Below, piece after piece: positions 1 to 35,306 of a stretch of 35,306 nt of DNA. Both the position numbers and the translations under genes were made by a program. The stretch's first letter is position 1. Every line of letters starts with the position of its first letter. Source of the DNA: Smithella sp. (lineage in GTDB: Bacteria; Desulfobacterota; Syntrophia; Syntrophales; Smithellaceae); the NCBI GenBank assembly GCA_030018675.1, contig JASEHT010000005.1:1-35306 (forward strand). The letters run 5' to 3'. The notes under the pieces are model-generated. The model ran no database searches and was not told the origin of the DNA. It saw only the letters and a list, made by a program, of their open reading frames with translations.

Positions 1-351
1 TACCTTGGTACAATAGAATAAAATTTATACGTTTGAAAAAACAGCATTTTGCCACATTTCTTTTTCCCCGTCGGAATATACAACTTACTGATAAAACTAA
101 AAGTTTCTTCATACACCGCTAAAAATAATAATGGTTGTTTTTAAGCAAAAAACGACCCATACCAAATAGAGTCTTGGCATTGAATATGGATCTTGATGTG
201 ACAGTAAACGTACAGGCGAGCAGGAGACAACGTACAATTTGATTTATGAAAGCTATATATTCTTTTATTTTTTTGTCAAGTAAAAATTATGGAATTAGAA
301 AAAATAAAAAGAATCCAGAATCGCCGTCTTCGCGGGACTCACAGACAAATA
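1..351. other. AT-rich intergenic region, no gene seen
   Basis: This stretch has no convincing coding region. The plus-strand ORF at 246-467 has no good ribosome site, and its second half lies antisense to the cupin gene. Apart from the possible leftward promoter listed separately, I see no RNA gene, repeat array or element. Confidence 0.5.
252..279 (-). promoter_or_regulatory. Possible sigma70 promoter reading off the left edge
   Basis: On the minus strand TTGACA (274-279) is followed after 16 bases by TATAGC (252-257). It would drive a leftward transcript out of the window. No gene is visible in 1-250, so the target would lie beyond the edge. The region is AT-rich, which raises the chance of a false match. 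Confidence 0.3.
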
Positions 352-389
352 TTTTACCCTATCGGGTGATCCTAAATAGGTGGGTAAAA
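352..389 (-). terminator. Inverted repeat just downstream of the cupin gene
   Basis: TTTTACCC (352-359) pairs perfectly with GGGTAAAA (382-389) around a 22-base loop, immediately after the cupin stop codon at 393. It may end the UbiA/cytochrome b5/cupin transcript. The loop is long and the U-tract on the minus strand is poor, so it is a weak call. Confidence 0.35.
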
Positions 390-392
390 GAC

Positions 393-836
393 TTACTCTT
401 GCCAGAGTTCGCGCGTGATCTCCACAATGCGGCTGCGCTGGGTATCGTTAAGCAGCATCCTCGGTGAATTCTGAACGGTCGTGTCGCTGTTTTCCACCAC
501 CAGCACGGAGGCGTCACGGCTCAGCGTGTGGTTGTGCCACACCCCGCGCCTGACGTTGTAGAGTTTGCGCGGCACCATGTCCACGGCGGTTATCGAGGGG
601 ATGGTGTCCTTTCGATCACCGAGAAAAAGGATACAGCGGCCTTCCAGCAGTACGAAAACTTCATCCGTTTCATTGTGCCGCTGCATGGCGAAAAGGCGTT
701 CGGGCAGCAGTTCTTCAGAGGAACGCAGCATGGCGACCCGCCATTTATCGTAATCAATCAGCGGCTGAAAACCCGTTCCCTCAAAGCTGCGAATTTCCAG
801 CAGGCGTTCATCAATCATCGAATACAAATCCTCCAT
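393..836 (-). CDS. Cupin-fold protein (WbuC-like)
   Basis: A small single-domain cupin of 147 aa. The conserved cupin core is visible as RHNETDEVFVLLEG (His54, Glu59, Gly66), and a second motif follows at RRGVWHNH (His101, His103). This is the pattern of a partly conserved metal-binding cupin 1/cupin 2 pair, and the N-terminus (MIDERLLE) recalls WbuC-type cupins. Substrate and reaction cannot be read from the sequence. It is the last gene of a minus-strand run after the UbiA and cytochrome b5/DUF2231 genes, with only 12 bases between the upstream stop and this start, so it is probably co-transcribed and perhaps translationally coupled. The listed start lacks a ribosome site. Met7 (start at 818) follows GGAGG at 11 bases and may be the true start. 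Confidence 0.75.
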   Translation of the reverse strand: MEDLYSMIDERLLEIRSFEGTGFQPLIDYDKWRVAMLRSSEELLPERLFAMQRHNETDEVFVLLEGRCILFLGDRKDTIPSITAVDMVPRKLYNVRRGVWHNHTLSRDASVLVVENSDTTVQNSPRMLLNDTQRSRIVEITRELWQE

Positions 837-848
837 GAAACATTTCGA

Positions 849-1568
849 TTACTTGCTTTTCAGCACGGGAAAAACAAGTTTGCCGCCGTGTTCTCCGATG
901 AGCGACACAATCGGCAGAGACAAGAATATCAGCGCCGGTACAATCATTTCCCAACCCGAAGGATTTTGCAGAATTCCGGGTTTGACGAAAAGAGCCGCTA
1001 TGATGACGATATCGGCATTCAAGAGCAAAATGGAAAAGATCGTTTTCCGCACGATAAGCGGATTCGGCTTGCCGGAATAATTAACGAGCCAGGCGAGAAT
1101 CCCCGTGATGATGGCCGCGGGCAAAGAAAGCGTTCCCAGGATATAGAGGTAGAAGACGGCGTCAAGCAGTCCCTGTGCCGGACTGATCAGATAATACCAG
1201 GCCAGAAACAGCGGCGCGATGATGAAGATGGCCATGGGAAAATGGACGACCATGGGGTGGGGGTGCCGTTTGAAAAAGGGGTAGGCGTCCATAAAGCGGA
1301 TCAGCCATTCCGGAAGAAACGGAGGCTTGTCTTCGTTTTCCGCGGCCAGCGCTCCTGTTTCCTGAATTTTGGCCAGGACGTCTCTGCCGTGCGGCGAGGC
1401 GGCAATGGCTTCGGTCAGATCGACGCCCGCCGGATGACGGTTCATATGCACGCCGTTTTTCCATAACCGATTGCCCGTCACGTCATAGACTTTTCCGTCA
1501 ACGGCAACAAATGCCTTGCGGCCTTCCTTGCCGTCGTTTTTCGATAAGCTTTCCCGGTCGAACTCCAT
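849..1568 (-). CDS. Cytochrome b5-like domain fused to DUF2231 membrane domain
   Basis: A 239-aa protein with two parts. Residues ~15-75 look like a compact cytochrome b5-like heme or steroid-binding domain (AFVAVDGKVYDVTGNRLW, then HMNRHPAGVDLTEAI and SPHG, where the HPAG and PHG histidines sit where axial ligands are expected). Residues ~95-239 form a four-helix membrane domain beginning HPHPMVVHFPMAIFI, the hallmark of DUF2231 proteins. The protein may therefore be a small membrane-anchored heme protein in electron transfer. That is inference from the domains. It has a strong ribosome site (GAGGAGG, 8 bases before ATG) and lies 68 bases downstream of the UbiA-type prenyltransferase gene, suggesting a link between quinone synthesis and a membrane redox protein. 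Confidence 0.8.
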   Translation of the reverse strand: MEFDRESLSKNDGKEGRKAFVAVDGKVYDVTGNRLWKNGVHMNRHPAGVDLTEAIAASPHGRDVLAKIQETGALAAENEDKPPFLPEWLIRFMDAYPFFKRHPHPMVVHFPMAIFIIAPLFLAWYYLISPAQGLLDAVFYLYILGTLSLPAAIITGILAWLVNYSGKPNPLIVRKTIFSILLLNADIVIIAALFVKPGILQNPSGWEMIVPALIFLSLPIVSLIGEHGGKLVFPVLKSK

Positions 1569-1636
1569 ACTCTTGTCCTCCTCGCGTCAGGTTCGCGCAT
1601 TGTACAACATTCAAACGCCGGTGTCGCCCTTTTTCG

Positions 1637-2758
1637 TCAGGGTCGCCGCCGTTTTTTTTCATGATTTCTGAAAAACACGGTGAAGGCGGCCGGAATATAA
1701 AACGCCGCCAGAATAAACGCCGAAAATAAAGCCGGTTGAATGTCCCGATGATTTTGCAGCCCCTGAATCAGATAGGCGGCAATCAACAAAATTCCCGTCA
1801 GATTATGGATGCGGATGGTCAGCAGATGAGCCGGTATCAAACGGGACGGCTCATGGAAATATTTTCTCAGAATGACGGATGATCGGATTGCCCAGGGCAG
1901 GGTCAGAAGGGCCGGATAAATCCAGTAACTGGCGAACTCCAGCAGGGGCGCAAACGCCATCAGGGAATAGGCGACGGTCATGGCCAGCACATAAAGCCAT
2001 ACCGCATTTTTTGCCCCGTATTTCACGACCAGCGTGTTTTTGCCCGCCGCCGCGTCGTTTTGCCTGTCCGGTATTTCATTGATGATGATCATGGCAAACA
2101 TCATCAACCCCAGCGGCAACAACACCACCAACGCTTCCCGCGAAAAAGAAACCGCCTGCAGCACGTAGGCGCCCATGCCGATGGTGAAACTGAAATTGAT
2201 CAGTTGCGAAATCTCCCCGAAACCGAGGTAGCCGTAACGTACTGGCGGCGCCGTGTAAAAATAGGAACTTGCCATGCCGAAAACGCCGAAAGCAAGCACC
2301 CACCAGGTTTGAACGATGCACAAATACAGGCCGATAAGAATGGTCAGCGCATAAAATGTTGTAAAAACGAACCGCATATGGCGGTGCTGAATTTTGCCGG
2401 AAGTCAGAGTGCCGCTGCCGCCCGCGTAGGGATTTTTTGCTTGTTCATCTCTCCGGTCGACGGCGGCGTGATAGTCGAAATAGTCGTCGGTCATGTTCAG
2501 GGCGATGTGGTTGAGCATGACCCCCGTTACGGCGAGAAAGAAAAACCAGGGATTCAGAATGCCGGTATGCGCCCAGGCCGCAACGCCACCCAGAATGGCC
2601 GGGAGAAAACTGGCCGGGACGAAATGATAGCGAAACGCCGTCCACCAAACCCGCAGACGTTCAGGCAGCGGCCTTGCTGTTTCCGGCGCGCTATGACGTT
2701 TTGCTTGTAAAGGTTCCGATGGATTAATTTTTGCGGAGGCAAGTTCGTCGCTATTCAC
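1637..2758 (-). CDS. UbiA-family prenyltransferase (MenA-like)
   Basis: An integral membrane prenyltransferase that transfers a polyprenyl chain from a diphosphate to an aromatic or quinone precursor. Both Mg-diphosphate Asp motifs are visible: NMTDDYFDYHAAVDRR in the first half, and NEIPDRQNDAAAGKNTLVVKYG, a form typical of MenA (1,4-dihydroxy-2-naphthoate prenyltransferase) relatives. About eight or nine hydrophobic segments follow a polar N-terminal tail of ~35 residues. At 373 aa it is longer than typical MenA (~300), because of that tail and a basic C-terminal end (RNHEKKRRRP). The start is GTG with no Shine-Dalgarno site; the predicted transcription start falls almost on it, so translation may be leaderless. 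It heads the operon with the cytochrome b5/DUF2231 and cupin genes. The exact acceptor (naphthoate, homogentisate or other) is not certain. Confidence 0.85.
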   Translation of the reverse strand: MNSDELASAKINPSEPLQAKRHSAPETARPLPERLRVWWTAFRYHFVPASFLPAILGGVAAWAHTGILNPWFFFLAVTGVMLNHIALNMTDDYFDYHAAVDRRDEQAKNPYAGGSGTLTSGKIQHRHMRFVFTTFYALTILIGLYLCIVQTWWVLAFGVFGMASSYFYTAPPVRYGYLGFGEISQLINFSFTIGMGAYVLQAVSFSREALVVLLPLGLMMFAMIIINEIPDRQNDAAAGKNTLVVKYGAKNAVWLYVLAMTVAYSLMAFAPLLEFASYWIYPALLTLPWAIRSSVILRKYFHEPSRLIPAHLLTIRIHNLTGILLIAAYLIQGLQNHRDIQPALFSAFILAAFYIPAAFTVFFRNHEKKRRRP

Positions 2759-2765
2759 GAGTTAT

Positions 2766-2795
2766 TTGTAACACGGGGCAAATTCTTCTGTCAAA
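2766..2795 (-). promoter_or_regulatory. sigma70-like promoter for the UbiA operon
   Basis: Minus-strand TTGACA (2790-2795), 18-base spacer, TACAAA (2766-2771). The start site 6-8 bases downstream would fall at about 2758-2760, on or next to the GTG start codon of the prenyltransferase gene. Confidence 0.5.
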
Positions 2796-2857
2796 AAATA
2801 TTTATGACGGTGAAAGGGGATAAAATGTGATTGGTTTTAAGGATGTGTTGCCGAAAT

Positions 2858-2901
2858 AAAAAAGCCGGCGCTTGATTCAATCATCAGACACCGACTTTTT
2901 T
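2858..2901 (-). terminator. Rho-independent terminator of the chalcone-isomerase-like gene
   Basis: Read on the minus strand, AAAAAGTCGGTG pairs with the CGCCGGCTTTTTT arm (with G-U pairs) around a loop of ~17 bases, ending in a T-run. It lies just past the stop codon at 2911. The A-run on the other side could make it bidirectional. Confidence 0.7.
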
Positions 2902-2910
2902 ATCTTCAGA

Positions 2911-3480
2911 TTACATGCCGAGCATGCCGGTGCGCAGCTTTTCGTTTTTGTGGGCGGGCTTGTCGATAATCCAGATGCCGAACAGGGCGGCTTTGAAATC
3001 CAGGCCTTCCACGGTGGTGATCAACTTGCCGTTTTTATAGAAATTGGTGCCCGTGCCTTTGATATAAACCAGATCATAAATATCGCCGACGCTGAATTTC
3101 TGCGCGAAAGCCGTGTAAGCGAGGTTTATTTTCGGCCTTAACGGAGCGGTGTTCGCGTTTGTTGTTCGTTCAAATCCTTCCTCGCAGGCTTCTTTGAATC
3201 TATCCGCCGTAATGAGCCTCGACGTGATCTTGATTCTGATCGCCATGGATTCGTCTTCGTTCATGATTTTTTTGTAATCGCTGCTTTTTCCCGTAAGGTA
3301 AAGACCCGCAACGTAAATGTTGGTGAAGAATTTCTCCCGGATGCCGGCGCCGTTGAGTATCAGGTCGGTGTTTCCCATCTTAAAGGTCTCCTCCATTTCC
3401 ACGCCGCCGATCGTTTTCGCCTGTGCCAAAGAAACTAAAATAAAAACACATACCCATGCTAAGACAAATCTTTTGAACAT
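2911..3480 (-). CDS. Exported chalcone-isomerase-like protein
   Basis: A 189-aa secreted protein. Residues 1-21 are a classical signal peptide (MFKRFVLAWVCVFILVSLAQA). The mature part has the features of the bacterial chalcone-isomerase-like family: GVEMEETF, then LILNGAGIREKFFTNIYVAG and LYLTGKSS, and near the end IWIIDKPAHKNEKLRTGMLG. Bacterial members of this fold are mostly uncharacterised; those related to plant fatty-acid-binding proteins suggest lipid or small hydrophobic ligand binding rather than flavonoid chemistry. The location is probably periplasmic. The start is supported by AAGGAGG six bases upstream. The gene is monocistronic, with its own promoter (3593-3620) and a terminator (2858-2901). 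Confidence 0.82.
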   Translation of the reverse strand: MFKRFVLAWVCVFILVSLAQAKTIGGVEMEETFKMGNTDLILNGAGIREKFFTNIYVAGLYLTGKSSDYKKIMNEDESMAIRIKITSRLITADRFKEACEEGFERTTNANTAPLRPKINLAYTAFAQKFSVGDIYDLVYIKGTGTNFYKNGKLITTVEGLDFKAALFGIWIIDKPAHKNEKLRTGMLGM

Positions 3481-3592
3481 TCGAAGCCTCCTTAAATATT
3501 TTTTATTCGCCCGAAATATTTCCCCCGACTCGCGGAAAATATCCTGATCGACACCACTAAAATGCTTTACGTTTTATTCCAAGGGTTGTTGA

Positions 3593-3620
3593 AGTATATT
3601 GAAAGCTTTTTTCAAGTCAA
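3593..3620 (-). promoter_or_regulatory. sigma70-like promoter for the chalcone-isomerase-like gene
   Basis: Minus-strand TTGACT (3615-3620), 16-base spacer, TATACT (3593-3598). The expected start near 3586 leaves a leader of about 105 bases before the ATG at 3480. Confidence 0.6.
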
Positions 3621-3713
3621 TGGAATTTAATGATGAAAAACTAGGGTGTGGCCCAAAGGATATTTCTCGAAACCGGGACAGGGGAGGGCCGCAACGGTTT
3701 GCCGCTTTTGAAA

Positions 3714-4550
3714 TCAGGGACAGTCTTTCTTTTGTCTGGCTTTTTCCAGTAATTTACAGTTTCCCAGTTCACACGCCTTTTGGGCGTCACTGCAGCCGAA
3801 TTCTTTGTTGCCGTTGGCAAAATAAGAGACACCACGGTTGTGGTAAGCGTTGACGGCTTCAGGTGTCAAACGGATGATTTCATTAAAATCTTCAATCGCC
3901 TGAAGATGATTTCCCATCTCGTAGTAAGTAAGGCCGCGGTTGTAGTAAGAATGTGCATAATCGGGCTTCAGACGAATGGCTTCGTCATAATCCTCAAGGG
4001 CCCGCTGATAGTCTTTCATGTCGCCGTAAGCATTTCCCCTGTTGTTGTAGGCTTCAGCCAGATCGGGTTTCAGCCGGATGGCTTCGTCCAAATATTCGAT
4101 GACCTGCTCCGTGTCCGAACACCTTCCCTTATCGCAGAGATCAAAAGCCTTTTGGAGCAAGTTAACGGCCTCTTTCGTTGCCGCGACAGGGCTGAGCGTT
4201 TTTTCCGTCACCCGTTCAATTTCCTTCGCGGAGGTATCCAGATACTCCGGAGCCTCGGGCGTGTGCATTGCCGGTGCTTGTATTTCTACTATTTTTTTTT
4301 CGCGTTGGTCGGATTTTCTGATTTGTGAAATTACCAATAAAGATAAGGCGACTAAGATAACAACGGCTACAACCGGTATCCGGTAGCTTTTCTTTTTTCC
4401 CGATGGTGGAAGATCGCTCCGGTCACTTTGATTGGTATCATCGGGAATTTCCTGCCCGCGCTTCGGTACTGATTCGACAGATCCGCCGCAGTAAGGGCAT
4501 TTGTTTATTCTATCGGTAAACTCTTCCCGGCACTTACGACATATTTTCAT
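3714..4550 (-). CDS. Zinc-ribbon, single-TM, TPR-repeat protein
   Basis: A 278-aa protein when begun at the internal Met (MKICRKC), which is preceded by GGAG; the ORF track start adds 17 residues without support. The order is: a zinc ribbon (CRKC...CPYC, residues ~4-25), a polar linker, one transmembrane helix at ~57-75 (VVAVVILVALSLLVISQI), a linker, then three TPR units from ~170 on (AYNNRGNAYGDMKDYQRALE, YYNRGLTYYEMGNHLQAIED, AYHNRGVSYFANGNKEFG). The last unit is degenerate and Cys-containing (CSDAQKACELGNCKLL). It is probably an inner-membrane scaffold with an N-terminal cytoplasmic zinc ribbon and the TPRs in the periplasm. Its partner is unknown. It is divergent from the HEAT-repeat gene. 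Confidence 0.8.
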   Translation of the reverse strand: MKICRKCREEFTDRINKCPYCGGSVESVPKRGQEIPDDTNQSDRSDLPPSGKKKSYRIPVVAVVILVALSLLVISQIRKSDQREKKIVEIQAPAMHTPEAPEYLDTSAKEIERVTEKTLSPVAATKEAVNLLQKAFDLCDKGRCSDTEQVIEYLDEAIRLKPDLAEAYNNRGNAYGDMKDYQRALEDYDEAIRLKPDYAHSYYNRGLTYYEMGNHLQAIEDFNEIIRLTPEAVNAYHNRGVSYFANGNKEFGCSDAQKACELGNCKLLEKARQKKDCP

Positions 4551-4830
4551 AAACAATATTTCTCCACGCAGGTGCTTATCATAATCTTCACTTTCCGCCA
4601 AGGCATACTTGAAAAGCTGGATAAAAAGTTTTTAAAGGAAGAGCGGGAAACGCCTGGTCATGGCCATCAAGCCGGTTGCTCGTCGGAGAGTTATTCGATG
4701 TATTGTATTAAATACGTGAAAATGTTATGATCAATCAAAATATTATCGAACGTGCATGGGAATTCCGGATGTTTTAAGTTAAGTTAAGTATGACCCTAAA
4801 GCGAACCGCATTTTTATCGGGAGTTCATTA

Positions 4831-6531
4831 ATGGCAGACACACCTCAACAGTTGAAAGCGATTAACATCCTTGTTCATCTGCATAAAGCTGCAAAACTTG
4901 TTCGGCCCGTCAACCACACCATTATATATTCCATCGAAATGATCTGTCTTCACCTTCTGGAAACATTGCGTCAAAACTCTCCTGCCGCGTTTGCTCAACT
5001 GGAAAAAGAACTTCTTTCAGGGGAAAATTTTGCCGTTTCTAATGAAGATGGCGCAATTTCATTTTCAGATCTACTGGATGTGATTCTTGCCCTCGATATG
5101 ACGACCATCTCCTTCGATAAAAACTTGCAACGAGAAGAATGGAGCATTTTGATAAATCTCCCCGCAAAAAATCCACAGCCGGCATACGAAGAACCGGCAA
5201 TTCATGAACTCGTTGAGGAATTGAAAACAGATCAACCTCCGGAAATTGTCGATGAGGATAAGCCACCGTCCTACGAGAAATTACCTTTAGTCAATGAGCA
5301 AACTCCTGAGCCGCTGGCGTCAGAAAGAAAAGTCGATGCGCGCATTGATGAACCGCTACAGTTGAAAAGTGAGATTGATGAACCCGTTCAGCCACTTCCT
5401 CAGGATCCCGAACGGGAACAGATTCAGCAAGAGATTCACGAAGAGATTCAGGAGCAGGTGCCTGTTTCTGAATCTCAAGACGGGAAAAATCAGCTTTATG
5501 AAGATCTTGCGATGATGGAAAAAGTATTCACCCGTCTGAATGCGTTGGATGGAGCCATCGAAGCTATTCCTTCACCCGAGCAGGTGGATATGATGAACAG
5601 ATTGTCAGCCAAAACGGCGGAGTGGTTGGAGACGCAGACCGCCTTGACGCCCGAATACAAAGAAATTTGTCTGCGCTTGCAAGCGCTTATTAAGCATTTT
5701 ATCAGCAACAGATATTTTGCCGAGGCGGTTCCGCTGGTCGGTGTTTTTGGAAAAATCAGCAGTGGTGTGCTGAAAAAAGGTGATAAAATACGGGAGTTTT
5801 CTTTGGAGGTACTCCGCAATCTGGCAACGGATAACAACATCAACATCCTATTCAAAGAAATCAACGGCAATGATAAGAATAAAAAATTTCAGGCCGGTCA
5901 GGTATTTTCCGGATTCGGAAATGTAATCATCAATAAATTGCTCACGGTTCTTCAGAACGCCAATGACAGCAAAGTGCGAATAGGTATTCTTCATATCATT
6001 CAAGAGATGGGACAGGCAGCCATGCCGGCCATCAAGTCAAGCATTAATAATTACGCTCCCTGGTATTATTTACGCAACATGGCCTATTTGCTCGGTCGTA
6101 TCGGTGACGAAAACACCGCCGATGTTCTCGTGCCACTGCTGTTGCATAAGGAAAGACGGGTGCGCATGGAAGCATTCAAGAGCATAAGCCAGACCGGAGG
6201 GAGCAGGCGGGGGCCTTTGCTTCTATCGGCGCTCCCGGATGCGGATACGGAACTGCGGATGAATATCATTGAAATACTCGGTAAAATTCGATACGCAGAT
6301 GCGGTGCCGGATTTACAGGATATGCTCAAGGCAAAGACTTCGTTATCGAAGGATGATCAAATATCTTTACAGGAAAAAATTTGCAAGGCGCTCGGAGCGA
6401 TCGGTTCCGCCGAGGCGATAAAAACCCTTTCGGAAGTTGCCGAATCGAAATCTTTTCTGGGAATTGCCTCTTATCCCAAGGAAGTTAAGTATGCTGCCCA
6501 ACGGGCGCTGGAATTCATTAAGAGAAAATAA
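4831..6531 (+). CDS. HEAT-repeat protein with acidic linker
   Basis: A 566-aa protein with no signal peptide. The N-terminal ~115 residues form a helical domain (INILVHLHKAAKLVRPVNHT). Residues ~120-215 are a Pro/Glu/Gln-rich, probably disordered linker. The second half is an alpha-solenoid with HEAT or PBS-lyase-like repeats: RIGILHIIQEMGQAAMPAIK, then YLRNMAYLLGRIGDENTADV and RVRMEAFKSISQTGG, LRMNIIEILGKIRYADAVPD, and AAQRALEFIKRK at the end. Such proteins are protein-binding scaffolds, and in Deltaproteobacteria they often accompany signalling systems. No enzyme motif is visible. The ATG is supported by CGGGAG seven bases upstream. The gene stands alone, divergent from the zinc-ribbon/TPR gene. 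Confidence 0.8.
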   Translation: MADTPQQLKAINILVHLHKAAKLVRPVNHTIIYSIEMICLHLLETLRQNSPAAFAQLEKELLSGENFAVSNEDGAISFSDLLDVILALDMTTISFDKNLQREEWSILINLPAKNPQPAYEEPAIHELVEELKTDQPPEIVDEDKPPSYEKLPLVNEQTPEPLASERKVDARIDEPLQLKSEIDEPVQPLPQDPEREQIQQEIHEEIQEQVPVSESQDGKNQLYEDLAMMEKVFTRLNALDGAIEAIPSPEQVDMMNRLSAKTAEWLETQTALTPEYKEICLRLQALIKHFISNRYFAEAVPLVGVFGKISSGVLKKGDKIREFSLEVLRNLATDNNINILFKEINGNDKNKKFQAGQVFSGFGNVIINKLLTVLQNANDSKVRIGILHIIQEMGQAAMPAIKSSINNYAPWYYLRNMAYLLGRIGDENTADVLVPLLLHKERRVRMEAFKSISQTGGSRRGPLLLSALPDADTELRMNIIEILGKIRYADAVPDLQDMLKAKTSLSKDDQISLQEKICKALGAIGSAEAIKTLSEVAESKSFLGIASYPKEVKYAAQRALEFIKRK

Positions 6532-6818
6532 AATTAAGCAGATTTAGGCATTAAGCCCCAAAGTCATTCCCCACATTATTTCAAATACAAATTTATCCAA
6601 TAAGAGAGTGTTGGTGTGGAAAATATTTTTGAGGTGTCGCAGATAAAAATAATTTAAGCGGTTATGCGGAAGAATTTCAGCCGGGTTATTCGGCGTCGCG
6701 GTTCAATGTGAGCAAGCGCATGGATGATCGTTTAACGGTTTGTTGTGTGTTCAAATCGTCTTGTACAAACGGCATGTGTGCCGATAAAAAGAGACCCGCG
6801 GGTTTTATCAAAACAATT
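6532..6818. other. Intergenic region between convergent genes
   Basis: About 290 bases between the HEAT-repeat gene and the convergent membrane-protein gene. I found no ORF with a ribosome site, no strong terminator and no RNA gene. A CCCGCGGG palindrome flanked by A- and T-rich sequence (around 6785-6810) could weakly terminate the minus-strand gene. Confidence 0.4.
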
Positions 6819-7448
6819 TCAGATCCACTTTAAAATTCCGGCAAAAACAATCAGGCCGACGGCGTTCACGGCGAAAAGCGCACCGATGAAAAGCATTTGC
6901 GCTTTGGGTTTCCAGTCGTGTACATAGCATGCAGCGGCAAAGAAGGGGATATAGACCGTCACGAACACCGGAAAGGATCCCCACCAATGGTAAACCCAAA
7001 CGAAAGTGGGCGTCCTCACCAGAAAGATTTCCAGAATAGAAGCTAATGCCGCATTGGCGATAGAAAAGACAAGGCGGTTATTCATGCCGAAGATTTTTGC
7101 CGAAGGATCTTTGGGCATTATTTTGCAGACGACCAGGCCGGCAATGGAGAACATCAGGCTGATTTCGATACCGACCCCCACCATGATTGCAAAGGCTGTT
7201 CCGGAAGGAACCGTCCATAAGGCGTGTCCGGAGCAGTACTGAATCAGAGCGTTGACGATTTCGACGAACCAGTGAACCATGTAGAGCGCCAGTCCGCCGA
7301 CGATGACGCGGTAGTTGCCTTTCTCATATTCATTGGCGTAAATATATAAGACAATCACGAGAAGAGGAATGACATACCATTGGAATGTGTCGCCGCTTCT
7401 TAAAATGCTCAACGCCTGCTGGGTTGCTTCGGGATTGTTTAAATTCAT
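6819..7448 (-). CDS. Polytopic membrane protein of unknown function
   Basis: A 209-aa hydrophobic protein with about six transmembrane helices (roughly residues 24-40, 48-70, 84-110, 122-142, 152-174 and 186-207). I do not recognise the family. Aromatic and charged residues inside or next to the helices, such as YMVHWFVEIVNAL and YHWWGSFPVF, suggest a conserved polar core rather than a simple anchor. There is no signal peptide and no known transporter motif. The start is supported by GAGG about seven bases upstream of ATG. It lies 122 bases downstream of the LysM gene in the same direction and may share its transcript. Confidence 0.75.
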   Translation of the reverse strand: MNLNNPEATQQALSILRSGDTFQWYVIPLLVIVLYIYANEYEKGNYRVIVGGLALYMVHWFVEIVNALIQYCSGHALWTVPSGTAFAIMVGVGIEISLMFSIAGLVVCKIMPKDPSAKIFGMNNRLVFSIANAALASILEIFLVRTPTFVWVYHWWGSFPVFVTVYIPFFAAACYVHDWKPKAQMLFIGALFAVNAVGLIVFAGILKWI

Positions 7449-7570
7449 CTCAGCACCTCTGTTGTTTTGGTGGGGTGTGCAGTAATCCGTGCAAGGATTA
7501 TCTGTAAGTATTTATCATTCACACAGCCGTTCGGAAAAACCGGTGATATTATCGCCGGGATGCCAATTTA

Positions 7571-8557
7571 TTATTTGTCCAAAGGAGCGAAGATATTGCC
7601 GATCGTAATAGCCGCAGAACTTTTTTTGACGATGGCGGTTGAAGTAAAATCTCTGCAACTGATCACCTGGATGATACCGTTCGGTATCGCGCGATCCGTG
7701 ACCGCCAGCGTTTTGAATACATCGCCGGCTTCAATTCCGTCCTGGCAGCCTTTATCGAGGAAAATGACATCCAGCATCGATAGCATCGTCGCTTGATCGC
7801 TGGCGGCTATAATCATCCCGTTGATATTCGGGCTGCGAAACCGTCCCGTCGTCATCGGGGTTTCTATGTCGTAATAGGAATCGAGGCCGTCGCCTTTGGC
7901 AATTTCCCTGAAACATTGAACGATTTTTGCCATCGTGTTGCCGTTTCTGACTTCCACGATTTCCAGGATTCCGCTGATGGTGATGACATAACCGATTCTT
8001 TCTCTTGTGATCGGGTGTCTTAAACGATCCGATACGTTGATGACGTAAAATTTGTCACCCGCTTTAACAGGATAGTCCATGTCCACGTAAACAAGATCAT
8101 CGTTGCCGAAGAGTGTTTTGCCGAAGGGATCCTTGCTGATTTTCCCGACGCCGGGGATGATATCGGATATGTATCCGCTTGCCGTCAGGAGGCTTTTATC
8201 GATGAGCGGACGTTTTTTTGTTACGGCTTCCTGATGAAGATCGTCTTCCAACGGCTCCTGAAATCCGGGAACGGGCATCGGTTTCGCTTCTTCCCGGGGC
8301 CGCTCTTTCTGAATGAGATAGACAGGAATCCTGATGACCTGACCCGGATAAATCCAGTGAGGATTTCTTATCCATTTATTTTCTTCCCAAATCTTAGGCC
8401 ACAGGTAAGGATCCTTCAGTTCTCTTTCGGATAAATCCCAGAGCGTATCCCCTTTGATGACGGTATGCTCTTTGATTCTCTCAGATTCCGCGAACGCATT
8501 CAGTGAAAAAAACAGAATAGCGATGGCAGCCAGGATGATTGATTTGCATGTCGGCAT
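7571..8557 (-). CDS. Exported LysM-domain protein
   Basis: A 328-aa protein with an N-terminal signal peptide (residues 1-23, ending LNAFAES) and one LysM domain at ~30-80 (HTVIKGDTLWDLSERELKDP, then PHWIYPGQVIRIP), the module that binds peptidoglycan glycan chains. The following ~240 residues are a beta-rich region with no named domain, containing repeated small-barrel-like stretches (YVDMDYPVKAGDKFYVINV; IGYVITISGILEIVEVR; AGDVFKTLAV). This layout is common in deltaproteobacterial LysM proteins of unknown function. The protein is probably periplasmic and bound to the wall. The start has a strong GGAGGAG site. A ~200-base leader with two possible promoters and several palindromes precedes it. 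Confidence 0.85.
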   Translation of the reverse strand: MPTCKSIILAAIAILFFSLNAFAESERIKEHTVIKGDTLWDLSERELKDPYLWPKIWEENKWIRNPHWIYPGQVIRIPVYLIQKERPREEAKPMPVPGFQEPLEDDLHQEAVTKKRPLIDKSLLTASGYISDIIPGVGKISKDPFGKTLFGNDDLVYVDMDYPVKAGDKFYVINVSDRLRHPITRERIGYVITISGILEIVEVRNGNTMAKIVQCFREIAKGDGLDSYYDIETPMTTGRFRSPNINGMIIAASDQATMLSMLDVIFLDKGCQDGIEAGDVFKTLAVTDRAIPNGIIQVISCRDFTSTAIVKKSSAAITIGNIFAPLDK

Positions 8558-8590
8558 GTTAATTCTCCTCCGTTAAATAGGTCAAGCCTC

Positions 8591-8619
8591 GAAATAACCG
8601 GCATGACCGAAACTGTCAA
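8591..8619 (-). promoter_or_regulatory. Possible proximal promoter of the LysM gene
   Basis: Minus-strand TTGACA (8614-8619), 17-base spacer, TATTTC (8591-8596). The -35 is perfect and the -10 is weak. It would give a leader of only ~25 bases. Confidence 0.35.
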
Positions 8620-8742
8620 GAATATGGGCGATGGATAAACACTTCCTCTTTCGTGAATATTCAATTTCGAAAGCGGCGCGTGTAACATGAAGGTCGCAAT
8701 TCGGAATTGCTGAATAAAACAATCACGCAAAGCGGAAAGCAT

Positions 8743-8760
8743 CAACAATATCCATTGTTG
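8743..8760. promoter_or_regulatory. 18-bp palindrome at the predicted LysM transcript start
   Basis: CAACAAT-ATCC-ATTGTTG is a perfect 7-bp inverted repeat. It begins at the predicted start site of the distal promoter (8768-8796), so it could be an operator or a 5' mRNA-stabilising hairpin. Confidence 0.45.
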
Positions 8761-8767
8761 CGCTGAT

Positions 8768-8796
8768 AATATATGAGGAAAGATTTTGTATGTCAA
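8768..8796 (-). promoter_or_regulatory. Strong sigma70 promoter for the LysM gene
   Basis: Minus-strand TTGACA (8791-8796), exactly 17 bases, then TATATT (8768-8773). The predicted start is near 8760, leaving a leader of ~200 bases before the LysM start codon. Confidence 0.65.
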
Positions 8797-8805
8797 GAAA
8801 ATATA

Positions 8806-8856
8806 AGCCGCTTTTCGTGGCGCAGCCGGTATAAAATGGCTTTGCTGAAAGCGGCT
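8806..8856 (-). terminator. Long inverted repeat, possible terminator of the small membrane gene
   Basis: On the minus strand AGCCGCTTTC pairs with GAAAAGCGGCT (one bulged A) across a ~30-base loop, followed by the T-rich TTATATTTTCTT. It lies 12 bases past the stop of the 56-aa gene at 8868 and just upstream of the LysM promoter. Confidence 0.45.
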
Positions 8857-8867
8857 GTCGCACGCCG

Positions 8868-9038
8868 TCAACCTTTCAGACTGATGAAGAGACCGAGGAC
8901 AGCCAGAAAAGACAGAATCAAGGGATTTTGCGCCGCTCGGAGACCTTCGATTTGTTCCGGACCCATGCATTGCGATAGCTGAACCCCGAGATAGATGACG
9001 ATGCCCAAATTCAGTACCACGCCCAGTAAGGTTAGCAT
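8868..9038 (-). CDS. Small two-helix membrane protein, not in the ORF track
   Basis: A 56-codon gene below the ORF track cut-off. Its start codon follows an excellent ribosome site (AAAGGAGG, 6 bases before ATG). The translation begins MLTLLGVVLNLGIVIYLGVQ and ends LILSFLAVLGLFISLKG, giving two hydrophobic segments (residues ~2-20 and ~37-54) joined by a polar loop holding one Cys and CMGPEQIEGLRAAQ. This suggests a small inner-membrane hairpin protein. I do not recognise it. It lies 74 bases downstream of the 785-aa Sel1 protein on the same strand and is followed by an inverted repeat that may be its terminator, so it could be the last gene of the Sel1 run. Confidence 0.65.
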   Translation of the reverse strand: MLTLLGVVLNLGIVIYLGVQLSQCMGPEQIEGLRAAQNPLILSFLAVLGLFISLKG

Positions 9039-9112
9039 GTGAATCCTCCTTTAACCGATGTATGAAGTGTATGCTTAAGCGTACCGCATCAAAAAAAGAA
9101 TTTACGTTTAGG

Positions 9113-11470
9113 CTATTCCCGGCGTTTGGTTTCCATCTCTTTCAGCTTTTTCCGAGCCTTGACGTTGCCCTGTTCGGCGGCCTTGCGAAACCATTTAATC
9201 GCTTCGGTGGAGTTCTGTTCGACAAAGATGCCGTCCAGATATAAATCCCCGAGCCAGTTCTGGGAGTCTTCATGCCCCTGTTCGGCGGCCTTGGAAAACC
9301 ATTTGACGGCCTCGACAACATTTTTTTCGACACCTTCGCCATAGAAATATTTCACGCCAAGATTATACTGAGCCTCCACGTCCTCCTGTTCGGCGGCTTT
9401 GGAAAACCATTTAATGGCTTCCTGAAAATTCTGTTCGACACCCGTGCCTTCCTGATACAGGATGGCGATATTCATTTGAGCCCTGGTATCTTCCTGCTCG
9501 GCGGCTTTGAGGAACCATTGAGCCGCTTCGACATAATCCTGCGGGACACCCAGGCCGTCCTGATACAGCACGCCCAGATTGAATTGCGCGGTCGGATTTC
9601 CCTGTTGGGCCGCTTTAAGATACCACTTGGCCGCCTCGGCGTCATTCTGCTCAACGCCTTCTCCCTGCTGATACATCCAGGCCAGATTAAACTGCGATTT
9701 CATGTCTTCCTGTTGCGCGGCCTCAAGGAACCATTTCAGCGCTTCGGCATCATTCTGTTCGACCCCATCACCCCTTTGATACATAACGCCCAGATTGTAT
9801 TGGGCGCTGGATATCCCCTGTGCGGCCGCTTTGAGAAACCATTGAGCCGCTTCGGCATAATCCTGTGGGACGCCCAGACCGTCCTGATACATTATGCCCA
9901 GATTAAACTGTGCTCCCGCCTGTCCGAGTGAGGCTGCCTTGTGAAACCACTTGACCGCTTCGGCATCGTTTTGTTCCACGCCTTTCCCTTTATTATACAT
10001 GCTGCCGATCCAGTGCTGGGCATCCGCATTTCCCTGCCGGCCAGCCTTGAGGAACCATTTGACCGCTTCGGCATCGTCTTTTTCGGCGCCTTGGCCGTTG
10101 TAATATGTCAGTCCCATATTAAATTGGGCGTTCGCATCTCCTTGCTCGGCCGCCCGAAGATACCATTTGAATGATTCGGCATCATTCTGATCGACACCGA
10201 TGCCCGCCTTATAGAACATGCCCATGATATTCTGGGCGTTGACATCTCCCTGTTCGGCGGCCTTGAGAAACCATTGCGCCGCTTCGGCATAATCCTGCGG
10301 GACGCCCAGACCGTCCTGATACATCACGCCCAGGTTGAATTGCGCGGCCGGATTTCCCTGTGCCGCCGCTTTCAAAAACCAATGCGCCGCCTCGGCATCG
10401 TTTCTGGAAACACATTCTCCTTCCTGATACATGATTCCCAAATTGAAGTGAGCCGTCGCGTCTTCCTGCTCCGCCGCTTTCAGCAACCATTTTACCGCCT
10501 CGGCATCGTTCTGTTCAACGCCGTTACCTTCCTTATACATCATGCCCAGAAAAGCTTGCGCGTAAGCCTGTCCCTGTTCCGCAGCGTTGAGATACCACTC
10601 GGCCGCCGACATATCTTTCTGATCAGGGTGATCTTCTTCAATGTTTCCATTGGCTTGTTGAACGTCGGCGTGTTGGAGTGAGACGGGTTGGGAAGGCGGC
10701 AATTCGCTTTCGTCATCTTCTTCTTCCGGAACTTCCAGTATATCCAGCACGCTCTGGGCATCGGTGTTGCCCTGTTCGGCTGCCTTGCGATACCATTTTG
10801 CGGCCTCTTTTTCATCCTGAGGAACGCCTTTACCTTCTATATACAGCATGCCCATGATATTCTGGGCTTCCGAGTCTCCTTGTTCGGCCGCCCTGCGATA
10901 CCATTTTGCGGCTTCGGCATCATCCTTCGGAATGAATGTGCCGTCGCGATAGATGCCTGCGAGCCAGACCTGAGCTTCCATATTGCCGTTTTCAGCCGCC
11001 TTGCGATACCACTTCACGGCTTCGGCAAAGTCCTGTGTGACACCTTCACCGTTATGGTACATCCATCCCAGATATAATTGAGCGTCGGGATTTCCCTGCT
11101 GTGCCGATTCGCGATACCATCTGGCCGCTTCGGTATCGATCTGTGGCACGCCTTTCCCTTCCTGATACATCCAGGCCAGGTTTAACTGAGCGTCCGCCTG
11201 GCCCTTTTCCGCCGCTTTGAGAAACCATTTCGCGGCTTTATAGTAGTCCTGCGGCACGCCTTTTCCGTCTTTGTAAATGATTCCCATCATGGTCAGCGCA
11301 TAAGCATTCTTTTGCTGCGCCGCCTTGCGATACCACTTTATCGCTTCAGCATCATCCTGCGGCACGCCTTTCCCTTCCTGATACATCCAGGCCAGGTCCA
11401 ACTGGGCATCGGTGTCTCCCCGTTCGGCCGCTTCCAGCATGTCCGTTAAAGATTCTTCATTTTTATTCAT
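9113..11470 (-). CDS. 785-aa Sel1-repeat protein
   Basis: An alpha-solenoid scaffold of 20 Sel1-like (TPR-related) repeats. I could parse the whole protein: a 19-residue leader, six 36-residue units, one 66-residue unit, thirteen more 36-residue units and a 16-residue basic cap (KARKKLKEMETKRRE). The unit pattern is AQFNLGVMYQDGLGVPQDYA then EAAQWFLKAAEQGN. Unit 7 carries a 30-residue expansion, and the resulting linker at ~246-287 is rich in Asp, Glu and Pro. There is no signal peptide, so the protein is probably cytoplasmic, unlike secreted Sel1 proteins such as EnhC or the Hcp group. Units 10, 14 and 17 are nearly identical, a sign of recent duplication. The ribosome site is weak. The gene lies 128 bases downstream of the 1513-aa paralogue. 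Function is unknown; a protein-binding scaffold is likely. Confidence 0.88.
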   Translation of the reverse strand: MNKNEESLTDMLEAAERGDTDAQLDLAWMYQEGKGVPQDDAEAIKWYRKAAQQKNAYALTMMGIIYKDGKGVPQDYYKAAKWFLKAAEKGQADAQLNLAWMYQEGKGVPQIDTEAARWYRESAQQGNPDAQLYLGWMYHNGEGVTQDFAEAVKWYRKAAENGNMEAQVWLAGIYRDGTFIPKDDAEAAKWYRRAAEQGDSEAQNIMGMLYIEGKGVPQDEKEAAKWYRKAAEQGNTDAQSVLDILEVPEEEDDESELPPSQPVSLQHADVQQANGNIEEDHPDQKDMSAAEWYLNAAEQGQAYAQAFLGMMYKEGNGVEQNDAEAVKWLLKAAEQEDATAHFNLGIMYQEGECVSRNDAEAAHWFLKAAAQGNPAAQFNLGVMYQDGLGVPQDYAEAAQWFLKAAEQGDVNAQNIMGMFYKAGIGVDQNDAESFKWYLRAAEQGDANAQFNMGLTYYNGQGAEKDDAEAVKWFLKAGRQGNADAQHWIGSMYNKGKGVEQNDAEAVKWFHKAASLGQAGAQFNLGIMYQDGLGVPQDYAEAAQWFLKAAAQGISSAQYNLGVMYQRGDGVEQNDAEALKWFLEAAQQEDMKSQFNLAWMYQQGEGVEQNDAEAAKWYLKAAQQGNPTAQFNLGVLYQDGLGVPQDYVEAAQWFLKAAEQEDTRAQMNIAILYQEGTGVEQNFQEAIKWFSKAAEQEDVEAQYNLGVKYFYGEGVEKNVVEAVKWFSKAAEQGHEDSQNWLGDLYLDGIFVEQNSTEAIKWFRKAAEQGNVKARKKLKEMETKRRE
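10610..10735 (-). other. Acidic linker interrupting the Sel1 array
   Basis: This segment encodes residues ~246-287 of the 785-aa Sel1 protein (EVPEEEDDESELPP and onward). It replaces the normal loop between the two helices of repeat 7 and divides the solenoid into 6 and 13 intact units. Confidence 0.7.
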
Positions 11471-11598
11471 AGCTCATATTCCGTGTGTAAAACATTAACC
11501 ATTGAAATTAATATGCTCCGAGTAATCATTATATTATCACATTATTGGGAGGAGAATATATCTATTTGTTCATTCCCGGTTTTATGTCTTTGTGGAAG

Positions 11599-14500
11599 TC
11601 AGGACTTTTTATCTTTCATTTTGTTAAGCCTGAGTTGCGCGGTGGCGTGTCCCAGTCCGGCCGCCTTGCCGTACCATTTTCGGGCTTCCTCATTGTTCTG
11701 CTCTACTCCCAGACCGTCCTGAAACATCCCTCCCAGATAAAACTGGGCAACAACAATTCCTCGATGACACATGGCGGTCAGATTATTCAGGGCGGTTTCG
11801 TGGCCTTGTTCCGCGGCTTTTCTGTACCACTTTGCCGCCTCTTCATTATCCGGAGGCATTCCTTCGCCTTCTTCATAAATCAAACCCAGCGTAAATTGCG
11901 CAACGGAATTTCCTCTGTTGCCCATTTCAATCAGATTGTTCAGCGCGTCTTCATCTCCATGGCGGATCGCTTTGCGGTACCATTGGACCGCCTCGCTGGT
12001 GTCCTGTTTGACGCCCTGGCCTTTTTCATAAATCAAGCCGAGCGTGAACTGGGCATTGATATCTTCTTTTCCCGCGGCCTTCAAAAACCATTTCACGGCC
12101 TCTTGATCGTCCTGCGCAACGCCTTCGCCGTTTTTGTACATCAACCCCAGGTTATACTGAGCTTGTTCGTTTTCCTGTTCGGCCGCCAATCGATACCATT
12201 TTACGGCTTCGTCGTAATTCCGCGGAACGCCTGTGCCATTGTAGCAGAGAACGCCGAGATTGTTTTGGGCGTCGGCGTTTCCCTGCTCGGCGGCCAGTCG
12301 AAACCACTTGGCTGTTTCGGTGTCATTTCTGGACACGCCTTTTTCATTCAGGAACATAATGCCGAGATTGTTTTGGGCGCCGGCGTCTCCCTGTTCGGCG
12401 GCTTTGAGCAACCATTTCACGGCTTCATCATCACTTTGCTCCACCCCCTCACCGTTTTTATACATCAGGGCGAGATTGTTCCGGGCACGGGTGTTGCCCG
12501 ACTCCGCCGCTTTGAGGAACCATTTCGCCGCTTCGGCGTAATCCTGCTCAACGCCTTCTCCGTTCCGATAGACGATACCGAGATTGTTCATCGCCGTGGT
12601 ATTCCCCTGTCCGGCGGCCTTGAGGAACCATTGTAAGGCTTCGGTGTCGTCCTGAGCAACGCCTTTGCCCGTTTTGTACTTCACCCCAAGATTGCATTGG
12701 GCGTTGGCGTTTCCTTGTTCGGCGGCTTTGATGTACCAGCTTGCGGCTTCAGTATCATTCTGCGGAACACCTTGAGCGGCATCATATTTTAATCCCAGGT
12801 TGAATTGTGCGTTGACATTTCCCTGCTCGGCAGCCTTGAGAAACCATGATACGGATTCGTCATCGCTTTGCAAGACGCCCAATCCGTTTTGATACATTTC
12901 ACCCAGATTAAGCTGAGCGATATCGTTGCCTCTTGCGGCCATATCAATCAGATGAGTGAGCGCATCGGCATTTCCCTGCACGACGGCCTGACGATGCCAT
13001 TGGATTGCCTCATCCTCATCCTGTTGGAGTCCCTGGCCCTTTTCATACTTAACGGCCAGATTAAATTGCGCTTCGGCATTCCCCTGTTCGGCGGCAAGAC
13101 GATACCATTTGACTGCTTCTGAGTGATCCTGCGGAACGCCTTCGCCCTGCTCATACTGCATGGCCAGATTGAACTGGGCGAATGCGTGACCATCTTCCGC
13201 CGCCAGGCGATACCATTTTGCGGCTTCGGCGTCATCCTGTGCCACCACTTTCCCCTTCTGATGCATCAATCCCAAATGGTACCGGGCGTTGGCGTCTTCC
13301 GCCTCGGCGGCTTTGAGAAACCATTTCGCGGCTTCGGCGTCATCCTGCGCCACCCCTTTTCCGTTTTTGTACATCAGTCCCAGATGATAGCAGGCGCCGG
13401 TATCTCCCTGTTCGGCGGCGCCGCGATACCATTGTGCCGCTTCGGCATAATCCTGCGGGAACCCCCGGCCTTCCTGATGCATTTCCGCAAAAAGGATTTG
13501 GGCATAGGTATTGCCGTGCCGGGCGGCCTTGTGCAGCCATTTTGCCGCTTCGGCGTCCTCCTGTGATACGCCTTCTCCTCTGCGGTACATCAAACCGAGA
13601 TGGATATACGCGCGCGCATCTCCCTGTTCGGCGGCCTTGCGAAACCAGTGCGCCGCCTTTTCATCATCCGCGCCGGCGCCTTCACCGTGATAATACTGCC
13701 ATGCCAGTTTATACTGCGCCTCGGCGCTGCCTTGTCCGGCGGCACATTGCAGCCACTTGACTGCTTCGGCATCGTCCTGTAAAACCCCCGTTCCTTCCTG
13801 ATAGATTTCAGCCAGAGTGGTTTGGGCGGTTACATTTCCCTTGTGGCTCATGACCATCAGATTATTCAGCGCCGCCGAATCTCCCCGCTGTGCCGATTGG
13901 ACAAAACAGGCGAGCGCTTCCGCATCATTCTGCTGAACGCCTTCGCCCTTATAATATTTTACGCCCAGATTACATAAAGCGCTCACTTTTCCTTGTCCGG
14001 CGGCACATTGCAGCCACTTGACCGCTTCGACATCATCCCGCTCGACGCCTTCGCCTTTTTCATACAGCACGGCCAGCTGAAGCTGCGCGTCTGAAATATC
14101 CTGATCGGCCGCCAGGCGAAACCAGGTCGCGGCTTCAGCGTCATCCCGCGCAACGCCTGTGCCTTCATGGTACATCAGCCCCAGCAAATACTGTGCTTGC
14201 GCGATTCCCCGCTCGGCGGCCATGCGAAACCATTTCAGTGCTTCCTCTTCGTCATGAGGAACGCCTTCTCCGTTACGGCACATCCATCCGAGCTGATACT
14301 GGGCGTCGGGGTTTCCTTTTCCGGCGGCTTTCCGGTACCATTTTGCCGCTTCGAAATAATCCCGGGGAAGGCCACTTCCTTCCCGGTACATTTCCGCCAA
14401 AATGCTTTGAGCGTACGTATTATCCAGCTGCGCCGCCTTCTGATACCATTGGACAGCCTGAGCGAGATCCCGGGGGACGCCCTTGCCTTCCTGGTACATC

Positions 14501-16140
14501 AATGCGAGATTCATCTGGGCGAAAACATTTTCCTGCTCGGCCGCCAGGCGAAACCATTTCGCGGCTTCGGCATCATCCTGAACAACACCTTTCCCGTTGC
14601 GATACAGCCATCCCAGATGATACTGGGCGTCGGCGCTTCCTTTTCCCGACGCCTTGCGGTACCATTTTTCAGCTTCCGCGAAATCCTGCGGGACGCCTTC
14701 TCCGGCATGATACATCGCTCCCAGATAGAACTGCGCTTCGGCAAAGTCCTGCACCGCGGATTTCCGGAACCATTTTGCGGCTTCAGCATCGTCAAGAGGA
14801 AATCCGTCACCCTTGATGTACATCAAGCCCAGATAAAATTGCGCATCGGCCAGATCCTGTTTTGCCGCTTTGCTGTACCATTTCACCGCTTCGGCATAAT
14901 CCTGCGGGAAAATTTTGCCTTCTTCATGCATCCGTCCGATATTGAACTGAGCGACGGCGCTGCCTTTTTCGCTCATGGACTTCAGACTCTTTAACGCCTT
15001 AGTGTCTCCCTGTTCCGCCGCCTTGCGGTACCACTTTGCCGCTTCAGCGTCGTCTTGAGCAACATAGTTCCCTTTGTGATACATTTCTCCGAGACTTCGC
15101 TGCGCCTTGGTGTCGCCCTGTTTTGCCGCCTTGTGGTACCATTTCACCGCTTCCGTAAAATTCTGCGGCACACCGTTGCCGAAGGAATACATCGATCCCA
15201 GATTGAATTGCGCCTTCGCATCCCCTTGTTTGGCGGCCTTTCGGTACCATTTTGAAGCTTCCGCATAATCCTGCGGGACGCCCTTGCCGTTCTCATATTT
15301 CACGCCGAGACTGTTTTGAGCGTTCGCGTCTCCCTGTTCGGCGGCTTTGCGAAACCAATTGACGGCCTCCGTGTCATTCTTTGGCACGCCGTCTCCCTGT
15401 TCAAAGATCAGCCCCAGCGCAAATTGTGCCTCCGCATCTCCCTGTTCGGCGGCCTTGCGAAACCAGTTGGCGGCTTCCCTGTCATCTTTGGCCACGCCCC
15501 GGCCTTCTTTGTATAGCAAGCCGAGTTTATACTGCGCTGAAGCAAGCCCCTGTTCCGCCGCTTTGCTGTACCATTTCACCGCTTCGGCATAATCCTGCGG
15601 GAGATCCTCGCCGCTGTGGTATCTCGAACCAAAGTTGTACTGGGCCAGTGCGTCCCCGTTTTCAGCTTCTTTTCCGTACCATTTCATGGCTTCGGCATGA
15701 TCCTGCTCGACGCCTTTGCCGTTATCGTACATCCATCCCAGTGTGTTCTGCGCGATCGTGTTTCCCTGTTCGGCGGCCTTGCGGTACCATGTTGCGGCTT
15801 CAACATCATCCTGTCCGACGCCGTTTCCATGGTGATACATGGCTCCCAGATGTACCTGGGCGGCGACATTTCCCTGCTCGGCGGCCTTGCAAAGCCACTT
15901 GATCGCTTCATCATGATCAGGCGCAACGCCTTCTCCGGCATGGTACATTAATCCCAGATTGAATTGCGCCTCCGCGACATCCTGTTCGGCCGCTTTACGA
16001 AACCATTGGAGCGCCTCGTCATCATCCTGCGGAATTTCTTCACCGTGCCGGTGCATCAAACCGAGATGGCACTGTGCCTCCGCGTTTCCCTGGTCGGCCG
16101 CTTCATGGATTTCTGCTAAAGAGAGTTTTTTGATGTCCAT
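11599..16140 (-). CDS. 1513-aa giant Sel1-repeat protein
   Basis: A very long Sel1-repeat solenoid. Manual parsing accounts for every residue: a 19-aa leader, 39 units of 36 aa, five 15-aa half-units and a 15-aa C-terminal cap (19+1404+75+15=1513). The unit consensus is AQFNLGLMYHNGEGVPQDDA then EAAKWYRKAAEQGD. The half-units (consensus ALNNLxxMxxRGN) follow units 10, 20, 28, 37 and 38 and resemble the C-terminal cap, so the protein looks like several fused Sel1 proteins. No signal peptide or transmembrane segment is present, so it is probably cytoplasmic. The start codon has no clear Shine-Dalgarno site; it lies 24 bases after the 106-aa gene, which may allow coupling. Sel1 repeats mediate protein-protein contacts, often in signalling. 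Partner and role are unknown. Confidence 0.9.
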   Translation of the reverse strand: MDIKKLSLAEIHEAADQGNAEAQCHLGLMHRHGEEIPQDDDEALQWFRKAAEQDVAEAQFNLGLMYHAGEGVAPDHDEAIKWLCKAAEQGNVAAQVHLGAMYHHGNGVGQDDVEAATWYRKAAEQGNTIAQNTLGWMYDNGKGVEQDHAEAMKWYGKEAENGDALAQYNFGSRYHSGEDLPQDYAEAVKWYSKAAEQGLASAQYKLGLLYKEGRGVAKDDREAANWFRKAAEQGDAEAQFALGLIFEQGDGVPKNDTEAVNWFRKAAEQGDANAQNSLGVKYENGKGVPQDYAEASKWYRKAAKQGDAKAQFNLGSMYSFGNGVPQNFTEAVKWYHKAAKQGDTKAQRSLGEMYHKGNYVAQDDAEAAKWYRKAAEQGDTKALKSLKSMSEKGSAVAQFNIGRMHEEGKIFPQDYAEAVKWYSKAAKQDLADAQFYLGLMYIKGDGFPLDDAEAAKWFRKSAVQDFAEAQFYLGAMYHAGEGVPQDFAEAEKWYRKASGKGSADAQYHLGWLYRNGKGVVQDDAEAAKWFRLAAEQENVFAQMNLALMYQEGKGVPRDLAQAVQWYQKAAQLDNTYAQSILAEMYREGSGLPRDYFEAAKWYRKAAGKGNPDAQYQLGWMCRNGEGVPHDEEEALKWFRMAAERGIAQAQYLLGLMYHEGTGVARDDAEAATWFRLAADQDISDAQLQLAVLYEKGEGVERDDVEAVKWLQCAAGQGKVSALCNLGVKYYKGEGVQQNDAEALACFVQSAQRGDSAALNNLMVMSHKGNVTAQTTLAEIYQEGTGVLQDDAEAVKWLQCAAGQGSAEAQYKLAWQYYHGEGAGADDEKAAHWFRKAAEQGDARAYIHLGLMYRRGEGVSQEDAEAAKWLHKAARHGNTYAQILFAEMHQEGRGFPQDYAEAAQWYRGAAEQGDTGACYHLGLMYKNGKGVAQDDAEAAKWFLKAAEAEDANARYHLGLMHQKGKVVAQDDAEAAKWYRLAAEDGHAFAQFNLAMQYEQGEGVPQDHSEAVKWYRLAAEQGNAEAQFNLAVKYEKGQGLQQDEDEAIQWHRQAVVQGNADALTHLIDMAARGNDIAQLNLGEMYQNGLGVLQSDDESVSWFLKAAEQGNVNAQFNLGLKYDAAQGVPQNDTEAASWYIKAAEQGNANAQCNLGVKYKTGKGVAQDDTEALQWFLKAAGQGNTTAMNNLGIVYRNGEGVEQDYAEAAKWFLKAAESGNTRARNNLALMYKNGEGVEQSDDEAVKWLLKAAEQGDAGAQNNLGIMFLNEKGVSRNDTETAKWFRLAAEQGNADAQNNLGVLCYNGTGVPRNYDEAVKWYRLAAEQENEQAQYNLGLMYKNGEGVAQDDQEAVKWFLKAAGKEDINAQFTLGLIYEKGQGVKQDTSEAVQWYRKAIRHGDEDALNNLIEMGNRGNSVAQFTLGLIYEEGEGMPPDNEEAAKWYRKAAEQGHETALNNLTAMCHRGIVVAQFYLGGMFQDGLGVEQNNEEARKWYGKAAGLGHATAQLRLNKMKDKKS

Positions 16141-16164
16141 ACAAAATATTATTCAGAAAAAATT

Positions 16165-16485
16165 TTACTTCCGATCAGTATTCCCTAGGTGTGTTTTGAC
16201 GGTCTTGAAAGCGATGTCTGCGTCTCTGGTAAAAAGCCACCATTGGGGTTTTGTCGTGTGAGGACCCTTCTCTTGATCGCGCCCGCGGCAATAAAACCAG
16301 TGACCGAAGCGCTCGATAGTAACAAATGGATGGTTGCCGGTGCAAAGAATCGAACACGGACGGATTTCTTTGAAAAAAATTGTTTCGTCCGGCACTTCTT
16401 CATTGGCCATGTCTTCCGGTAATTCAATGTGAGAAACATCAATTCCTTCGGCCTCTTTCTTATCCAGCCACTTTGAAATCTTCAT
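16165..16485 (-). CDS. 106-aa protein of unknown function
   Basis: I do not recognise this protein. It is soluble and has no signal peptide. It starts MKISKWLDKKEAEGIDVSHI, contains an acidic stretch (ELPEDMANEEVPDETIFFKE) and then an aromatic-rich half (GNHPFVTIERFGHWFYCRGR, KPQWWLFTRDADIAFKTVK). Two cysteines (PCSILC) and several Trp/His residues might form a small ligand or metal site, but no known motif is complete. The start is well supported by GAGGA four bases before ATG. The gene is sandwiched between the zinc-ribbon gene (14-base gap) and the giant Sel1 gene (24-base gap), so it is almost certainly in one operon with them. Confidence 0.75.
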   Translation of the reverse strand: MKISKWLDKKEAEGIDVSHIELPEDMANEEVPDETIFFKEIRPCSILCTGNHPFVTIERFGHWFYCRGRDQEKGPHTTKPQWWLFTRDADIAFKTVKTHLGNTDRK

Positions 16486-16499
16486 TTTTCCTCATGTCG

Positions 16500-16748
16500 T
16501 TAAAAAATAGGCTGATGGGATTTTTTGCCGTAAACCCGTTCATACGCTTTACAAAAAGGACAAAGGTTCCCTTCGATTTTTTTCACAAACCAGAATGCCG
16601 CGCCTTTTTGCTGCTTGCGGGCGTGTTTACACACGGGACAGGTCAGACAGAACTTTGCCATTTTGCGATCTCTTTCAGAAACTTTAGGTTTTTGCGATGG
16701 AGCTTTTGCTTTCACTTTTGACTTCGCTTTGGATTTCACTTTTGCCAT
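16500..16748 (-). CDS. Lys-rich small zinc-ribbon protein
   Basis: An 82-aa protein when started at MAKVKSKAKSKVKAKAPSQK, which follows AAAGGA; the ORF track version adds 20 unsupported residues. The first ~30 residues are a highly basic Lys/Ala/Ser tail of the kind seen in nucleic-acid-binding proteins. The rest carries two CxxC pairs (CPVC at ~40 and CPFC at ~66), plus another Cys (FCLTCPVCKHARKQ), forming a likely zinc ribbon. Nucleic-acid binding is inferred from composition only. It is the first gene after a near-consensus promoter (16799-16827) and leads the run into the 106-aa and Sel1 genes. Confidence 0.75.
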   Translation of the reverse strand: MAKVKSKAKSKVKAKAPSQKPKVSERDRKMAKFCLTCPVCKHARKQQKGAAFWFVKKIEGNLCPFCKAYERVYGKKSHQPIF

Positions 16749-16798
16749 TGATTGATTTCCTTTGCGGGCGCCGGTTGCGCCATGAAAATTTTGAAACG

Positions 16799-16827
16799 AG
16801 TATATCAATATGAATTTTATGTGTCAA
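16799..16827 (-). promoter_or_regulatory. Near-consensus sigma70 promoter of the Sel1 cluster
   Basis: Minus-strand TTGACA (16822-16827), exactly 17 bases, TATACT (16799-16804). The start is expected near 16792, ~45 bases before the zinc-ribbon start codon. No terminator is obvious before the giant Sel1 gene. Confidence 0.7.
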
Positions 16828-16904
16828 AGTACTTTATCGATGATTTCATATGGCGGAAATTCACAATAATGTAGTATAAGGAAGACGGGGAGATTTGTAT
16901 ATGT

Positions 16905-18230
16905 ATGGATTCCTATAATGTGGTCATCATCGGTTCCGGTCCCGCCGGTCTGTTCGCGGCCATCGAGCTTGAACGTCTGGGTGTGGACGGTATTGCCGTC
17001 GTGGATCGCAATCCTTATACCGCCGGAGGGTTGTTGAACGACGGGAAACTGAATTTTGATTACCGGATCGGCATTGATCTGGCTGAGCTCCGGATTGACA
17101 TTGAGACCGCGAGGCGGATGATGGAGGAAATCAGGGAGGTCTTTATCCGTTTCCCGAAATGCAGGCAGGTGACCTTCGTTGACCGGAATAAAAAAATCGA
17201 GGCGTTGGGGAATATTGCGAAGGAGAACGGCGCTCAATTCATTGCGCCGGAGCAGTGGCACTGGGGAACGGACAACGGGAAAGCGGTTGTCGATTATCTG
17301 AGAAGCCATCTCCAAAAGACAAAATTCCTGCTGGGAACAACGGTCGATTCCATCGTCTGCCAAAGCAACGGCACGTATCAAGTTTTATGCAGCCAGGGGC
17401 GAAAAAAGAGTCGCTGCGCAGCGAAAATTATCATGGCCGCTCCGGGACGCAGCGGAGCCTATTGGTTCCGTGATCTAGCCACGAAGCTGAAGATTCTTCA
17501 TAATTTCGGTCCGATTGACGTGGGAATCCGAGTCGAACTGAACAGAAAATTCTATGACGATGTGACCGATGTCGTTTACGATCCGAAATTTATTTTCCGT
17601 ACGGCGCGGCACGGCGATAAGGTCAGGACGTTCTGTACCAATCCCGGCGGCCGTGTCCGGCCGGAAGACTATTGCCAATTCAAGCTGGTGAACGGAGATG
17701 CGCTTTCCCGGCGCAAAACGCTCAACACGAATTTCGCCCTGATCAACACCGTTTCCTTGACCGCGCCTTTTTCCGATACCACCGAGTTCGGTCAGATGAT
17801 CGCCAAACAATTTTTCCTGCTGGGGGGAGGCAGGCCGATTGTTCAAAGGGTGGGGGACTTCCGGGAGGGGAGAAGAAGTTCCGCATCGACATTCAACAGC
17901 GCCAGCCGTCATTTCGAGGTGTGCAGGGCAACGTATAACGCGACGCCCGGTGATATCACGCTGGGCTTGCCCGCCCGCATCATCGATAATCTCTGGGAGT
18001 CCCTGAAAAAAATCGACAAGATTGTTCCGGGCATTCTTCACCCGTCCACGCTTCTGTACGCGCCGGAGATAAAATTTTTCGACACGCATTTTATAACGGA
18101 TGAAAATCTGGAAACCAATGTGAAGGGCATCTTTGTGGGCGGCGACGGCGCGGGGAAAAGCCGCGGCATTGTGGGGGCGGGCATTTCAGGAATCATCGCC
18201 GCCCGCGGGATTGCCGGAAAATATTTTTGA
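16905..18230 (+). CDS. FAD-dependent oxidoreductase (COG2509-like)
   Basis: A 441-aa flavoprotein. The N-terminal Rossmann motif (YNVVIIGSGPAGLFAAIELE, residues 4-23) binds FAD. It is followed by GGLLNDGKLNFD, close to the SDGKLN signature of COG2509-type uncharacterised FAD dehydrogenases. The C-terminal FAD-binding segment is GIFVGGDGAGKSRGIVGAGI. The middle has a substrate domain with RTFCTNPGGRV. No NAD-binding second Rossmann motif is obvious. The physiological substrate of this family is not established. The start codon is ATG with GGGGAG upstream, at a rather long ~12-base spacing; an earlier ATG in another frame stops quickly. The gene is monocistronic and divergent from the Sel1 cluster. 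Confidence 0.82.
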   Translation: MDSYNVVIIGSGPAGLFAAIELERLGVDGIAVVDRNPYTAGGLLNDGKLNFDYRIGIDLAELRIDIETARRMMEEIREVFIRFPKCRQVTFVDRNKKIEALGNIAKENGAQFIAPEQWHWGTDNGKAVVDYLRSHLQKTKFLLGTTVDSIVCQSNGTYQVLCSQGRKKSRCAAKIIMAAPGRSGAYWFRDLATKLKILHNFGPIDVGIRVELNRKFYDDVTDVVYDPKFIFRTARHGDKVRTFCTNPGGRVRPEDYCQFKLVNGDALSRRKTLNTNFALINTVSLTAPFSDTTEFGQMIAKQFFLLGGGRPIVQRVGDFREGRRSSASTFNSASRHFEVCRATYNATPGDITLGLPARIIDNLWESLKKIDKIVPGILHPSTLLYAPEIKFFDTHFITDENLETNVKGIFVGGDGAGKSRGIVGAGISGIIAARGIAGKYF

Positions 18231-18324
18231 GTGTTGAAGCCAGTCCGGATTCCTGTCAAGAAGGCGAAGAACCGGACGGCGTCATATCTTTCGCCGAATA
18301 TACGAAACAATTACAAGATGCATT

Positions 18325-18753
18325 TTATTTCGGGCAGTTTCCGATATATTTCCCTTTAATTTTATTGATCATCTGCATTTCCGGCTGACCTTGCATTTTG
18401 AAGGCTGTTTTCGATTCGCCGTTCATCGATTTATCGGTGTAGGTTGTTTTTCCCGTGGTCTTCATCACGCCTTCCTTGCCCCTGCATTCCACGGTATAGG
18501 TTACCGTATTGCCGGTGACTTTCTGGTCTAGGGTTTTGCATTCGTAGTTTTTATCCTTGGTTTGCGGAACAGGATCGTTTCGGGTAATGCATTGACGAAG
18601 TGTCGTGGGAGGCATGGCATAAGGCATCCCCTTAATTTCTGTCTGTGTTGTAATCTCCCATAATCCTTCTTTAAGGTCCGCAAAAGCACCCACCGCCCAT
18701 AACAAGCATAAGGACAGCACAACCGTTGAAACGATTAAATTTTTTTTCATCAT
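18325..18753 (-). CDS. Exported DUF3617 protein
   Basis: A small secreted protein. The start chosen gives MMKKNLIVSTVVLSLCLLWA, placed 6 bases after GGAG; the ORF track start two codons earlier overlaps the ribosome site. Residues 1-26 form a signal peptide ending GAFA. The mature part has the DUF3617 pattern: a LKEGLWEITTQTEIKGMP opening, a short CITRND segment, and a paired-cysteine beta-rich body (YECKTLDQKV, TYTVECRGKEG). Function is unknown for the family. It is convergent with the FAD gene and divergent from tRNA-Gln. A 20-bp palindrome lies ~40 bases upstream of the start and could be an operator. Confidence 0.8.
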   Translation of the reverse strand: MMKKNLIVSTVVLSLCLLWAVGAFADLKEGLWEITTQTEIKGMPYAMPPTTLRQCITRNDPVPQTKDKNYECKTLDQKVTGNTVTYTVECRGKEGVMKTTGKTTYTDKSMNGESKTAFKMQGQPEMQMINKIKGKYIGNCPK

Positions 18754-18790
18754 AGCCATCTCCTTTTGTCTTTGCCGGATTACTTTTCCG

Positions 18791-18810
18791 AAAGTTCAAG
18801 GTTGAACTTT
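18791..18810. promoter_or_regulatory. 20-bp palindrome, probable operator
   Basis: AAAGTTCAA-GG-TTGAACTTT is a perfect 9-bp inverted repeat with a 2-base centre. It sits between the DUF3617 start and the tRNA-Gln promoter, 13 bases before the tRNA -35 box. The form suits a dimeric repressor site. Confidence 0.5.
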
Positions 18811-18823
18811 TCAAGAAAAATTG

Positions 18824-18852
18824 TTGACATAAAAAATCAATCGCATTATATT
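18824..18852 (+). promoter_or_regulatory. sigma70 promoter of tRNA-Gln
   Basis: TTGACA (18824-18829), exactly 17 bases, TATATT (18847-18852). The A/T-rich bases upstream could act as an UP element. The start is expected near 18859, giving a ~60-base 5' leader before the tRNA. Confidence 0.75.
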
Positions 18853-18919
18853 CACGCCGCCCGAAGGTTGGCGCATCACTGAAGAGATCGAATTGACGGT
18901 GATTTTAAAAATGTCTTAC

Positions 18920-18993
18920 TGGGGAATCGTTCAATGGTAGGACAACGGACTCTGACTCCGTTTATTAAGGTTCGAATCCTTATTCCCCAGCCA
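18920..18993 (+). tRNA. tRNA-Gln (anticodon CTG)
   Basis: A complete cloverleaf. The acceptor stem TGGGGAA pairs with TTCCCCA, followed by discriminator G and an encoded CCA (18991-18993). The D arm is GTTC...GGAC. The anticodon arm ACGGA-CTCTGAC-TCCGT puts CTG at positions 34-36, reading CAG (Gln). The T arm is TAAGG-TTCGAAT-CCTTA. The weak first acceptor position (T with A) is typical of glutamine tRNA. It faces glnS across a shared terminator. Confidence 0.95.
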
Positions 18994-18999
18994 ATAAAT

Positions 19000-19035
19000 A
19001 AAAAAAGGATTCTCTGCCCTGAGAGTCCTTTTTTT
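19000..19035. terminator. Bidirectional terminator between tRNA-Gln and glnS
   Basis: Seven A, GGATTCTC, a TGCCCT loop, GAGAGTCC, seven T. The 8-bp stem (one G-U) is flanked by A and T runs, so it can end both the rightward tRNA transcript and the leftward glnS transcript. Confidence 0.85.
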
Positions 19036-19045
19036 ATCCGATCTT

Positions 19046-20737
19046 TTATCCCTTGTCTCCCCCGGCGATTTTTGCCCATGAATCACGCAGGGCGACAACA
19101 CGGTTGAAGACAAGTTTTTCCGTTTTCGAATCCTTGGTGTCCACGCAAAAATATCCCAATCGTTCAAACTGATGTTGGCTTCCCGGCTTCGCTTGTTGCA
19201 GGCTTTGCTCGACAAAGCAGCCGGTCAGGGTTTCCAACGAATCCGGGTTTAGATAGCCGAGAAAATCTTCCTCGCTTCCGGGATTTTCGATCTTAAACAG
19301 CCTGTCGTACAGCCGCACCTCGGCTGGTGCGCAATGTTCGGCCGATAACCAGTGAATCACGCCCGGCACCTTGCGTCCGTCCGCGGGCGGCGCGTTGCGT
19401 GTCTGCGGGTCATAGGTGCAATGCAATTCCACGACGTCGCCGGTGCGTTCGTCTTTTACCATGCTTTCAAATTTTATAATGTAAGCGTTTCGGAGACGGA
19501 CTTCACGCCCCGGACCCAAACGATGATATTTTTTCGGCGGGTCTTCCATAAAATCTTCGCGCTCGATATATAATTCTCTGGAGAAAGACACTTTTCTCGT
19601 GCCCATATCGGGATTTTGCGGATGATTGGCGCATTCGAACTGTTCCGTCTTATCTTCGGGATAATTGTCGATCACAACGCGCAGGGGGCGCAAAACACAC
19701 ATGGTTCTGGGTGCGTGTTCGTTGAGATCCTCGCGTACGCAATGTTCCAGCAGCGCCACATCAATCAGATTATCGTTTTTAGCAACGCCGATTTGGACGC
19801 AGAAATTCCGGATGGCCTCCGGCGTATAACCCCGACGGCGCATTCCCGTCACGGTCGGCATGCGCGGATCGTCCCATCCCTGCACATATTCTTTGTTAAC
19901 CAATTCGATGAGGCGACGCTTGCTTAGGACCGTGTAGCTCAAATTCAGACGCGCGAATTCAATCTGCCGGGGACGCGGGCCGGTGATCAGCCGCTCCACG
20001 ATCCAGTCATACAGGGGCCGGTTGTTTTCGAACTCCAGTGTGCAGATCGAATGCGTGATGCCTTCCAGCGCGTCGGAGAGGCAGTGGGCGAAATCATACA
20101 TCGGATAAATGACCCAATTTGTTCCTGTGCGGTAATGCGGTTCCCGTTTGATTCGGTAGATAACAGGGTCGCGCATGACAATGTTGGCCGAGGCCATGTC
20201 AATCTTCGCGCGCAGAGTATGAGCGCCGTCGGCGAATTCGCCTAACCGCATGCGTTGGAACATGTCCAAATTTTCTTCCACGGAGCGGTTACGGTAAGGA
20301 CTGTCTTTCCCCGGTTCGGTAAACGTGCCGCGCTGTTCCCTGACTTCATCCGGCGTCAGGCTGCAAATATAGGCGTTGCCGGATTTGATAAGTTCAACAG
20401 CAAACTGATATAGTCTTTCAAAATAGTCCGAAGCGTAAAAAAGACGATCATCCCAGTCGAGACCCAGCCAGCGGATATCGTTGATGATGGATTGCACGAA
20501 TTCCATGGATTCGCCTGCCGGGTCGGTATCGTCCAGCCTCAAATTGCAGGTTCCTTTATACTGGGCGGCAATGCCGAAATTGAGGCATACGGATTTGGCG
20601 TGTCCGATATGGATATAACCGTTCGGTTCCGGCGGAAAACGGGTGGCGACTTTTCCATCATTCTTGCCGGTTTGCAGGTCATGATCAATCATGTCGCGGA
20701 TAAAATCGGTCGGATGTGATGCTGTATCAGGTGACAT
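19046..20737 (-). CDS. glnS: Glutaminyl-tRNA synthetase
   Basis: Class I aminoacyl-tRNA synthetase that charges tRNA-Gln with glutamine. The HIGH region is [16 protein letters not shown] and the KMSKS-equivalent is VLSKRRL; both are diagnostic for GlnRS. The catalytic domain is followed by the beta-barrel anticodon-binding domains (for example [20 protein letters not shown] and [14 protein letters not shown]). Length is 563 aa when started at [12 protein letters not shown], close to the usual ~554; this start has AAGGAG 11 bases upstream, and the ORF track start adds 23 unsupported residues. Many bacteria lack GlnRS and use the GluRS/GatCAB route, so its presence means direct charging. It converges on the tRNA-Gln gene and shares a terminator with it. 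Confidence 0.95.
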
Positions 20738-20859
20738 TTTTTTATAAACTCCTTGAATCGCATGAAATGCAGGCTGAAACCTATAATATTCATTAAAATA
20801 TATCAAGGGCTGAACTGCGGCATGATTTGCGGGCCGGGTCGATAGGGCCTATAAAAAAC

Positions 20860-20888
20860 TTGAGTGCGGTTTGGGGTCGTGGTATTAG
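20860..20888 (+). promoter_or_regulatory. Possible promoter of the exonuclease III gene
   Basis: TTGAGT (20860-20865), 17 bases, TATTAG (20883-20888). It would start transcription near 20895, ~25 bases before the TTG start. Confidence 0.4.
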
Positions 20889-20920
20889 GGGTGGCTAAAT
20901 GAAAGAAGGCGGCGCTTGAT

Positions 20921-21688
20921 TTGAAGATTGCAACCTACAATGTAAATTCCATCCGTTCCCGGATGCATATCGTCTTGCCGTGGTTGCAAGCCAACCGTCC
21001 AGATTTTTTATGCATGCAGGAGACCAAAGTTGCCGATGATATCTTTCCAGCGGCGGAGTTTGAAAAGCTGGGCTACCACGCGGTTTTCAGAGGCGAGAAG
21101 CAATATAAGGGCGTGGCCATAGTCTCGAAAATCAAACCGCAGGACGTTGTCCACGGTTTCGACAGCGAGCCGGCCGATGCCGACCGCATGATTATCGCGC
21201 GCTACAGTGATCTGACCATCATCAACACGTATGTACCGCAGGGCCAGGAGATGGACAGCCCGCAGTTTGCTTACAAACTGGAATGGTTCGCCCGCTTCCG
21301 AAGATATCTGAAAAAAAATTTTCAGCCCGGACAAAATATCATCTGGTGCGGCGATTTCAATGTCGCTCCGGAAGACATGGATGTGCACGACCCGAAAAGA
21401 CTGTTGGGCCACGTTTGTTTTAATCCTGAAATCTGGAAAGCTTACGAAGAAGCCAGGGCATTCGGTTTCACCGATGTGTTGCGTCTGCATCACCCCGGTG
21501 TCGCGGGCCTCTACACGTTTTATGATTATCGCGTAAAAGATTCGGTGAAACGCAAACTAGGCTGGCGCGTTGACCATATTCTGGCGACAAAATCTCTGGC
21601 GGCGAAATCGAAGAGTTGCACGATCGATCTGGAGTCGAGGCTCGCGGAAAAACCCTCCGATCATGTTATTGTTTCCGCGCAGTGGTAG
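20921..21688 (+). CDS. xthA: Exodeoxyribonuclease III
   Basis: A DNA-repair enzyme of the exonuclease III/AP endonuclease family, which cleaves at abasic sites and degrades one strand 3'-5'. At 255 aa it is of normal length. Catalytic motifs are present in order: YNVNSIRSR (Asn), MQETKV (catalytic Glu), IIWCGDFNVAPEDMDVHDP (Asp/Asn pair), GWRVDHILAT (Asp) and KPSDHVIV (Asp/His). The start codon is TTG, because no in-frame ATG fits the conserved KIATYNVNSIR opening; the ribosome site is weak. It is divergent from glnS and ends 11 bases before the GAF/DUF484-like gene, so the two are probably co-transcribed. Confidence 0.93.
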   Translation: MKIATYNVNSIRSRMHIVLPWLQANRPDFLCMQETKVADDIFPAAEFEKLGYHAVFRGEKQYKGVAIVSKIKPQDVVHGFDSEPADADRMIIARYSDLTIINTYVPQGQEMDSPQFAYKLEWFARFRRYLKKNFQPGQNIIWCGDFNVAPEDMDVHDPKRLLGHVCFNPEIWKAYEEARAFGFTDVLRLHHPGVAGLYTFYDYRVKDSVKRKLGWRVDHILATKSLAAKSKSCTIDLESRLAEKPSDHVIVSAQW

Positions 21689-21699
21689 GGGAGAGAATA

Positions 21700-22212
21700 A
21701 TGAAAAAGAAAGAAAATCTTGAACATATCAACAGCAAGATATCGTCCGGTTTTGAAAAAATTGAAAGAAAGCTGCTCGAGGCAAAAAATGTTGCCGGGCT
21801 TTTTGAGATTCTCTTCGAAGAAATAGAAAAGGAATTCCAGGTTCCTTTTGTGTGGCTGACGCTATCGGATAACGCCAAAGCATTGCCCGTGGCCGAGGCG
21901 CTGAAGTCTTCAGAAGCATTAAAGGAAAGATTGAATCTGATAAAACAGGAAAAATTTCAGGAAATATTTTATTCCGGCCTGAAACCGATTCTGGTCAATA
22001 AAAATTTGAAACCGTATTATAAATTGTTTCCGGCCAATCAGAAATATTTTGTCAAGTCCATGGCGATGGTTCCTTTTAAAATTAAAGGAGAAGTCGCCGC
22101 GTGCTGGAATAACGGCGATTCGGATCAAAGCCGTTACGCTCCGGACATGGAAACAAGCCTTCTGCAAAAACTTTCCCACGCAGTGTCCAAGCGGCTGGAC
22201 GATCTTATTTAG
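21700..22212 (+). CDS. GAF/DUF484-like protein
   Basis: A 170-aa soluble protein when begun at MKKKENLEHINSKISSGFEK, which follows GGGGAGAG; the ORF track start lies inside the exonuclease III gene and is not supported. An N-terminal helix or coil (~1-30) precedes a single GAF-like sensor fold: LFEILFEEIEKEFQVPFVWL, then KPILVNKNLKPYYKLFPANQ and KSMAMVPFKIKGEVAACWNN, with a final helix LLQKLSHAVSKRLDDL. The arrangement resembles DUF484 proteins, but the match is from memory only. No output domain is present. Its ligand and its relation to exonuclease III are unknown. Confidence 0.7.
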   Translation: MKKKENLEHINSKISSGFEKIERKLLEAKNVAGLFEILFEEIEKEFQVPFVWLTLSDNAKALPVAEALKSSEALKERLNLIKQEKFQEIFYSGLKPILVNKNLKPYYKLFPANQKYFVKSMAMVPFKIKGEVAACWNNGDSDQSRYAPDMETSLLQKLSHAVSKRLDDLI

Positions 22213-22232
22213 AAATTAAAAGCGAACCCCAA

Positions 22233-22262
22233 AAGGCCCCCGTAAACTTTTACAGGGGCCTT
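22233..22262. terminator. Strong bidirectional terminator hairpin
   Basis: AAGGCCCC-C-GTAA-ACTT-TTAC-A-GGGGCCTT forms a ~12-bp stem with one C/A mismatch. It separates the convergent GAF-like and small membrane genes. The TTTT tract is better on the minus strand, so it mainly ends the leftward gene. Confidence 0.7.
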
Positions 22263-22291
22263 CAAAGGTATATCTTTAGAAGGGAGAAGAA

Positions 22292-22567
22292 TTAGAGAAT
22301 AAAATTTTTCAGCGCGTCAGCAACCGGTACCGTAAAGATGGATACCAGAAGCGCGTAAAGCGCGAACGAGCCGATGGCTTCGCTCAAATACAATTTGTTA
22401 TATTTTCTTTTCAACGAAATGATAATCAAGCCCCCGATAATTAAACAACCGAGATGAAAGAACGGGAAATTGGTGTTTCCGGTAACACTGAGTTCGGCAT
22501 AGCTGAAGGAAGCTGTTACCAAAACCACAAAAGCGGTCAAAAGAGTTATCTGTATCATTTTCTTCAT
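22292..22567 (-). CDS. Small membrane protein of unknown function
   Basis: A 91-aa protein with three hydrophobic stretches: a signal-like segment (MKKMIQITLLTAFVVLVTAS, probably cleaved after FSYA), a second at ~38-52 (HLGCLIIGGLIIISLK) and a third at ~66-88. A short basic patch (KRKYNK) lies between the last two. I do not recognise the family. GGGAG lies 12 bases upstream of ATG. It is convergent with the GAF-like gene, sharing the terminator, and divergent from the TetR gene across a 341-base AT-rich gap. Confidence 0.65.
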   Translation of the reverse strand: MKKMIQITLLTAFVVLVTASFSYAELSVTGNTNFPFFHLGCLIIGGLIIISLKRKYNKLYLSEAIGSFALYALLVSIFTVPVADALKNFIL

Positions 22568-22908
22568 GAATTTCTTAATCTCCCATTCCCAAAATTTACA
22601 ACTATTTATAATATTTAATGAAATAATTATGCCATAATATTATAAGGGCGAATAATATTTTATAAGTATCTAATAATATGAAATTAATTATGAAAGATAC
22701 CCTGATTATTTGCGGACAGACAGCCATTGAAAATGACCGGGAGTTTAAAGAAATGTTAAATGAATCGAATAAATAGAAAAAAACATCAAATGAAAATATA
22801 TGATTAAAGAATCGAATTTCTGAATATTTTTGCTTGACAAGCAACGATTATTCTATGAATGAATAATGATTCAAATAATAAACAATAATTCAAAAGTCCA
22901 ATTTTTTT
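22568..22908. other. AT-rich divergent regulatory region
   Basis: A 341-base, very AT-rich gap between the small membrane gene and the TetR gene. It holds the inverted repeat listed at 22847-22867 and many TATAAT-like strings. A 32-codon ORF (22678-22776) has no ribosome site and I do not call it. Confidence 0.6.
22834..22867 (+). promoter_or_regulatory. Promoter/operator region of the TetR efflux operon
   Basis: A perfect -35 box (TTGACA, 22834-22839) is followed by ATTATTC-N7-GAATAAT (22847-22853 and 22861-22867), a perfect 7-bp inverted repeat lying where RNA polymerase would bind. A third related half-site, AATAATTC, lies just downstream. The -10 box is unclear. This is a good candidate for TetR autoregulation. 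Confidence 0.5.
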
Positions 22909-23532
22909 ATGATGGAAAGACTGGAAAGAAAAGAACGCGAATTTAACAGACGACGGGCGGAAATTCTGGACAAGGCTGAAAAGATTTTTTCCCTGAAAGG
23001 TTTTCATAATGTTAAAATGGCGGACATTGCAAATGCGTCCGGTTTTTCGGTAGGTTCTCTCTATCAGTTTTTTAAGGGCAAGGAGAATCTTTATGCGACC
23101 ATGATCACGGAAAAACTGGATTTAATGTATTCCCGGGTCCGAAACGCAACTGATTCAGCCGGAAGCGTGATTGAAAAAATAGATGCGTTGATCTATTCTA
23201 CATTAATGTTTGCGCAAGAGAATCCCGAGTTCTGCCGGTTGTTTGTCAGGGGCGAAAGCGCTGCCTTATCCGAAGCGATGACACGACTTCGCCAACAGCT
23301 GATTGATGGTTATTTCGAACATATAACTTTTATCGAAAACTTACTGAAAGAGGGGATCGAAATAGGTCTTTTGAAAAAATTGCCCTCGCGGGATATGGCG
23401 CAGGCGTTGTTCAATTTGATCAGGACGTCCTTGATTGAATGGATGCTGGATTCAACCAAGGAATCCCCGTGTTCCAAGAAAGATTTCATCATGGAAATAT
23501 TTCTCAACGGAGCCCGAAACCATGAAAAATAA
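22909..23532 (+). CDS. TetR-family transcriptional repressor
   Basis: A 207-aa regulator. The N-terminal helix-turn-helix is clear (KAEKIFSLKGFHNVKMADIA, then SGFSVGSLYQFFKGKENLYA, ending at ~62). The C-terminal ligand and dimer domain is helical and of normal length. TetR proteins next to RND pumps usually repress them and release DNA on binding a pump substrate. The start could be either of two consecutive ATGs, and no strong ribosome site is seen. It overlaps the first outer-membrane factor gene by 11 bases, so it is the first gene of the efflux operon and probably controls it together with itself. The inverted repeat just upstream is the likely operator. Confidence 0.9.
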   Translation: MMERLERKEREFNRRRAEILDKAEKIFSLKGFHNVKMADIANASGFSVGSLYQFFKGKENLYATMITEKLDLMYSRVRNATDSAGSVIEKIDALIYSTLMFAQENPEFCRLFVRGESAALSEAMTRLRQQLIDGYFEHITFIENLLKEGIEIGLLKKLPSRDMAQALFNLIRTSLIEWMLDSTKESPCSKKDFIMEIFLNGARNHEK

Positions 23533-24838
23533 AATAAGCATTATTGTTTTAGTCTTGCTGATCTTTCTCGTTTCTACCGGTAACATTTGTGCACAGTCCG
23601 CGCTGACCCTTGATGAGAGTATTGACATTGCCCTCAAAAACAGTTCGCTCATTACTATTGCCAAGGAAGGTTCGAAGAGCGCTACGGCGCAGAAAAAAGA
23701 GGCCTTTACCGGCTTTCTGCCGAAATTAAGCACCTCTTACAGTTATACGCGTCTGAATGAGGAGCCTTTCGTTTTGCTTCCTTTCCCGCCAGGCGAAATT
23801 TTGACCGGAACAAAGGATAATTATAACTGGAACATTGAAGCAAAACAGCCGCTTTTTACCGGGGGCGGAATTCTGGCCAATTATCAGGCCAGCAGCATCG
23901 GCGAAAGCATCGCTCATTTGGAGGAAACAGCACGCTATCAAGACGTGGTCCAGGATGTTAAAATCGCTTATTTCAATATTCTAAAAGCGCAGAGAATAAG
24001 CGATGTCGCACAGCAGTCTGTTGAAATGCTCAAGGCACACCGTGATGTTGCCGATAATTATTTCAATGTAGGAATGATTCCTAAAAATGATCTTTTGCGC
24101 GCTGAAGTCGAACTGGCCAATGGGAAACAGGCGCTTATCCGGACTAAAAACGCCGTTCAACTGGCCGAGTCGCGCTTCAATACCATTCTTAAAAGAGAAA
24201 TTTTGACACCCGTGGAAATTGTTGATGTGCTGAATTACGAACCATTCGATAAATCCTTTGAAGAGTGTCTGAACATCGCCAGACAGACCCGACCGGAATT
24301 GAAAATATCATCGCTCCAGTCTCAACAGGCCGGAAAAATGGTTCGGGCCGCGCAAAGTGAGTTTTTCCCCTACGTCAGCCTCGTCGGCAATTATACACGC
24401 TTCGGAGATGACCCTTCCGTTTCCGGCAGTGATTACAAGGATATGGAAAGCTGGCAGGTCATGGCGGTGGCCAGCTGGAATTTCTGGGAATGGGGGAAAA
24501 CCAAATTTCGAGTTGATGCCAGCAGAGCCAGGGAAAATATGGCCATGGAGGCCTCGCGTGAATTGAACGACCGGGTTGCTCTGGAAATCAAAAACGCTTT
24601 TCTGATGCTTCAGGAGGCTGAAAGCCAAATAGCCGTTTCGCAGAAACTGATTGAGCAGGCTGAAGAAAATTTCCGCATTTCCGAAGAACGGTACAAGGAA
24701 AGTGTAGCCACGTCCACGGAAGTTCTGGAAGCGCAAACCCTGCTGACAAAGGCCAAGTCGGAATACGCCAACGCCCTCGGTGATTTCAATATCAATTATG
24801 CTCGTTTGCAGAGGGCTATGGGAAATATATGGCCGTAA
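23522..24838 (+). CDS. TolC-family outer-membrane factor (first copy)
   Basis: A 438-aa outer-membrane efflux channel. The start is the ATG overlapping the TetR stop (MKNKISIIVLVLLIFLVSTG); the longer ORF track start lies inside TetR. A signal peptide (residues 1-24) is followed by an OEP domain with its internal two-fold repeat: LDESIDIALKNSSLITIAKE opening, FTGFLPKLSTSYSYTRL, and in the second half AAQSEFFPYVSLVGNYTRFG and ATSTEVLEAQTLLTKAKSEY. Three such chains form the channel of a tripartite pump. Codon overlap with tetR suggests coupling. It is followed after 40 bases by a second gene of the same family and of the same length. Confidence 0.9.
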   Translation: MKNKISIIVLVLLIFLVSTGNICAQSALTLDESIDIALKNSSLITIAKEGSKSATAQKKEAFTGFLPKLSTSYSYTRLNEEPFVLLPFPPGEILTGTKDNYNWNIEAKQPLFTGGGILANYQASSIGESIAHLEETARYQDVVQDVKIAYFNILKAQRISDVAQQSVEMLKAHRDVADNYFNVGMIPKNDLLRAEVELANGKQALIRTKNAVQLAESRFNTILKREILTPVEIVDVLNYEPFDKSFEECLNIARQTRPELKISSLQSQQAGKMVRAAQSEFFPYVSLVGNYTRFGDDPSVSGSDYKDMESWQVMAVASWNFWEWGKTKFRVDASRARENMAMEASRELNDRVALEIKNAFLMLQEAESQIAVSQKLIEQAEENFRISEERYKESVATSTEVLEAQTLLTKAKSEYANALGDFNINYARLQRAMGNIWP

Positions 24839-24878
24839 ATTTGTTGTTGGATACAAGTCCGGATGAAAGGATAAAAGA

Positions 24879-26195
24879 GTGAAAAAATCGTTTTTCTGTC
24901 TCATTTCTGTTTTGATGACCGCGCTGGTCTTGCTTGCCTTTGCTTTACCGGCATCGGCGCGGGAATACACGCTGGAAGAAATTTATCAGGAAGCACTGAG
25001 AAATTCAGATATCATCAAGGTGGCACGGGAAAATCTTTATGTCTCGCAACTCGGAAAAGACAAGGCCCGGTCGCTCCTGATTCCAAGGGTTACCGCTTTT
25101 GGCACGTACAACCGTTTTTCGGAACGAAAGTCCACCGACACCGGCATCATGATTCAACCGGATGAGGCAGGAACCTGGGGCGTGCGTGCTGACCAATCTT
25201 TTTCGATGAGCGCTCGTGAACTAGACGCTTATAAAATAGCCGGCCAGTCCATCACAAAAAGTGAATATGAACTGGAAACGATTAAAGAGGACTTTGTCTT
25301 GGCGGTCGCTTCGTCTTATTTCGATGTGTTGAGAGCCAGAAAAGCTCTGGATATCGCCGCGGCGAATTTTTTCCGTTTAATCCAGTATCGCGAATCGGTG
25401 GAAAAAAGAGTGAAGGTGGGAGAACTGACCAGAACGTCGCTGTTGCGCGCTGAAGGAGAGCTTTCCGGCGCGCGTTCCGATTATGTCAAGGCGGAAAACG
25501 CCGTGAAACTTTCCCGCGCGGCTCTTATCCGCCTGACGGCCGTTGAAGAGGATTTCACGCTCAGTGAATCGTTATCCGGCCTGGACGAGGATGCTTCCAT
25601 CGAGGAAATGATGAACGTTGCCCTTCAGTCAAGGCCTGATCTGAAAAGTTACGATATGCAGGTTCAGATCTCTGAAAAGCAGATAAAATATGCACGGGGT
25701 GCTTTCTGGCCCAACGTGAATCTTTTTGCCCTGTATCAGGGAATGGATCAGAGCCCCGCCTCGCTGACGCTCAACAGAGAAAGCACGCTGGCCGGCGTTG
25801 CGTTGAATTTTCCTTTTTTTGAAGGTGGTTTGAGGGTTGCCGAACTCAAAGAGGCCGAGGCCCGAAAAAGGCAGAGCCAATTACTTTATGACGATTTGAT
25901 AAAAAATGTTGATATTGAACTGAAAAGCGCCTATCTGGATTTACAGACCCAGAAGAGTGTTGTCAGTTTTCTGGAAGCCCAACTCGACTTCGCCCGCGAT
26001 AATTACAAAGCCGTTTTAAGGCAGTTCGAAAACGGACTGGTTACCAGCCTCGATGTGATGGACGCCAATACCCTGCTTGTCACAGCGGAAAGAAATCTCT
26101 CGGAAGCTTCATATAGTTATCAGCTTGCCTGCCTGAAGGTTAAAAATTCCAAAGGCACGTTGCTGCAATTTATCACCGCCGGTCATTCAAAATGA
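24879..26195 (+). CDS. TolC-family outer-membrane factor (second copy)
   Basis: Also 438 aa, with a GTG start after AAAGGA. A signal peptide (MKKSFFCLISVLMTALVLLA, cleaved near ASARE) precedes OEP repeats: LEEIYQEALRNSDIIKVARE, RSLLIPRVTAFGTYNRFSER, and ARGAFWPNVNLFALYQGMDQ with NFPFFEGGLRVAEL. It shares the overall plan with the first copy, but most residues differ, so this is not a recent duplication. It lies 35 bases before the adaptor gene. Two successive outer-membrane factors for one pump are unusual; they may form alternative channels, a mixed trimer, or serve another pump elsewhere. Confidence 0.9.
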   Translation: MKKSFFCLISVLMTALVLLAFALPASAREYTLEEIYQEALRNSDIIKVARENLYVSQLGKDKARSLLIPRVTAFGTYNRFSERKSTDTGIMIQPDEAGTWGVRADQSFSMSARELDAYKIAGQSITKSEYELETIKEDFVLAVASSYFDVLRARKALDIAAANFFRLIQYRESVEKRVKVGELTRTSLLRAEGELSGARSDYVKAENAVKLSRAALIRLTAVEEDFTLSESLSGLDEDASIEEMMNVALQSRPDLKSYDMQVQISEKQIKYARGAFWPNVNLFALYQGMDQSPASLTLNRESTLAGVALNFPFFEGGLRVAELKEAEARKRQSQLLYDDLIKNVDIELKSAYLDLQTQKSVVSFLEAQLDFARDNYKAVLRQFENGLVTSLDVMDANTLLVTAERNLSEASYSYQLACLKVKNSKGTLLQFITAGHSK

Positions 26196-26230
26196 ATACT
26201 GATCGGTTTCATTTCAGGAGGATGTAGAGA

Positions 26231-27352
26231 ATGAATTCAAACCACTGCTTCAAGACGCCCCCAACAGTTGTTTACGGGAAATCAAAATGGATGTTCTTGA
26301 TTTTGATCTCGGCTATTTCCCTGTCCTTTTTCTTAGTATCCTGCGGGAAAGAAAAGAAGGTCGAGGCGGAGAATCTGATCAATGTGGCGGTTGTCCCGGC
26401 TGAAACAAAGACCATTCAAAATTATATCGCGACAACGGGAACGCTGAATGCAGATGAGGAGGTCACGGTAAGTTCCGAGGTTGATGGAATCGTCAAAATC
26501 ATAAGGGCGCGGGAGGGATTTCCCGTCGCTGCGGGTGCCGTGATGGCTGAAATTAACGCCGTGGATTATCTGCTGGATACGAAACGCTCGGAAGCGGCGC
26601 TCAAGCAGGCGGAAGCGAATATGGCCAATGTGAAAGCCGAGTATCAGAGAAAAGAATCTCTTTTTAAAGAGGAATTGATTACCAAGCAGCAGTTTGACGA
26701 TCTGTCCATGCGAGTGGCCTTGGCCGAGGCGGATGTATCGAGAGCGAAGGCGGCGCTGGAAACATCCCGGGAGAGACTTGCCCGCACCAGAATCTACGCG
26801 CCCATGAGCGGTCTGGTGAAGGAAAGAAGAATTTCCGTCGGCGACTATGTGCGCAACAGCTCTCCGCTGTTTCAACTCATCAAGGTGGACTCGCTGAAAC
26901 TGAATTTCACCGTTGGGGAAAAGGACACGGCCGCCCTGAAAACAGGGCAAAAGGTAATCTTTACCGTCGATTCTTTCCCGGAGAGAACGTTTGAAGGCAG
27001 TGTCAGTATGCTTTATCCGCACGTGGAAGAGAGAACCAGAACCCTGCAGGCGGAAGCCTTGGTTCCTAACCCGGGACATTTGCTCAAGCCGGGATTGTTC
27101 GCCCGTGTCACCATTCAAACGGACGCGCCGAGAGATGCCCTGGTCGCGCCCTCGAATGCACTGCTTTATGACGGAAACATCATTCGCGTTTTTATTGCCG
27201 AGGGAGATATTGCCCGTGAAAGAGTCGTCAAGGTTGGGATTCCTTACGGCGAGTCCGTGGAAATTGTCGAAGGATTGAAGCAAGGTGAGCAGATTGTCGT
27301 TGTGGGACAAAGCAATCTCACGGAAGGTGTAAAACTTAATGTGGCTCGCTGA
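26231..27352 (+). CDS. RND periplasmic adaptor lipoprotein
   Basis: The membrane-fusion subunit of the efflux pump, 373 aa. It starts with AGGAGG nine bases upstream. The N-terminus carries a lipobox (FFLVSC, Cys38), so it is probably an inner-membrane-anchored lipoprotein. The order is then: half-lipoyl (VDGIVKIIRAREGFPVAAGA), alpha-hairpin (~100-165, AALKQAEANMANVKAEYQRK), second half-lipoyl (TRIYAPMSGLVKERRISVGD), beta-barrel (LKLNFTVGEKDTAALKTGQK) and membrane-proximal domain (VKVGIPYGESVEIVEGLKQG). It overlaps the pump gene by 14 bases. It links the RND pump to one or both TolC-type channels. Confidence 0.92.
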   Translation: MNSNHCFKTPPTVVYGKSKWMFLILISAISLSFFLVSCGKEKKVEAENLINVAVVPAETKTIQNYIATTGTLNADEEVTVSSEVDGIVKIIRAREGFPVAAGAVMAEINAVDYLLDTKRSEAALKQAEANMANVKAEYQRKESLFKEELITKQQFDDLSMRVALAEADVSRAKAALETSRERLARTRIYAPMSGLVKERRISVGDYVRNSSPLFQLIKVDSLKLNFTVGEKDTAALKTGQKVIFTVDSFPERTFEGSVSMLYPHVEERTRTLQAEALVPNPGHLLKPGLFARVTIQTDAPRDALVAPSNALLYDGNIIRVFIAEGDIARERVVKVGIPYGESVEIVEGLKQGEQIVVVGQSNLTEGVKLNVAR

Positions 27353-30300
27353 TACATCCGTCAAAAGACCCGTTTTTGCCACGATGGTCATTCTGGCCCT
27401 TGTGGTGCTGGGCATTGTCAGTTACCCGTCCATCGGCGTGGATCTTTTTCCCAAGATCGATTTTCCGATTGTTACGGTTACCACCACATTGAAGGGCGCC
27501 AGTCCTGAAGTCATGGATGTGGATGTCACCGACCGTATCGAAGGCGCTCTCAACACCATCAACGGCGTCAAAAGCATCATGTCCATCAGCACGGAAAGCG
27601 CTTCGCGCACGGTGGTGGAATTTGTTCTGGAGCGCGACATCGACCAGGCTGTTCAGGATGTGCGCGAGAAAATTTCACTCATCCGGCAGCAACTGCCGGC
27701 CGACATTGACGAGCCGCGCATTGCCAAGGTCGATCCCGATGCGTCGCCGATTATGACCATGAATCTTTCCGGCGAACGTTCCGTGCGCGATCTATCCACC
27801 TACGCCGACGAAGTATTGAAGGAGCAGCTCCAGCGTATCAGCGGCGTCGGCGACGTTATCTTTTACGGAATGCGTCTCCGGCAGGTGCGCATAGGACTCG
27901 ATGCCGCCAGAATGCGCGCCTATCAGGTTGCCCCCAACGATGTTGTCATCGCCCTGCAACGGAAAAACATCGAACTGCCGGGCGGACGCATCGAAACGAA
28001 AACCCGGGAATACACCGTGCGCATCAAGGGAGAGATCCCGTCCATTCCCGACTTCAACGATTTGATTATCAGTTATTACAATGGCGCGCCGGTGCGCATC
28101 AAGGACATCGGCCAGGCCGAAGACAGCATCGAAGAAAAACGAACCATCGCGCGGTTCAACGGCGTTCCGGCGGTTGGAATGGCCATACAGAAACAGTCGG
28201 GCACCAACACGGTGGAAGTGGCCAACCGGGTCAAGCAGGAAGTGGAACAGATCAACAAAACGCTGCCTCCGGGAATGAAGATCAGCTTCGCCATGGATCA
28301 ATCGGTTTTCATTGTCCGCTCGATCAACGAAGTGCAGTTCCATCTGATTGTCGGCGGCCTTTTCGCGATTTTCGCGGTTTTTCTTTTCCTGAAAAATGTG
28401 CGCACGACTTTAATCAGCGCGGTGGCTTTACCCGTGTCGGTCATTTCGACATTTGCGCTGATCAATTTTTTTGATTTCACGTTTAACAATATGACGATGC
28501 TGGCCCTGACGCTCTCTGTCGGTTTGCTCATAGACGACGCCATCATTGTCATTGAAAACATCTACCGCCACGTGGAAGAAGGGATGGCGCCTATGGAGGC
28601 GGCGAAGTTTGCCACGTCCGAAATCGGTCTTGCCGTTATGGCGACGACATTCGCGATCGTGGCCATTTTCCTGCCCGTCGCTTTCATGAAGGGCATCATC
28701 GGCAGATTCTTCCTCCAGTTCGCGCTGACGATCATCTTCGCCATTCTGGTTTCCCTGCTGGTGTCGTTCACGCTGACGCCGATGATGGCGTCCATTTTCC
28801 TGAAACCGAAAACCATGATGCGCCGTCCATCCGCATCCGGCGAGATTTCCGATGTTGTTGTCCGCCGATCGTTCTGGCAAAAGGCGGGAGATGTTCTGGA
28901 AAACTACTATAAAAGGCTGGAGATGTTTTATCGCCGCGTCCTTGAATTTTCGCTTCGATACAGAAAAACAATGCTTGTGGGAACCATCGGCGTTTTCGGC
29001 CTCAGTCTGCTGATCATGGTGTACGGGCTGGACAAGGAATTCATACCGCCGGAAGACCAGGGCATTTTTCTGGTCCGGATGGAGGCTCCGATAGATTATT
29101 CCGTGGACAAGGTAGCCGAATATTTCAGCGGCACCGAGGACATGATGCGGTCCGTCCCCGAAATCAAGTCCGTTTTCTTCGTGCAGGGATACGGCGGGTA
29201 TCACAATCGGGTTTTGATGGTCATCAATCTTACCCCCAAAAAGGAACGCAAAAGGACGCAGGAAGACATTAAAAAACTGGCGCGTCAGAAATTAAGACAG
29301 ATTCCGGGGATGAAGGTATCCGCCGAGGATATTTCGGTTATCGGTGGCGGCCAGAGGCAGGTGCCGATTCAATACAGCATCCGGGGGCAGGATCTCGACA
29401 CCCTGCAGACCTACGCGAAAAAAATATCGGATGAGTTTTCCAAACTGCCGGGAATCGTGGATGTGGATACGTCCCTGGAGGTCGGCAAACCGGAATTCGA
29501 AGTTTATATCGACCGGGACCGGGCGGCCGATCTGGGCGTGGACGTGGCGACCGTTGCCGAAGCCATCAATCTGCTCATCAGCGGCGAACTGGATATCGGT
29601 CGCTATAAAGACGAGCAGAAAGGCAAGCGCTATGACATACGGATGCGTCTGAATCCCGAAGACCGCGATAGCGCCGCGGCGCTGGAAAGGATTTACGTGC
29701 GCGCCGGAGACGGCAAGCTGGTGGAACTTTCCAATGTCGTGAATGTCAGAGAAGGCGTCGGTCCCAGCGTCATTAACCGGGTTGACCGGCAGCGGGCGAT
29801 CACGATTTTTGCTTCTCTGGAAGGCAAGGCTCTTGGAACGGCGCAAAACGAACTCGATACGATAACCGCGAAAATTCTGCCCCCGGGCTACCTGACCAAG
29901 TCCATGGGCATGGCCGATGTCATGACAGAATCTTTTACCTATCTGCTTTTTGCGCTGCTTCTGGGCATCGTCATGGCCTACATGATTCTGGCCTCGCAGT
30001 TTGAAAGCTTCGTTCATCCGTTCACGGTCCTGCTGTCTATGCCGCTTTCCTTTATCGGTGCCTTCGGGGCCCTGTTTATCACCGGCAAGACGTTCAACGT
30101 TTTCAGCATGATCGGGTTGATTCTGCTGATGGGTCTGGTCAAGAAAAACGCCATCTTGCTTGTGGATTACACCAATGTTCTGCGTGAACGCGGAATGTCC
30201 CGGCGCGAGGCGATTCTGCAGGCCGGTCCCGTTCGGATGAGGCCGATTCTAATGACCACATTCGCGATGATTTTCGGTATGATGCCGATTGCGCTGGCCG

Positions 30301-30461
30301 TCGGGGAGGGCGCGGAAACCCGTTCTCCTATGGGCATCGCGGTGATCGGCGGATTGCTCACGTCGCTGATTCTCACGCTGGTTGTCGTGCCGGCGGCTTA
30401 TGACATATTCGACGACTGGCAGGAACATTTCAAAAAATGGCGCGCGAAAAAAGCGGCTTGA
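27339..30461 (+). CDS. RND efflux pump, inner-membrane transporter
   Basis: A 1040-aa proton-driven exporter of the AcrB/MexB (HAE-1) type with 12 transmembrane helices and two large periplasmic loops. The N-terminus is typical (MWLADTSVKRPVFATMVILA). The proton-relay pair is intact in TM4 (GLLIDDAIIVIEN, Asp399 and Asp400) and the lysine in TM10 (LMGLVKKNAILLVDYTN, Lys935/936). The substrate-loop region begins VDLFPKIDFPIVTVTT. It lacks the metal-RND signature in TM4 that defines CzcA-type pumps, so drugs, detergents, solvents or lipids are likelier substrates than metals, but the substrate cannot be read. It overlaps the adaptor gene by 14 bases, indicating coupled translation. Confidence 0.95.
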   Translation: MWLADTSVKRPVFATMVILALVVLGIVSYPSIGVDLFPKIDFPIVTVTTTLKGASPEVMDVDVTDRIEGALNTINGVKSIMSISTESASRTVVEFVLERDIDQAVQDVREKISLIRQQLPADIDEPRIAKVDPDASPIMTMNLSGERSVRDLSTYADEVLKEQLQRISGVGDVIFYGMRLRQVRIGLDAARMRAYQVAPNDVVIALQRKNIELPGGRIETKTREYTVRIKGEIPSIPDFNDLIISYYNGAPVRIKDIGQAEDSIEEKRTIARFNGVPAVGMAIQKQSGTNTVEVANRVKQEVEQINKTLPPGMKISFAMDQSVFIVRSINEVQFHLIVGGLFAIFAVFLFLKNVRTTLISAVALPVSVISTFALINFFDFTFNNMTMLALTLSVGLLIDDAIIVIENIYRHVEEGMAPMEAAKFATSEIGLAVMATTFAIVAIFLPVAFMKGIIGRFFLQFALTIIFAILVSLLVSFTLTPMMASIFLKPKTMMRRPSASGEISDVVVRRSFWQKAGDVLENYYKRLEMFYRRVLEFSLRYRKTMLVGTIGVFGLSLLIMVYGLDKEFIPPEDQGIFLVRMEAPIDYSVDKVAEYFSGTEDMMRSVPEIKSVFFVQGYGGYHNRVLMVINLTPKKERKRTQEDIKKLARQKLRQIPGMKVSAEDISVIGGGQRQVPIQYSIRGQDLDTLQTYAKKISDEFSKLPGIVDVDTSLEVGKPEFEVYIDRDRAADLGVDVATVAEAINLLISGELDIGRYKDEQKGKRYDIRMRLNPEDRDSAAALERIYVRAGDGKLVELSNVVNVREGVGPSVINRVDRQRAITIFASLEGKALGTAQNELDTITAKILPPGYLTKSMGMADVMTESFTYLLFALLLGIVMAYMILASQFESFVHPFTVLLSMPLSFIGAFGALFITGKTFNVFSMIGLILLMGLVKKNAILLVDYTNVLRERGMSRREAILQAGPVRMRPILMTTFAMIFGMMPIALAVGEGAETRSPMGIAVIGGLLTSLILTLVVVPAAYDIFDDWQEHFKKWRAKKAA

Positions 30462-30515
30462 TGGTGTTCCTGAAACGCGAAAAACATTAAATACGTTGCA
30501 TGATGAGGTGCGAAT

Positions 30516-30809
30516 ATGAAAATGTTCATGGTTTTGTATTCCGAAGCATCCGATGAGATGATTCTTGACGCTTTCAAAAAGTCGGGATTCAAGGCGTACA
30601 CCAAAATGTGCGGCTTGATGGGCGAAGGCGAGGAAACCGAACCGAAATTGGGCACGCACTGCTGGCCGGGCAATAACAATGCTCTGCTGCTGGCGGTGAG
30701 CGATGAGAAAATTCAGACAATGTGCGACCTGGTGAAGAAATTAAAGGAGGAAAATCCCCGCGCGGGTTTGAGGGCGTTTACGTTTCCGCTCGAAGAGGAA
30801 TGCGTTTGA
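30516..30809 (+). CDS. PII-like protein linked to the RND pump
   Basis: A 97-aa protein with a ferredoxin-like fold pattern (MKMFMVLYSEASDEMILDAF, then THCWPGNNNALLLAVSDEKI and LKKLKEENPRAGLRAFTFPLE). It resembles the PII-like groups found next to RND efflux genes rather than classical GlnB: the T-loop tyrosine and the ATP-site motifs of GlnB are missing. Four cysteines (residues 32, 49, 69 and 96) are unusual for its size. A role as a small trimeric sensor modulating the pump is an inference. The start is supported by GAGG seven bases before ATG. It lies 54 bases after the pump gene as the last gene of the operon. Confidence 0.6.
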   Translation: MKMFMVLYSEASDEMILDAFKKSGFKAYTKMCGLMGEGEETEPKLGTHCWPGNNNALLLAVSDEKIQTMCDLVKKLKEENPRAGLRAFTFPLEEECV

Positions 30810-30904
30810 TATCATCCGCATATAGCGGGATTATTTAAGCAGTGTGAAATAAAACGACGTCCAATTTTTCGCCGTTGCCATAAATCAAAAGATTTAAAAT
30901 CCTT

Positions 30905-32215
30905 TCAATCCATGTGCTCGAACGATGAAGCGGCGGGCTGCTTACCCAGAAGAACCATTCCGAAATGTTCGTATTTTTCGCCGGTCTTCGGGTGAATGTC
31001 ATGCCAGCGCGCGAGAAATTCCCGTTCACGCAGCCAGGTGCGCCGCACGGAGGAAGGATCTTCAAAAAGCAGCATACCCTTGTTCAGCCCGATGATAATC
31101 GCGTAATGACCATTTTCCCAGTTGCGCCGCCAGTCGTCCAGCGTCATGATGCGGTCGGCCCACGCCTGCAAAAGAACAATCACCGGTGTTCCTTCGTCCA
31201 CGTGCTGTTTGACCTGCTTGAGCGACCAGTTGGTGCCGGAGTTCACGGCGAAACCGTACTGTTTGGCCACCCTGATCACATCTTCAGGCGGCGTGCCTTC
31301 TTCGGTGGTTCCCAGCGCCGCAATCAGTTCGTCGTGGCCGACATCTTCCCCGTAATAATGCATGACGGTTTGCAGCGCTCTCGGGCCGCAGTCATAATTG
31401 TAGAGTTGCGTGCCGGTATGCAGGTTGATCATTTTTATTTTACGTGATTCATCGAGAAATTGAACGGTTTGAACCAGCGACTCGGCAAAAGCGCGGCGCA
31501 GCCGGTTGATCTGGGTGATGTCCGGCGTTCCGTCCTCATTTCTGAATAAACGTTCGTTGGTTTCCTGAATGAAAGCGGGAGTCCGCGCGCCGATGCGTTT
31601 GATATCGTTTACGCAGTGCGCGGCGCACACGTGGCCATGGACTTTAAAGTATTCGGATTCGTTGACGGTGACCAGAACGTCGGGCAGGCGGCTGCGGAGT
31701 TCCTCGGCGTATGTTTCCACAATAATATCGGGGCAATAATAAAGAGGTTTTTCATCACGGTCCGTCTGTTGAAAATTCATCAGTTCGATTTGATTTTCCC
31801 CCACGCCACGGGCGGTGACGGTGGAATGTCCGTCCAGCAGAAGTCCCGCCCCGGCGGCAATGGCTTCTTCTATCCGGCGATGGAACGGTTTGAGATATTT
31901 GTCGGACAAGCCTTTGCGCATGGCTTTCGTGGGTTCGAAGCCCGGCCGGTATACATTGCGGCCGTGAATGTCCACGAGGGGCACACATTGTTCGATGTCG
32001 TCGGGATCGCGATTGGCCTCGAGCAAAATGCTGCAATAAGGGAATGTAATCTGACGGTTGCCCAGAATATCGCGGAAGTCGTAAAGCCAGTGGGTGTACC
32101 AGTCGATATTTTTCAGCAGCGCAGGAAAATCCCCTGAAAGATCATCCAGAAAAATTTCAGCCGGAACAGTGATTCCGCTGTGCGGAACAACAACCAGAAT
32201 ATCGGATCCGTTCAT
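30905..32215 (-). CDS. N-formylglutamate amidohydrolase fused to C39 peptidase-like domain
   Basis: A 436-aa fusion when started at MNGSDILVVVPHSG, which has AAGGA nine bases upstream; the ORF track start 17 residues earlier has no good site. Residues ~1-250 match the N-formylglutamate amidohydrolase family: VVPHSG, LLEANRDPDDIEQCVPLVD, GLLLDGHSTVTARG and TPAFIQETNERLFRNEDG. Residues ~265-430 look like a papain-fold C39-type peptidase domain: YNYDCGPRALQTVMHYYGED (Cys276), NGHYAIIIGL (His370) and LLFEDPSS (Asp386), the expected triad order. There is no signal peptide and no transmembrane segment, so it is probably cytoplasmic. The combination suggests coupled amide-bond hydrolysis on a formyl- or acyl-peptide-like substrate; this is inference. 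Confidence 0.8.
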   Translation of the reverse strand: MNGSDILVVVPHSGITVPAEIFLDDLSGDFPALLKNIDWYTHWLYDFRDILGNRQITFPYCSILLEANRDPDDIEQCVPLVDIHGRNVYRPGFEPTKAMRKGLSDKYLKPFHRRIEEAIAAGAGLLLDGHSTVTARGVGENQIELMNFQQTDRDEKPLYYCPDIIVETYAEELRSRLPDVLVTVNESEYFKVHGHVCAAHCVNDIKRIGARTPAFIQETNERLFRNEDGTPDITQINRLRRAFAESLVQTVQFLDESRKIKMINLHTGTQLYNYDCGPRALQTVMHYYGEDVGHDELIAALGTTEEGTPPEDVIRVAKQYGFAVNSGTNWSLKQVKQHVDEGTPVIVLLQAWADRIMTLDDWRRNWENGHYAIIIGLNKGMLLFEDPSSVRRTWLREREFLARWHDIHPKTGEKYEHFGMVLLGKQPAASSFEHMD

Positions 32216-32370
32216 AATAGGATGTCCTTGTTTGTTCAAACGTGAAACAAGCGTCTTCAATGACATTTTCCAGATAATGCATTTTACACCTTTTCTTATG
32301 GTTTGAGAAATAAAAAGATAACCGGTAGGCCGGCTGGTAAAACAATAAGAATATTAGTGTATTGCGAGTT

Positions 32371-32400
32371 CGAGGCGGAAGAATTTCCTCTTCCGCCTCG
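32371..32400. terminator. Perfect 12-bp hairpin without U-tract
   Basis: CGAGGCGGAAGA-ATTTCC-TCTTCCGCCTCG is a perfect inverted repeat. It lies 20 bases past the stop of the exported 261-aa gene and upstream of the amidohydrolase/peptidase gene on the same strand. With no T-run it may be a processing or stabilising structure, or a terminator that does not follow the usual form. Confidence 0.5.
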
Positions 32401-32420
32401 CACCGAGATTGGCTGAATAA

Positions 32421-33206
32421 TTAGCGCCGACGGGGCGGAGGCGGCGCGTAACCGTCGTTTTCCCAAAGCCGGTTGTAGGAATAATCGCAGGTTCCGCAGC
32501 AAGGGATGATGTTCATTTTGCAGAGGGTTTTCCGCCATTCATACTTGATCAGAATGGATTCCACGGCTTTCTTTTCGGGATCGAATTGGACGCTGTAGGA
32601 AGGCGAATATTCTTCCCGGCCGTAGCCGGTGCCGGCGCTTTCCGAAGCCCTGGATTTATCCTGAAGGGAAGGCGCCGGTTTATCCCGTAGTAATTCGTTT
32701 GGAGACCTGAAGACGGAGTCATTCCGAATAGGCTGGGGACGCTGAATTTCCGGGAAAACGGCGAGGGCAATCACGCCCATGGCGGATTCATCGCCGAAAG
32801 CGGCGGCGTAAGAATCGGGGACATCGGTAAAATAAAAGCGGTTGACCTTGTCCTGAGCGCTGCGCCATCCGGAAAATTCGTTCGTGGAATAGGGATCGAT
32901 GACGTACATTCTTTCCGTATTTTTCAGCCAGGATTTCTTGCCGGAGATGATGTTTCTTCCATCAACCGCAATCACCACGCCGACCCGGCGGTTGAGCTTG
33001 TTGCGCACCACAATCCGGTAATGGTCGCCTTTGACGGCTTCGGCATACACTTTTTTGAGATCGTGTCGGACCTTGGCCGTATAAAAAGGGATCGACCTGC
33101 CGTTATCAGTCACAACGCTTACGTCTAGGGCATCGCCGATGGTGGCCGCCGCGCTGAGCCCTGCCCACATCAATACAATCAAACACACGGATAATAATTT
33201 TTTCAT
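32421..33206 (-). CDS. Exported protein of unknown function, likely ECF target
   Basis: A 261-aa secreted protein when started at MKKLLSVCLIVLMWAGLSAA, which has a perfect AAGGAGG site; the ORF track start is 29 residues too early. A signal peptide (1-20) precedes a ~130-residue conserved-looking domain: YAEAVKGDHYRIVVRNKLNR, VVIAVDGRNIISGKKSWLKN, and VNRFYFTDVPDSYAAAFGDE. After this comes a Pro/Ser/Arg-rich linker and a C-terminal part with MNIIPCCGTCDYSYNRLWEN and a PPPPRRR tail. I do not recognise the family. Its promoter matches the sigma-E type, and the divergent neighbour is an ECF sigma factor, so it is probably induced by envelope stress. Confidence 0.75.
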   Translation of the reverse strand: MKKLLSVCLIVLMWAGLSAAATIGDALDVSVVTDNGRSIPFYTAKVRHDLKKVYAEAVKGDHYRIVVRNKLNRRVGVVIAVDGRNIISGKKSWLKNTERMYVIDPYSTNEFSGWRSAQDKVNRFYFTDVPDSYAAAFGDESAMGVIALAVFPEIQRPQPIRNDSVFRSPNELLRDKPAPSLQDKSRASESAGTGYGREEYSPSYSVQFDPEKKAVESILIKYEWRKTLCKMNIIPCCGTCDYSYNRLWENDGYAPPPPRRR

Positions 33207-33252
33207 AGTTTCCTCCTTGGGATTTTGTCGGCTTTTGATTGCCGTTTGCCTT

Positions 33253-33282
33253 TTAGACAAAATCAACGGCAAAAAAGTTCCC
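33253..33282 (-). promoter_or_regulatory. Sigma-E-type (ECF) promoter of the exported protein gene
   Basis: Minus-strand GGGAACTT (33275-33282), a 16-base spacer, then GTCTAA (33253-33258). This matches the GGAACTT-N16-GTCTAA form of RpoE-type promoters. The start near 33246 leaves a leader of ~40 bases to the ATG at 33206. Confidence 0.7.
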
Positions 33283-33323
33283 GATTTTTTCATAGACTTT
33301 ATTGTGGCATAGGGCCGGAGGAC

Positions 33324-33351
33324 TTAACTGCTTAAAAACAATGAATATAAA
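33324..33351 (+). promoter_or_regulatory. sigma70-like promoter of the ECF sigma gene
   Basis: TTAACT (33324-33329), 16 bases, TATAAA (33346-33351). It suggests basal housekeeping expression of the sigma/anti-sigma pair. No sigma-E-type signature was found on this strand. Confidence 0.45.
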
Positions 33352-33405
33352 ACAATATTATGGTAAATTGCGGACCCGGAAGCGATTTAAAGGGGAACAA
33401 AAGTA

Positions 33406-34032
33406 TTGTTGTGGATGTCTAATACGATGGATATAAAAAAAGCGGCCACCGATGAAGATTGGGAATTCGTGGCGCTTTGTCAGCAGGGCGACACGGAAGC
33501 TTTTGAAGTCCTGGTTGAAAGGCATCAGAAAAAAATGTTGAACATCGCTTACAGGATGACCGGAAATTACGACGAAGCCTGCGATGTAACGCAGGAGGCT
33601 TTTGTCGCGGCATATAAATCCATCCGGAAATTTAAAGCCGAGTCGAAATTCTCCACATGGCTTTACAGAATCGTTATTAATTATTCCAAAAACCGTTTAA
33701 AACAGTTGCGCGGACGGGAAAGGCGTGAAAGTTTTTCCCTTGACGATTCCACAAAGATAAAAGGGACGGAAATATCCGGGCAATCGTCCGCGCAGGAATC
33801 CGACCCCGGAATGCGGATGGAAAGACGTGAGAGGGAAGCTCAGGTGCAACAATGCATTAATAAGCTTGATGAAGAATACAGGGATGTGCTGGTGCTGAGG
33901 GATATTCAGGGATTTTCTTATGAAGAAATCAAAGCAATTCTGAACATACCCGACGGAACGGTAAAATCGCGGCTTTCCCGGGCAAGAAACGCTCTGAAAA
34001 ATTGCCTGCTCAAGGTTATGGGTGATTTATGA
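33406..34032 (+). CDS. ECF-family RNA polymerase sigma factor (RpoE-like)
   Basis: A 208-aa group 4 sigma factor. Region 2 is clear (KKMLNIAYRMTGNYDEACDV, then STWLYRIVINYSKNRLKQL), and region 4 has the helix-turn-helix (LNIPDGTVKSRLSRARNALK). A charged linker lies between. The start is uncertain: TTG at 33406 fits the AGGGGA site, while ATGs at 33415 and 33427 give shorter proteins with poorer spacing. Its stop overlaps the anti-sigma start by four bases (ATGA), the usual coupled arrangement. The divergent gene carries a matching ECF-type promoter, which fits an RpoE-like response to envelope damage. Confidence 0.92.
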   Translation: MLWMSNTMDIKKAATDEDWEFVALCQQGDTEAFEVLVERHQKKMLNIAYRMTGNYDEACDVTQEAFVAAYKSIRKFKAESKFSTWLYRIVINYSKNRLKQLRGRERRESFSLDDSTKIKGTEISGQSSAQESDPGMRMERREREAQVQQCINKLDEEYRDVLVLRDIQGFSYEEIKAILNIPDGTVKSRLSRARNALKNCLLKVMGDL

Positions 34033-34967
34033 AAAAATGCAAAGACATAGAAAACAAACTGCCGTTGTATCTGGATGATTTGCTTACCGCCGGGGACAAA
34101 AAAGCCGTCGAGGAGCATCTGAAATCCTGCTCACGATGCACGCAGGAACTCGTCCGGCTGAGCGAGACCAGAACAGTTGTCAGCACACTTTCCGAGGTTG
34201 ATCCTCCTCCCTGGTTTAAGCAGAAAATAATGGCCAGGGTTAGGGAGGAATCGGAGAAGAAGGGTTTTGCCGCGAAATGGTTTTCTCCTTTAAAAATTAA
34301 AATTCCCGTCCAGATATTTGCCACAGTCTGCATTGCTGTGCTGGCGGTTTATATTTACCGGGCGGGGGATGACCGGATGAAAGAAGTTATGCCGTCGCAG
34401 GTTCCGCCTCCGGTTGTGGCGATACAGGAAGACCGGTCAGCCGCGCCAACAACAGAATTATCCCCCGATGCGGATAAACAGAAAGCGGCTGTAGCCCCCG
34501 GATATGTCGGGGAAACAACCGTCAATGAAACGAAGGATGCGGCAGAACGGGTTGTTGCCGATGTTAAAGCAGAGGGAGTCGCCGTTGCTCCGGCCGCGAA
34601 ATCTTTTGAACGAACGGACGCCGGGCGGGAAAAGGGAAGGGACACCGATGTTTTGGACGCCACTGTGCAGAAGCAGAGCGCTTCGCAGGCACGCGGCACC
34701 GCAGTGTCGCCGGATATTGTGGTGCGCTCGGCGGATTTGGATAAAACCGCGGAAGCCATCGAAAAGCTTCTGCGGGAATATGACGCCCGGAAAATCAGCA
34801 GACAAACAACGCAAAATAAAATTTTTCTGCAAGCCGACCTCCAGGCGCGGACGCTTAAGGATTTCAAGGCGCGCCTGGAAAAGCAGTTTGTCTTCGAAGA
34901 GAGAGGTTTCCTTACGGCTGATGCCGAAGGCCGCGTTTCTTTGTCCATAGAAATTTTGGAAAAATAG
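34029..34967 (+). CDS. Zinc-finger anti-sigma factor with periplasmic domain
   Basis: A 312-aa membrane anti-sigma factor. The N-terminal zf-HC2-like domain has the HxxxCxxC signature (EEHLKSCSRCTQEL, residues ~36-49), which binds and inhibits ECF sigma factors. One transmembrane helix follows at ~94-113 (IPVQIFATVCIAVLAVYIYR), then a long Pro/Ala/Ser-rich periplasmic linker and a C-terminal folded domain (SADLDKTAEAIEKLLREYDA, LQARTLKDFKARLEKQFVFE), resembling DUF2275-type sensors. Release of the sigma factor would need proteolysis or unfolding of this periplasmic part, but no protease is encoded nearby. It is coupled to the sigma gene by a 4-base overlap. Confidence 0.88.
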   Translation: MKKCKDIENKLPLYLDDLLTAGDKKAVEEHLKSCSRCTQELVRLSETRTVVSTLSEVDPPPWFKQKIMARVREESEKKGFAAKWFSPLKIKIPVQIFATVCIAVLAVYIYRAGDDRMKEVMPSQVPPPVVAIQEDRSAAPTTELSPDADKQKAAVAPGYVGETTVNETKDAAERVVADVKAEGVAVAPAAKSFERTDAGREKGRDTDVLDATVQKQSASQARGTAVSPDIVVRSADLDKTAEAIEKLLREYDARKISRQTTQNKIFLQADLQARTLKDFKARLEKQFVFEERGFLTADAEGRVSLSIEILEK

Positions 34968-35021
34968 TTACATCGGAGCGCCTGAAAGTCGGACTTTCTA
35001 AAAAAGATTTAAGGATTGAAT

Positions 35022-35075
35022 ATGTGCGGAAGATTCGCCCTGGTAACGGATCTGAATAATATCGGCAACGGATAA
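35022..35075 (+). pseudogene. SRAP (YedK/HMCES) gene remnant
   Basis: A 17-codon ORF reading MCGRFALVTDLNNIGNG, with a very good ribosome site (AAGGA, 6 bases before ATG). MCGRF is the N-terminal signature of SRAP proteins, where Cys2 becomes the catalytic nucleophile that crosslinks abasic sites in single-stranded DNA. A full gene is ~200-230 codons; here the frame stops after 17, and I find no continuation in the other frames. A REP-like hairpin lies 26 bases downstream, suggesting that the rest was lost by insertion or deletion. It follows the anti-sigma gene by 54 bases. Confidence 0.65.
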
Positions 35076-35287
35076 CAGCAGTTGAAAGACTGATTATATG
35101 AGTCAAGAGTAGACTTGACCCCTTGCTCTAGAAAGAGGCAAAATGATTGCGCAAGAAAACGGTTATCAGTTACTGGAATCAATAGAAACTTAGTATTTTA
35201 GGGGCGTCCCCTTGAGGCCGAGGGCGATGCTCATCTGCGGATTTGTGCCGCTTAAAAGAATTTAAAAAACATAAAGGCAGGTGTTTT
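35076..35287. other. Intergenic region with possible decayed DNA
   Basis: Apart from the REP-like hairpin, this stretch shows only a GGGG-CGT-CCCC mini-hairpin near 35200 and tiny ORFs. It may contain debris of the lost SRAP gene body, but nothing recognisable remains. Confidence 0.4.
35102..35119. repeat. REP-like inverted repeat
   Basis: GTCAAG-AGTAGA-CTTGAC is a perfect 6-bp hairpin inside AGTCAAGAGTAGACTTGACC. From memory, similar strings recur in deltaproteobacterial genomes near IS200/REP-type Y1 transposases. Only one copy is visible here, so its repeat status is not proven. Confidence 0.4.
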
Positions 35288-35306
35288 ATGAAGTCAATGA
35301 TGATGA
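35288..35306 (+). CDS. Start of a gene running off the window
   Basis: ATG at 35288 after a plausible ribosome site (GGCAGG, 6 bases upstream) gives MKSMMM before the window ends. Product unknown. Confidence 0.4.

Follow-up and report, generated by a model that had tools for sequence, protein, structure and literature searches.

The window analysed here is a stretch of 35,306 nucleotides from Smithella sp. (contig JASEHT010000005.1, positions 1 to 35,306), and its reverse strand carries a complete gene at 30905..32215 (436 aa, stop codon at 30905-30907) in which two types of amide hydrolase are joined. The encoded protein consists of an N-terminal FGase domain (PF05013) and a C-terminal Peptidase_C39 domain (PF03412), both scoring above their Pfam cut-offs, which bears out an earlier note, made from the sequence alone, that one ORF unites an amidohydrolase half with a C39 half. 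The start codon is the ATG at 32215 (MNGSDIL), which is conserved among the homologues; the ORF extends 17 codons further upstream (to 32266), and this extension is not conserved in them. The two domains meet at residues 259-262 (31430..31441, reverse strand), the same place where the FGase gene stops and the C39 gene starts in five relatives carrying the two as separate genes (L018, L054, L067, L068 and L069). No signal peptide or other export signal was found in the fused protein, Pfam and NCBIfam revealed no ABC transporter domains in it, and there is no ABC exporter gene among its close neighbours, so that the earlier description of a cytoplasmic protein apart from any ABC exporter holds. 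Upstream on the same strand lies a gene for a predicted secreted protein (32421-33293; 290 aa, fewer if the likely internal start is used), which matches no Pfam or NCBIfam family and was not found beside other copies of the fused gene. An RND efflux operon occupies about 23.4-30.5 kb, and immediately downstream of it, at 30516-30809, a small PII-like protein of the transporter-associated PG0541 family is encoded (NCBIfam 2.7e-22).

A scan with one query sequence across 84,980 genomes gave 20 loci, and 17 of these hold the whole fusion with no internal stop. The 17 full-length homologues come from independent contigs of Smithellaceae and Syntrophaceae MAGs and share 70-80% identity. In pairwise comparisons the FGase half gave dN/dS values of 0.03-0.11 and the C39 half values of 0.05-0.12, hence both halves are retained under strong purifying selection. 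Together the independent contigs and the dN/dS values rule out an assembly or frame artefact, and the fusion is genuine. A plasmid search gave no match, nor did PADLOC, and with the latter result the idea of an anti-phage defence system was dropped.

The FGase-type half (residues 1-258; 31442..32215, reverse strand) was assigned as a HutG-like zinc amidohydrolase domain of the M14 fold. PF05013 matched residues 5-186 with 56.4 bits against a cut-off of 28.9 (6.1e-15), and a profile-profile comparison placed this half with ordinary FGases at 98.2% probability. We aligned it with two HutG proteins encoded in hut operons (L110 and L111) and three ordinary FGases. Pro11, His12, Pro18, Asp38, an acidic residue at 66, Arg69, His112, Asp128 and His130 were common to all rows, as were Asn185, His200 and Glu218, and the positions His12, Glu66, His130 and Glu218 of the fused protein match the metal-site and catalytic positions of HutG. 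By analogy to the M14-like fold we expect the zinc to be bound by His12, Glu66 and His130, with Glu218 acting as catalytic acid/base. The codons of the putative ligands lie on the reverse strand at 32180..32182 (His12, in a PHSG motif, invariant in the family, in ordinary FGases and in HutG), 32018..32020 (Glu66, E or D in all rows) and 31826..31828 (His130, in a DGHS motif, invariant), and that of the putative catalytic Glu218, in an invariant QETN motif, at 31562..31564.

With HutG, the N-formylglutamate amidohydrolase (PF05013, TIGR02017), this half thus shares the fold family, the PHxG, E/D-x-NR and DxHS motifs and the catalytic Glu. It is nevertheless only 22-24% identical to HutG and the ordinary FGases, it is fused to or paired with a C39 domain, and no hut genes are found near the fused gene. 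Both arginines of the HutG loop NGRFKGGxTTRHYG, which presumably bind substrate carboxylates, are absent, with Ser/Glu and Ala in their place. The TIGR02017 score was 47.1 bits against a curated cut-off of 278.75, that is 231 bits below it, and together with the missing arginines this excludes membership in HutG. As the metal and catalytic positions are kept while the loop arginines and the HutG score fail, the FGase half is likely an active zinc amidohydrolase, although N-formylglutamate is probably not its substrate. The earlier proposal of N-formyl amino acids as the substrates of this half is for the same reasons not upheld. A role in hydrolysing N-formylated peptides or amino acids would agree with the FGase family membership and the conserved metal and catalytic positions, but in view of the lacking HutG-specific arginines and the low HutG score we regard this as highly unlikely.

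The C-terminal half (residues 263-436; 30908..31429, reverse strand) is a papain-like cysteine hydrolase domain of the C39 type. PF03412 matched residues 270-406 with 50.2 bits against a cut-off of 22 (3e-13). An AlphaFold model of this half alone, built with 37 aligned sequences, had a mean pLDDT of 93.6, and Foldseek matched it to the ComA peptidase domain (3k8u) at 7e-8 with a TMt of 0.82. The structural check suggested beforehand thus covers the C39 half; the full-length model of the fused protein reached a pLDDT of 41 and was unusable. The triad proposed in the earlier note was correctly numbered and its codons were verified: the nucleophile Cys276 (31388..31390), the catalytic His370 (31106..31108) and the catalytic Asp386 (31058..31060), all on the reverse strand and invariant in all homologues. 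They fall on the catalytic residues of the ComA peptidase domain in the 3k8u/5xe8 alignment, Cys276 also aligns with the Cys of the LahT peptidase domain, and the His-Asp spacing of 16 residues is the same as in ComA. The likewise invariant Gln270 (31406..31408, reverse strand) occupies the oxyanion-hole position six residues before the Cys. In LahT the corresponding residues are Gln21, Cys27, His101 and Asp117 (PMC6363468), and both the Gln-Cys spacing of 6 and the His-Asp spacing of 16 equal those of the C39 half.

The fold, the Gln-Cys-His-Asp set and its spacings are hence those of the C39 peptidases of ABC exporters (ComA, LahT, PCAT1). Those of the bacteriocin/AMS type are, however, fused to a transporter and act on a double-glycine leader, neither of which applies to the fused protein, and they differ from it by its cytoplasmic fusion to a zinc hydrolase and by its additional QAW...W..GHY and RWHD segments. 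The segments QAW...W..GHY..IG...FEDP...RWHD mark a subfamily, which we refer to as the RWHD type.

PeiR, ComA, PCAT1 and LahT were near-top Foldseek matches of the C39-half model (TM by target of at most 0.83). PeiR, a pseudomurein endoisopeptidase, was the top match both in the PDB sequence search and in Foldseek (TM 0.67-0.68), and this raises the question of whether the protein breaks down isopeptide-linked peptides, of the cell-wall type or others, in the cytoplasm, its C39 half acting as an endoisopeptidase and its zinc half, like MpaA, as a peptide amidase. Phage versions of the C39 domain are common and the weak PHROG matches are phage endolysins, in line with such a role. PeiR is itself a phage lysin acting on methanogen cell walls, though; it is only 22% identical to the C39 half and no closer to it than ComA, and as neither a signal peptide, a wall-binding domain nor murein-recycling neighbours were found, we consider this explanation quite unlikely.

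It is not certain that the C39 half is a hydrolase, because C39-like folds also include acyltransferases such as BtrH and CtaG. The BtrH acyltransferase and phytochelatin synthase are among the C39-like domains of the same cluster (PMC10318531), and CtaG and proteins of the AziU complex are among the Foldseek matches at lower rank. Further, a split C39 protein weakly matches the Pfam family BtrH_N, and in one genome the C39 gene overlaps a gene for an EamA transporter. The C39 half might accordingly be an acyl- or amino-acyl-transferase that makes a conjugate in small-molecule biosynthesis, the zinc half trimming or deblocking the donor or the product. Peptidases nevertheless rank first for the C39 half in Pfam, NCBIfam, the PDB sequence search and Foldseek. 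The conserved neighbours include no gene for a carrier protein, a ligase or an NRPS, and a transferase therefore seems fairly unlikely.

The search for homologues and their neighbours that the earlier note called for also showed that the fusion is one form of a wider association. In a Neomarinimicrobiota MAG (L018) a stop codon lies exactly at the domain junction and is followed by an ATG (...GGAATT TAA CCC ATG ATT AAT...), and FGase and C39 are here two genes. Further loci were detected with a profile built from the FGase half (A2). Among the 245 genomes of that phylum it revealed one more split pair (L054, with a 4-bp overlap) and four fusions (L055-L058), while the Syntrophales contributed the split pairs L067, L068 (4-bp overlap) and L069 and an FGase gene standing alone (L070). 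Where the start is clear the two genes are spaced by -4 to +3 bp (L018, L054 and L068, also L067 and L069). The genome with the lone FGase gene (G665) has a C39 gene as well, on a different contig and unlinked, and it is this C39 gene that overlaps the EamA transporter gene. Overall the C39 partner was present in all eight tested genomes with a full FGase partner (E <= 2.3e-83) and in none of the three tested genomes without one. Within the Smithellaceae 21 of 51 genomes carry the full-length fusion and two more carry it interrupted by contig ends; in the genus of the source genome it occurs in 1 of 17 genomes, the source genome only.

The FGase and C39 trees each require two switches between the fused and the split state, with the fused groups forming two separate clades, and would fit either two fusions or an old fusion followed by a split. 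Judged from the genomes, the strict pairing of FGase and C39 in different lineages, be it as a fusion, as neighbours or as unlinked genes, demonstrates a functional coupling of the predicted zinc and cysteine activities. As relatives carry both as neighbouring genes, the two very probably cooperate.

We detected no conserved larger operon around the fused or split genes, as the neighbours vary in every lineage. About half of the Smithellaceae loci are adjoined by a divergently oriented MFS gene from the group of lactate/oxalate-formate transporters. It is located upstream of the fused gene in L004-L010, L013, L014 and L020, and where both starts are cleanly annotated the intergenic stretch measures about 183-189 bp and contains a common TACAAT/TAGAAT-like box. 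Since this neighbour is confined to that clade and missing beside the gene at 30905-32215, it was rejected as a functional partner and appears to be inherited synteny. A decayed copy of the fused gene was seen beside this same MFS gene in genome G340 (L118:4300-4560), where about the first 34 family codons are left and no C39 remains in the genome.

RWHD-type C39 domains also occur without an FGase partner. Other Desulfobacterota have them in exported proteins that resemble lipoproteins (L025 and L026), and Smithellaceae have cytoplasmic members. In two Smithellaceae loci (L112 and L113) the immediate convergent neighbour of the RWHD-type C39 gene encodes an AstE/aspartoacylase-like protein. 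These proteins match PF24827 at 7e-5 and 1.4e-4, slightly under the curated cut-off, and conserve the HxxE, HE and TETP motifs. The 735-kb phage LR756501 encodes a homologue 2.9 kb away from its C39 gene, and some IMG/VR contigs hold AstE-like genes within 6 kb of C39 (L108/L172, L162/L197, L176 and, more weakly, L177). Members of this AstE-like subfamily near RWHD-type C39 were located at L112:4395-5180, L113:3168-3935, L051:8430-9254 and L197:5953-6777. Among the 50,697 phage records of INPHARED the AstE-like and C39 queries each matched three records, the identical three, but these are among the largest genomes of the collection and genome size is a confounder that favours co-occurrence. 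No RWHD-type C39 was seen at the fetched loci of AstE-like matches elsewhere in the phylum, and the FGase profile gave no match in viral contigs and viral ORFs. AstE and FGase are both zinc N-acyl-amino-acid hydrolases and presumably share one fold, yet profile comparison gave no link between the FGase half and the AstE-like proteins, and none of the loci seen had the latter fused to C39.

The viral contigs of IMG/VR further contained RWHD-type C39 in unexpected fusions. It makes up the C-terminal end of portal proteins of phages (PF04860 + C39_2; L165:4489-6534 and L192:2323-4449) and is joined to MuF-like head proteins (PF04233; L164:4123-6540 and L167:4531-6549), with an intein-like insert carrying a LAGLIDADG domain in L164. 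Two tandem C39 paralogues lie on one viral contig (L173:4486-5100 and 5878-6492).

For these phage proteins, with C39 attached to portal and MuF head proteins, a processing or delivered role is plausible. By extension the C39 half of the fused protein could process or regulate another protein or the attached zinc half, the fusion merely securing co-expression. That in bacteria C39 is strictly paired with zinc hydrolases, even where the genes are unlinked, fits better with sequential chemistry, and no conserved cleavage target is encoded nearby; we hold this explanation to be decidedly improbable.

Since FGase and AstE are hydrolases of the same kind, the common denominator is an RWHD-type C39 together with a zinc N-acyl-amino-acid hydrolase. 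One may speculate, with considerable doubt, that the two constitute an unrecognised two-enzyme module that strips a covalent acyl or peptide modification from metabolites or proteins, with the FGase type in Syntrophales and Neomarinimicrobiota and the AstE type in other bacteria and in huge phages, which would have their own version.

For the fused protein itself we tentatively favour, at somewhat less than an even chance, a cytoplasmic bifunctional two-step amide hydrolase in which the C39 half cuts a peptide or isopeptide bond and the zinc half removes an acyl cap. The C39 domain, with its Gln-Cys-His-Asp set, would make this cut in a small peptide or conjugate blocked by an acyl group, and the leftover N-acyl-amino-acid would then be hydrolysed by the FGase-type domain, both steps running on one protein; the reverse order is possible. 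That both halves act on one substrate, the order of the steps, and the nature of the substrate as an N-acylated or isopeptide-linked amino-acid conjugate are what we infer from the domains and their pairing. The protein would thereby resemble the combined action of an acylpeptide hydrolase and an aminoacylase, brought together in one polypeptide. The recurrence of a zinc N-acyl-amino-acid hydrolase, FGase or AstE-like, as partner of RWHD-type C39 speaks for the two-step hydrolase, while the lack of a conserved operon pointing to a pathway speaks against it. The earlier note had suggested a two-step hydrolase for formylated or otherwise blocked peptides. The split gene pairs support the coupled two steps, whereas formylated peptides are merely one of several possible substrates.

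The FGase and C39 domain families are already known, but a literature search, with coverage that lacked most subscription journals, found no earlier description of their fusion, of the conserved split gene pair or of the AstE-like variant. Unrelated zinc and cysteine amide hydrolases are here kept together, by fusion, in an operon or as an unlinked pair, in uncultured syntrophic bacteria, and they point to a reaction of two steps that is as yet uncharacterised. With the split gene pairs the two-step hypothesis can be tested directly. Huge phages combine RWHD-type C39 with a different zinc N-acyl-amino-acid hydrolase, which suggests that this chemistry reaches beyond one bacterial family.
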